Source: Syntrophothermus sp. DTU052
GTDB lineage: Bacteria > Bacillota > Syntrophomonadia > Syntrophomonadales > DTU052
Direction of reading: 5' to 3'
Assembly (NCBI GenBank): GCA_001512495.1
Contig: LFRU01000075.1
Location: forward strand, 1 to 34,530
Length of the DNA: 34,530 nucleotides
Below, in pieces: positions 1 to 34,530 of the stretch; the stretch's first letter is position 1, and every line of letters starts with the position of its first letter. Under the pieces are notes generated by a model that was not told where the DNA came from, did no database searches, and worked only from the letters and a program-made list of their open reading frames with translations. The position numbers and the translations under genes were made by a program.

Positions 1-2
1 GC

Positions 3-707
3 TTGCCCGCCGAAGGACACCTGAGTACCTGCCACGATCTGTTCATCATATCGCGGGCTGCCATTCAGAAACCTTTTTTTGTCGAGACGGTGGCCAAGAC
101 CGAAGAATACATTGATCACCCTGGATACCCACAGGGAAAACTGGTCAAAAACACTAACCGTCTCCTGGCAACCTATCCGGGTATGAGGGGAATCAAGACG
201 GGAACAACCGATGCTGCCGGCAAGTGCCTGATAGGCCTGGCCGAGAGAAATGGTCGCCAACTGGTTACCGTGGTGCTGCGAGCCGGTGACCGGTACAGTG
301 CTACCAAAACCCTGTTTGATTACGGTTTCGATAGCTTTTCCCGCACCAAGGTCATTGATAAGGATAAACCCTTTAAGTATCTGCGGGTAGATGAGGGCCA
401 TGCGGCGAAAGTAGCAGTGTGTCCGGAAAAAAACAGTGTTATCTGGCTTCCGGAGGATGGGTTGAAAGAGGTGGAAAAAAAGGTGCTGTTAGATTACCGT
501 CCCCGGGCCCCGGTTAATAAGGGAGAAAGAATCGGTATCGTAAGATTGTATTATAAGGGTGAGCTGGTGGACGAAATCGGACTTGAAGCAGCCTCTCAGG
601 TTGAAAGGATACCGTCAGGTATTTGGAGAATTATCAAGAGAGCGGTGAATGAAAACCGGGCGGACATTCAATCCGGAGATGTTTCCGGGTCTTGTTGCGG
701 GATTTAA
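3..707 (+). CDS. D-alanyl-D-alanine carboxypeptidase (peptidase S11), 3' part only
   Basis: The reading frame is open at the left edge of the window, so the N-terminal part of the gene, including the SxxK serine and the SxN motif, lies outside. The visible 234 codons carry the S11 signature KTGTT at fragment residues 65-69, within the family pattern of an NTN-containing strand followed by GIKTGTTDAAG and a conserved Cys. From about residue 108 to 200 comes a beta-rich PBP5-type C-terminal domain, then a short amphipathic tail, as in low-molecular-weight PBPs that trim peptidoglycan stem peptides at the outer membrane face. The TTG at position 3 is merely the first in-frame start-like codon, not a real start. 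Several paralogues (DacA, DacB, DacF) are possible, so no symbol is given. The next gene begins 89 bp downstream with no visible terminator. Confidence 0.9.
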   Translation: MPAEGHLSTCHDLFIISRAAIQKPFFVETVAKTEEYIDHPGYPQGKLVKNTNRLLATYPGMRGIKTGTTDAAGKCLIGLAERNGRQLVTVVLRAGDRYSATKTLFDYGFDSFSRTKVIDKDKPFKYLRVDEGHAAKVAVCPEKNSVIWLPEDGLKEVEKKVLLDYRPRAPVNKGERIGIVRLYYKGELVDEIGLEAASQVERIPSGIWRIIKRAVNENRADIQSGDVSGSCCGI

Positions 708-796
708 GGACCAGCACCAGTGTTCTTGTGCCGGGTCAGCCAATGATTTGCGCAGAGATGATCGAAATCAACTGTTTTTGATTTGGAGGTTTTTTT

Positions 797-2077
797 GTGG
801 TAGTAGAAAAACGCATGCTACCGAATGGTGCGACGACGGTTATTGAAGAAATACCACATGTCAGATCCGCGGCTATCGGAGTGTTTGTAAAGATGGGGTC
901 CAAGCACGAACCGGAGGAACTGAACGGCATCTCCCACTTTATTGAACACATGCTCTTCAAAGGGACCGCAAGGATGAGCGGTCGTGAGATAGCTGAAGCC
1001 TTTGAGAGAATGGGCGGTCAGCTCAATGCTTACACGAGCAAAGAACATACCTGTTTTTATGCCCGGGTCCTAGATGAAAACCTTTTCGAAGCCATGGATG
1101 TACTGTTTGATATGCTTTACAACTCAACGATGAATGAAAAAGACGTGGATACAGAGCGGGGAGTAATCCTGGAAGAGATTAATATGTATGAGGATACACC
1201 TGATGAGCTTATTCACGATGTCTTTTCCCAGACGATCATGGCCGGACACCCATTGGGCAGACCGGTTTTGGGCAGACAGGAAATCATTGCTTCCATGTCG
1301 CGGAATACTATTTATAAGTATTATCGCGCGTTTTACCACCCGGCCAACATGGTGATCGCGGTGGTGGGTAACATCAACGGCGAAAAGGTTTTTGAGCGGC
1401 TGGCGAGTTACACGGGATATCAGCTGCAACCCGGGACCCCGAGGGAAGCAGTGGCACCCCGTTTAAGCGATGGCATAAACCTGGTACCCAAGGATATTGA
1501 ACAGCTTCAAATCTGCCTGGGAGTACCCGGCATCCCCTACACTGATGAGCGTCGATACACTCAGAATGTGATGAACAGCATACTGGGAGGAGGTATCAGT
1601 TCCCACCTGTTCCAGAAGATTCGCGAAGAGAGGGGACTGGCTTACAATGTTTATTCCTACCCTTCAACCTACAGGGAGGCCGGAACCTATACCATTTATG
1701 TGGGAACGGGTCCCGGCAAGGTTCGCGAGTTCTTTGCCTTATTGAGAGACGAGCTCGATCGGTTCATCCGCGTGGGAGTGACTGCGGAAGAGGTGAGAAG
1801 GACTCAGAGCCAGATCAAAGCCAGCCTCTATTTAGGTATGGAAAGCGTTATGAGCCGAATGAACCGTCTGGGAAAATCCGAGGTATTGTATAGAAAGATA
1901 ACACCGGTAGAAGAGATCATTGAAAAGGTGTTTGCCGTGACCCCCCAAATGGTTAAGGAGTACGCTTATGATATTTTGGGCAAACAGCCCTATTCACTGG
2001 CGGTCATCGGTGAACAATCGGTTCTCCCTGAGGTTGAAATGAGCTTCCGTGAGCTGGAGAGTTTTATGCGTGCTTAG
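797..2077 (+). CDS. mlpA: M16 family zinc peptidase (MlpA/YmxG-like)
   Basis: A 426-residue insulinase-family protease, typical for the single-module bacterial M16B enzymes. The inverted zinc motif HFIEH is at residues 47-51 and the third zinc ligand is Glu127 in the ILEEINMYED segment, 76 residues after His51 as expected for HxxEH-x76-E. The C-terminal half carries the usual inactive-lobe R/Y substrate-binding region (GGGISSHLFQKIREERGLAY). The start is GTG at 797, six bases after GGAGGT (785-790). In B. subtilis the orthologous position, just upstream of ymxH and the dipicolinate genes, is held by mlpA (ymxG); the same neighbourhood here supports the symbol. It is presumably a cytoplasmic peptidase; no signal peptide is seen. 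Confidence 0.93.
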   Translation: MVVEKRMLPNGATTVIEEIPHVRSAAIGVFVKMGSKHEPEELNGISHFIEHMLFKGTARMSGREIAEAFERMGGQLNAYTSKEHTCFYARVLDENLFEAMDVLFDMLYNSTMNEKDVDTERGVILEEINMYEDTPDELIHDVFSQTIMAGHPLGRPVLGRQEIIASMSRNTIYKYYRAFYHPANMVIAVVGNINGEKVFERLASYTGYQLQPGTPREAVAPRLSDGINLVPKDIEQLQICLGVPGIPYTDERRYTQNVMNSILGGGISSHLFQKIREERGLAYNVYSYPSTYREAGTYTIYVGTGPGKVREFFALLRDELDRFIRVGVTAEEVRRTQSQIKASLYLGMESVMSRMNRLGKSEVLYRKITPVEEIIEKVFAVTPQMVKEYAYDILGKQPYSLAVIGEQSVLPEVEMSFRELESFMRA

Positions 2078-2128
2078 TTCTTTTTGTTTTGATGGGTGTC
2101 AACTGAACAGGAGGCACTATATATTTAT

Positions 2129-2596
2129 ATGAAAGGTGGAACAGTCGGTCCTATGATCATCGAAGTCCAGGTAAAGGTGCTGGATCACGGACAGGGGTTG
2201 GAATTGCCGGAGTACATGACTGAAGGTGCTTCCGGGGTTGACCTCCGGGCAGCAGTAACCGAACCTGTCACCATCAGACCCCAGGGGATAGCATTGATCC
2301 CTACCGGAATATCGCTGGCTATTCCTCCGGGCTATGAGGCCCAGGTAAGGCCCCGTAGCGGACTGGCGTCAAAATTCGGGTTAACCATATTGAATTCACC
2401 GGGTACTATTGACGCCGACTACCGTGGTGAGATCAAGGTCATAGTCATAAACCTGGGGGACAACGATTATATTGTACAGCGGGGAGAAAGAATAGCGCAA
2501 ATGGTCTTTTGTCAGGTAGCTAGGGCGAATTTCCGGCTGACTGCGGACCTGAGCACAACTCCTCGCGGCCAGGGAGGATTTGGGCATACCGGTTAG
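2129..2596 (+). CDS. dut: dUTP diphosphatase (trimeric dUTPase)
   Basis: Hydrolyses dUTP to dUMP and PPi, keeping uracil out of DNA and feeding dTMP synthesis. All five trimeric dUTPase motifs are visible in order: GASGVDLRA (about 33-41), PRSGLA (75-80), [10 protein letters not shown] (92-101, with the catalytic Asp), RGERIAQ (118-124) and the glycine-rich C-terminal RGQGGFG (146-152) that closes over the substrate. The start is uncertain. AGGAGG lies at 2109-2114; ATG 2129 is the first standard start after it but is 14 bases away. An in-frame ATT at 2123 sits at a better distance, and ATG 2153 (MIIEVQVKV) matches the usual family N-terminus. An in-frame GTG at 2096 precedes the SD and is unlikely. 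It stands between mlpA and ymxH, which are adjacent in Bacillus. Confidence 0.93.
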
Positions 2597-2607
2597 GGGG
2601 GATCAGC

Positions 2608-2877
2608 TTGCGGATGAGCGAGTTAGCCGGCAAAGAGATTATTAATATCAACGACGGCCTGAAAATGGGACAGGTCGGTGATTCCGATCTGATAATCAAC
2701 CCTGATAATGGAGAGATTCATTCAATAATCCTTCCCAATCGTGGGAATTTCGTTAACCTGTGGATAGATCGACAGAAGATCGTAGTTCCCTGGGAAGCAG
2801 TTAGAAAGATCGGCCGGGAGGTTATTGTCGTAGACCTTGACCATACCAATCCCCGTTTTCGCAGCCATAGTTTCTAG
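2608..2877 (+). CDS. ymxH: PRC-barrel protein of the YlmC/YmxH sporulation family
   Basis: An 89-residue single PRC-barrel domain protein. The N-terminus MRMSELAGKEII closely matches B. subtilis YmxH (MRLSELSGKEIV), which justifies the TTG start at 2608, seven bases after a GGGGGG ribosome site, rather than ATG 2614. The domain shows the usual pattern of a G-D-x-D-(L/I) turn around residue 25, an I-P-W-E strand around 62 (VPWEAVRKIG) and a final VIVVDL strand. Members of this family are conserved among endospore formers and sit beside the dipicolinate operon; their molecular role is not settled. It begins 11 bp after dut, so the two are probably co-transcribed. Confidence 0.9.
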   Translation: MRMSELAGKEIININDGLKMGQVGDSDLIINPDNGEIHSIILPNRGNFVNLWIDRQKIVVPWEAVRKIGREVIVVDLDHTNPRFRSHSF

Positions 2878-2902
2878 GCACCGGCGCAGCATAAACTCAA
2901 GG

Positions 2903-2930
2903 TTGACTCGACTTCGCGAAAGGATACACT
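2903..2930 (+). promoter_or_regulatory. candidate sigma-A promoter for dapB
   Basis: TTGACT (2903-2908) and TACACT (2925-2930) are separated by 16 bp. They match 5/6 and 4/6 of the vegetative consensus, about 33 bp before the dapB start. This is inferred from sequence only. Confidence 0.45.
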
Positions 2931-2962
2931 ATTGTTAGAGAGCATCCAAGGGGGAACACATT

Positions 2963-3763
2963 ATGGCAAAAGAACTGCAGGTAGTGGTAGTTGGGGCCTT
3001 GGGGAAAATGGGGAGAGAAACCGTAAAGGTGCTTAAAAAGTCTGATAACCTGATACTGGCGGCAGCAGTGGATGTTAAAGCGGGTAACGCTAAAGTATCA
3101 GATATAACCGGTGATGAGAACGACTGTCTGCCCATTTGGCCGGATCTTGATGAGGCCCTTGATTCAGTAGGAGTCGACGTGGTGGTGGATTTTACGAATC
3201 CCCAGGCTGTTTATAATAACGCCCGGAGTGTGCTGCGGCGTGGAATACCGTGTGTTGTCGGTACTTCGGGCCTCAATGAGAGAGAAATAGGCGAGCTGGA
3301 AAAGCTGGCCTGGGAAAACCGAACCGGCATTGCGATTATCCCGAACTTTGCCATCGGTGCTGTTCTCATGATGCGGTTTGCCGAGGAGGCCAGCCGCTAT
3401 TTTGCTCATGTGGAGATAGTTGAACTTCATCACGACGGCAAACTGGACGCTCCGTCAGGAACTGCCATTAAGACAGCAGAGATGATTGATCGCCATAGAG
3501 GGGGGGTACCACCGTCACCTCGGGGACAGTTTGAGAAGTATCCGGGAGCCCGAGGTGGACAGGTAAACGGTGTACAGGTGCACAGCATCAGGCTCCCCGG
3601 TCTGGTCGCCCACCAGGAAGTAATTTTCGGGGGGCAGGGCCAGACATTGAGCATACGGCATGATTCATACAATCGTGAGTCCTTTATGCCCGGGGTATTG
3701 CTTACCGTTGAGAAGATCATGGATATCAAAGGATTGGTTTATGGTTTGGAGCACCTTATCTAG
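2963..3763 (+). CDS. dapB: 4-hydroxy-tetrahydrodipicolinate reductase
   Basis: Reduces the DapA product with NAD(P)H, giving tetrahydrodipicolinate for DAP and lysine; DPA synthase draws on the same branch point. It is 266 residues, the normal family length. The Rossmann dinucleotide motif GALGKMG is at 11-17, the VDFTNP strand at 75-80, and the family active-site signature HHDGK with DAPSGTA is at 156-168 (catalytic His156/His157, Lys160). The start is ATG 2963, eight bases after AAGGGGG. In B. subtilis dapB lies elsewhere in the genome; here it is inserted between ymxH and dpaA, which places the complete DapA-DapB-DpaAB substrate path in one locus. A hairpin terminator follows at 3930-3966. 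Confidence 0.97.
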   Translation: MAKELQVVVVGALGKMGRETVKVLKKSDNLILAAAVDVKAGNAKVSDITGDENDCLPIWPDLDEALDSVGVDVVVDFTNPQAVYNNARSVLRRGIPCVVGTSGLNEREIGELEKLAWENRTGIAIIPNFAIGAVLMMRFAEEASRYFAHVEIVELHHDGKLDAPSGTAIKTAEMIDRHRGGVPPSPRGQFEKYPGARGGQVNGVQVHSIRLPGLVAHQEVIFGGQGQTLSIRHDSYNRESFMPGVLLTVEKIMDIKGLVYGLEHLI

Positions 3764-3845
3764 CTGCCGACCTGAACACCATCGACAAGGAAGTCTCTTG
3801 TAACGAAGACATCCTTTTACATAACTGAACTGAAACAGGAGCCGT

Positions 3846-3912
3846 CACCTTGACACCGGTGTCGAAAAGGTGTCAAGAGAACCGTCCCCGTGACACCTAC
3901 CCGTGACACCTA
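3846..3912. repeat. GGTGTCA/TGACACC inverted and direct repeat cluster
   Basis: A perfect 12-bp palindrome GACACCGGTGTC lies at 3852-3863. It is followed by GGTGTCA (3869-3875) and TGACACC (3891-3897) as inverted arms around AGAGAACCGTCCCCG. The 12-mer CCGTGACACCTA then occurs twice, at 3888-3899 and 3901-3912. The block is non-coding and lies between dapB and its hairpin terminator. Interspersed elements of this GGTGTCA...CCGTCCCC...TGACACC type are known to me from other anaerobe genomes, so it is probably one copy of a dispersed REP-like family; only one copy is in this window. Confidence 0.75.
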
Positions 3913-3929
3913 TAGCTGAATTGAAAACG

Positions 3930-3966
3930 ACCGGTCTTCAGCCGTTTGCTGCTGGAGCCGGTTTTT
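3930..3966 (+). terminator. intrinsic terminator after dapB
   Basis: ACCGG plus CTTCAGC (3930-3942, one bulged T) pair with GCTGGAGCCGGT (3951-3962), with an 8-nt loop and a T tract at 3962-3966. It separates dapB from dpaA, implying that dpaA has its own promoter between 3967 and 4036. I could not identify that promoter confidently; in B. subtilis the equivalent operon is sigma-K dependent. Confidence 0.7.
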
Positions 3967-4036
3967 CACGTTCTTGATGCGATTTACGTATACTGTTGAT
4001 AGTTAGTGTATAAAAGACCTAAGAGGGGTGCTTTTT

Positions 4037-4951
4037 GTGAGTTCGGCCTTATCTGGAGTCAAGATTGCGGTTCTGGGTGGGGACGATCGGGAATTGATTC
4101 TGATATCGGAATTGGTCACCCTCGGGGCTACCGTTACCGTTGTAGGCTTCCCGCGCGAGAAAATCAAGCATGGTGCCTTCATAAGCAAATCAGTGGAGGA
4201 CGGGTTATTCGAAGCAGAGGTTGCGATACTCCCTATGGTGGGAACTGATATTCGGGGTTACATACGTGCCGTCTATACTGAAGAGAAACTGCAGCTGACA
4301 GAGAAAGCCCTTCAAGGCATGGCGATACCATCAATGTTGATTATCGGCACTGCCCGTCCGTTTCTGAAACAGTGGACCGCAAAACTGGGCATTACGCTGA
4401 TGGAAATCGGAGAAATGGACGATGTGGCTATCCTGAACTCTATCCCCACGGCCGAAGGGGCTATTCAAATCGCCATGCAGGAGATGAAAACCACCATCCA
4501 TGGCAGCCGGGCTATGGTGTTGGGGTTTGGCCGGGTTGGCATGACCCTGGGCAGGACGTTAAAGGCATTAGGAGCTACGGTATTAGTTGTTTCCCAACAT
4601 GACGGTGAATTGGCCCGGGCTTACGAGATGGGATGCCAGCGGATTCATTTATTTGACCTGGCTGACAGCCTTAACCGAGTTGATGTGGTATTCAATACCA
4701 TCCCGGCCCCGGTATTGACCGGCGAAGTTCTAAGACGGATGAGTCCCGATACCTTGATAATTGATCTCGCTGCCGCTCCTGGAGGGACTGAATTCGCGGC
4801 GGCCAATGAGTACGGCATAAAGGCCCTGCTCGCACCGGGGTTGCCGGGGAAAGTTGCTCCGGTTACAGCCGGACGGGTACTGGCGGAGGTCGTTCCCCGG
4901 TTAATTGAAAAAACAATGATCAAGGCTTACGACCAATTGCATCTTGCTTGA
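4037..4951 (+). CDS. dpaA: dipicolinate synthase subunit A
   Basis: One of two subunits that oxidise the dihydrodipicolinate-pathway intermediate to pyridine-2,6-dicarboxylate (DPA), the spore-core chelator, made in the mother cell. The protein is 304 residues. An N-terminal DpaA domain spans about 1-125, and a dehydrogenase-type NAD(P) fold carries GFGRVG at 163-168. The start chosen is GTG 4037 (MSSALSGVKIAVLGGDDR), eight bases after AAGAGGGG (4021-4028); the in-frame GTG at 4028 lies inside that ribosome site. The family N-terminus agrees. dpaB follows directly, its SD overlapping the dpaA stop region, so the two are translationally close and surely one operon. It is also called spoVFA. 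Confidence 0.96.
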   Translation: MSSALSGVKIAVLGGDDRELILISELVTLGATVTVVGFPREKIKHGAFISKSVEDGLFEAEVAILPMVGTDIRGYIRAVYTEEKLQLTEKALQGMAIPSMLIIGTARPFLKQWTAKLGITLMEIGEMDDVAILNSIPTAEGAIQIAMQEMKTTIHGSRAMVLGFGRVGMTLGRTLKALGATVLVVSQHDGELARAYEMGCQRIHLFDLADSLNRVDVVFNTIPAPVLTGEVLRRMSPDTLIIDLAAAPGGTEFAAANEYGIKALLAPGLPGKVAPVTAGRVLAEVVPRLIEKTMIKAYDQLHLA

Positions 4952-4968
4952 ATGGAGGGAAACGTGCA

Positions 4969-5568
4969 GTGCTTTTAAGCGGCGTGTCGATTGGTGTTGT
5001 AATGACAGGCTCGCATTGTACGGTGGGAGCGGTAATACCTGCAATTAAAAGACTGAAGTCCGAAGGAGCTTTGATCACCGTTATTTTTTCATATACGGTA
5101 AACTACACGGATAACCGTTTCTACAATGTGGAAGAACTGAAAAAAGAGATGGCGATGATAACAGATAACCCGGTTATAACTACTATTACCGATGCGGAAC
5201 CTATAGGACCTAATAAGCTTTTTGATGTGCTGGTGGTCGCACCCTGCACCGGGAATACCCTGGCAAAGATGGCTAACAGCATTACCGATACCCCGGCATT
5301 GATGGCCATTAAAGCCCAGCTGCGCAACCAGAGGCCGGTAATTATTGCGCTTTCCACCAATGACGGGTTGGGATGTAATGCCAGAAACTTGGGATACCTG
5401 CTGAATGCCAAAAACGTCTACTTTGTTCCTTTCCGCCAGGATGATCCGTTAAATAAGTCAACCTCTCTGGTGGCTGACATGGAAAAGGTATTTGATACGG
5501 TGGTATATGCTATGAATGGCAAGCAGCTTCAGCCGCTGCTCCTGGGACCTCTTGGCGGAGTTGGCTAG
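4969..5568 (+). CDS. dpaB: dipicolinate synthase subunit B
   Basis: A flavoprotein-family partner of DpaA in spore DPA synthesis (SpoVFB). It is 199 residues from the chosen start. The conserved family signatures are TGSHCT (13-18) and APCTGNTLAKMANSITDTPA (from about residue 91), both diagnostic of DpaB. The start is GTG 4969, nine bases after TGGAGGG (4953-4959); an in-frame TTG at 4948 overlaps the dpaA stop but precedes the ribosome site. No terminator is evident after the gene, but a promoter-like sequence precedes asd at 5688. Confidence 0.95.
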   Translation: MLLSGVSIGVVMTGSHCTVGAVIPAIKRLKSEGALITVIFSYTVNYTDNRFYNVEELKKEMAMITDNPVITTITDAEPIGPNKLFDVLVVAPCTGNTLAKMANSITDTPALMAIKAQLRNQRPVIIALSTNDGLGCNARNLGYLLNAKNVYFVPFRQDDPLNKSTSLVADMEKVFDTVVYAMNGKQLQPLLLGPLGGVG

Positions 5569-5687
5569 CCGTTGAAGCGCGAATCAAGGGGAGTCCAGGT
5601 TATAGCCGCAGCTACTTTAAGGGTATTATTTAACCAGCGAAACCGCTTTCTGGAAGGTCCAGTGTTAACCATGACATTACGGTAATA

Positions 5688-5716
5688 TTGGTCACCCTGT
5701 TTTGATGTGTTAAAAT
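5688..5716 (+). promoter_or_regulatory. candidate promoter for asd-dapG-dapA
   Basis: TTGGTC (5688-5693), a 17-bp spacer and TAAAAT (5711-5716), preceded by an extended -10 TGT. It lies 35 bp before the asd start and would allow asd-dapG-dapA to be expressed outside sporulation, independently of dpaAB. Confidence 0.55.
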
Positions 5717-5750
5717 ACATTTTAGATTTTGTTGCCGGGAGGTTATAATT

Positions 5751-6764
5751 TTGGCGGGAGCAAGGATTGCAGTAGTAGGTGCGACCGGCGCCGTAGGACA
5801 GGAAATACTGAGGGTTTTGGAAGAAAGGGAATTTCCGGTTAACAACCTGATTTGTCTGGCCGATCCCCGGGAAGCCGGCACCAGGCTCAGCTTCAAGGGT
5901 GAACAGATTGTTGTCGAGGGAGCCGGCCCCGATAAACTAAAAGGTGTCGATATTGCATTTTTCGCGGTAGGAGGAGAAGTCAGCGAAAAACTGGGGCCGG
6001 AGGCTGTCCGGGCCGGCGCGGTAGTAATCGATAACAGTTCCGCCTTCCGCCTGAAAGATGATGTTCCTCTGGTGGTACCGGAGGTTAATCCGGAGGATGT
6101 TAAGGAACACCGGGGCATCATTGCCAATCCCAACTGCTCAACCATTATAATGGTTGTGGCCATTAACCCCATATACCTGGCTGCAGGGCTCAAACGAGTG
6201 GTTGTATCCACCTATCAGGCGGTTTCGGGAGCCGGAAAAGCAGGATTTGAAGAATTGGAAGAACAGGTCCGCTGTTATGTGGACGGACGTCCCTTAACCA
6301 GCAGGGTATTCCAGCATCAGATTGCCTTTAATCTGATTCCCCATATTGATGTCTGGGTTGAGAAGGACTACTCCCGAGAGGAAATGAAACTGGTTTGGGA
6401 GACGAGAAAGATAATGCACCTCAACAACCTGCCGGTCAGTCCCACCGCGGTGAGGGTTCCGGTTTTGCGGAGTCACTCGGAATCCATCAACCTCGAAACT
6501 GAACGCAGACTTACGGCATCCGAGGCCCGGGAAGTGCTCAGCAGAGCCCCCGGGGTGGTCGTCGTTGACAACCCGCACAATAATGAATACCCTATGCCAT
6601 GGTTTACAGCCAATCGCGATGAGGTCTTTGTGGGGAGAATCCGGGAGGATATATCAATCGATCAGGGAATAAACATGTGGGTGGCCGCAGACCAGATACG
6701 TAAAGGGGCCGCCACTAATGCGGTACAGATTGCGGAGGTTGTAGTCCGGGATAACCTGTTATAG
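5751..6764 (+). CDS. asd: aspartate-semialdehyde dehydrogenase
   Basis: Catalyses NADPH-dependent reduction of aspartyl phosphate to aspartate semialdehyde, the branch point to DAP/lysine and threonine/methionine. It is 337 residues. The NADP loop GATGAVG is at 10-16, the phosphate-binding NSSAFR at 95-100, and the catalytic cysteine Cys129 in NPNCST (127-131). The QAVSGAGKAG segment (around residue 162) and the downstream His region fit the family. The start is TTG 5751, eight bases after GGGAGG. It is the first gene of an asd-dapG-dapA group arranged as in B. subtilis. Confidence 0.97.
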   Translation: MAGARIAVVGATGAVGQEILRVLEEREFPVNNLICLADPREAGTRLSFKGEQIVVEGAGPDKLKGVDIAFFAVGGEVSEKLGPEAVRAGAVVIDNSSAFRLKDDVPLVVPEVNPEDVKEHRGIIANPNCSTIIMVVAINPIYLAAGLKRVVVSTYQAVSGAGKAGFEELEEQVRCYVDGRPLTSRVFQHQIAFNLIPHIDVWVEKDYSREEMKLVWETRKIMHLNNLPVSPTAVRVPVLRSHSESINLETERRLTASEAREVLSRAPGVVVVDNPHNNEYPMPWFTANRDEVFVGRIREDISIDQGINMWVAADQIRKGAATNAVQIAEVVVRDNLL

Positions 6765-6916
6765 GTTGGTAGCCCGGCGAATGGGTTATTAGTATTTGAG
6801 GTATGATTTTACCGAATTTACTTGCCAGTGGTCCAGCAAGCGGTCGGGAAGACGTATGGGGGCTGGAACCTGTTGGAGTTAGCTGCCGATTCTTTTAATG
6901 ACAGCGGGGTGTCAGC

Positions 6917-8152
6917 TTGGGAATCGTAATTCAGAAGTATGGCGGTACCTCCCTTTCTACTCCGCAGCAGAGGGAAAGGGTATGTCAGGCGATTCAAAGG
7001 GAGCGCCATAAAGGCAACAGCGTGGTGGTCGTAGTATCGGCTATGGGCAGGGCGGAAGAGCCTTACGCTACTGATACCCTTATTAATCTGCTTAAGAGGG
7101 ATAATCTCAACCCCAGCCGCAGGGAACTTGATATGCTGATGTCGTGCGGGGAGATTATTTCCGGGGTCATCCTCACCAATAAACTGCAGTCCCATGGCGA
7201 GCAGGCGGTGTTTCTCAATGGTTTGCAGGCCGGAATAAAAACCAATTCCAATCATGGTGATGCACGGATTGTTGCCATTGATACCGGCCTCATAAAGAGG
7301 TACCTGGCCGAGGATTATGTGGTGGTAGTGGCAGGCTTTCAGGGGATTTCCGAGGACCAGGAAATAACCACCCTGGGCAGAGGTGGTAGCGATGTTACTG
7401 CCAGTGCTCTTGGGGTGGCACTGGGAGCCGATGTGATCGATATTTACACCGATGTCGAGGGAATAATGACCGCTGACCCGCGGATTGTAAAAAACGCCAG
7501 GCTGCTGGATGCCGTGACCTACAACGAGATATGCCAGCTGGCGCGCGAGGGGGCCAAGGTAATCCATCCCCGAGCAGTGGAGATTGCTATGGAAAGCAAT
7601 ATCCCCTTGCGGGTTCGTTCTACCTTTAGCGACAGCACTGGCACCCTGGTTGGGAACTACGGGGAGTTTAGCGGGAAGTCGGTTCAGATAAAAAGAGACC
7701 GGCTCATAACCGGCATTACTCAGATGCCCGATATAACCCAGATCAGGGTGGAGATTCAGGGGGAGGACGGACTTCCCCTCAGAGTATTCAAGGCCATGGC
7801 CCTGGCTGAGATAAGTGTCGACTTTATCACCGTCACCCGTGAGGTAGTGATCTTTACCGTTCTGCAGGAAGTAGCGGAGCGAGCCCGGGAGATACTGGAA
7901 AACCTTGGGCTAAGCGTTGTGACAGAGTCTGATTGCGCCAAGGTAGCGATTGTAGGCGCTGCCATTACAGGAATTCCAGGTGTAATGGCCAAAGTAGTGG
8001 AAGCCCTGACAGTTAATGGGATTGAAATTCTACAGTCCGGGGATTCTTACACCAACATATGGTGTTTGGTTAAGCGCGACCAGATGGAACAGGCGGTTAA
8101 GGCGCTGCATGATAAATTTGATCTGGGCAATCAGGGAGGAGGGGAATATTAA
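6917..8152 (+). CDS. dapG: aspartate kinase, DapG (aspartokinase I) type
   Basis: Phosphorylates aspartate, the first step of the pathway. It is 411 residues. The N-terminal kinase domain has KYGGTS at 7-12, the SCGE segment at 76-79, GRGGSD at 154-159 and TDVEG at 178-182. Two C-terminal ACT domains (about 266-400) are the allosteric sites. The overall sequence and position match B. subtilis dapG, the isozyme inhibited by meso-DAP, rather than lysC; that feedback property is a family inference. The start is TTG 6917, five to six bases after GGGGTG. Its TAA shares one base with the dapA ATG. No lysine riboswitch is visible in the 152-bp upstream gap. Confidence 0.95.
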   Translation: MGIVIQKYGGTSLSTPQQRERVCQAIQRERHKGNSVVVVVSAMGRAEEPYATDTLINLLKRDNLNPSRRELDMLMSCGEIISGVILTNKLQSHGEQAVFLNGLQAGIKTNSNHGDARIVAIDTGLIKRYLAEDYVVVVAGFQGISEDQEITTLGRGGSDVTASALGVALGADVIDIYTDVEGIMTADPRIVKNARLLDAVTYNEICQLAREGAKVIHPRAVEIAMESNIPLRVRSTFSDSTGTLVGNYGEFSGKSVQIKRDRLITGITQMPDITQIRVEIQGEDGLPLRVFKAMALAEISVDFITVTREVVIFTVLQEVAERAREILENLGLSVVTESDCAKVAIVGAAITGIPGVMAKVVEALTVNGIEILQSGDSYTNIWCLVKRDQMEQAVKALHDKFDLGNQGGGEY

Positions 8153-9030
8153 TGGTTTTCCCAAGGCTTATGACGGCTATGATTACACCGTTTAATGATT
8201 ATCTGGAGATCGATTATACAAAGGTTAGGGAGTTGGCGCAACACCTGGCAGATACCGGAAGCGAGGGGATTGTTGTTTGTGGCACCACCGGGGAATCCCC
8301 TGCGCTGAAGGATGAAGAAAAGCTGGAAATGTTTTCGGTAGTTCATGACGCAGTCGGCTCCAGGGTACAGGTTTGGGCTGGGATAGGGAGCAATTCAACG
8401 GCTCACACTGTGGAGCTGGCCAAAGAAATGGGGAAGCTGAAGATTGATGGGGTTATGGCGGTAACCCCATATTACAACAAACCCAGCCAGGAAGGCTTAT
8501 ACCGGCATTTCCGCAGTATTGCTGAGGCTACACCTCTGCCGGTAATGCTTTACAATGTACCAGGCCGGACCGGGGTTAATATGCTGCCGGCTACGGTAAA
8601 GAGATTAGCCGCTATCGATAATATAGTGGCCTTAAAGGAAGCCGGCGGGAATATGGACCAGATGTCGGAACTGATTAGGTCAACACCACCCGATTTTGTG
8701 ATTTACAGCGGAGATGATTCCATGACCCTCCCTATGATGTCCCTGGGAGCTCATGGCGTGGTCAGCGTGGCCTCTCACATAGTCGGTCGTGAAATCCGTG
8801 ATATGATCGAGGCTTATATAACGGGAGATGTGAAAAAGGCTGCAGCTATACATGGCCGTCTCTTCCCCATCTTCAAGGTTTTGTTTATCACTTCCAATCC
8901 GGTTCCGCTTAAGGAATCCCTGCGATTGCTGGGTAAGGACAGCGGTGTCCTACGGGGTCCGCTGTGTCCACCTTCCGAGGGCGATTGTTTAGAGATAAAA
9001 AGAGTCCTGCAGGGATACGGGTTAATTTAG
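8152..9030 (+). CDS. dapA: 4-hydroxy-tetrahydrodipicolinate synthase
   Basis: Condenses pyruvate with aspartate semialdehyde. It is a 292-residue TIM-barrel enzyme of the DapA/NAL family. GTTGES is at 44-49, the catalytic Tyr134 lies in LYNVPGRTG, and the Schiff-base lysine is Lys162 in ALKEAGG. The ATG overlaps the last base of the dapG stop, with GGAGGAGGGG just upstream, so it is translationally coupled to dapG. With dapB and dpaAB upstream, the locus encodes the route from aspartate to dihydrodipicolinate, with both its vegetative (DAP) and sporulation (DPA) exits. Confidence 0.97.
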   Translation: MVFPRLMTAMITPFNDYLEIDYTKVRELAQHLADTGSEGIVVCGTTGESPALKDEEKLEMFSVVHDAVGSRVQVWAGIGSNSTAHTVELAKEMGKLKIDGVMAVTPYYNKPSQEGLYRHFRSIAEATPLPVMLYNVPGRTGVNMLPATVKRLAAIDNIVALKEAGGNMDQMSELIRSTPPDFVIYSGDDSMTLPMMSLGAHGVVSVASHIVGREIRDMIEAYITGDVKKAAAIHGRLFPIFKVLFITSNPVPLKESLRLLGKDSGVLRGPLCPPSEGDCLEIKRVLQGYGLI

Positions 9031-9167
9031 AGAGCCATTAAACAGCCCGAGGCTTTACGAATAGCGATTTTTACCGTAGACTAAACTATTCATTACTGAA
9101 AGGCGCAAACAGGGACGCTAAGTTGGTCGAACGGGCCAGAGCTAAGGGGCACCGGGCGCTGTCCGCC

Positions 9168-9196
9168 TTGTAAATTCAGGTGTGTTTGTTTATAAT
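9168..9196 (+). promoter_or_regulatory. sigma-A promoter for rnj
   Basis: TTGTAA (9168-9173) and a perfect TATAAT (9191-9196) with 17-bp spacing, 68 bp upstream of the RNase J start. The rest of the 233-bp dapA-rnj gap (9031-9167) shows no gene or clear terminator. Confidence 0.7.
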
Positions 9197-9263
9197 TGAG
9201 TAGATTCAACTGTCCGGATTGCGTTAGATGGAGACCAATCGCTGTAGAGACAGGAGGTGCTAA

Positions 9264-10928
9264 ATGGCAGAAAACGATTACAATTTGCAGATTATTCCTC
9301 TTGGCGGTCTCGGTGAAATCGGAAAAAACATGATGGTAATCAGGTATCAGGACAGCATAATCGTTATAGATGCTGGTCTGATGTTTCCGGAAGAAGAGCT
9401 ACTGGGAATTGATATAGTCATACCGGATATAAGCTATTTACTGGAAAACAGGGAAAAGGTAAAGGGCATAATTCTTACTCATGGACATGAGGACCATGTT
9501 GGTGCACTGCCATATCTACTAAAAGAGATCAATGTTCCTGTATACGGAAGCAGGTTAACATTGGGGATAGTAGAAGCCAAGCTTAAAGAACACCATCTGG
9601 GCAGAACCACCATGATACCGGTTAAACCCAGAGATGTTGTTAATATCGGTCCTTTTGAGATCGAGTTTATAAGGGTAATCCACAGCATACCCGATTGTCT
9701 GGGAGTTGCGATTCACACCCCGTTTGGGATTATATTTCACACCGGAGACATTAAACTGGACCAGACCACGGTGGATGGAGAACTGGTGGACTATCGTAAG
9801 CTGGCGGAGCTTGGTGAAAAAGGGGTACTGGTCCTGATGTCTGACAGCACAAATGCGGACAGGCAGGGCTACACACCATCTGAAAGATTGGTTGGTGACA
9901 CCTTTGAAGACCTTTTCCGGCGCTGCCACGGCAGGATAATAATCACCACCTTTGCCTCCAATGTGCATCGCATTCAACAGGCAATAACTACCGCCCACCG
10001 GTATGAGCGCAAGGTTGCGCTGGTGGGCAGGAGTCTGCTCAACAATGTTAGCATTGCCAGGGAGCTTGGTTACCTTGTTATCCCCGATGAATGCATGATC
10101 GATATGGAGGACATCAACCGCTACCCGCCAAATGAACTGGTGATAATAACTACCGGCAGTCAGGGTGAACCTATGTCGGCTCTAACCCGTATGGCCATGG
10201 CCGACCACCGCTGGGTTGCCATACAGCCTGGAGACACGGTGATAATTTCGGCGACGCCAATTCCCGGCAATGAAAAATTGGTGGCCAGAACCGTAGACCA
10301 CCTATTCAGGCAGGGTGCTGAGGTTATATATGAGAGATCGGCCGGGGTACACGTTTCTGGTCATGCAAGTCAAGAAGAGCTGAAGATACTTATCAATTTG
10401 ATGCGACCTCAATACCTGATTCCCGTTCATGGTGAATACCGTCATCTGATGAGACATGCCAGGATAGCGGAATCACTGGGCATGCCTGAGTCCAGGGTTA
10501 TTGTGGCGGAAAATGGACAGGTTATCGAGATCAGCAAGGATAAGGTTGTGACCACCAATAAAGTTACCGCCGGACGTATTCTGGTTGACGGACTGGGCGT
10601 AGGCGATGTGGGAAACATTGTTCTGCGCGACCGCAAGCAGTTGTCCCAGGACGGTATCATTATTGTGGTGGTGACCATTAATAAAGACACTGGAGTGTTG
10701 GTAGCAGGTCCGGACATTGTATCACGCGGGTTTGTTTATGTGCGGGAGTCGGAAGAACTGATTGAGGAATCCAAAGTCAAGGTCAAAGAAGCCCTGGCCA
10801 TTTGTGAACAGCGAAATATGAGAGACTGGGCATCAATAAAATCTCAGGTCAGGGAAATCCTGAGCAAATACCTGTATGAACAGACTCGAAGGCGCCCTAT
10901 GATTATGCCGATAATCATGGAAGTCTAG
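9264..10928 (+). CDS. rnj: ribonuclease J
   Basis: A metallo-beta-lactamase/beta-CASP endo- and 5'-3' exoribonuclease for mRNA decay and RNA maturation. It is 554 residues, the usual length. The zinc motif HGHEDH is at 73-78 (His73, His75, Asp77, His78); further metal ligands lie in HSIPD and HTGDIKLD. The beta-CASP region spans about 200-370 (TTGSQGEPMSAL, SGHASQEE), and VHGEYRH and a C-terminal domain follow. The start is ATG 9264 after AGGAGGT. The position between dapA and tepA corresponds to B. subtilis rnjB, but sequence alone does not let me separate J1 from J2, so the neutral symbol is used. Confidence 0.96.
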   Translation: MAENDYNLQIIPLGGLGEIGKNMMVIRYQDSIIVIDAGLMFPEEELLGIDIVIPDISYLLENREKVKGIILTHGHEDHVGALPYLLKEINVPVYGSRLTLGIVEAKLKEHHLGRTTMIPVKPRDVVNIGPFEIEFIRVIHSIPDCLGVAIHTPFGIIFHTGDIKLDQTTVDGELVDYRKLAELGEKGVLVLMSDSTNADRQGYTPSERLVGDTFEDLFRRCHGRIIITTFASNVHRIQQAITTAHRYERKVALVGRSLLNNVSIARELGYLVIPDECMIDMEDINRYPPNELVIITTGSQGEPMSALTRMAMADHRWVAIQPGDTVIISATPIPGNEKLVARTVDHLFRQGAEVIYERSAGVHVSGHASQEELKILINLMRPQYLIPVHGEYRHLMRHARIAESLGMPESRVIVAENGQVIEISKDKVVTTNKVTAGRILVDGLGVGDVGNIVLRDRKQLSQDGIIIVVVTINKDTGVLVAGPDIVSRGFVYVRESEELIEESKVKVKEALAICEQRNMRDWASIKSQVREILSKYLYEQTRRRPMIMPIIMEV

Positions 10929-10982
10929 TCGTGAGCCCTAATAACGCGAACGTTGGCTTAATTCCAGACTAATGTAATCCAA

Positions 10983-11019
10983 CCCCGGCTTCATAAACGG
11001 AGCCGGGGTAACTCTTTTT
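10983..11019 (+). terminator. intrinsic terminator after rnj (first of two)
   Basis: CCCCGGCT (10983-10990) pairs with AGCCGGGG (11001-11008) around a 10-nt loop, followed by a T-rich tail ending at 11019. Confidence 0.8.
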
Positions 11020-11030
11020 ACGCCACAAGA

Positions 11031-11056
11031 GACCCTGCTTCCGGCGGGGTCTTTTT
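11031..11056 (+). terminator. second tandem intrinsic terminator after rnj
   Basis: GACCCTGC (11031-11038) pairs with GCGGGGTC (11044-11051), including one T-G wobble, with a 5-nt loop and a T tract from 11052. It lies only 12 bp after the first terminator, so read-through from rnj into tepA should be very low. Confidence 0.8.
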
Positions 11057-11127
11057 GTTGCCGGTTTCTTCGTGACTATTTTGCCGCCTTTCTCGGGATA
11101 ATAAGAAAAAAGTCGGGAGGTATATCC

Positions 11128-11823
11128 ATGTCTACGGGAACCGAACAGAAACCAATGTCAGCTGGAAATAAGGCTGATGCCATAAAAGACTTTGGGCAAA
11201 CGGATATTGCGGGGTTTCAAAGCGATATACACTGCATCTCGATCATCGGGCAGGTTGAAGGCCATATGATCCTGCCACCCCAGAACAAGACCACCAAGTA
11301 TGAACACATAATTCCTCAGCTGGTAGCAGTAGAGGAGAACCCGGCAATCAAAGGCCTGTTGGTGGTTCTGAACACTGTGGGTGGCGATGTCGAGGCCGGT
11401 TTGGCCATTGCTGAAATGATAGCCAGCATGTCAAAACCTTCAGTTTCCATTGTTTTGGGAGGAGGTCATTCGATAGGCGGGCCGATTGCCGTCAGCACTG
11501 ATTACTCCCTTATTGCTCATACGGCCACCATGACCATTCACCCCATCAGGTTGAGCGGACTGGTTATCGGTGTTCCTCAAACCTATGAGTACCTGGATAA
11601 AATGCAGGACCGGGTGGTAAGATTCGTAACCTCTCACTCCAAGATTACCGATGCCAAGTTCAGGGAACTGATGTTTCGGACGGGAGAACTGGCCCGGGAT
11701 ATCGGTACCGTGCTGGTAGGCAAAGACGCGGTAGAAGTAGGTCTGATCGATGCTGTCGGTGGAATAAAAGAAGCAGTAGCAGAACTGAAACGCCTCATCG
11801 ACCAGAAAGGAGCAGTCCATTGA
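11128..11823 (+). CDS. tepA: TepA, ClpP-fold serine peptidase
   Basis: A 231-residue ClpP/crotonase-fold protease of the TepA (YmfB) type found in endospore formers. After a polar N-terminal tail of about 30 residues, the fold carries the oxyanion-type NTVGGDV strand (82-88), the nucleophile Ser115 in GGGHSIGGP, and His138 in TIHPIR. ClpP uses the same Ser/His arrangement, but TepA lacks ClpP's typical N-terminal loops. Its position downstream of rnj and immediately before ylzJ and spoIIIE is the same as in B. subtilis. The start is ATG 11128 after GGGAGGT. A spore-related role is inferred from family distribution; the substrate is not evident from sequence. Confidence 0.93.
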
Positions 11824-12047
11824 TTATTTACACCGGATATGAGGATTATTTTTCGTCATGGGAAAGCAGTTGGGAAGAGGTGGAGGTAGACCTTGATGAG
11901 TCAAGTCGGCTAATCGTAAGGCCGCAGGGGTTTAACCGGGCGACGGTTGTGCGGATCATAACTTCTGATCCGCAGTTATACCTGTGCCGTGAATTTCAGC
12001 CAGGAATGGAGATTGAGTTGCCATTAAATTATCCGAAAGGGCGATAA
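11820..12047 (+). CDS. ylzJ: YlzJ-like small protein
   Basis: A 75-residue acidic protein with no recognised catalytic motif. Its start [11 protein letters not shown] resembles the MILYT... beginning of B. subtilis YlzJ, and in Bacillus ylzJ also directly follows tepA. The start is TTG 11820, overlapping the tepA TGA by three bases, with AAAGGAG eight bases upstream, so it is translationally coupled to tepA. The family's function is unknown; coupling suggests it works with TepA. No membrane segment or signal is visible. Confidence 0.8.
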
Positions 12048-12148
12048 ACAGAGTGCCATAGCAGTCTCATGCACTTCCCGTTCTATTAACGCATAGCCTC
12101 AGTGGGACATGAGAATAAGGCTGCGACTCTGGCCCTGTGACAAGATAC

Positions 12149-12179
12149 TTGGAATACTCTGTCCTCGGTGTGCTATAAT
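12149..12179 (+). promoter_or_regulatory. candidate promoter for uppP
   Basis: A perfect TATAAT at 12174-12179 preceded by TGC (extended -10), with a poor -35 TTGGAA at 12149-12154 (19-bp spacing). It predicts transcription from about 12186, which rules out translation from the in-frame ATG at 12182 and supports TTG 12209 as the uppP start. Confidence 0.6.
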
Positions 12180-12208
12180 TTATGGAGCAAATTGGGGGGG
12201 ATAGAGTA

Positions 12209-12991
12209 TTGAGTATATTTGAGGCAGTTATATTGGGACTTGTACAGGGACTAACGGAATTCTTACCGGTAAGCAGTTCCGGCCATCTTGTCATTTGTCA
12301 GCACCTGCTTGGGATCCAGGAACCCCCACTGACGTTTGATACCCTGGTACATCTGGGAACACTTGTACCGGTATTTATTATCTTCTGGAAGGATATTGCC
12401 GATATAATAAAACGACCGTTTTCCCGCCTGCCGGTGTTAATAGTGGTGGGATGTATCCCGGCGGCTGTGATGGGTATTGCTTTGCAGCCTGTATTTGAAA
12501 AGGCTTTCGAGTCGCTTTTGGTGGTAGGCATCGGACTTCTAATAACCGGGGGCATTCTGGTATTATCAGAAAAAGTGGAGATTAGTAATATAAGGAACAA
12601 AACCTGGTCAACCATGACCGTGTGGGATGCCTTATTCATCGGGGTAATGCAGGGCATTGCGATAACGCCAGGCATATCCCGTTCCGGTTCCACCATTGCC
12701 GGCAGCCTCCTGCGGGGTTTGAACCGGGATTATGCAGCCCGTTACTCGTTCCTGTTATCAATTCCCGTAATCCTGGGGGCAGGTTTGTTGCAGCTTAAGG
12801 AATTGCCGGCCGGTGCTTTTGCCGGTGTAAATTGGCTTCCCTATGTAATGGGACCGGCAATTGCAGCAGTTTCCGGTTATATTGCCATCAAGCTGGTATT
12901 ACGGTTTCTAAAGAGCGGACGCTTGAGTGTCTTCTCCTACTACTGCTGGGCGGTGGGAATAATCACCCTGGTTTCCTATGCGGTTTTTTAG
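12209..12991 (+). CDS. uppP: undecaprenyl-diphosphatase
   Basis: The BacA/UppP membrane enzyme that dephosphorylates undecaprenyl pyrophosphate to recycle the cell-wall lipid carrier; loss or gain of this activity affects bacitracin sensitivity. It is 260 residues and very hydrophobic, with several membrane segments. Both catalytic signatures are present: QGLTEFLPVSSSGHL (13-27) and PGISRSGST (154-162). The start is TTG 12209, eight bases after a seven-G ribosome site; the protein then begins MSIFEAVILGLVQG as in homologues. It is inserted between ylzJ and the spoIIIE-like gene and has its own promoter-like element. Confidence 0.96.
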   Translation: MSIFEAVILGLVQGLTEFLPVSSSGHLVICQHLLGIQEPPLTFDTLVHLGTLVPVFIIFWKDIADIIKRPFSRLPVLIVVGCIPAAVMGIALQPVFEKAFESLLVVGIGLLITGGILVLSEKVEISNIRNKTWSTMTVWDALFIGVMQGIAITPGISRSGSTIAGSLLRGLNRDYAARYSFLLSIPVILGAGLLQLKELPAGAFAGVNWLPYVMGPAIAAVSGYIAIKLVLRFLKSGRLSVFSYYCWAVGIITLVSYAVF

Positions 12992-13051
12992 AGATCTTAA
13001 CCGGAAAAGCTGCAATAACGAATCTCTTTCCACTGATGGGAGGGGTTGATT

Positions 13052-15205
13052 GTGCCAAAGGCGGCGAAAAGCAGGAAAACCAAGAAACAGAAGAAGCCGC
13101 GCATCGACTTGCATGCGGGATTGGCTGCCGGTATTGGCGTTTTTTTAACAGCCAGTCTTTTGTATTACAGCGGGAAACCACATGACAATGAAATAATCGG
13201 CCTGCTGGGAACCAACCTGGTTTTGGGAATGGAGAAGCTTTTCGGACCGGTCAGTATTATACTGCCTATCTTCCTTATCCTGTGGGCTATACATATGACC
13301 CGGGCCCGGAGTTACTGGTCTTCTCGTATGACGGGGATAACCCTGATTTCGTGTTCAGTGTTAGTTTACTGTGCCATGTACCAGATTCCCAGGGGCATAC
13401 TGGTATGGGAAGCGGCCCGTTCTGGATTGGGGGGGGGTATAATTGGCGGTCTGATTACGGTTGTTTTGATGAAGCTGACCGGAACGCTGGGTACCAACCT
13501 CATCATGGGTATTTCATTTCTTGCCGGATGGTTTCTGATATTAAATCGTTCACTTTCCGATCTGCAGGAAATCCTGAGGAAGTGGACCCAAGACACCTTA
13601 TCCTTTTTGGACCGCCTGATGTTTTATGAGGAAGAATCTAAACCACCGGAACCGATAATCGTAGGTGGGGGGGCGGTTAAGCCGGAAGTTACAACCCCGC
13701 CACCTCCCATCATCGATGAAATCCAACCGGTACCATCGATCGAGGAACCGCCTTACATATCGCCTCCGATACGAATAAAAGCCAATTCTGCAGACTACAA
13801 CCGACCGCCGCTGGATCTCCTCAATGCGGTAGAAAGTGATAGAGCCTTTAACAAGAGCGATATTAAGGAGAGCATCAAGACTTTAGAGGACACATTTGCC
13901 AACTTCGGGATGAAAATCAAGGTCAATCAGGTCAGCTGCGGGCCGGCAGTAACCCGTTATGAGCTGCAGCCGGCTCCCGGCATCAAGGTCAGCAAGATCT
14001 TGAGCCTTACCGATGATCTGCAGTTAAGCCTTGCTGCACGCGGCATTCGTATTGAGGCTCCGATACCGGGAAAATCAGCAGTCGGTATTGAGGTCCCCAA
14101 CGAAAAAATCGCCCAAGTGGGTCTGCGTAATATTCTGTCTTCGAGCATATTTCAAGACTCACATAAAACCCTCACCTTTGCTCTGGGGGAAGATATTTCC
14201 GGCAACCCGGTAGTGGCAAGTCTGGAGGATATGCCTCATCTGCTGATTGCCGGTTCAACCGGTTCGGGCAAGAGTGTGTGTCTCAACAGTTTAATATTGA
14301 GCCTGCTTTACAAATCATCACCGGAAGAGGTGAGGCTGGTGCTCATCGACCCTAAGATGGTGGAATTAACCGTTTTCAATGGGGTTCCTCACCTGATGGC
14401 ACCGGTAGTCACTGATCCCAAAAAAGCCGCCATGGTTCTCCGCTGGATGTTGTCAGAGATGGAGAAGCGCTACAAGCGGTTTTCAGAGGAAGGGGTTAGA
14501 GATATCTACCGCTTTAATGAGATTAGTCCGGAGCGGTTACCATTCATTGTCATTGTTATTGATGAGTTGGCTGATCTGATGATGGTCTCGCCAGTAGAAG
14601 TTGAGGATGCCATATGCAGGTTGGCCCAGATGGCGAGAGCAGCTGGGATTCATCTGGTTGTAGCCACTCAAAGACCCTCGGTCGATGTAGTAACAGGCAT
14701 AATAAAAGCGAATATACCCTCCCGGATTGCGTTTGCTGTTTCCTCCCAGACTGATTCCCGGACTATACTGGATATGGGTGGCGCAGAAAAGCTGCTGGGA
14801 CGTGGGGATATGCTGTTTTTCCCGGTTGGAGCTACCAAACCCATAAGGGTTCAGGGGGCCTATGTGTCAGATGCTGAACTGGAAAGGGTGGTTGAATACC
14901 TCCAAGCTCAGAATATCGAGGAATTACCGTCGATGCTGGAGTGGGAAACATCCCTGGAGAGCGGGCCGGAGTTGGAGATGGAGGATGATCTTTTCTGGGA
15001 AGCGGTCAGGGTTTTTGTGGAAACTAAGAAAGCATCAGTTTCGCTGCTCCAGCGCAAGCTTCGCATTGGCTACGCTCGGGCGGCGCGGTTGGTAGATATA
15101 ATGGAGGAAAGGGGTATTATTTCCGAACCGGACGTGAACCGCAAACGCGAGGTATTAATCGATGAGGAACAGTTGGAGAAGCTCCAATCCAGGCAGGTCA
15201 TGTAA
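13052..15205 (+). CDS. spoIIIE: SpoIIIE/FtsK-family DNA translocase
   Basis: A septum-anchored, ATP-driven double-stranded DNA pump; at this position in B. subtilis lies spoIIIE, which moves the chromosome into the forespore. It is 717 residues. A basic N-terminus is followed by about four membrane helices (to about 170), then a proline-rich linker (about 195-245). The FtsK alpha/beta motor carries Walker A GSTGSGKS at 401-408 and Walker B VIVIDELADL. A C-terminal gamma winged-helix domain (about 645-700, with RKLRIGYARAARLVD) reads orientation sequences. The start is GTG 13052, six bases after GGGAGGGG; TTG 13046 directly abuts the ribosome site. A separate vegetative FtsK elsewhere cannot be excluded, so the SpoIIIE assignment rests on synteny. 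Confidence 0.93.
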   Translation: MPKAAKSRKTKKQKKPRIDLHAGLAAGIGVFLTASLLYYSGKPHDNEIIGLLGTNLVLGMEKLFGPVSIILPIFLILWAIHMTRARSYWSSRMTGITLISCSVLVYCAMYQIPRGILVWEAARSGLGGGIIGGLITVVLMKLTGTLGTNLIMGISFLAGWFLILNRSLSDLQEILRKWTQDTLSFLDRLMFYEEESKPPEPIIVGGGAVKPEVTTPPPPIIDEIQPVPSIEEPPYISPPIRIKANSADYNRPPLDLLNAVESDRAFNKSDIKESIKTLEDTFANFGMKIKVNQVSCGPAVTRYELQPAPGIKVSKILSLTDDLQLSLAARGIRIEAPIPGKSAVGIEVPNEKIAQVGLRNILSSSIFQDSHKTLTFALGEDISGNPVVASLEDMPHLLIAGSTGSGKSVCLNSLILSLLYKSSPEEVRLVLIDPKMVELTVFNGVPHLMAPVVTDPKKAAMVLRWMLSEMEKRYKRFSEEGVRDIYRFNEISPERLPFIVIVIDELADLMMVSPVEVEDAICRLAQMARAAGIHLVVATQRPSVDVVTGIIKANIPSRIAFAVSSQTDSRTILDMGGAEKLLGRGDMLFFPVGATKPIRVQGAYVSDAELERVVEYLQAQNIEELPSMLEWETSLESGPELEMEDDLFWEAVRVFVETKKASVSLLQRKLRIGYARAARLVDIMEERGIISEPDVNRKREVLIDEEQLEKLQSRQVM

Positions 15206-15568
15206 CTTGATTGGGGGCAGACAATGCCGGAACCGAATACCGGTGAATCCTGAGATCTACCTATAAGAGTATGACCGGAGGGGCATAACAGCCAGGGCAT
15301 AATGGGTCTTAAGTAACGAGGCTTAGCATAAACTCGGATTCCCTCAGATTAAGATGAAGAAGTTGACCTGGGAGTTGTTCTTACTGGGTGCCGGGTTTGG
15401 TTTCCGGACTGATATGCCTGTATGTTTGGTTTATTTCGAAATCAGACGAGCGCGGTTCATATATGCTCCCTTATGGGAGCTGTAGGATTTTTTATAGGCA
15501 AATACTAATCATAAAGCATATTGAATTGTTTAATGCTGTTGCGTTTAACATAAGGCCAGGGGAAAAAA
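15206..15568 (+). other. 363-bp gap before mnmH, with a possible decayed small membrane-protein gene
   Basis: No intact conserved gene is evident. A 43-codon frame at 15354-15485 starts MKKLTWELFLLGAGFG. From about 15390 the neighbouring frame reads GLVSGLICLYVWFISKSDE, a good membrane segment. The two together look like one small transmembrane protein broken by a single frameshift, but no homologue is recognised. A GCTCCC-TTAT-GGGAGC hairpin (15465-15480) is followed seven bases later by six Ts (15488-15493) and may terminate transcription. TTGAAT (15521-15526) with 17-bp spacing to TTTAAC (15544-15549) is a weak promoter candidate for mnmH. Confidence 0.3.
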
Positions 15569-16600
15569 ATGATTAAAGATATCGAGGTTACCGAGGCATT
15601 AAACCTTGAAAACGCAGTTTTCATTGATCTCCGTTCGCCGGTTGAATTTAATACCGGCCATATCCCTGGTGCTGTCAACATACCCCTTTTTTCGGACCAG
15701 GAACGTTCAGAAATCGGAATCATCTACCGTCATCAGGGACCGGAACCGGCACGAAATAAAGGACTGGAGGTAGTGGCGCCTCGCCTGGCGGAGATGGTGG
15801 CAGCGATTCGGAAAACGGCGGCAGAGAGTAATATTGTTGTCTACTGCTGGCGGGGCGGAGACCGGAGCGATGCGGTAGCCAGAGTCCTGGACATTATGCA
15901 GGTTGACGGATACAGATTAGCCGGTGGTTATAAAGCCTATCGTAATTTGATAATAGAGCGTCTTCGGGAACTGCCTCGCAGTAAGGTTGTTGTAATCCAT
16001 GGGCTGACCGGGAGCGGCAAAACCTCAGTAATCAAGAAGATGGCTGCCGATGGCTGGCCGGCGGTGGATCTGGAGGGCCTGGCCAATCACCGGGGATCGG
16101 TGTTCGGTGGGCTGGGTCGGGGGGAACAGCCGAAGCAGAAACAATTCGATAGCATGTTATGTGAAAAGCTCCGGCAATTTGCCGGCGACAAATTCCTGAT
16201 TGTGGAGGGCGAAAGCAGAAAAATTGGGAGACTGTTTCTGCCGGATCGCTTATATGCTATGATGAAAAAAGGACTGCATGTCCTAATTTATGATAATTTA
16301 GAAAACCGTGTCAAAAGGATATACGATGAATATGTCGTTGAATCAGGAAATGCAACGAAAGAATACTTAAATTGTATAAAGGGATTAAAAGGTTATTTGG
16401 GGAAAAATAAGACCCAAGAGATAACTAAAATGATAAGTGATGGTAATTTTCGGGATGCCATTCGAATTCTACTTAAGGATTATTACGATCCACTGTATGG
16501 TTATCCCTATGGTCCTGACCCGCATTACTGCCTCAACCTTGACGGAAGTGATACCAGTCAGGCTGCCAAAAGGCTCGCCGCTTACCTGACCAACCTGTGA
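15569..16600 (+). CDS. mnmH: tRNA 2-selenouridine synthase
   Basis: Replaces sulfur with selenium at the wobble 2-thiouridine of tRNAs, using selenophosphate (also named selU/ybbB). It is 343 residues. An N-terminal rhodanese domain (about 1-130) carries the active-site Cys93 in VVYCWRGGDRS, and a P-loop domain has GLTGSGKT at 145-152; this combination and order are diagnostic. The start is ATG 15569 after AGGGGA. The gene implies that the organism makes selenophosphate (SelD), which bears directly on the candidate selenoprotein at 33716-33928. It is not part of the Bacillus version of this locus. Its stop is 15 bases before the rodZ-like coding start. Confidence 0.95.
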   Translation: MIKDIEVTEALNLENAVFIDLRSPVEFNTGHIPGAVNIPLFSDQERSEIGIIYRHQGPEPARNKGLEVVAPRLAEMVAAIRKTAAESNIVVYCWRGGDRSDAVARVLDIMQVDGYRLAGGYKAYRNLIIERLRELPRSKVVVIHGLTGSGKTSVIKKMAADGWPAVDLEGLANHRGSVFGGLGRGEQPKQKQFDSMLCEKLRQFAGDKFLIVEGESRKIGRLFLPDRLYAMMKKGLHVLIYDNLENRVKRIYDEYVVESGNATKEYLNCIKGLKGYLGKNKTQEITKMISDGNFRDAIRILLKDYYDPLYGYPYGPDPHYCLNLDGSDTSQAAKRLAAYLTNL

Positions 16601-16615
16601 GAGGAGGGATGCAGC

Positions 16616-17323
16616 CTGGAAACCCTGGGGGAAAAGCTGCGTAAACAACGAATAAGCAAGGGCTTTACACTTGATGATGTTGAAGAGGAAACCAAAATAA
16701 GAAAATTCTATATTGTGGCTTTGGAAGAAGACAACTATCATCTGCTCCCCGCTACGGTATACGCGGCCGGATTCGTGAAACGTTATTCGCGGCTTTTGGG
16801 ATTGGATGAGAATGAGATCGTGGATGAGTTCAAGCGAGCTTCGGGAAGGTATGACACCATGGATGATGAGGAAGCGGGATCAAAACGGGTCCGCGATAAA
16901 ATAAATGTTCCTTTGAAGAACATAATAACGGGACTGATATTCCTGGCCATTGTCGTCTGGATGGGCACCTACCTGGTAGAATACCTGGTACACAGGGAAG
17001 GGGCTCGTAATAATCAAACGCCAACCCCACCGATCACCAGTAATGAGCCCAGCGAAGAACCAAAAGAACCTCCGGTATTTGAAGGGGTTAATCTGCGAAT
17101 AACCGGTGTTGAGTTGTGCTGGATCAGAGCTACTGTTGATGGCGAGTTGATACCCGATACCATGCTGCAGCCCGGTCAGATTAAAGAAATAGAGGCCACA
17201 GAAAGCGTACAGTTGCATCTGGGGAACGCAGGTGGAGTACGCATTGAGTATAATGGAGAGGATATGGGAGTACCCGGTGAACGCGGTAAAACTATCCGGT
17301 TAACGTATCCTCCTCCCGAGTGA
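16616..17323 (+). CDS. rodZ: RodZ-like helix-turn-helix membrane protein
   Basis: Cell-shape factor family (YmfM/RodZ): a cytoplasmic HTH domain, one membrane helix and an external DUF4115-like domain. In this frame the HTH (LGEKLRKQRISKGFTLDDVEE..., residues about 4-70) is intact, the membrane helix is at about 103-123, and the C-terminal beta domain at about 158-235. The frame has no ATG/GTG/TTG until GTG 16715, which would remove half of the HTH and has no ribosome site. GAGGAGGGA (16601-16609) is ideally placed for CTG 16616, used here as the start. Alternatively, ATG 16609 was the start and one extra C in codon 3 shifts the frame: ATG CAG C/CTG GAA. The position before pgsA, cinA and recA matches B. 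subtilis rodZ (ymfM). Confidence 0.85.
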   Translation: METLGEKLRKQRISKGFTLDDVEEETKIRKFYIVALEEDNYHLLPATVYAAGFVKRYSRLLGLDENEIVDEFKRASGRYDTMDDEEAGSKRVRDKINVPLKNIITGLIFLAIVVWMGTYLVEYLVHREGARNNQTPTPPITSNEPSEEPKEPPVFEGVNLRITGVELCWIRATVDGELIPDTMLQPGQIKEIEATESVQLHLGNAGGVRIEYNGEDMGVPGERGKTIRLTYPPPE

Positions 17324-17332
17324 AACGATAAT

Positions 17333-17355
17333 GGTCCCGCAAGGGACCTTTTTTT
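17333..17355 (+). terminator. intrinsic terminator after rodZ; group II intron target
   Basis: A perfect GGTCCC-GCAA-GGGACC hairpin (17333-17348) followed by seven Ts (17349-17355). The group II intron boundary begins at the very next base, which is the insertion preference of bacterial class C introns. Confidence 0.93.
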
Positions 17356-18032
17356 GTGTAGCGTGCCCAGCCAAGCACGCATCATTTCGCCGGTGAAAGT
17401 CCGGTTCGGGTAAACGCCAAGGTGCCCCGTAGCTAGGATACCTGCGTACGGAGAAATCTGTGCGTAGAATTGTCAAAGCTATCATGGCAAGACTGGAACT
17501 GACATTGCACCCGACCAAGACCCGGATAGTAGGTATGTGGACCGGGGAAGAAGGGTTTGACTTTCTGGGGATGCACCACCGGAAAACAAAGGCGGAAACA
17601 TCCAAAGCAAAGTATACTACACCACGCAACAGTGGCTAACCTCAAAGGCAGAACAGCATATACGGGATGTTGTAAAGGAGAGGCTAGCACCGCCTTCGGC
17701 CCGGGTACAGTCGTTGGAATCACATATCGAGTACCTGAATCCGAAAATACGCAGATGGAAAAATTATTATGCCACACCCTACAGTACTCGTAAAATGGCA
17801 AAGCTGGACTGGTATATCATTCAGCGATTTGCCCGCTGGTATGCCAAGAAAACAAAAAGGTGCCGACCATATAGCGGTTGGCGTCAAGTGGTGGAAATGT
17901 TAAACAAGCAGGGACTGCTGAAACTGGCATAATCGAACGCGCATGAATGACGAACATCGGAAAGCCGTATGGAGGAAAACTTCACGTACGGTTTGATGAG
18001 GAGGGGCTGGTATCCCCAGCCCTTCACTCTAC
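17356..18032 (+). mobile_element. degenerate group II intron, probably class C, internally deleted
   Basis: The 5' end GTGTAGCG at 17356 fits the GUGYG-type intron boundary, and the following about 95 bp have the look of domain I (GCCGGTGAAAGTCCGG, CCGTAGCTAGG). A maturase remnant follows (17461-17932). Domain V is recognisable at about 17962-17994: AAGCCGTA pairs with TACGGTTT, with the AGC triad and a capping GAAA-like loop. Domain VI is a GGGCTGG/CCAGCCC hairpin, ending near CTCTAC at 18032. Total length is about 677 bp against roughly 1.8-1.9 kb for intact relatives, so most of domains I-IV and the N-terminal reverse transcriptase are gone. It is inserted directly behind a terminator T tract. 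It cannot move on its own; splicing is doubtful. Boundaries are inferred to within a few bases. Confidence 0.85.
17461..17932 (+). pseudogene. group II intron reverse transcriptase/maturase, C-terminal remnant with frameshift
   Basis: The first segment (17461 to about 17600) encodes the end of the reverse transcriptase domain: LELTLHPTKTRIVG and EGFDFLGMHHR. The frame then shifts near 17595-17612. The second segment, to the stop at 17930-17932, encodes the maturase-specific X domain, with LNPKIRRWKNYY and a basic tail ending LNKQGLLKLA. The catalytic YADD region and everything before it are missing, so no active enzyme can be made. Confidence 0.88.
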
Positions 18033-18131
18033 CTGTTTTCCTGGTTTGTGACATAATAAAGGGAGGTGTGATTCGTGTAAACCGTGGTCGGTCCGGGATA
18101 GATGATATCATAAAAGGAGACAGGATCATTA

Positions 18132-19460
18132 ATGAAAGTGGGTTTCATCAGCCTGGGGTGTTCCAAGAACCTGGTAGACACTGAACATATGATGGGAGCG
18201 CTGAAAGCTGCCGGTCACGAAATCGTCAATGATCCGGAACTGGCTGATGCGGTGGTGGTTAACACCTGCGGATTTATCACCGAGGCAAAACGAGAGGCCA
18301 TTGACGCCATCGTGGAGATGGGTTTGTTGAAGGAACAGGGAAAGTTCCGCATCCTGTTGGCGACCGGCTGCCTTGCCCAGCGGTATCCCGACGAACTGCT
18401 GCAGGAATTGCCGGAATTGGATGCAGTGGTCGGGGTGAAGGACTATCTAAGAATTCCTGCTATCCTCAATGCATGTGAGGCGGGGCAGAGGCCGAAAGCG
18501 GTGAGCGGCTGGCCTGAAAAGTACTCTCTCCAGACGAAGAGATTGGTTTCAACCCCTCCGGGGTGGGCTTACCTGAAAATTGCGGAGGGCTGCAATAATC
18601 GCTGTACCTACTGTGCGATTCCAGGGATCAGGGGGCCTCTTCGATCCCGTCCCAAGGCTGAATTGATAAAAGAGGCCCAAGAACTGGCAGATGCCGGAGT
18701 TCGAGAACTGGTGTTGGTTGCTCAGGACACTACCGCCTACGGGCGCGACTTAGGCCCGGGTGAGTCACTGGCGGATTTGGTAGAAAAACTGGGAGATATC
18801 AACGGGATTGAATGGATTCGGGTGATGTATGCTTACCCCACCGGCAATGTGGGAGAGATACTTTCGGCACTTAAATTGAAAAAGGTGGTTCCCTATCTGG
18901 ATATCCCTCTGCAGCACGGGAGCGATAAGATACTCAAACTCATGGGGCGCAGGTATAACCGTCAGGTTGTTTATAACCTGATTGCAGAACTAAGAGAGGC
19001 GATTCCGGGACTGGCCCTGCGGACCACATTGATGACTGGATTTCCCGGGGAGTCCGCGGATGACCACCGAGAAAACATGGAGTTGTTGGAGCGACTACAA
19101 TTTGACTGGACCGGGGTTTTTGCTTACAGTAAGGAAGATGGAACTGTTGCCGGCCGACTGGTACCGGAGGTCTCTCCGGAGGTTGCTTTAGAACGCCGCC
19201 GTCAGCTGTTGGAGCTTCAGCAGCGTATAACCCAGAGAAAGAACCAACAGCGGGTAGGACAGCAAGCTTCCGTATTGGTAGAGAGCAGGCTATCGCCTGG
19301 TAACTACCGGGGGCGGGCGTGTTTTCAGGCACCGGAGGTTGATGGGACCGTTCTGATTAAAGCCAACCGGGTTTTGGAAACGGGAAATTTTGTTACCATC
19401 AGTTTTTCCAGGGCTTACGGCTATGATTTAATAGGAGAGGAGCAAATTGGGACTACCTAA
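18132..19460 (+). CDS. rimO: ribosomal protein uS12 methylthiotransferase
   Basis: A radical-SAM enzyme that methylthiolates the conserved Asp of ribosomal protein S12. It is 442 residues. The N-terminal MTTase domain holds the auxiliary cluster cysteines Cys10, Cys46 and Cys80; the radical-SAM CxxxCxxC is at Cys154, Cys158 and Cys161 (EGCNNRCTYCAIP); a C-terminal TRAM domain covers about 375-440. The N-terminus KVGFISLGCSKNLVDTE separates RimO from MiaB. The start is ATG 18132, with AAAGGAG 12 bases upstream. The stop lies inside the beginning of pgsA (14-bp overlap). The 99 bp between the intron end and rimO carry no other gene that I can support. Confidence 0.96.
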   Translation: MKVGFISLGCSKNLVDTEHMMGALKAAGHEIVNDPELADAVVVNTCGFITEAKREAIDAIVEMGLLKEQGKFRILLATGCLAQRYPDELLQELPELDAVVGVKDYLRIPAILNACEAGQRPKAVSGWPEKYSLQTKRLVSTPPGWAYLKIAEGCNNRCTYCAIPGIRGPLRSRPKAELIKEAQELADAGVRELVLVAQDTTAYGRDLGPGESLADLVEKLGDINGIEWIRVMYAYPTGNVGEILSALKLKKVVPYLDIPLQHGSDKILKLMGRRYNRQVVYNLIAELREAIPGLALRTTLMTGFPGESADDHRENMELLERLQFDWTGVFAYSKEDGTVAGRLVPEVSPEVALERRRQLLELQQRITQRKNQQRVGQQASVLVESRLSPGNYRGRACFQAPEVDGTVLIKANRVLETGNFVTISFSRAYGYDLIGEEQIGTT

Positions 19461-19974
19461 TCTGATTACATTAGGCAGAATATTTTTGATTCCCCTGGTA
19501 ATGATATTCCTGTTAATTCGGGTACCCTATGGCGATCTGATTGCGGCCGTCATATTTGCGGTGGCCGCATTGACCGACAGCCTGGATGGTTATTTTGCGC
19601 GTACGCGAAAACAAGTTACACGTTTGGGGGTTTTTCTGGACCCGCTGGCGGATAAGCTGCTGATAATAGCAGCCTTGGTAGCACTGGTGGAACTTAATCG
19701 GGTACCGGCCTGGATTGTGATGATTATAATCGCCCGAGAACTGGCGGTTACCGGCTTAAGGATGATCAAATCCGAAGAAGGTACGGTTATACCGGCCAGC
19801 CGCTGGGGAAAAGCTAAAACTGTTTCCCAGATTGTAGCTGTATTACTGGTTATGCTAACTCCCTTTTATGAATCCTGGTTAACGTGGCCCCTGGGATACT
19901 GGGCCCTGATCGCAGCAGCCGTGATAACAATCATTTCAGGAATTGACTACTTCCTTAAATGGCGACTTGGTTAA
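19447..19974 (+). CDS. pgsA: CDP-diacylglycerol-glycerol-3-phosphate 3-phosphatidyltransferase
   Basis: Makes phosphatidylglycerol phosphate, the committed step to phosphatidylglycerol. It is 175 residues with several membrane helices. The CDP-alcohol phosphatidyltransferase signature D-x2-DG-x2-AR-x8-G-x3-D-x3-D is complete (Asp44, Asp47, Gly48, Ala51, Arg52, Gly61, Asp65, Asp69). The start is TTG 19447 after a GGAGAGGAG ribosome site, overlapping the end of rimO. A strong terminator at 20032 closes the rimO-pgsA unit. The order rodZ-pgsA-cinA-recA of Bacillus is kept, with insertions. Confidence 0.95.
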   Translation: MGLPNLITLGRIFLIPLVMIFLLIRVPYGDLIAAVIFAVAALTDSLDGYFARTRKQVTRLGVFLDPLADKLLIIAALVALVELNRVPAWIVMIIIARELAVTGLRMIKSEEGTVIPASRWGKAKTVSQIVAVLLVMLTPFYESWLTWPLGYWALIAAAVITIISGIDYFLKWRLG

Positions 19975-20031
19975 TAATACAGGTCCCGTCCTCATATGGT
20001 AAATAGAAGGCTTATACTGGTAGTCGCAACG

Positions 20032-20057
20032 ATCCCGGGTATTCCCGGGATTTTTTT
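20032..20057 (+). terminator. intrinsic terminator after pgsA
   Basis: ATCCCGGG (20032-20039) pairs with CCCGGGAT (20044-20051) around a 4-nt loop and runs into seven Ts (20051-20057). Confidence 0.92.
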
Positions 20058-20101
20058 GTGCCTGATTCCAGTACTTCCCTGAAGGCTGCAATACGGCTGT
20101 G

Positions 20102-20110
20102 TGTTATAAT
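20102..20110 (+). promoter_or_regulatory. extended -10 promoter for the TM protein/FtsH-like pair
   Basis: TGT followed by a perfect TATAAT (20105-20110), with no good -35. It is 21 bp before the ATG at 20132, so the leader is very short. The same TGTTATAAT sequence recurs before guaB and before the minus-strand selenoprotein gene. Confidence 0.55.
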
Positions 20111-20131
20111 CCATGGAGGGAGGGCGAGATT

Positions 20132-20683
20132 ATGAAAGGTGGCAAAGAGTTCAGAATCGGAATTGCAGTGGTTGCCCTAGCAATAACCATAGCCATCTGT
20201 ATGGGCGGTTACCACTTGTACATGGAATACGGAGTCAAGAAACCGTTAACTGAATCACTCCTCCAGGTTTATGGCGTACAAAATGTTGAAATTCAGGATG
20301 AACAGGAAGAGTTGGTAATAACGTTGACACTGGTTAATGATGCGGATCTTAAGACGGTTTTCCGGGAAGCAAACCGGTTAGCTTCCTTAGAAATGGAAGA
20401 CAAGAAATACTGCATAGAGGTGGCCGACAACCCCTCGCCTGAATTGTCATCGCTTTATAACGACCTTGAACTGGGATTATATCAGGGGATTGCCAACAGC
20501 TCATTTATCTGGCTTACGCAGTGGATTAATGATTACACGGCTCCACACCACACAGAATACCGGATTCAGGTCGACGACGAGAACCTGTACCTGATGTTAA
20601 GCAAGGGGAATCATTACCTGGCACGAGTAATTAAAAGAAACATCGGAGTTGAAAAAGACGGGAGGGTTGATGTGGATGCCTAA
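20132..20683 (+). CDS. unknown one-TM membrane protein paired with an FtsH-like protease
   Basis: A 183-residue protein that I do not recognise. It has one N-terminal membrane helix (about 8-30) without a cleavage site, followed by a mixed alpha/beta soluble part that is probably extracytoplasmic. The early part is rich in Glu/Gln and strand-forming Val/Ile/Leu (about 45-70), followed by a helical stretch and a final strand-rich region. The start is ATG 20132, after GGAGGGAGGG with seven-base spacing; an upstream in-frame GTG at 20099 precedes the predicted -10 box. The 3' end overlaps the start of the FtsH-like gene by 8 bp, so the two are coupled. By inference it could be an adaptor or substrate-presenting partner of that protease. 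Confidence 0.8.
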   Translation: MKGGKEFRIGIAVVALAITIAICMGGYHLYMEYGVKKPLTESLLQVYGVQNVEIQDEQEELVITLTLVNDADLKTVFREANRLASLEMEDKKYCIEVADNPSPELSSLYNDLELGLYQGIANSSFIWLTQWINDYTAPHHTEYRIQVDDENLYLMLSKGNHYLARVIKRNIGVEKDGRVDVDA

Positions 20684-22151
20684 GGAAGTAATGATAGGCT
20701 CGGGTGTGGGACTGATGCTGTTCATGATATTTCTCGGCATCAATGTTTTCCCAATTATACTGTTTGGGCTGCTGGCAGTTGTCCTATTCATTATGTTTGA
20801 GGGACAACTTCAGGATAAAATAGCCGGGTTCGGCACCAGTGTAAAGACGATAGAACCCGTTACTTTTGATGATGTTGGGGGGCAGGATACGGCCATAGCC
20901 GAGTTTAAGGAGGCCCTGGAGTTCCTGCTCAAGCCGTTGGAAATCGTAAAAATGGGCATTCGTCCTATAAAGGGAATAATACTGGTAGGACCACCCGGCA
21001 CCGGGAAAACCCTGCTGGCCAAGGCCGCAGCCAGCTACACCAAATCAGCCTTTGTGGCTGCTTCGGGTTCAGAGTTTATTGAGATGTATGCCGGGGTGGG
21101 TGCCAAACGGGTGAGACAGTTGTTCAGTGAAGCCAGGAAGAAAGCAAAGCGAGAGGGTAAGAGCGGTGCCATTGTATTCATCGATGAGCTGGAGATCCTG
21201 GGAGCCAAACGCGGCAGTCATCACAGCCACATGGAATATGATCAGACACTAAATCAACTCCTGGTAGAGATGGACGGGATATCGAATGATGCGGAGACCA
21301 TGTTGCTGGTAGTTGGAGCCACCAACCGGGCGGACATGTTGGACCCGGCGATTCTCAGACCGGGACGTTTTGACCGTCAGGTAATTGTCAATCTCCCCGA
21401 CAAAAAGGGCAGGCTCAAAATTCTTATGATCCATACGCAGAATAAGCCCCTGGCTGATGATGTGTGTCTGGAGGATATAGCCAAAGCCACCTTTGGGTTT
21501 TCCGGAGCACAGATTGAAAGCCTGGCTAACGAAGCAGCCATACTGGCTTTGAGGGATGGGGAACAACGTATTGCCCATCGATATTTTGTGGAGGCCATTG
21601 ACAAGGTCATCCTGGGCGAGAAACTGGATCGGCGTTTGAGCGATGAGGAGCTTCAAAGGGTCAGCATTCATGAAGCAGGACACGCTGTAGTCAGCGAACT
21701 GGTCAAGCCGGGATCGGTTTCTTCGTTAACCATTGTCCCCCGGGGACAAGCACTGGGGTTCATGCGGAAGAACACGCCGGAACATGACCAGTACCTGTAT
21801 ACCCGGCAGGAGTTGGAGGAGCAGATAATGGTGGCCCTGGGCGGTGCTGTTGCCGAAGATATGAATTTCGGGTCCAGAAGCACCGGGGCTCGCAATGACT
21901 TTGAACAGGCGTGGACACTGGCCAAAGATATAATAACCAGCGGGATGTCAACCCTGGGAGTGATTGCGGTAACAGAGGTGCCAAGCGAATTGGTGTTTAA
22001 GGAATGTACCGCTATGCTCAAAAACATTGAGGAAAAGACCACCAATCTGCTGGATGACAACCGGCATCTTCTGCAGGCGGTCTCATCACGTCTGCTGGAG
22101 GAAGAAACCCTGGAGCGGGCGCGTTTTCTTGATATTATACAGACGGCATAA
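20676..22151 (+). CDS. short FtsH-like AAA+ zinc metalloprotease lacking the external domain
   Basis: 491 residues against about 600-640 for housekeeping FtsH. Two hydrophobic segments (about 7-21 and 24-42) form a tight hairpin with almost no external loop, so the usual roughly 70-residue extracytoplasmic domain is absent. The AAA module has Walker A GPPGTGKT (105-112), Walker B VFIDELE (167-173, with Leu-Glu instead of the usual Ile-Asp after DE) and an SRH with ATNRADMLDPAILRPGRFDR. The protease site HEAGH is at 332-336 and the likely third zinc ligand is Asp408 in ARNDFEQA, so proteolysis should be possible. The start is ATG 20676, nine bases after GGGAGGG; ATG 20670 is too close. The real ftsH presumably lies elsewhere. 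Confidence 0.92.
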   Translation: MPKEVMIGSGVGLMLFMIFLGINVFPIILFGLLAVVLFIMFEGQLQDKIAGFGTSVKTIEPVTFDDVGGQDTAIAEFKEALEFLLKPLEIVKMGIRPIKGIILVGPPGTGKTLLAKAAASYTKSAFVAASGSEFIEMYAGVGAKRVRQLFSEARKKAKREGKSGAIVFIDELEILGAKRGSHHSHMEYDQTLNQLLVEMDGISNDAETMLLVVGATNRADMLDPAILRPGRFDRQVIVNLPDKKGRLKILMIHTQNKPLADDVCLEDIAKATFGFSGAQIESLANEAAILALRDGEQRIAHRYFVEAIDKVILGEKLDRRLSDEELQRVSIHEAGHAVVSELVKPGSVSSLTIVPRGQALGFMRKNTPEHDQYLYTRQELEEQIMVALGGAVAEDMNFGSRSTGARNDFEQAWTLAKDIITSGMSTLGVIAVTEVPSELVFKECTAMLKNIEEKTTNLLDDNRHLLQAVSSRLLEEETLERARFLDIIQTA

Positions 22152-22188
22152 AGGGTTTTTGAGCACACCCGGAAGAGTTATTATATAA

Positions 22189-22225
22189 GCAGAGCATGTG
22201 ATACCAGTTGCATGCTCTGCTTTTT
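22189..22225 (+). terminator. intrinsic terminator after the FtsH-like gene
   Basis: A perfect 10-bp stem, GCAGAGCATG (22189-22198) with CATGCTCTGC (22211-22220), a 12-nt loop and five Ts. Confidence 0.92.
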
Positions 22226-22470
22226 AATGGACTATGCAGCTGGCATAAGGCGGTAGCCGGTGCAGACGGCGTGAAAGCTCAGGACGACGGAAACGCGCCG
22301 GCTTATAACGGAGTGACATCAGGACCTACGAAAGCCCACATGCTCATCGGACCCAAGATACGCAGCTGCACCGCCTGGATAGGCCCGTACCGTGACCAAT
22401 AATAACCGGAAGAATTGCGGGAACCGGGTGAATGTATACTAAGCAGTAGTAAAATACGGGAGGCAGGGAG
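22226..22470 (+). other. non-coding, apparently structured block before cinA
   Basis: The 245 bp between the terminator and cinA are GC-rich and full of short complementary runs. Examples are GCAGCTG (22235-22241) with a second CAGCTGC near 22363, and GGCGGT near 22249 with ACCGCC near 22370. These would close a structure of about 140 nt containing GAAA-like loops (ACGACGGAAACG, CTACGAAAGCCC). A 64-codon frame at 22208-22402 begins within the terminator stem and has no ribosome site, so I do not treat it as a gene. The texture resembles group II intron domain I and it follows a terminator, as the 17356 intron does, but no boundary or domain V is visible. It could instead be a small RNA or cinA leader. 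Confidence 0.4.
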
Positions 22471-23718
22471 ATGAAAACAGCCTATATAGTATCTACCGGA
22501 ACCGAACTGCTCCTGGGTAACACAATAGATACCAACGCTTTATATCTGTCGCGCGAATTGTCAGCAATGGGCATTAGAGTTATCGGAAGGACAACGGTGG
22601 GAGACAACCGGGAAATGATTGTGAACGGTTTGCGGACCGGATATGATTTGGCGGAACTGGTGGTATGCACCGGAGGATTGGGACCAACCCTGGATGACCT
22701 ATCCCGGGAAGCAGCGGCAGAGGTTTTGAACCTGCCGCTGGTACACAGTGAACCCGAACTGGAGAGGATCCGCCGTTACTTTGCCTGCCGCCGCCGGGAG
22801 ATGCCGGAATCCAACCGCAAGCAGGCCATGTTTCCGGCCGGCGCCCGAATCCTGGTCAACCGGGCGGGAACCGCTTCCGGTTTCATGGTTAGCCGGAATG
22901 GTAAGAACCTGGTTCTGCTTCCCGGACCACCGCGGGAAATGGAGGTGGTTTTTAAAGAAAGCCTCCAACCTCTGCTTCGTGACTTGATACATCAGACCGG
23001 CCGGGTGGTGTTAACCCGTACGATCAAAGTTGTGGGGCTGGGTGAGTCCCAGGTTGAGTCTCTGCTCGGGGATGTTATAGCCGATCCTGACGGCTGTTCC
23101 ATAGCCCTCCTGGCCAAAGACGGCGAGGTACACATAAGAGTTACCCGGGATGGCGCAACCGAGTCCGCGGCTGAGAGTACTCTGGAGTCTGTTATTGAGC
23201 GTATGCGTAAGAACCTGGGCGACAACATTTACGGTGAAGGAGATGAAACCCTTCCCGGGGTTATCGTACGCCTGCTGAGTAATAAAGGCCATAATGTGGC
23301 TCTGGCCGAGTCGTGCACCGGAGGGATGGCAGCAAAAATGCTTACCGATATACCGGGAAGCTCAGCGGTATTCTGGGGCGGTGTGGTATCCTACAGCAAT
23401 GAAGCCAAAACCAGGATTTTGGGAGTAAGTGACGAAACACTAAAAAGGTATGGCGCGGTCAGCCCTGAAACCGCCCGGGAAATGGCCAGGGGGATGAGGA
23501 ACCTGGCCGGAAGCACTTTCGGTATTAGCCTTACCGGTATTGCCGGTCCTGAGGGAGGCACTTATGAGAAGCCGGTGGGTCTGGTCTATCTGGGTATGGC
23601 AACCGCCGAGGGAGAAGAGACCCGGGAACTTCGGCTCATGGGAGGACGGGATGGAATACGAACCCTGGCTGCCAGGACTGCTTTAGACTGGCTAAGGAGG
23701 ACACTGGAGAGAGAATGA
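22471..23718 (+). CDS. cinA: CinA-family protein (damage-inducible, nicotinamide-nucleotide amidase domain)
   Basis: 415 residues in two domains. The N-terminal MoaB/MogA-like domain (about 1-170) has STGTELLLG and GGLGPTLDD (68-76); the C-terminal CinA/PncC domain (about 258-413) has AESCTGG (279-285) and SLTGIAGPEGG. The C-terminal domain type deamidates nicotinamide mononucleotide in NAD salvage, and the N-terminal domain is associated with ADP-ribose pyrophosphatase activity in some members. The start is ATG 22471 close behind a GGGAGGCAGGGAG ribosome region. It forms ATGA coupling with thpR and lies just upstream of recA, as in many Firmicutes, where it has been linked to competence. Confidence 0.95.
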   Translation: MKTAYIVSTGTELLLGNTIDTNALYLSRELSAMGIRVIGRTTVGDNREMIVNGLRTGYDLAELVVCTGGLGPTLDDLSREAAAEVLNLPLVHSEPELERIRRYFACRRREMPESNRKQAMFPAGARILVNRAGTASGFMVSRNGKNLVLLPGPPREMEVVFKESLQPLLRDLIHQTGRVVLTRTIKVVGLGESQVESLLGDVIADPDGCSIALLAKDGEVHIRVTRDGATESAAESTLESVIERMRKNLGDNIYGEGDETLPGVIVRLLSNKGHNVALAESCTGGMAAKMLTDIPGSSAVFWGGVVSYSNEAKTRILGVSDETLKRYGAVSPETAREMARGMRNLAGSTFGISLTGIAGPEGGTYEKPVGLVYLGMATAEGEETRELRLMGGRDGIRTLAARTALDWLRRTLERE

Positions 23719-24278
23719 CGCGTTTGTTTTTGGCAATTGATATTCCCGCCGGGATCAGAGAACAGGTGACTGCGGCTCGGGATAAGCTGGCCCGGGGAGT
23801 AAAAGGCGTAAAGTGGGTGGAAGATCATAACCTGCATCTGACACTAAAGTTCCTGGGAGAGGTTCGTGAAGAGCGGGTGAGCGATATCGGCCAGGCAGTT
23901 AAAAGTGCGGTGAAGGGTTTTCGGGCTTTTGGGCTCGAGGTAGGTAATCCCGGGTTCTTTCCCCATAGCAGAAGTCCCCGCGTGATATGGTTGGATATCA
24001 AGGGCAATACCGAATATGCCCTCCATATCGGAGAATCGATTGATGAATCACTGGTGCCGTTCGGTTTTGATCCTGATAAACGGCGCAGGCTGCACCTTAC
24101 CCTGGGAAGGATTCGTTCGCAAGGCTATAACCCGGACCTGATGAAAAATGTTAAGGATTTTCAGGGATTTCCAGAAAAGCCGGCTTTTGAAGTTGAACAG
24201 GTAGTGCTGTATTCCAGTGAGCTTACCAGCAGTGGACCGATTTATTCCGCGGTGGATAAATTTGTATTTAATGATTGA
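23715..24278 (+). CDS. thpR: RNA 2',3'-cyclic phosphodiesterase (LigT/ThpR family)
   Basis: A 187-residue 2H phosphoesterase. Both catalytic HxTx tetrapeptides are present, HLTL at 41-44 and HLTL at 127-130, and the start RLFLAIDIP is typical. Members open 2',3'-cyclic phosphates on RNA ends and were first described as 2'-5' RNA ligases; the physiological substrate is unclear. Its ATG overlaps the cinA TGA (ATGA). Its stop codon is embedded in the -35 element of the recA promoter. Confidence 0.93.
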
Positions 24279-24303
24279 CACGGGAATATTTATAACTTAC
24301 CAT
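24275..24303 (+). promoter_or_regulatory. recA promoter
   Basis: A consensus TTGACA at 24275-24280, overlapping the thpR stop codon, a 17-bp spacer and TACCAT at 24298-24303 (4/6). The predicted transcript start at about 24310 falls at the edge of the LexA box. Confidence 0.6.
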
Positions 24304-24311
24304 ATAAACAA

Positions 24312-24325
24312 CGAACATATGTTTG
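24312..24325. promoter_or_regulatory. LexA/DinR (SOS) operator of recA
   Basis: CGAACATATGTTTG is a near-palindrome that matches the Gram-positive LexA box CGAACRNRYGTTYC at all but the last base. It sits at the predicted transcription start and ends at the recA ribosome site, well placed for repression relieved by DNA damage. Confidence 0.85.
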
Positions 24326-24339
24326 AGGAGGGGTCCAGA

Positions 24340-25380
24340 GTGAGTGGAAGGGAGGCCATTAACAATGGCAGAATGGATAAAGAAAAAAATGAGGCCTTAG
24401 AAGCGGCAATCAGGCGAATTGAGAAGGATTTCGGACGGGGCTCGATAATGCGGTTGGGTGAAGCCGCCAACATGAATGTCGAGGTGATAACTACCGGATG
24501 TCTTTCCCTGGATCTGGCTTTAGGTGTTGGAGGCCTGCCGCGTGGCAGGGTGGTAGAGATCTTCGGCCCCGAATCGTCCGGTAAGACAACTGTGGCCCTG
24601 CATGTTATAGCCGAGGCCCAAAAAGCAGGCGGAATCGCCGCCTTTATTGATGTTGAGCATGCTCTGGATCCATTGTATGCGAAAAACCTGGGGGTAGACA
24701 TAGCCAACCTGCTTGTTGCCCAGCCGGATATGGGAGAGCAGGCTCTGGAAATAGCAGAGGCTCTGGTTCGCAGCGGTGCGGTTGACGTCATAGTAGTTGA
24801 CTCCGTAGCCGCTCTGGTTCCTCGTGCTGAGTTGGAAGGAGATATGGGCGATGTGCATGTCGGACTGCAGGCGCGCCTCATGTCCCAGGCCCTGCGCAAA
24901 TTGACGGCTATAGTGTCAAAATCCAAGACCTGTGCCATTTTCATTAACCAGATTCGGGAAAAGGTGGGGATAAGCTACGGTAATCCGGAAACAACTCCCG
25001 GGGGAAGAGCGTTAAAATTCTACTCCTCGGTACGCCTGGAAGTTAGAAAGGGCGATACTATAAAGCATGGTACAGACATTTCCGGCAACAGGACCAGAGT
25101 GAAGGTGGTTAAGAATAAAGTAGCGCCTCCTTTTAAGCAATGTGAATTCGATATCATGTATGGTGAGGGCATTTCCCGGGCCGGTGATATCCTCGATCTG
25201 GCGACTGAACTGAGCATTATTCAGAAGAGCGGTTCATGGTATGCGTACGACGGCGAACGTTTGGGACAGGGTAGAGAAAATGCCAAAGACTATATCAAAA
25301 ACAACCCTGACCTTTTTGCTGCTCTGGAGTCCAGGATCCGGGAGCAGGTCATGCCCAGTTCCTCCCCGCAGGAGGAGTAA
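24340..25380 (+). CDS. recA: recombinase RecA
   Basis: The strand-exchange and SOS coprotease ATPase. It is 346 residues from GTG 24340, chosen because GAGGAGGGG (24325-24333) lies six bases before it; ATG 24373 ([12 protein letters not shown]) is the alternative, and earlier in-frame starts lie upstream of the operator. Walker A GPESSGKT is at 76-83, followed by the diagnostic [29 protein letters not shown] and [16 protein letters not shown] segments. The C-terminus is acidic, as usual. It is regulated by the LexA box just upstream. A possible 39-codon frame and a terminator follow. Confidence 0.98.
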
Positions 25381-25384
25381 AAAC

Positions 25385-25413
25385 TTGACACTGTACAATG
25401 AAGGGAATACAAT
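25385..25413 (+). promoter_or_regulatory. near-consensus sigma-A promoter between recA and rny
   Basis: TTGACA (25385-25390), exactly 17 bp, then TACAAT (25408-25413): 6/6 and 5/6 matches, the best vegetative promoter in the window. A terminator lies only about 80-100 nt downstream (25492-25519). It therefore defines a short transcript, or a leader read through into rny. Confidence 0.65.
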
Positions 25414-25504
25414 TCTATTAGAGAAAGAAGGAATTCACCCGTTTTTAAAGAGGATGTTGTATTTAAAACCAGGTGAACGACTTCTGCTACTAACCGAGTT
25501 TTGA
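25385..25504 (+). CDS. possible 39-residue protein after recA
   Basis: TTG 25385 stands nine bases after AGGAGG (25370-25375, within the end of recA). It opens a 39-codon frame beginning MTLYNEGNTILLEKEG and ending in the loop of the terminator hairpin (TGA at 25502-25504). The end, HPFLKRMLYLKPGERLLLL, faintly recalls the N-terminal domain of RsmE-type methyltransferases, but that is weak. The TTG is also the first half of a consensus -35 box, so the coding reading and the promoter reading compete; no homologue is recognised. Confidence 0.3.
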   Translation: MTLYNEGNTILLEKEGIHPFLKRMLYLKPGERLLLLTEF

Positions 25505-25519
25505 CTCGGTTTTATTTTA
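25492..25519 (+). terminator. intrinsic terminator between recA and rny
   Basis: AACCGAGT (25492-25499) pairs with ACTCGGTT (25504-25511) around the loop TTTG, followed by TTATTTTAT. Confidence 0.85.
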
Positions 25520-25579
25520 TGCCCAGGGTTGGTGATTTCTTGCATTGTAGTATCGACCGGTAACAGGAGGTGATTGTGA

Positions 25580-27115
25580 ATTATTGAAACGTTTGTAGTT
25601 GGACTGGCAGGAGTTGCAGCTGGAGCTGTAGCCGGATACATCTTGCGCAACTTGGTTGCCAAAAGTAAGATTGGTTCTGCAGAAGAAGAAGCCAAGAGGA
25701 TTTATGAGGAAGCGGTCAAAGCGGCCGAGACCAAAAAGAAGGAATCTTTGCTGGAAGCTAAAGAGGAGATCCATAGATCTCGTCAGGAAGCCGAAAGGGA
25801 ACTTCGGGATCGCCGGCGGGAACTGGATCGCAATGAGAGAAGGATTATTCAAAAGGAAGAAACCCTCGACAAGAAATTGGATGCTCTTGAACAGAGGGAA
25901 GAATCGTTGCACAACAGGGAGAAGGAAATTGAAAGATTACAGCAGAACCTGCAGCTGCTTTTCAGTCAGCAGCTTAAGGAACTGGAGAGACTCTCCGGTC
26001 TCAGTTCAGAAGAAGCCAAACAGGTACTGCTGAAAAACGTTGAACAACAGATTCGTCAGGAAATGGCACTGCTGATCAGAACGATTGAAGGCGAGGCCAA
26101 GGAAGAGGCGGCAAAACGGGCCCGCGATATTGTATCGCTGGCTATCCAAAGGTGTGCCGCCGATGTGGCAGCGGAAACCACCGTTTCCGTAGTAGCGCTT
26201 CCCAATGATGAAATGAAAGGTCGCATAATCGGGCGTGAGGGAAGAAATATCAGGACCTTTGAAAACCTCACCGGGGTGGATCTGATAATAGATGACACAC
26301 CCGAGGCGGTAATACTCTCATCATTCGATCCTATCAGGAGAGAAGTGGCGAGGGTCGCTCTGGAAAAACTGATTGCTGACGGCAGGATCCATCCAGCCCG
26401 AATTGAGGAAATCGTGGGTAAAGCCCAGAAAGAGATTGATCAGCATGTCCGTGAGGTGGGAGAACAGGCAGCTTTTGAAGTTGGAGTTCACGGTCTCCAC
26501 CCGGAGCTTATCAAACTGCTGGGCAGGCTCAAATACCGTACCAGTTATGGACAAAACGTTTTGCGGCATTCAATTGAGGTAGCACACCTGGCCGCGATTA
26601 TGGCAGCAGAACTGGATTGCGATATACCGCTCGCCAAACGAGCAGGACTGCTGCACGATATTGGTAAAGCGGTTGATCATGAGATGAGCGGACCCCATGT
26701 TGAGATAGGCATGGAACTGGCGAAAAAATACCGGGAAAACAAGGATGTTATACATGCAATTGCAGCCCATCATGGTGATATAGAACCGCAGAGCGTAGAG
26801 GCGGTACTGGTTCAAGCAGCGGACGCCATCTCTGCTTCCAGGCCGGGAGCCAGACGAGAAACCCTGGAGGCCTATATCAAGAGGCTGGAAAAGCTCGAGG
26901 AATTAGCCGACTCGTTTACGGGGGTTGAAAGATCTTTTGCCATCCAGGCAGGACGAGAAATCAGGATCATTGTCAAGCCGGAGTCGGTCGATGATTTAGG
27001 ATCAATAACCCTGGCACGTGATGTAGCCAAAATGATTGAACAGGAAATGGACTACCCCGGACAGATTCGGGTAGTAGTTATAAGGGAAACACGGGCCATC
27101 GAACATGCAAAATAG
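25580..27115 (+). CDS. rny: ribonuclease Y, with no standard start codon
   Basis: The membrane-anchored endoribonuclease that initiates mRNA decay in Firmicutes. It is 511 residues: a membrane helix (about 4-22, [19 protein letters not shown]), a long charged coiled coil (about 30-190), a KH domain with GRIIGREG (214-221), an HD domain with the catalytic His-Asp pair at about 358-359 (LLHDIGK), and the conserved C-terminal domain. A full SD, AGGAGGTGAT (25565-25574), precedes the gene, but GTG 25576 runs into TGA after three codons, and the rny frame is closed by TGA at 25577. The first in-frame codons after the SD are ATT ATT (25580, 25583). Either ATT initiates, or a one-base insertion separates GTG AAT from ATT GAA. 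TTG 25643 would delete the membrane anchor. Confidence 0.93.
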
Positions 27116-27129
27116 ATAAGCAGAAGATG

Positions 27130-27161
27130 ATTAAGGACCTCAGCAATGAGGTCCTTAATTT
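27130..27161 (+). terminator. intrinsic terminator after rny
   Basis: A perfect 13-bp stem, ATTAAGGACCTCA (27130-27142) with TGAGGTCCTTAAT (27147-27159), a GCAA loop and a short T tail. The GCAA tetraloop is the same as in the rodZ terminator. Confidence 0.8.
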
Positions 27162-27262
27162 GAATCCGTCACATAATATGAGACCGGTAGCCGCATATAT
27201 GGTAATATGACCGCCGTCAGGCAATAATGGATGGTAGCACGGAATAGGTTGGAGGTAGGATT

Positions 27263-28048
27263 ATGAGAATTCTTATGATCGGTGATATCGTCGGCAGGCC
27301 GGGAAGAAAGGCTGCTGCCACCCTGCTGCCACAGATAATCCGGGAGCATAAGGTTGATTTCGTAATAGCCAATGGCGAAAATGCGGCCGGTGGTCGGGGC
27401 ATCACCGGGGATGTTGCTGATGAATTGTTGCGCCTGGGGATTGATGTGATTACCATGGGCAATCATGTATGGGATAATCGGGATATTTACAACTTCATAG
27501 ATGCTGAATACAGGCTTTTGAGACCTGCCAACTACCCCGAAGACTGTCCCGGTCAGGGCTATAATATATATTCCGGTCCATCCGGTCGCAGGATAGCGGT
27601 TATCAATATTGCCGGGCGGGTTTTCCTGGACTATCTGGAGTGCCCTTTCCGCACTGTGGATTACATAATCAGAAAGATTGAAAACCAGGCGGACATAATC
27701 CTGGTCGATTTGCATGCGGAGGCGACCTCGGAAAAGGAAGCCCTGGGATGGTATCTGGATGGGAGAGTAACCGCAGTTTTTGGTACCCATACTCATGTGC
27801 AGACGGCTGATGAGACCATACTTCCCGGAGGTACAGCCTATATAACCGATGTAGGAATGACCGGTCCCTATAATTCTGTTCTTGGAGTAAAAACCCAACA
27901 GGTTATTGAGAGGTTTTTAACTCAGAGGCCATGTCATTTTGAGGTTGCTTCAGGCCCATTGCAGTTGGATGCAGCACTGCTGGAGATTGATGAAGCATCC
28001 CTGAAGCCGATTTCCATTAAGCGGATAAAGGAACAGGTGGAAGCATAA
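27263..28048 (+). CDS. ymdB: YmdB-family metallophosphoesterase
   Basis: A 261-residue binuclear-metal phosphodiesterase related to 2',3'-cNMP phosphodiesterases; in B. subtilis YmdB influences biofilm and motility decisions. Metal ligands are visible as Asp8 in MIGDIVG, Glu39 in ANGENAAGG, Asn67/His68 in MGNHVWD, and the later His residues in DLHAEATSEK and GTHTHVQT. The start is ATG 27263 after TGGAGGTAGG. rny-ymdB-spoVS is the same order as in B. subtilis. No terminator separates it clearly from spoVS, which has its own promoter. Confidence 0.95.
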   Translation: MRILMIGDIVGRPGRKAAATLLPQIIREHKVDFVIANGENAAGGRGITGDVADELLRLGIDVITMGNHVWDNRDIYNFIDAEYRLLRPANYPEDCPGQGYNIYSGPSGRRIAVINIAGRVFLDYLECPFRTVDYIIRKIENQADIILVDLHAEATSEKEALGWYLDGRVTAVFGTHTHVQTADETILPGGTAYITDVGMTGPYNSVLGVKTQQVIERFLTQRPCHFEVASGPLQLDAALLEIDEASLKPISIKRIKEQVEA

Positions 28049-28088
28049 GTATACGGTGGTAAAAAAATCAAGACCCTCTGTTTGAAAA

Positions 28089-28115
28089 GCAGGAATTATA
28101 AAAAATGTTGCGAAT
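28089..28115 (+). promoter_or_regulatory. sigma-H-type promoter of spoVS
   Basis: GCAGGAATT (28089-28097) fits the sigma-H -35 consensus RnAGGAwWW completely. TGCGAAT (28109-28115) fits the -10 RnnGAAT except its first base, at 11-bp spacing. It lies 52 bp before spoVS, a gene known to be sigma-H controlled in B. subtilis. Confidence 0.75.
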
Positions 28116-28166
28116 ATATTGATGAAGAGCAACTAGTTTAATGCTGTTATTGAAGGGGGTCATTTA

Positions 28167-28427
28167 ATGGAGGTATTAAAGGTTTCAGCAAAGTCAAGCC
28201 CAAATTCGGTGGCCGGTGCCCTGGCTGGTGTGCTGCGAGAAAAGGGTGCAGCCGAAATCCAAGCTATTGGGGCAGGAGCCATAAACCAAGCAGTTAAAGC
28301 AGTAGCTATAGCACGTGGATTTGTTGCCCCTAGTGGAATGGATCTTATCTGCATCCCGGCCTTTACGGATATTGTGATAGATGGAGAAGAAAGGACAGCC
28401 ATCAAGTTTATCATTGAACCCAGGTAG
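28167..28427 (+). CDS. spoVS: stage V sporulation protein S
   Basis: The 86-residue SpoVS, an Alba-like small protein, extremely conserved: MEVLKVSAKSSPNSVAGALA start, the IGAGAINQAVKAVAIARG helix region and the CIPAFTDI strand are all present. Loss of SpoVS in B. subtilis affects spore coat assembly and core dehydration and lets asymmetric septation be bypassed in some mutants. The start is ATG 28167, after GAAGGGGGT. It is preceded by a sigma-H-type promoter and followed by a terminator, so it is probably monocistronic. Confidence 0.97.
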   Translation: MEVLKVSAKSSPNSVAGALAGVLREKGAAEIQAIGAGAINQAVKAVAIARGFVAPSGMDLICIPAFTDIVIDGEERTAIKFIIEPR

Positions 28428-28459
28428 ATGATAAAGTTGCTCTGGAATACAAAAATATC

Positions 28460-28493
28460 AGGACCTGCATTCATCTCGGCAGGTCCTTTATTG
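28460..28493 (+). terminator. intrinsic terminator after spoVS
   Basis: AGGACCTGC (28460-28468) pairs with GCAGGTCCT (28479-28487) around a 10-nt loop, followed by TTATTGTT. Confidence 0.87.
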
Positions 28494-28526
28494 TTAGGGG
28501 ACGAATGTTTCTGAAAGGAGAAAAAA

Positions 28527-29447
28527 GTGATTATCGATCTTCATGCCGATACCATTTCCCGGATTGCTGTTAAGGGGGAGCACCTGGCGAGCAACAGCGG
28601 TCATTTTGACCTGAGGAGGGCCCGGGATGTCGGGGTTAGGCTGCAGGTTCTCTCGTTATACAGCTCTGAACGCGACAGCAACCGTGCGTTAGAGGACATC
28701 CTTTTTCAGATCGACTACTTTGAACAGGAGATGCTTTCCTGTGGAAATCTGGCTTACCGGGTAAGGAGTAAAGAGGATCTGGAAGACGGTTGGAGCCAGG
28801 AGCGGATTGGATTGATGTTACACCTCGAAGGCGGTGAGGCTCTTGGCACCAGGATTTCCAATCTTCGTACCCTTTACCGTTTAGGGGTTAGGAGTGTCGG
28901 CCTAACCTGGAATCACCGTAATCTCCTGGCTGATGGGGTTATGGACGGTGTTAGCGGCGGAGGATTGTCAGAATGGGGTCGCGAAGTAATCCATGAAATG
29001 AACCGCCTGGGGATGATAGTTGATCTGGCACACATATCGCCCGCCGGTTTCTGGAGTGTCCTCCAGGCCACCAATAAGCCGGTGATCGTAAGCCATGCCA
29101 ATGCGCTGGCTATCTGCCCCCACCCACGCAACCTGAGAGACGAACAGTTGCTGGCTATAGCAAAGAACGGGGGCCTGGTGGGGCTGACCTTCGTCCCCGA
29201 CTTTGTTGCTGACCACGAGGCATCGCTGGAGATCCTGGTAGAGCATATTCGTCATATGATCAGGATAATGGGAGAGGAACACGTTGCCCTGGGATCAGAT
29301 TTTGACGGAACGGAAACCACGGTGATAAGTGATGTCAGCGCCTACCCATTACTGCCGGCAGCACTGGAGAAACATGGATTGAATGCCGGTGAAATTGAAA
29401 GACTACTCAAAGACAATTTCCTGCGGGTATTGAATGACATATTGTAA
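28527..29447 (+). CDS. membrane dipeptidase (peptidase M19)
   Basis: A zinc dipeptidase of the renal-dipeptidase family, 306 residues. The metal-binding HAD is at 6-8 (DLHADT), the bridging Glu lies in HLEGGEAL, and the further family blocks VGLTWNHRN, VDLAHIS, VSHANA and GSDFDG are in order. Family members cleave dipeptides, including some with a D-residue; the actual substrate here is unknown. No signal peptide is present despite the family name, so it is probably cytoplasmic. The start is GTG 28527, six bases after AAAGGAG. A PHP phosphoesterase gene follows within 60 bp. Confidence 0.94.
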   Translation: MIIDLHADTISRIAVKGEHLASNSGHFDLRRARDVGVRLQVLSLYSSERDSNRALEDILFQIDYFEQEMLSCGNLAYRVRSKEDLEDGWSQERIGLMLHLEGGEALGTRISNLRTLYRLGVRSVGLTWNHRNLLADGVMDGVSGGGLSEWGREVIHEMNRLGMIVDLAHISPAGFWSVLQATNKPVIVSHANALAICPHPRNLRDEQLLAIAKNGGLVGLTFVPDFVADHEASLEILVEHIRHMIRIMGEEHVALGSDFDGTETTVISDVSAYPLLPAALEKHGLNAGEIERLLKDNFLRVLNDIL

Positions 29448-29507
29448 AATAGGCTTTGTCGGGAAGTAATCAGCTTATTAGACTCAGTAAGGGAAGTTGT
29501 GGGATCT

Positions 29508-30329
29508 ATGGGATTTGACCTGCACGTTCATACTACAGCATCCGATGGAAAATTGAGAGCCGAGGAAGTTATTCAGTTGGCTATTGATCTGGGCCTTGAA
29601 GGTCTGGCAATTACCGATCATGATACGATAAACGCTATCAACCCGGCATTACACTTCATATCCCGGAGGAGAATCAGCCTCGAACTGGTTCCGGGCATAG
29701 AGCTGAACACTGAAGCCGGAGACAACGAAATCCATATCCTGGGTTACTACCTGGACCACAACAACAAGTCACTGCTCCTCAAACTACGGGAACTAAAAGA
29801 ATCCCGAGATGAGAGGGCCTTCAAGATAGTGTCCCGTCTTGAAGAAATCGGATTGCCCCTTGATCTTGAACGGGTTAAGGAACATGCTCAGGGTGAGGTG
29901 GTTGGGCGGCCGCATATTGCGGATGCCATGATTGAAGAAGGGTATGTGCGTACCAGAGAAGAAGCCTTTGAGAAATACCTGGATCACGGCCGACCTGCAT
30001 ATGTTTCCAGATACAAGTTTCCACCCCGGGAGGCGATTGAACTGATTAAAGGATGCGGGGGATTGGCGGTTCTGGCGCACCCGGGATTGATAGACGACCC
30101 GACGGTGGTTGCAGAAGTTATTGCCATGGGAGTAGACGGATTAGAGGTATACTACCCCCAGCATTCCGATGAACAGACATCATATTATCGGCTGCTGGCT
30201 GAGGAAAAAGGGCTGTTGATTACCGGCGGCTCAGACTTTCATGGACCGAACGAAGGTAATAAATTGGGGACGGTGCGAATTGACAGGAGTTTGATAACAG
30301 CCATGCAGAAGCGACTGCCAAGCAGATAA
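29508..30329 (+). CDS. PHP-domain phosphoesterase (RNase AM/YciV-like)
   Basis: A 273-residue stand-alone PHP protein. The metal sites are DLHVHTTASDG (His6, His8), ITDHDT, PGIELNTE, AHPGL and GGSDFHG, all intact. Relatives act as nucleoside 3',5'-bisphosphate phosphatases or 5'-3' RNA exonucleases on short RNAs (Rnm/YciV); which applies cannot be told from sequence. The start is ambiguous: ATG 29508 gives the family N-terminus MGFDLHVHT; GTG 29499 is three bases from GGGAAG. ATG is used here. Confidence 0.92.
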   Translation: MGFDLHVHTTASDGKLRAEEVIQLAIDLGLEGLAITDHDTINAINPALHFISRRRISLELVPGIELNTEAGDNEIHILGYYLDHNNKSLLLKLRELKESRDERAFKIVSRLEEIGLPLDLERVKEHAQGEVVGRPHIADAMIEEGYVRTREEAFEKYLDHGRPAYVSRYKFPPREAIELIKGCGGLAVLAHPGLIDDPTVVAEVIAMGVDGLEVYYPQHSDEQTSYYRLLAEEKGLLITGGSDFHGPNEGNKLGTVRIDRSLITAMQKRLPSR

Positions 30330-30400
30330 AAAAAGCAGGCACTAGAGAGGACAACACCGGTTGCTTGTAGAATAGTTGTTTTGAGGGGGAGAGGGAGAAT

Positions 30401-31357
30401 ATGGATTATTTCAGACGACATGCCCCTGTTTTGATCCAGGTTGTCGTTTTAGTAGTCATTATTGCAGTAATTATCGGTGGTCGTCCGTCGGTGGAGCAGC
30501 CGGAGGAAGTCATTTCGGGCAACACCAGACAGGTGGCGGTAATCAATGACAATTCAGCCTTACCTGCTGACACACCCCAATCCAACCCCGCGGATGAGAC
30601 CGGGAATGAAACAGGTGTGAATTCGGAGGTAGAACCGGGCGAGAACCGGATACCGCCGGCAGGTTCAACGGCGGAGCCGGCTGTGAAGCGCGAGGCTGAT
30701 GCAGCCGTAGAACAGAGGGAAGAGCCGGCTGTTAACCATGAACCCGATCCCGCCCCAGATCCAAAAGTGAAGGTGCCGGAGAACACCAATAATGAGCCGA
30801 CCATAAATCCGGTTCTGGAACCAACCGCAGACCCGGTGAGTCAGTCGGATGGCGATTTGGCGGGTGTGACAACTGAGATTCCAGCAGACAATCAGGCTGC
30901 AATGACTCCGGAAAATGAAGACGCCGCACCTGCAGAGGCCGGTAACCGTGAAACAACGGCCGGTTCCGAAGTCAGCCGCGGTAACAGCACCGCACGGGTA
31001 ATTGTCAATAATTCATTGCGTTATCTGGGAGCACCTTACCGCTATGGCGGAACTACCCCCAGCGGTTTCGATTGTTCAGGCTTTGTGAGGTATGTTTTCG
31101 GCCTGGAGGATATAGAACTGCCCAGGAGTTCTCGCGAACAGGCGACGGTGGGAACTCATGTGGATAAGGGTTCATTGTTGCCCGCCGATCTGGTTTTCTT
31201 CAAAACCGATGGCTCATCGCGGATAAATCACGTGGGAATATACCTGGGAGATAACAATTTTGTGCATGCCAGCCGAACCCGCGGGATTGTAATCACTTCT
31301 CTCGATGACAAGTACTACCTAAAAGCTTATTACGGAGCGCGCAGGGTTATCAAATAA
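30401..31357 (+). CDS. NlpC/P60 cell-wall hydrolase with long acidic linker
   Basis: 318 residues. A signal-anchor helix (about 9-27) is followed by about 165 residues of low-complexity linker rich in Glu, Pro, Ala, Asn and Asp (about 30-195, with repeated EPxV/EPAxDP units), and then an NlpC/P60 domain (about 198-318). The catalytic residues are Cys225 in GFDCSGF and His277 in INHVGIY, with His289 in FVHASR as the likely third polar residue. It should cut peptidoglycan stem peptides, typically the D-Glu-DAP bond, at the outer membrane face. The linker would span wall thickness. The start is ATG 30401 after GAGGGGGAGAGGGAG. Confidence 0.93.
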   Translation: MDYFRRHAPVLIQVVVLVVIIAVIIGGRPSVEQPEEVISGNTRQVAVINDNSALPADTPQSNPADETGNETGVNSEVEPGENRIPPAGSTAEPAVKREADAAVEQREEPAVNHEPDPAPDPKVKVPENTNNEPTINPVLEPTADPVSQSDGDLAGVTTEIPADNQAAMTPENEDAAPAEAGNRETTAGSEVSRGNSTARVIVNNSLRYLGAPYRYGGTTPSGFDCSGFVRYVFGLEDIELPRSSREQATVGTHVDKGSLLPADLVFFKTDGSSRINHVGIYLGDNNFVHASRTRGIVITSLDDKYYLKAYYGARRVIK

Positions 31358-31409
31358 TAATACGGGCCTACCTGTCTGGTTATGCTATATCCTGAGGAGG
31401 TGATCGGCG

Positions 31410-33166
<1,757 letters not shown>

Positions 33167-33200
33167 GGAATTATAGAACAAAGCACGGTTGGATTTGTAT

Positions 33201-33659
33201 ATGAAATATGTCGTGATGCTTTTGATGTCCGTACTTTTGGGGAGCCTTATCGGTTACCTCAACCAGTACGGGAAGGGAACCGCAGGAGCCAGAACCTATG
33301 CATTGATATGCTGTGGGGCCACCCTAGTTACGCTGGTTTCAAAATACTTCTTTATAAGTCTGGGTAAGCCATGGTTTGCGGATCCGGGAAGATTAAGCGC
33401 GCAGATAATACCAACTCTGGGCTTTTTAGCCACGTTTATTCTGTGGTTTGTAGAGAGCCGGGCGGAGTGGATTTCAATCGGCGTCAATATGTGGCTGGCG
33501 GCCCTGGTCGACCTGATAATAGGATCCGGTTTTGGACTGCGTGCATTGCTAGCCATAGGGTTTGTAATTCTGGTGCTGCCGCTCATCAGAACAGCAGAGG
33601 AAAGGCTCCGCTACCGGACGGCAGCTCAGGACAAACCGACAGAAAAGGTGGAGCCGTAG
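33201..33659 (+). CDS. MgtC/SapB-family membrane protein (divergent)
   Basis: 152 residues with four or so membrane segments (about 3-20, 35-53, 68-86, 90-125). The order of the MgtC/SapB core is recognisable: GSLIGY, AGARTYALICCGATLVTLVS, DPGRLSAQIIPTLGFL. However, the usual acidic residue of the GLER motif is replaced (GYLNQYG), and the glycine pair after the third segment is missing. It is probably a MgtC-like protein with altered function. The start is uncertain: ATG 33201 or TTG 33189, both with poor ribosome sites. The stop lies inside the loop of the following terminator. Confidence 0.78.
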   Translation: MKYVVMLLMSVLLGSLIGYLNQYGKGTAGARTYALICCGATLVTLVSKYFFISLGKPWFADPGRLSAQIIPTLGFLATFILWFVESRAEWISIGVNMWLAALVDLIIGSGFGLRALLAIGFVILVLPLIRTAEERLRYRTAAQDKPTEKVEP

Positions 33660-33684
33660 ACTGCGGCGGTCTCCACCTTATTTT
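33645..33684 (+). terminator. intrinsic terminator after the MgtC-like gene
   Basis: AAGGTGGAG (33645-33653) pairs with CTCCACCTT (33671-33679), followed by ATTTTAT. The loop holds the TAG stop and a small internal GCCG/CGGC hairpin. It stands between the convergent genes. Confidence 0.8.
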
Positions 33685-33715
33685 ATCTGCTCTCCAACGT
33701 CCCTGGTTATGAATA

Positions 33716-33928
33716 TCAGGCTTTCTCGGATTTTGTCTTCTCCTCCAGTTTCTGCAGGTCGGATAGCAGGCGATCAACATCAACACCATGCATTTGAGCA
33801 CCCTGCTCAATAGTCTCAAAGAGAGCCCCACCTCACCCAACGCAGTGGATGCCGTAATCCAGAAACACTCGTGCGGCCCCCGGAATCTTTCTCAGCGCAT
33901 CACCAATTATGGTATTTTTTGATACCAT
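33716..33928 (-). CDS. candidate selenoprotein: DUF1858-type redox protein with CxxU
   Basis: Reading from ATG at 33928 (after GGGAGGTGA) to TGA at 33718-33716 gives 71 codons with one internal TGA at 33835-33833. The protein MVSKNTIIGDALRKIPGAA..., VFLDYGIHCVG-U-GGALFETIEQGAQMHG, VDVDRLLSDLQKLEE follows the DUF1858/hybrid-cluster-associated redox-disulfide family closely on both sides of the TGA. In that family the motif is HCxxC: here Cys29, Val30, Gly31, then UGA as residue 32. Sense continues for 38 codons beyond it. A hairpin TTGAGC-AGGGT-GCTCAA (33810-33794) begins 23 nt after the UGA, its G-rich apical loop 29-33 nt away, within the range of bacterial SECIS elements. mnmH in the window supports selenium use. 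The alternative is a pseudogene with a Cys-to-stop (TGC/TGT to TGA) change. Confidence 0.82.
33794..33810 (-). promoter_or_regulatory. SECIS-like hairpin
   Basis: On the minus strand, TTGAGC (33810-33805), loop AGGGT (33804-33800) and GCTCAA (33799-33794) form a perfect 6-bp stem, or 7-bp with A-T closure. It lies inside the coding frame downstream of the in-frame UGA. The loop with its AGG start resembles the AGGUCU apical region of the E. coli fdhF SECIS. Functional assignment is inference. Confidence 0.6.
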
Positions 33929-33958
33929 CAGTTCACCTCCCTTTTAAGAATCGGTTCT

Positions 33959-33967
33959 ATTATAACA
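33959..33967 (-). promoter_or_regulatory. extended -10 promoter of the candidate selenoprotein gene
   Basis: The minus strand reads TGTTATAAT (33967-33959): an extended TG plus a perfect -10. It is 31 bp before the ATG and just behind the terminator of the upstream SASP gene, so the gene should be transcribed on its own. No good -35 is seen. Confidence 0.6.
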
Positions 33968-33982
33968 AAAAGGAATAGTAAA

Positions 33983-34007
33983 CGCCAGGGAGAAAATGTC
34001 CCTGGCG
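33983..34007 (-). terminator. intrinsic terminator of the SASP gene
   Basis: CGCCAGGGA (33983-33991) and TCCCTGGCG (33999-34007) form a 9-bp stem with a 7-nt loop. On the minus strand it is followed by TTTACTATT. It lies 9 bp after the SASP stop codon. Confidence 0.75.
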
Positions 34008-34016
34008 GGTACGCAG

Positions 34017-34211
34017 TTAGCTTTGCCGTCTTGAATTCTCCGATTTTAGACTCTGTTCGGCTTTCATAATCGCCAACTTAACCAGGTTGCCGCAGTCACG
34101 GGAAGATACGCCACCGAAGCCCTCACGAGCGACGATATGATCAACTCCCAGTTCCTTGGCCAGTTCCCACTTAAGTTCATCAGACATGAGTCCGGAGCGT
34201 TTTCGGCCCAT
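34017..34211 (-). CDS. sspF: small acid-soluble spore protein, SspF/alpha-beta type
   Basis: A 64-residue DNA-binding spore protein. The core LKWELAKELGVDHIVAREGFGGVSSRDCGNLVKLAIMKAEQSL carries the alpha/beta SASP pattern (ELAKELG helix, GG turn, SSRDCGNLVK), closest in layout to B. subtilis SspF (ELAKELGFYDVVQKEGWGG...AGN.VK.AI..AEQ). Such proteins coat forespore DNA and protect it from UV and heat, and are degraded on germination. The start is ATG 34211, after AGGAGGAGG. An AATACTA sequence (about 34247-34241) resembles a forespore sigma -10, but no matching -35 is convincing. Confidence 0.9.
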   Translation of the reverse strand: MGRKRSGLMSDELKWELAKELGVDHIVAREGFGGVSSRDCGNLVKLAIMKAEQSLKSENSRRQS

Positions 34212-34530
34212 TAAAACTCCTCCTCCTGCCTGCGCACCACTAGTATTTTGTGCTGATTAGACTCAGTTTATTTAGTCGAATCACGGTTCTAATGTAAATC
34301 AAAACCAAAAGACTTTCTTGATTTGTTATCTGAGTTAATGCTCAATTCAATTCTTTCGTAAAAAGCGTATGATTAAATCCAAATGATAATTTTTATTATG
34401 GTGGATATTGGTTGATGAGCAATAGTTGAACGGCTGTGTTTCTGAGGTTAATATGGCATTACCGGAAACAGCAGACACGCATTCTTGCTAACTTGTAAGG
34501 GGAGTTGGTAAACTGTAAACTATTATAGAG
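34212..34530. other. AT-rich intergenic end of the window
   Basis: The 319 bp upstream of the SASP gene hold its ribosome site and leader (34212-34260). Beyond that is sequence clearly more AT-rich than the rest of the window, with no open frame, RNA gene or convincing terminator that I can support on either strand. Confidence 0.5.

Follow-up and report, generated by a model that had tools for sequence, protein, structure and literature searches.

The 672-nt element at 17361–18032, located between a rodZ-like gene and rimO, is in all likelihood the decayed remnant, no longer mobile, of a class C-type group II intron of the kind that targets terminators; it stands behind the rodZ terminator. 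The window, meaning the whole stretch of DNA analysed (34,530 nt of contig LFRU01000075.1 from Syntrophothermus sp. DTU052), contains the following features of the element and its surroundings:

17333–17355, plus strand: intrinsic terminator GGTCCC-GCAA-GGGACC followed by T7, the insertion target; it belongs to the upstream rodZ-like gene and is also present in three congeneric genomes that lack the intron.
17356–17360, plus strand: 5′ flank (exon) GTGTA, outside the intron, between the T tract and the intron; ATGTA at the empty site of the congener G002, and variable in sister copies upstream of GCGTGCCC.
17361–17470, plus strand: intron 5′ end, the first 110 nt of domain I, which breaks off at ...GTGCGTAGAA; 96% identity to the UBA1445 copy over 113 nt.
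17470–17471, plus strand: deletion junction; about 1.24 kb is absent relative to the UBA1445 copy (its positions 134 to about 1374).
17472–17600, plus strand: maturase remnant, end of the RT domain, in the first frame; NCBIfam TIGR04416, 7e-9.
17600–17932, plus strand: maturase remnant, domain X, in the second frame after a 1-nt frameshift, with its own TAA at the end; Pfam GIIM, 6.8e-10.
17960–18032, plus strand: domains V and VI and the intron 3′ end (...CACTCTAC); supported by RF00029 (45 bits), by the fold and by the last 60 nt, which equal those at G020 contig ends.
18033–18044, plus strand: 3′ flank CTGTTTTCCTGG, which matches CTGTTTTAACGG of the G002 empty site.

The upstream gene, the longest listed frame of which ends at 17323, we take to be rodZ-like from its make-up, and the downstream frame (18132–19460) is presumably rimO.

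The terminator hairpin is perfect, with a GC-rich stem of 6 bp and seven Ts, as the first-pass annotation had described it. The same terminator is found in all three congeners compared, Syntrophothermus sp. UBA1445 (G001), G002 and G003, and the intron is absent from the site in each of them (3/3). In G004, related at the family level, the rimO matches were only distant, at 31–32% identity. The empty site of G002 reads T7-ATGTA-CTGTTTTAACGG and the window reads T7-GTGTA-intron-CTGTTTTCCTGG; judged by this comparison, the insertion at the rodZ terminator is precise.

The 5′ boundary is fixed by 53 close-family sites, the window included. In these, GCGTGCCC occupies positions +1 to +8, no position having more than two exceptions, and the stretch from −14 to −1 is variable and T-rich. 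Since the GCGTGCCC start is near-invariant while the upstream positions vary, GTGTA is assigned to the flank. The intron begins with GCGTG at 17361 and ends at 18032, and the distance to its start is 12 nt from the end of the terminator GC stem and 5 nt from the T tract. The first-pass annotation had placed the 5′ end at GTGTA, on the base right behind the T tract; this candidate was dropped after comparison with the sister sites and the G002 empty site, which put the true start five bases further on. Its 3′ flank, CTGTTTTCCTGG, was correct, and its expectation of an empty site with the T tract joined to CTGTTTTCCTGG held for the joining of the flanks in G002 and failed for the 4–5 bases that lie in between.

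A full-length sister of the element is present in the same genus. Syntrophothermus sp. UBA1445 carries, at a different insertion site (contig DCTH01000044.1; L028, 25–1948), a complete copy of 1924 nt with an uninterrupted maturase, which scores 109.3 bits with RF02003 and 53.7 bits with RF00029. In addition to the close similarity at the 5′ end, the two copies share 71% identity over the 3′ 567 nt. The alignment of the window copy follows the UBA1445 copy to 17470 (position 133 of the latter) and picks up again at about its position 1375. Compared with this sister, the window copy lacks most of domain I, domains II–III and all of the maturase that precedes the last part of the RT domain; because most of domain I and all of domains II–III are deleted, the window element is a remnant and not a complete intron. 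The putative EBS1 and EBS3 exon-binding loops presumably belonged to the deleted part of domain I.

The retained parts are still recognizable. The 5′ piece reaches 45.2 bits with RF02003 (group-II-D1D4-4), below the cut-off of 49 and with the second half of the model badly matched, because the rest of the domain I–IV region is deleted. The RT-end remnant is 71% identical to residues 265–328 of the UBA1445 maturase and the domain X remnant is 61% identical to its residues 319–434; in the alignment with the UBA1445 copy, the single nucleotide absent from the remnant, which constitutes the frameshift, falls near 17595–17602. At the 3′ end, domain V/VI exceeds the cut-off of its Rfam covariance model (45 bits for RF00029 against 40), has the AGC triad of domain V at 17963–17965 and folds with a z of −6.7. 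The deleted middle, the frameshifted maturase and the domain V/VI with its AGC triad had all been proposed in the first-pass annotation, and each was recovered here.

Other members of the intron family show varying degrees of integrity. An ORF-deleted copy in the genome G095 (C19; L027, 3015–4212) resembles the window copy in having an internal deletion and in sitting behind a terminator; unlike the window copy, it has kept the match to the domain I–IV RNA (RF02003, 96.5 bits) and only its maturase is cut, being reduced to the last part with YADD changed to YADA. This intron is a better candidate than the window copy for service in trans. Two more relics of the same family, seemingly consisting of the 5′ piece only and lying behind a terminator-like hairpin, were seen in G031 (L029, about 2763–2900) and at C6 of G095 (L031, about 2806–2920). 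In the genome G020, contig ends coincide with ends of introns of the family, three 5′ and three 3′ (L008, L018, L021, L024, L030 and L082), which points to three or more almost identical copies as the probable cause of breaks in the assembly. Many Paenibacillus members have CTAG as their last bases, and CTAC closes the copies of Syntrophothermus, G020, G057 and G095. Among plasmids, 27 records gave a match; in three, from Paenibacillus urinalis and with an annotated maturase, it extended over 80% or more of the query, and the remaining plasmid matches listed cover only 8–14% of it; the search of phage sequences gave no match.

Insertion behind a terminator is characteristic of the sister copies as well. 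A hairpin with a T-rich tail, judged by a purpose-made score with the bar set at 14, precedes the intron in 53 of the 73 distinct 5′ flanks of at least 40 nt (the window, 8 flanks from comparison genomes and 64 from 80 loci, 10 of which had no 5′ end match and were left out of the count), one of the passing flanks, L106, being doubtful with its spacer of 24. Shifted controls gave 4, 4, 1, 2 and 1 of 73 for five upstream shifts and 1, 1 and 0 of 69 for three downstream shifts. The 20 flanks below the bar, some of them with a weaker hairpin visible, include all eight Brevibacillus sites. At these sites (Brevibacillus panacihumi, L160–L167), eight related introns follow not a terminator but a common sequence, approximately GGAAAAGGCGGAACACG....AGCGGCCA with minor variations, which is a different target beside that of the terminator-targeting relatives.

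With respect to its class, the window element is like class C (IIC) introns such as B.h.I1 and GsI-IIC in its insertion just behind an intrinsic terminator. For the maturase of the UBA1445 sister, RVT_1 and GIIM are the only domains listed and an endonuclease domain is not. The best solved relative of this maturase is the GsI-IIC RT (195 bits vs 173 for LtrA). In the excerpted text of PMC4028801, the class C ends are given as 5′ GUNYGCCNRGC and 3′ ..ACYCGAU; the window 5′ end, GCGUGCCCAGC, departs from the former at position 2, and the window 3′ end, ..ACUCUAC, departs from the latter at the G and in its final base, C instead of U, the general group II end being AY. The agreement is close but not exact. 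The second base is C in 51 of the 53 family sites, where the published class C consensus has U. According to the relevant excerpt of PMC8919778, bacterial-C introns are found immediately after rho-independent terminators, as are nearly half of the g6, U1 and U2 introns identified in that study; that of PMC4424553 gives the same location for IIC introns and describes class C as having no endonuclease domain, and PMC4028801, in the part cited, describes bacterial group II copies as mostly truncated. The window element fits this published picture of terminator insertion and truncated copies, and it is best read as class C-type, the alternatives being the neighbouring g6, U1 and U2 types, which also occur at terminators. 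The full-length sister in the genus, the three empty congeners and the sister copies lying mostly behind terminators uphold the first-pass reading of the element as a decayed intron of class C type inserted at a terminator.

The relations of the element to other genomes differ from those of its neighbour gene. The last 60 nt of the intron are identical to two contig starts of G020 (60/60) and to a third (59/59), and no rimO DNA match was found in G020, which represents another family of the order. Identity to UBA1445 is 71% for rimO vs 96% for the first 113 nt of the intron. As far as can be read from these alignments, spread of the intron lineage between the genomes explains the pattern, to which slow ribozyme evolution may contribute. 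In the distal stem of domain V, the window copy departs from UBA1445 and G095 by changes in both strands which keep the pairs (GGAG/CTTC vs GAGG/CCTC, read off the alignment), and G020 has the visible part of the same variant. Because pairing is kept and the variant is common to G020, these changes would be older than the decay.

One copy of the intron is present in its own genome, the assembly of which comprises 113 contigs and is given as 99.5% complete. The full-length copies proposed for a search in the first-pass annotation were not found in this genome, nor was a second copy of any kind, and the maturase search returned only the two pieces of the window remnant and no other relative. A domain V match below the cut-off (30.2 bits) occurs on the minus strand at another place of the same genome (C52; L002, 1501–1572), where by eye it adjoins the apparent end of a glutamine synthetase gene. 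It resembles a piece of a different intron; a maturase at C52 was found neither by eye in the stretch read nor in the maturase search.

It is very improbable that the remnant has been kept for its use to the neighbours, for example as a second hairpin behind rodZ or as a rimO leader. Domain V/VI is indeed a very stable hairpin pair and lies about 100 nt upstream of rimO, but the element is absent from the three congeners, and the parent intron alone explains the sequence, the last 60 nt of which are those of introns elsewhere.

Even smaller is the chance that the element is a short non-autonomous form which a full-length relative, through its maturase, still splices and mobilises in trans; a trans-mobilised short form was the option that the first-pass annotation had offered beside a relic. 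The two intron ends are retained, domain V/VI looks intact and the genus contains a full-length relative, but domain I is down to 110 nt, domains II–III are absent, the copy is single in a genome in which no intact relative of the maturase was found, and none of the matches listed in 100 other genomes spans the deletion junction. Since the window copy has neither the RT active site nor a helper and lacks most of domain I, splicing or movement in trans is unlikely, and we give as little credit to the idea that the two kept ends make up a minimal RNA, a very short non-autonomous intron on which a related maturase still acts. The immobile relic is favoured over these forms because most of domain I, domains II–III and the RT active site are gone and no other relative was found in the genome.

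Finally, it is barely credible that the deletion junction is artificial, two pieces of an intron present as a repeat having been fused during assembly: introns of the family do stop at contig ends in the G020 assembly, and a misassembled junction or a missed full-length copy is conceivable because the assembly is in 113 contigs, but no second copy or piece was found in the own genome, hence no visible repeat to mislead the assembler, and the maturase remnant has a separate frameshift.

We suggest that an intron of the class C kind retrotransposed into the rodZ–rimO intergenic region of a Syntrophothermus-like genome, its source being a lineage of which several copies would also exist elsewhere in the order. 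An internal deletion of about 1.24 kb, starting within domain I and reaching the end of the RT domain, would have followed, and a 1-nt frameshift would have hit the remaining maturase; we infer this order of events from the retained parts. The remnant would now neither splice nor move and would be inherited passively, presumably as a neutral sequence, with the terminator still standing behind rodZ.

Such a relic is ordinary, remains of this kind being common among bacteria, and its importance may extend little beyond annotation. Nevertheless, a single genus here offers the decayed copy, its full-length sister and the empty sites, which makes it a clean case in which the intron boundary is fixed.

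Follow-up and report, generated by a model that had tools for sequence, protein, structure and literature searches.

A predicted DUF1858 selenoprotein with a CxxU motif encoded across an in-frame TGA in Syntrophothermus sp. DTU052

Two reviews, of 2022 and 2026, include the DUF1858 domain-containing protein with a CxxU motif among the prokaryotic selenoprotein families (PMC9312934; PMC13188914 Table 1). The listed family corresponds to PF08984 and has WP_012065717.1 as its representative, and the family tables of both reviews give only CxxU for DUF1858, not UxxC (PMC9312934; PMC13188914). Neither the GOS 2008 paper nor the ISME J 2016 paper, both cited for the family, names DUF1858 in its main text. 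The Sec form of DUF1858 is already known, and the locus that we describe here is a new member. It lies in the window, by which we mean the whole 34,530-nt stretch of DNA that we analyzed, and its host is an anaerobic, spore-forming bacterium related to Syntrophothermus and Syntrophomonas.

The gene runs on the minus strand from an ATG at 33928-33926 to a terminal TGA at 33718-33716, with a further in-frame TGA at 33835-33833 (Table 1). Reading this internal TGA as Sec gives MVSKNTIIGDALRKIPGAARVFLDYGIHCVGUGGALFETIEQGAQMHGVDVDRLLSDLQKLEEKTKSEKA. A sequence-only reading of the window had proposed that two halves of one DUF1858 protein share a frame around the TGA, and that the TGA takes the place of the second Cys of a CxxC motif, giving HCVGU. 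The coordinates proved exact, and one domain scored over both halves, with profile matches of 75.9 bits for TIGR03980 (cut-off 44.95) and 61.4 bits for PF08984 (cut-off 32.2); the translation and the Cys found at this position in homologues confirmed the motif. Open reading frames listed by table 11 include no single frame across the in-frame TGA, and the locus offers a clean example of how gene callers split a small selenoprotein.

We identified a Shine-Dalgarno sequence, GGGAGGTGA, immediately 5' of the ATG. The same reading had credited the gene with a full Shine-Dalgarno sequence, promoter, and stop; the first and last are present, and the promoter claim stands in part, as a TATAAT-like box is the only promoter element visible and a consensus scan found no two-box sigma-70 site. 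Terminator-like hairpins stand on both sides, so the gene probably has its own transcript. Its neighborhood is kept within the genus, partly kept within the family, and different in the other family of the order. We note that elsewhere in the window, positions 17960-18032 (+) match the group II intron catalytic core in Rfam (RF00029, 45 bits).

Table 1. Features at and around the DUF1858 locus, in window coordinates.
Feature	Position	Strand	Description	Basis
DUF1858 selenoprotein gene (predicted)	33716..33928	-	70 residues, Sec at residue 32 (HCVGU)	TGA=U translation, TIGR03980/PF08984, relatives
Sec UGA codon (predicted)	33833..33835	-	second Cys of CxxC	aligned relatives
Bacterial SECIS hairpin (predicted)	33794..33810	-	stem UUGAGCA/UGCUCAA, loop GGG	direct inspection, folding, comparison
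Shine-Dalgarno sequence	33936..33942 (approximate)	-	GGGAGGT	direct inspection
Likely terminator	33642..33678 (approximate)	-	AAGGTGGAG..CTCCACCTTTT	direct inspection; loop exceeds limit of hairpin scan
Terminator-like hairpin	33983..34007	-	between upstream SASP gene and DUF1858 gene	hairpin scan
Alpha/beta-type small acid-soluble spore protein (SASP)	34017..34211	-	64 aa; neighbor, context only	PF00269 at gathering score
MgtC-family protein	33189..33659	+	convergent neighbor, context only	PF02308

We searched the genome that carries the gene (2.28 Mb, 99.5% complete) for selA, selB, selC, and selD, and all four are present. The matches score 579 bits for selA, 379 bits for selB, 381 bits for selD, and 72.7 bits for tRNA-Sec, and all lie within 10 kb of one contig (C87:24808-34136). 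ARAGORN confirmed the tRNA-Sec, with anticodon TCA. The selD gene (G000:C87:33216-34136) contains one in-frame TGA of its own and probably encodes a Sec-containing selenophosphate synthetase. Across the order, tRNA-Sec was found in 53 of 61 genomes, which is too common for a correlation test.

An order-wide comparison of the 61 genomes revealed alternation of Cys and UGA among DUF1858 homologues, with TGA in close relatives and Cys in more distant ones. The TGA is kept in three congeners (G001-G003), in a genome of the same family (G004), and in three genomes from another family of the order (G006, G008, and G012); the remaining genera have TGC or TGT at this codon. We also fetched 80 named loci with a degenerate peptide pattern that was neutral to codon choice, and these comprised 61 CxxC forms, 18 CxxU forms, and one UxxC form. 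Named CxxU relatives include Syntrophothermus and Syntrophomonas MAGs, other Bacillota MAGs, and one Sumerlaeota MAG. Neither TAA nor TAG occurred at the Sec codon in any relative. We looked as well for decay of the part downstream of the TGA and found it conserved: within the genus, pN/pS is 0.05-0.16 after the TGA, no higher than before it (0.12-0.30). Comparisons with G004 give a higher ratio after the TGA, 0.40-0.73, but they are saturated, and pS in that part is depressed by the fixed SECIS codons. Judged by these substitution ratios, purifying selection acts on the region 3' of the TGA, and the low within-genus values argue that the second half belongs to the translated protein.

A hairpin with a G-rich loop, TTGAGCAGGGTGCTCAA, follows at the bacterial SECIS distance, as had been proposed; its 7-bp stem begins 22 nt 3' of the TGA. 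The rules quoted for bSECIS elements ask for a loop of 3-9 nt with G in the first two loop positions, a stem of 4-16 bp, and a spacing of 16-37 nt (PMC13188914). The hairpin has a stem of 6-7 bp and a GGG loop at a distance of 29 nt from the TGA, in agreement with the loop, stem, and spacing rules, and its folding energy (-6.7 kcal/mol for the 17-mer and -7.4 for the 25-mer) is borderline, just short of the energy rule of at most -7.5 kcal/mol. The 17-mer was shuffled 200 times, and no shuffle folded as well. An Rfam scan at the locus returned no SECIS family match. Over a wider stretch of 50-86 nt the folding energy alone is unremarkable and does not single out the SECIS, so that the case for this element rests on comparison.

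We compared the hairpin over 104 distinct genes; the TGA class (n=34) comprises genes that have Sec in the second position and whose EQGA or EQAA segment could be aligned. Of these 34 TGA genes, 31 keep all five inner base pairs, whereas none of the 65 Cys genes does (Fisher p = 1.3e-22); since the genes are related, the p-value overstates how independent they are, yet the split is almost total. This split exists even though the encoded EQGA peptide is almost identical in the two classes. The Sec forms always spell EQGA as GAG CAG GGT/GCT GCT/GCC, with the GAG and CAG codons invariant in 34/34 TGA genes; Cys genes mix GAA with GAG and CAA with CAG. Conservation at the codon level thus offers an easy mark by which more members can be annotated. 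The pair at the base of the stem, scored in 28 distinct sequences, is C-G in 12, U-A in 10, U-G in two, and unpaired in four, and the exchange of U-A for C-G is compensatory. In MAG Ch109 (L072, L075, and L077), two Cys copies retain a near-intact SECIS sequence with a broken base (GAGCAGGGTGCTA), and a Sec copy with an intact hairpin stands beside them. The Cys copies look like a recent Sec-to-Cys replacement after duplication, leaving a fossil SECIS.

These comparisons bear directly on two ways in which the in-frame TGA might not encode Sec. It could mark a pseudogene or a sequencing error that turned TGC or TGT into TGA, as would be suggested by the stop that table 11 places in the frame and the resulting lack of one continuous ORF. 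However, the same TGA recurs in many species and several families, never as TAA or TAG, purifying selection acts on the downstream half, and a SECIS accompanies the TGA. The comparison of relatives effectively excludes a pseudogene or error, which we regard as extremely improbable. A UGA read as some residue other than Sec, through a suppressor tRNA or a reassigned code, is just as far-fetched, and we found nothing in its favor: the genome has a complete selA-selB-selC-selD set, ordinary genes in the window have open frames when TGA is taken as the table 11 stop, and the hairpin is tied to the TGA. On these grounds we rejected code reassignment. The alternation of TGA and Cys, the TGA-bound hairpin, and purifying selection strongly support the CxxU selenoprotein reading, and with the sel set and the conserved 3' part they bear out the proposal of a 70-residue selenoprotein. 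That proposal had named sequence-level observations that would refute it, and it withstood each of them. SelB and tRNA-Sec would decode the UGA because the SECIS hairpin follows inside the coding sequence.

AlphaFold predicts a domain of four helices (pLDDT 90.5), in which CxxU sits in the loop that precedes helix three. Its best structural matches are the DUF1858 NMR structures 2k5e (TM 0.80) and 2k53 (TM 0.76), followed by the N-terminal domain of YtfE. This last match, together with a similarity to ScdA_N of 28 bits (below the 32.5 cut-off), would fit a genuine selenoprotein that is not a redox carrier, in which CxxU binds a metal or an Fe-S cluster in a repair or scaffold module like that of ScdA/YtfE. 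Sec in the CxxC position, however, mostly serves redox chemistry. Two relatives with TGA lack the first Cys (RxxU and YxxU; L036 and L064) and retain the SECIS hairpin wholly or for the most part; loss of the partner Cys counts against metal binding and fits neither view neatly. We consider the metal-binding function unlikely, though it deserves far more weight than a pseudogene or a recoded UGA. A stand-alone DUF1858 CxxU selenoprotein is the best explanation of the whole, with a probability of roughly 0.95, and it would act as a small redox module.

As such a redox module, Cys29 and Sec32 may form a reversible selenenyl-sulfide, and the motif and family suggest a cytoplasmic thiol/selenol protein that would act as an electron carrier or a disulfide reductase partner. 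The Fe-S repair proteins ScdA and YtfE have a related N-terminal domain, and Hcp-associated domains are related to the family as well, which makes a part in NO or Fe-S stress plausible. The genome encodes Hcp (737.6 bits) on a separate contig, not adjacent to the DUF1858 gene. Two published links for the family are circumstantial: in Bradyrhizobium the NnrR denitrification regulon includes a DUF1858 gene (PMC6710368), and in Thermus a DUF1858-DUF2249 protein is linked with nitrate respiration (PMC6282519). Redox service to formate or electron-transfer complexes is an alternative role, suggested by the neighbors of a paralogue.

This paralogue is a second Sec-DUF1858 gene of the same genome, G000:C61:21436-21624 (-) (L053/L176), with a TGA at the second Cys (CFGU) and the hairpin GAGCAGGCTGCTC; a counterpart is found in G003 (L054). 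It overlaps the end of a cytochrome b561-type gene, which itself follows a 4Fe-4S protein gene, and by its predicted neighbors the arrangement is formate-dehydrogenase-like. A nitrite/sulfite reductase-like protein carries, as a fusion, a third DUF1858 domain of the Cys form (G000:C13:8206-8385 (-), L177:2499-3317).

Three Syntrophomonas-group genomes (L030/L144, L034, and L037) carry the Sec TGA at the first Cys instead (UxxC, MGULGC), and have a Cys-form relative within the same genus. We found no hairpin fitting the bSECIS loop rule at these loci, and we accordingly leave the UxxC selenoprotein forms as possible but unproven. Across 399 genomes from the phylum, a strict search for the UxxC pattern gave only one match, which was already known. 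Whether the family gained Sec at both CxxC positions, as CxxU here and in many relatives and as UxxC in three genomes, is in our judgment evenly balanced; if it did, the two ends of the disulfide are interchangeable for selenium.

The locus leaves the understanding of selenoproteins unchanged, and the Sec, Cys, and apparently swapped forms within one order make a good system for studies of Sec/Cys exchange. The N-terminal domain of ScdA/YtfE (RIC), DUF542, has a similar structure and a weak sequence match to the DUF1858 selenoprotein, but is fused to a di-iron domain there, and the selenoprotein falls below the ScdA_N Pfam cut-off. The TIGR03980 hybrid cluster protein-associated redox disulfide Cys forms, for example from Syntrophomonas wolfei, Caloramator, and Thorarchaeota, share the domain, length, EQGA motif, and CxxC frame, and differ in having Cys for Sec and in not keeping the hairpin. 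The listed DUF1858 CxxU family is the same family with the same Sec position, each known from in silico evidence only; to it our analysis adds another species and locus, covariation in the SECIS, and a comparison of Sec and Cys forms in 104 distinct genes.
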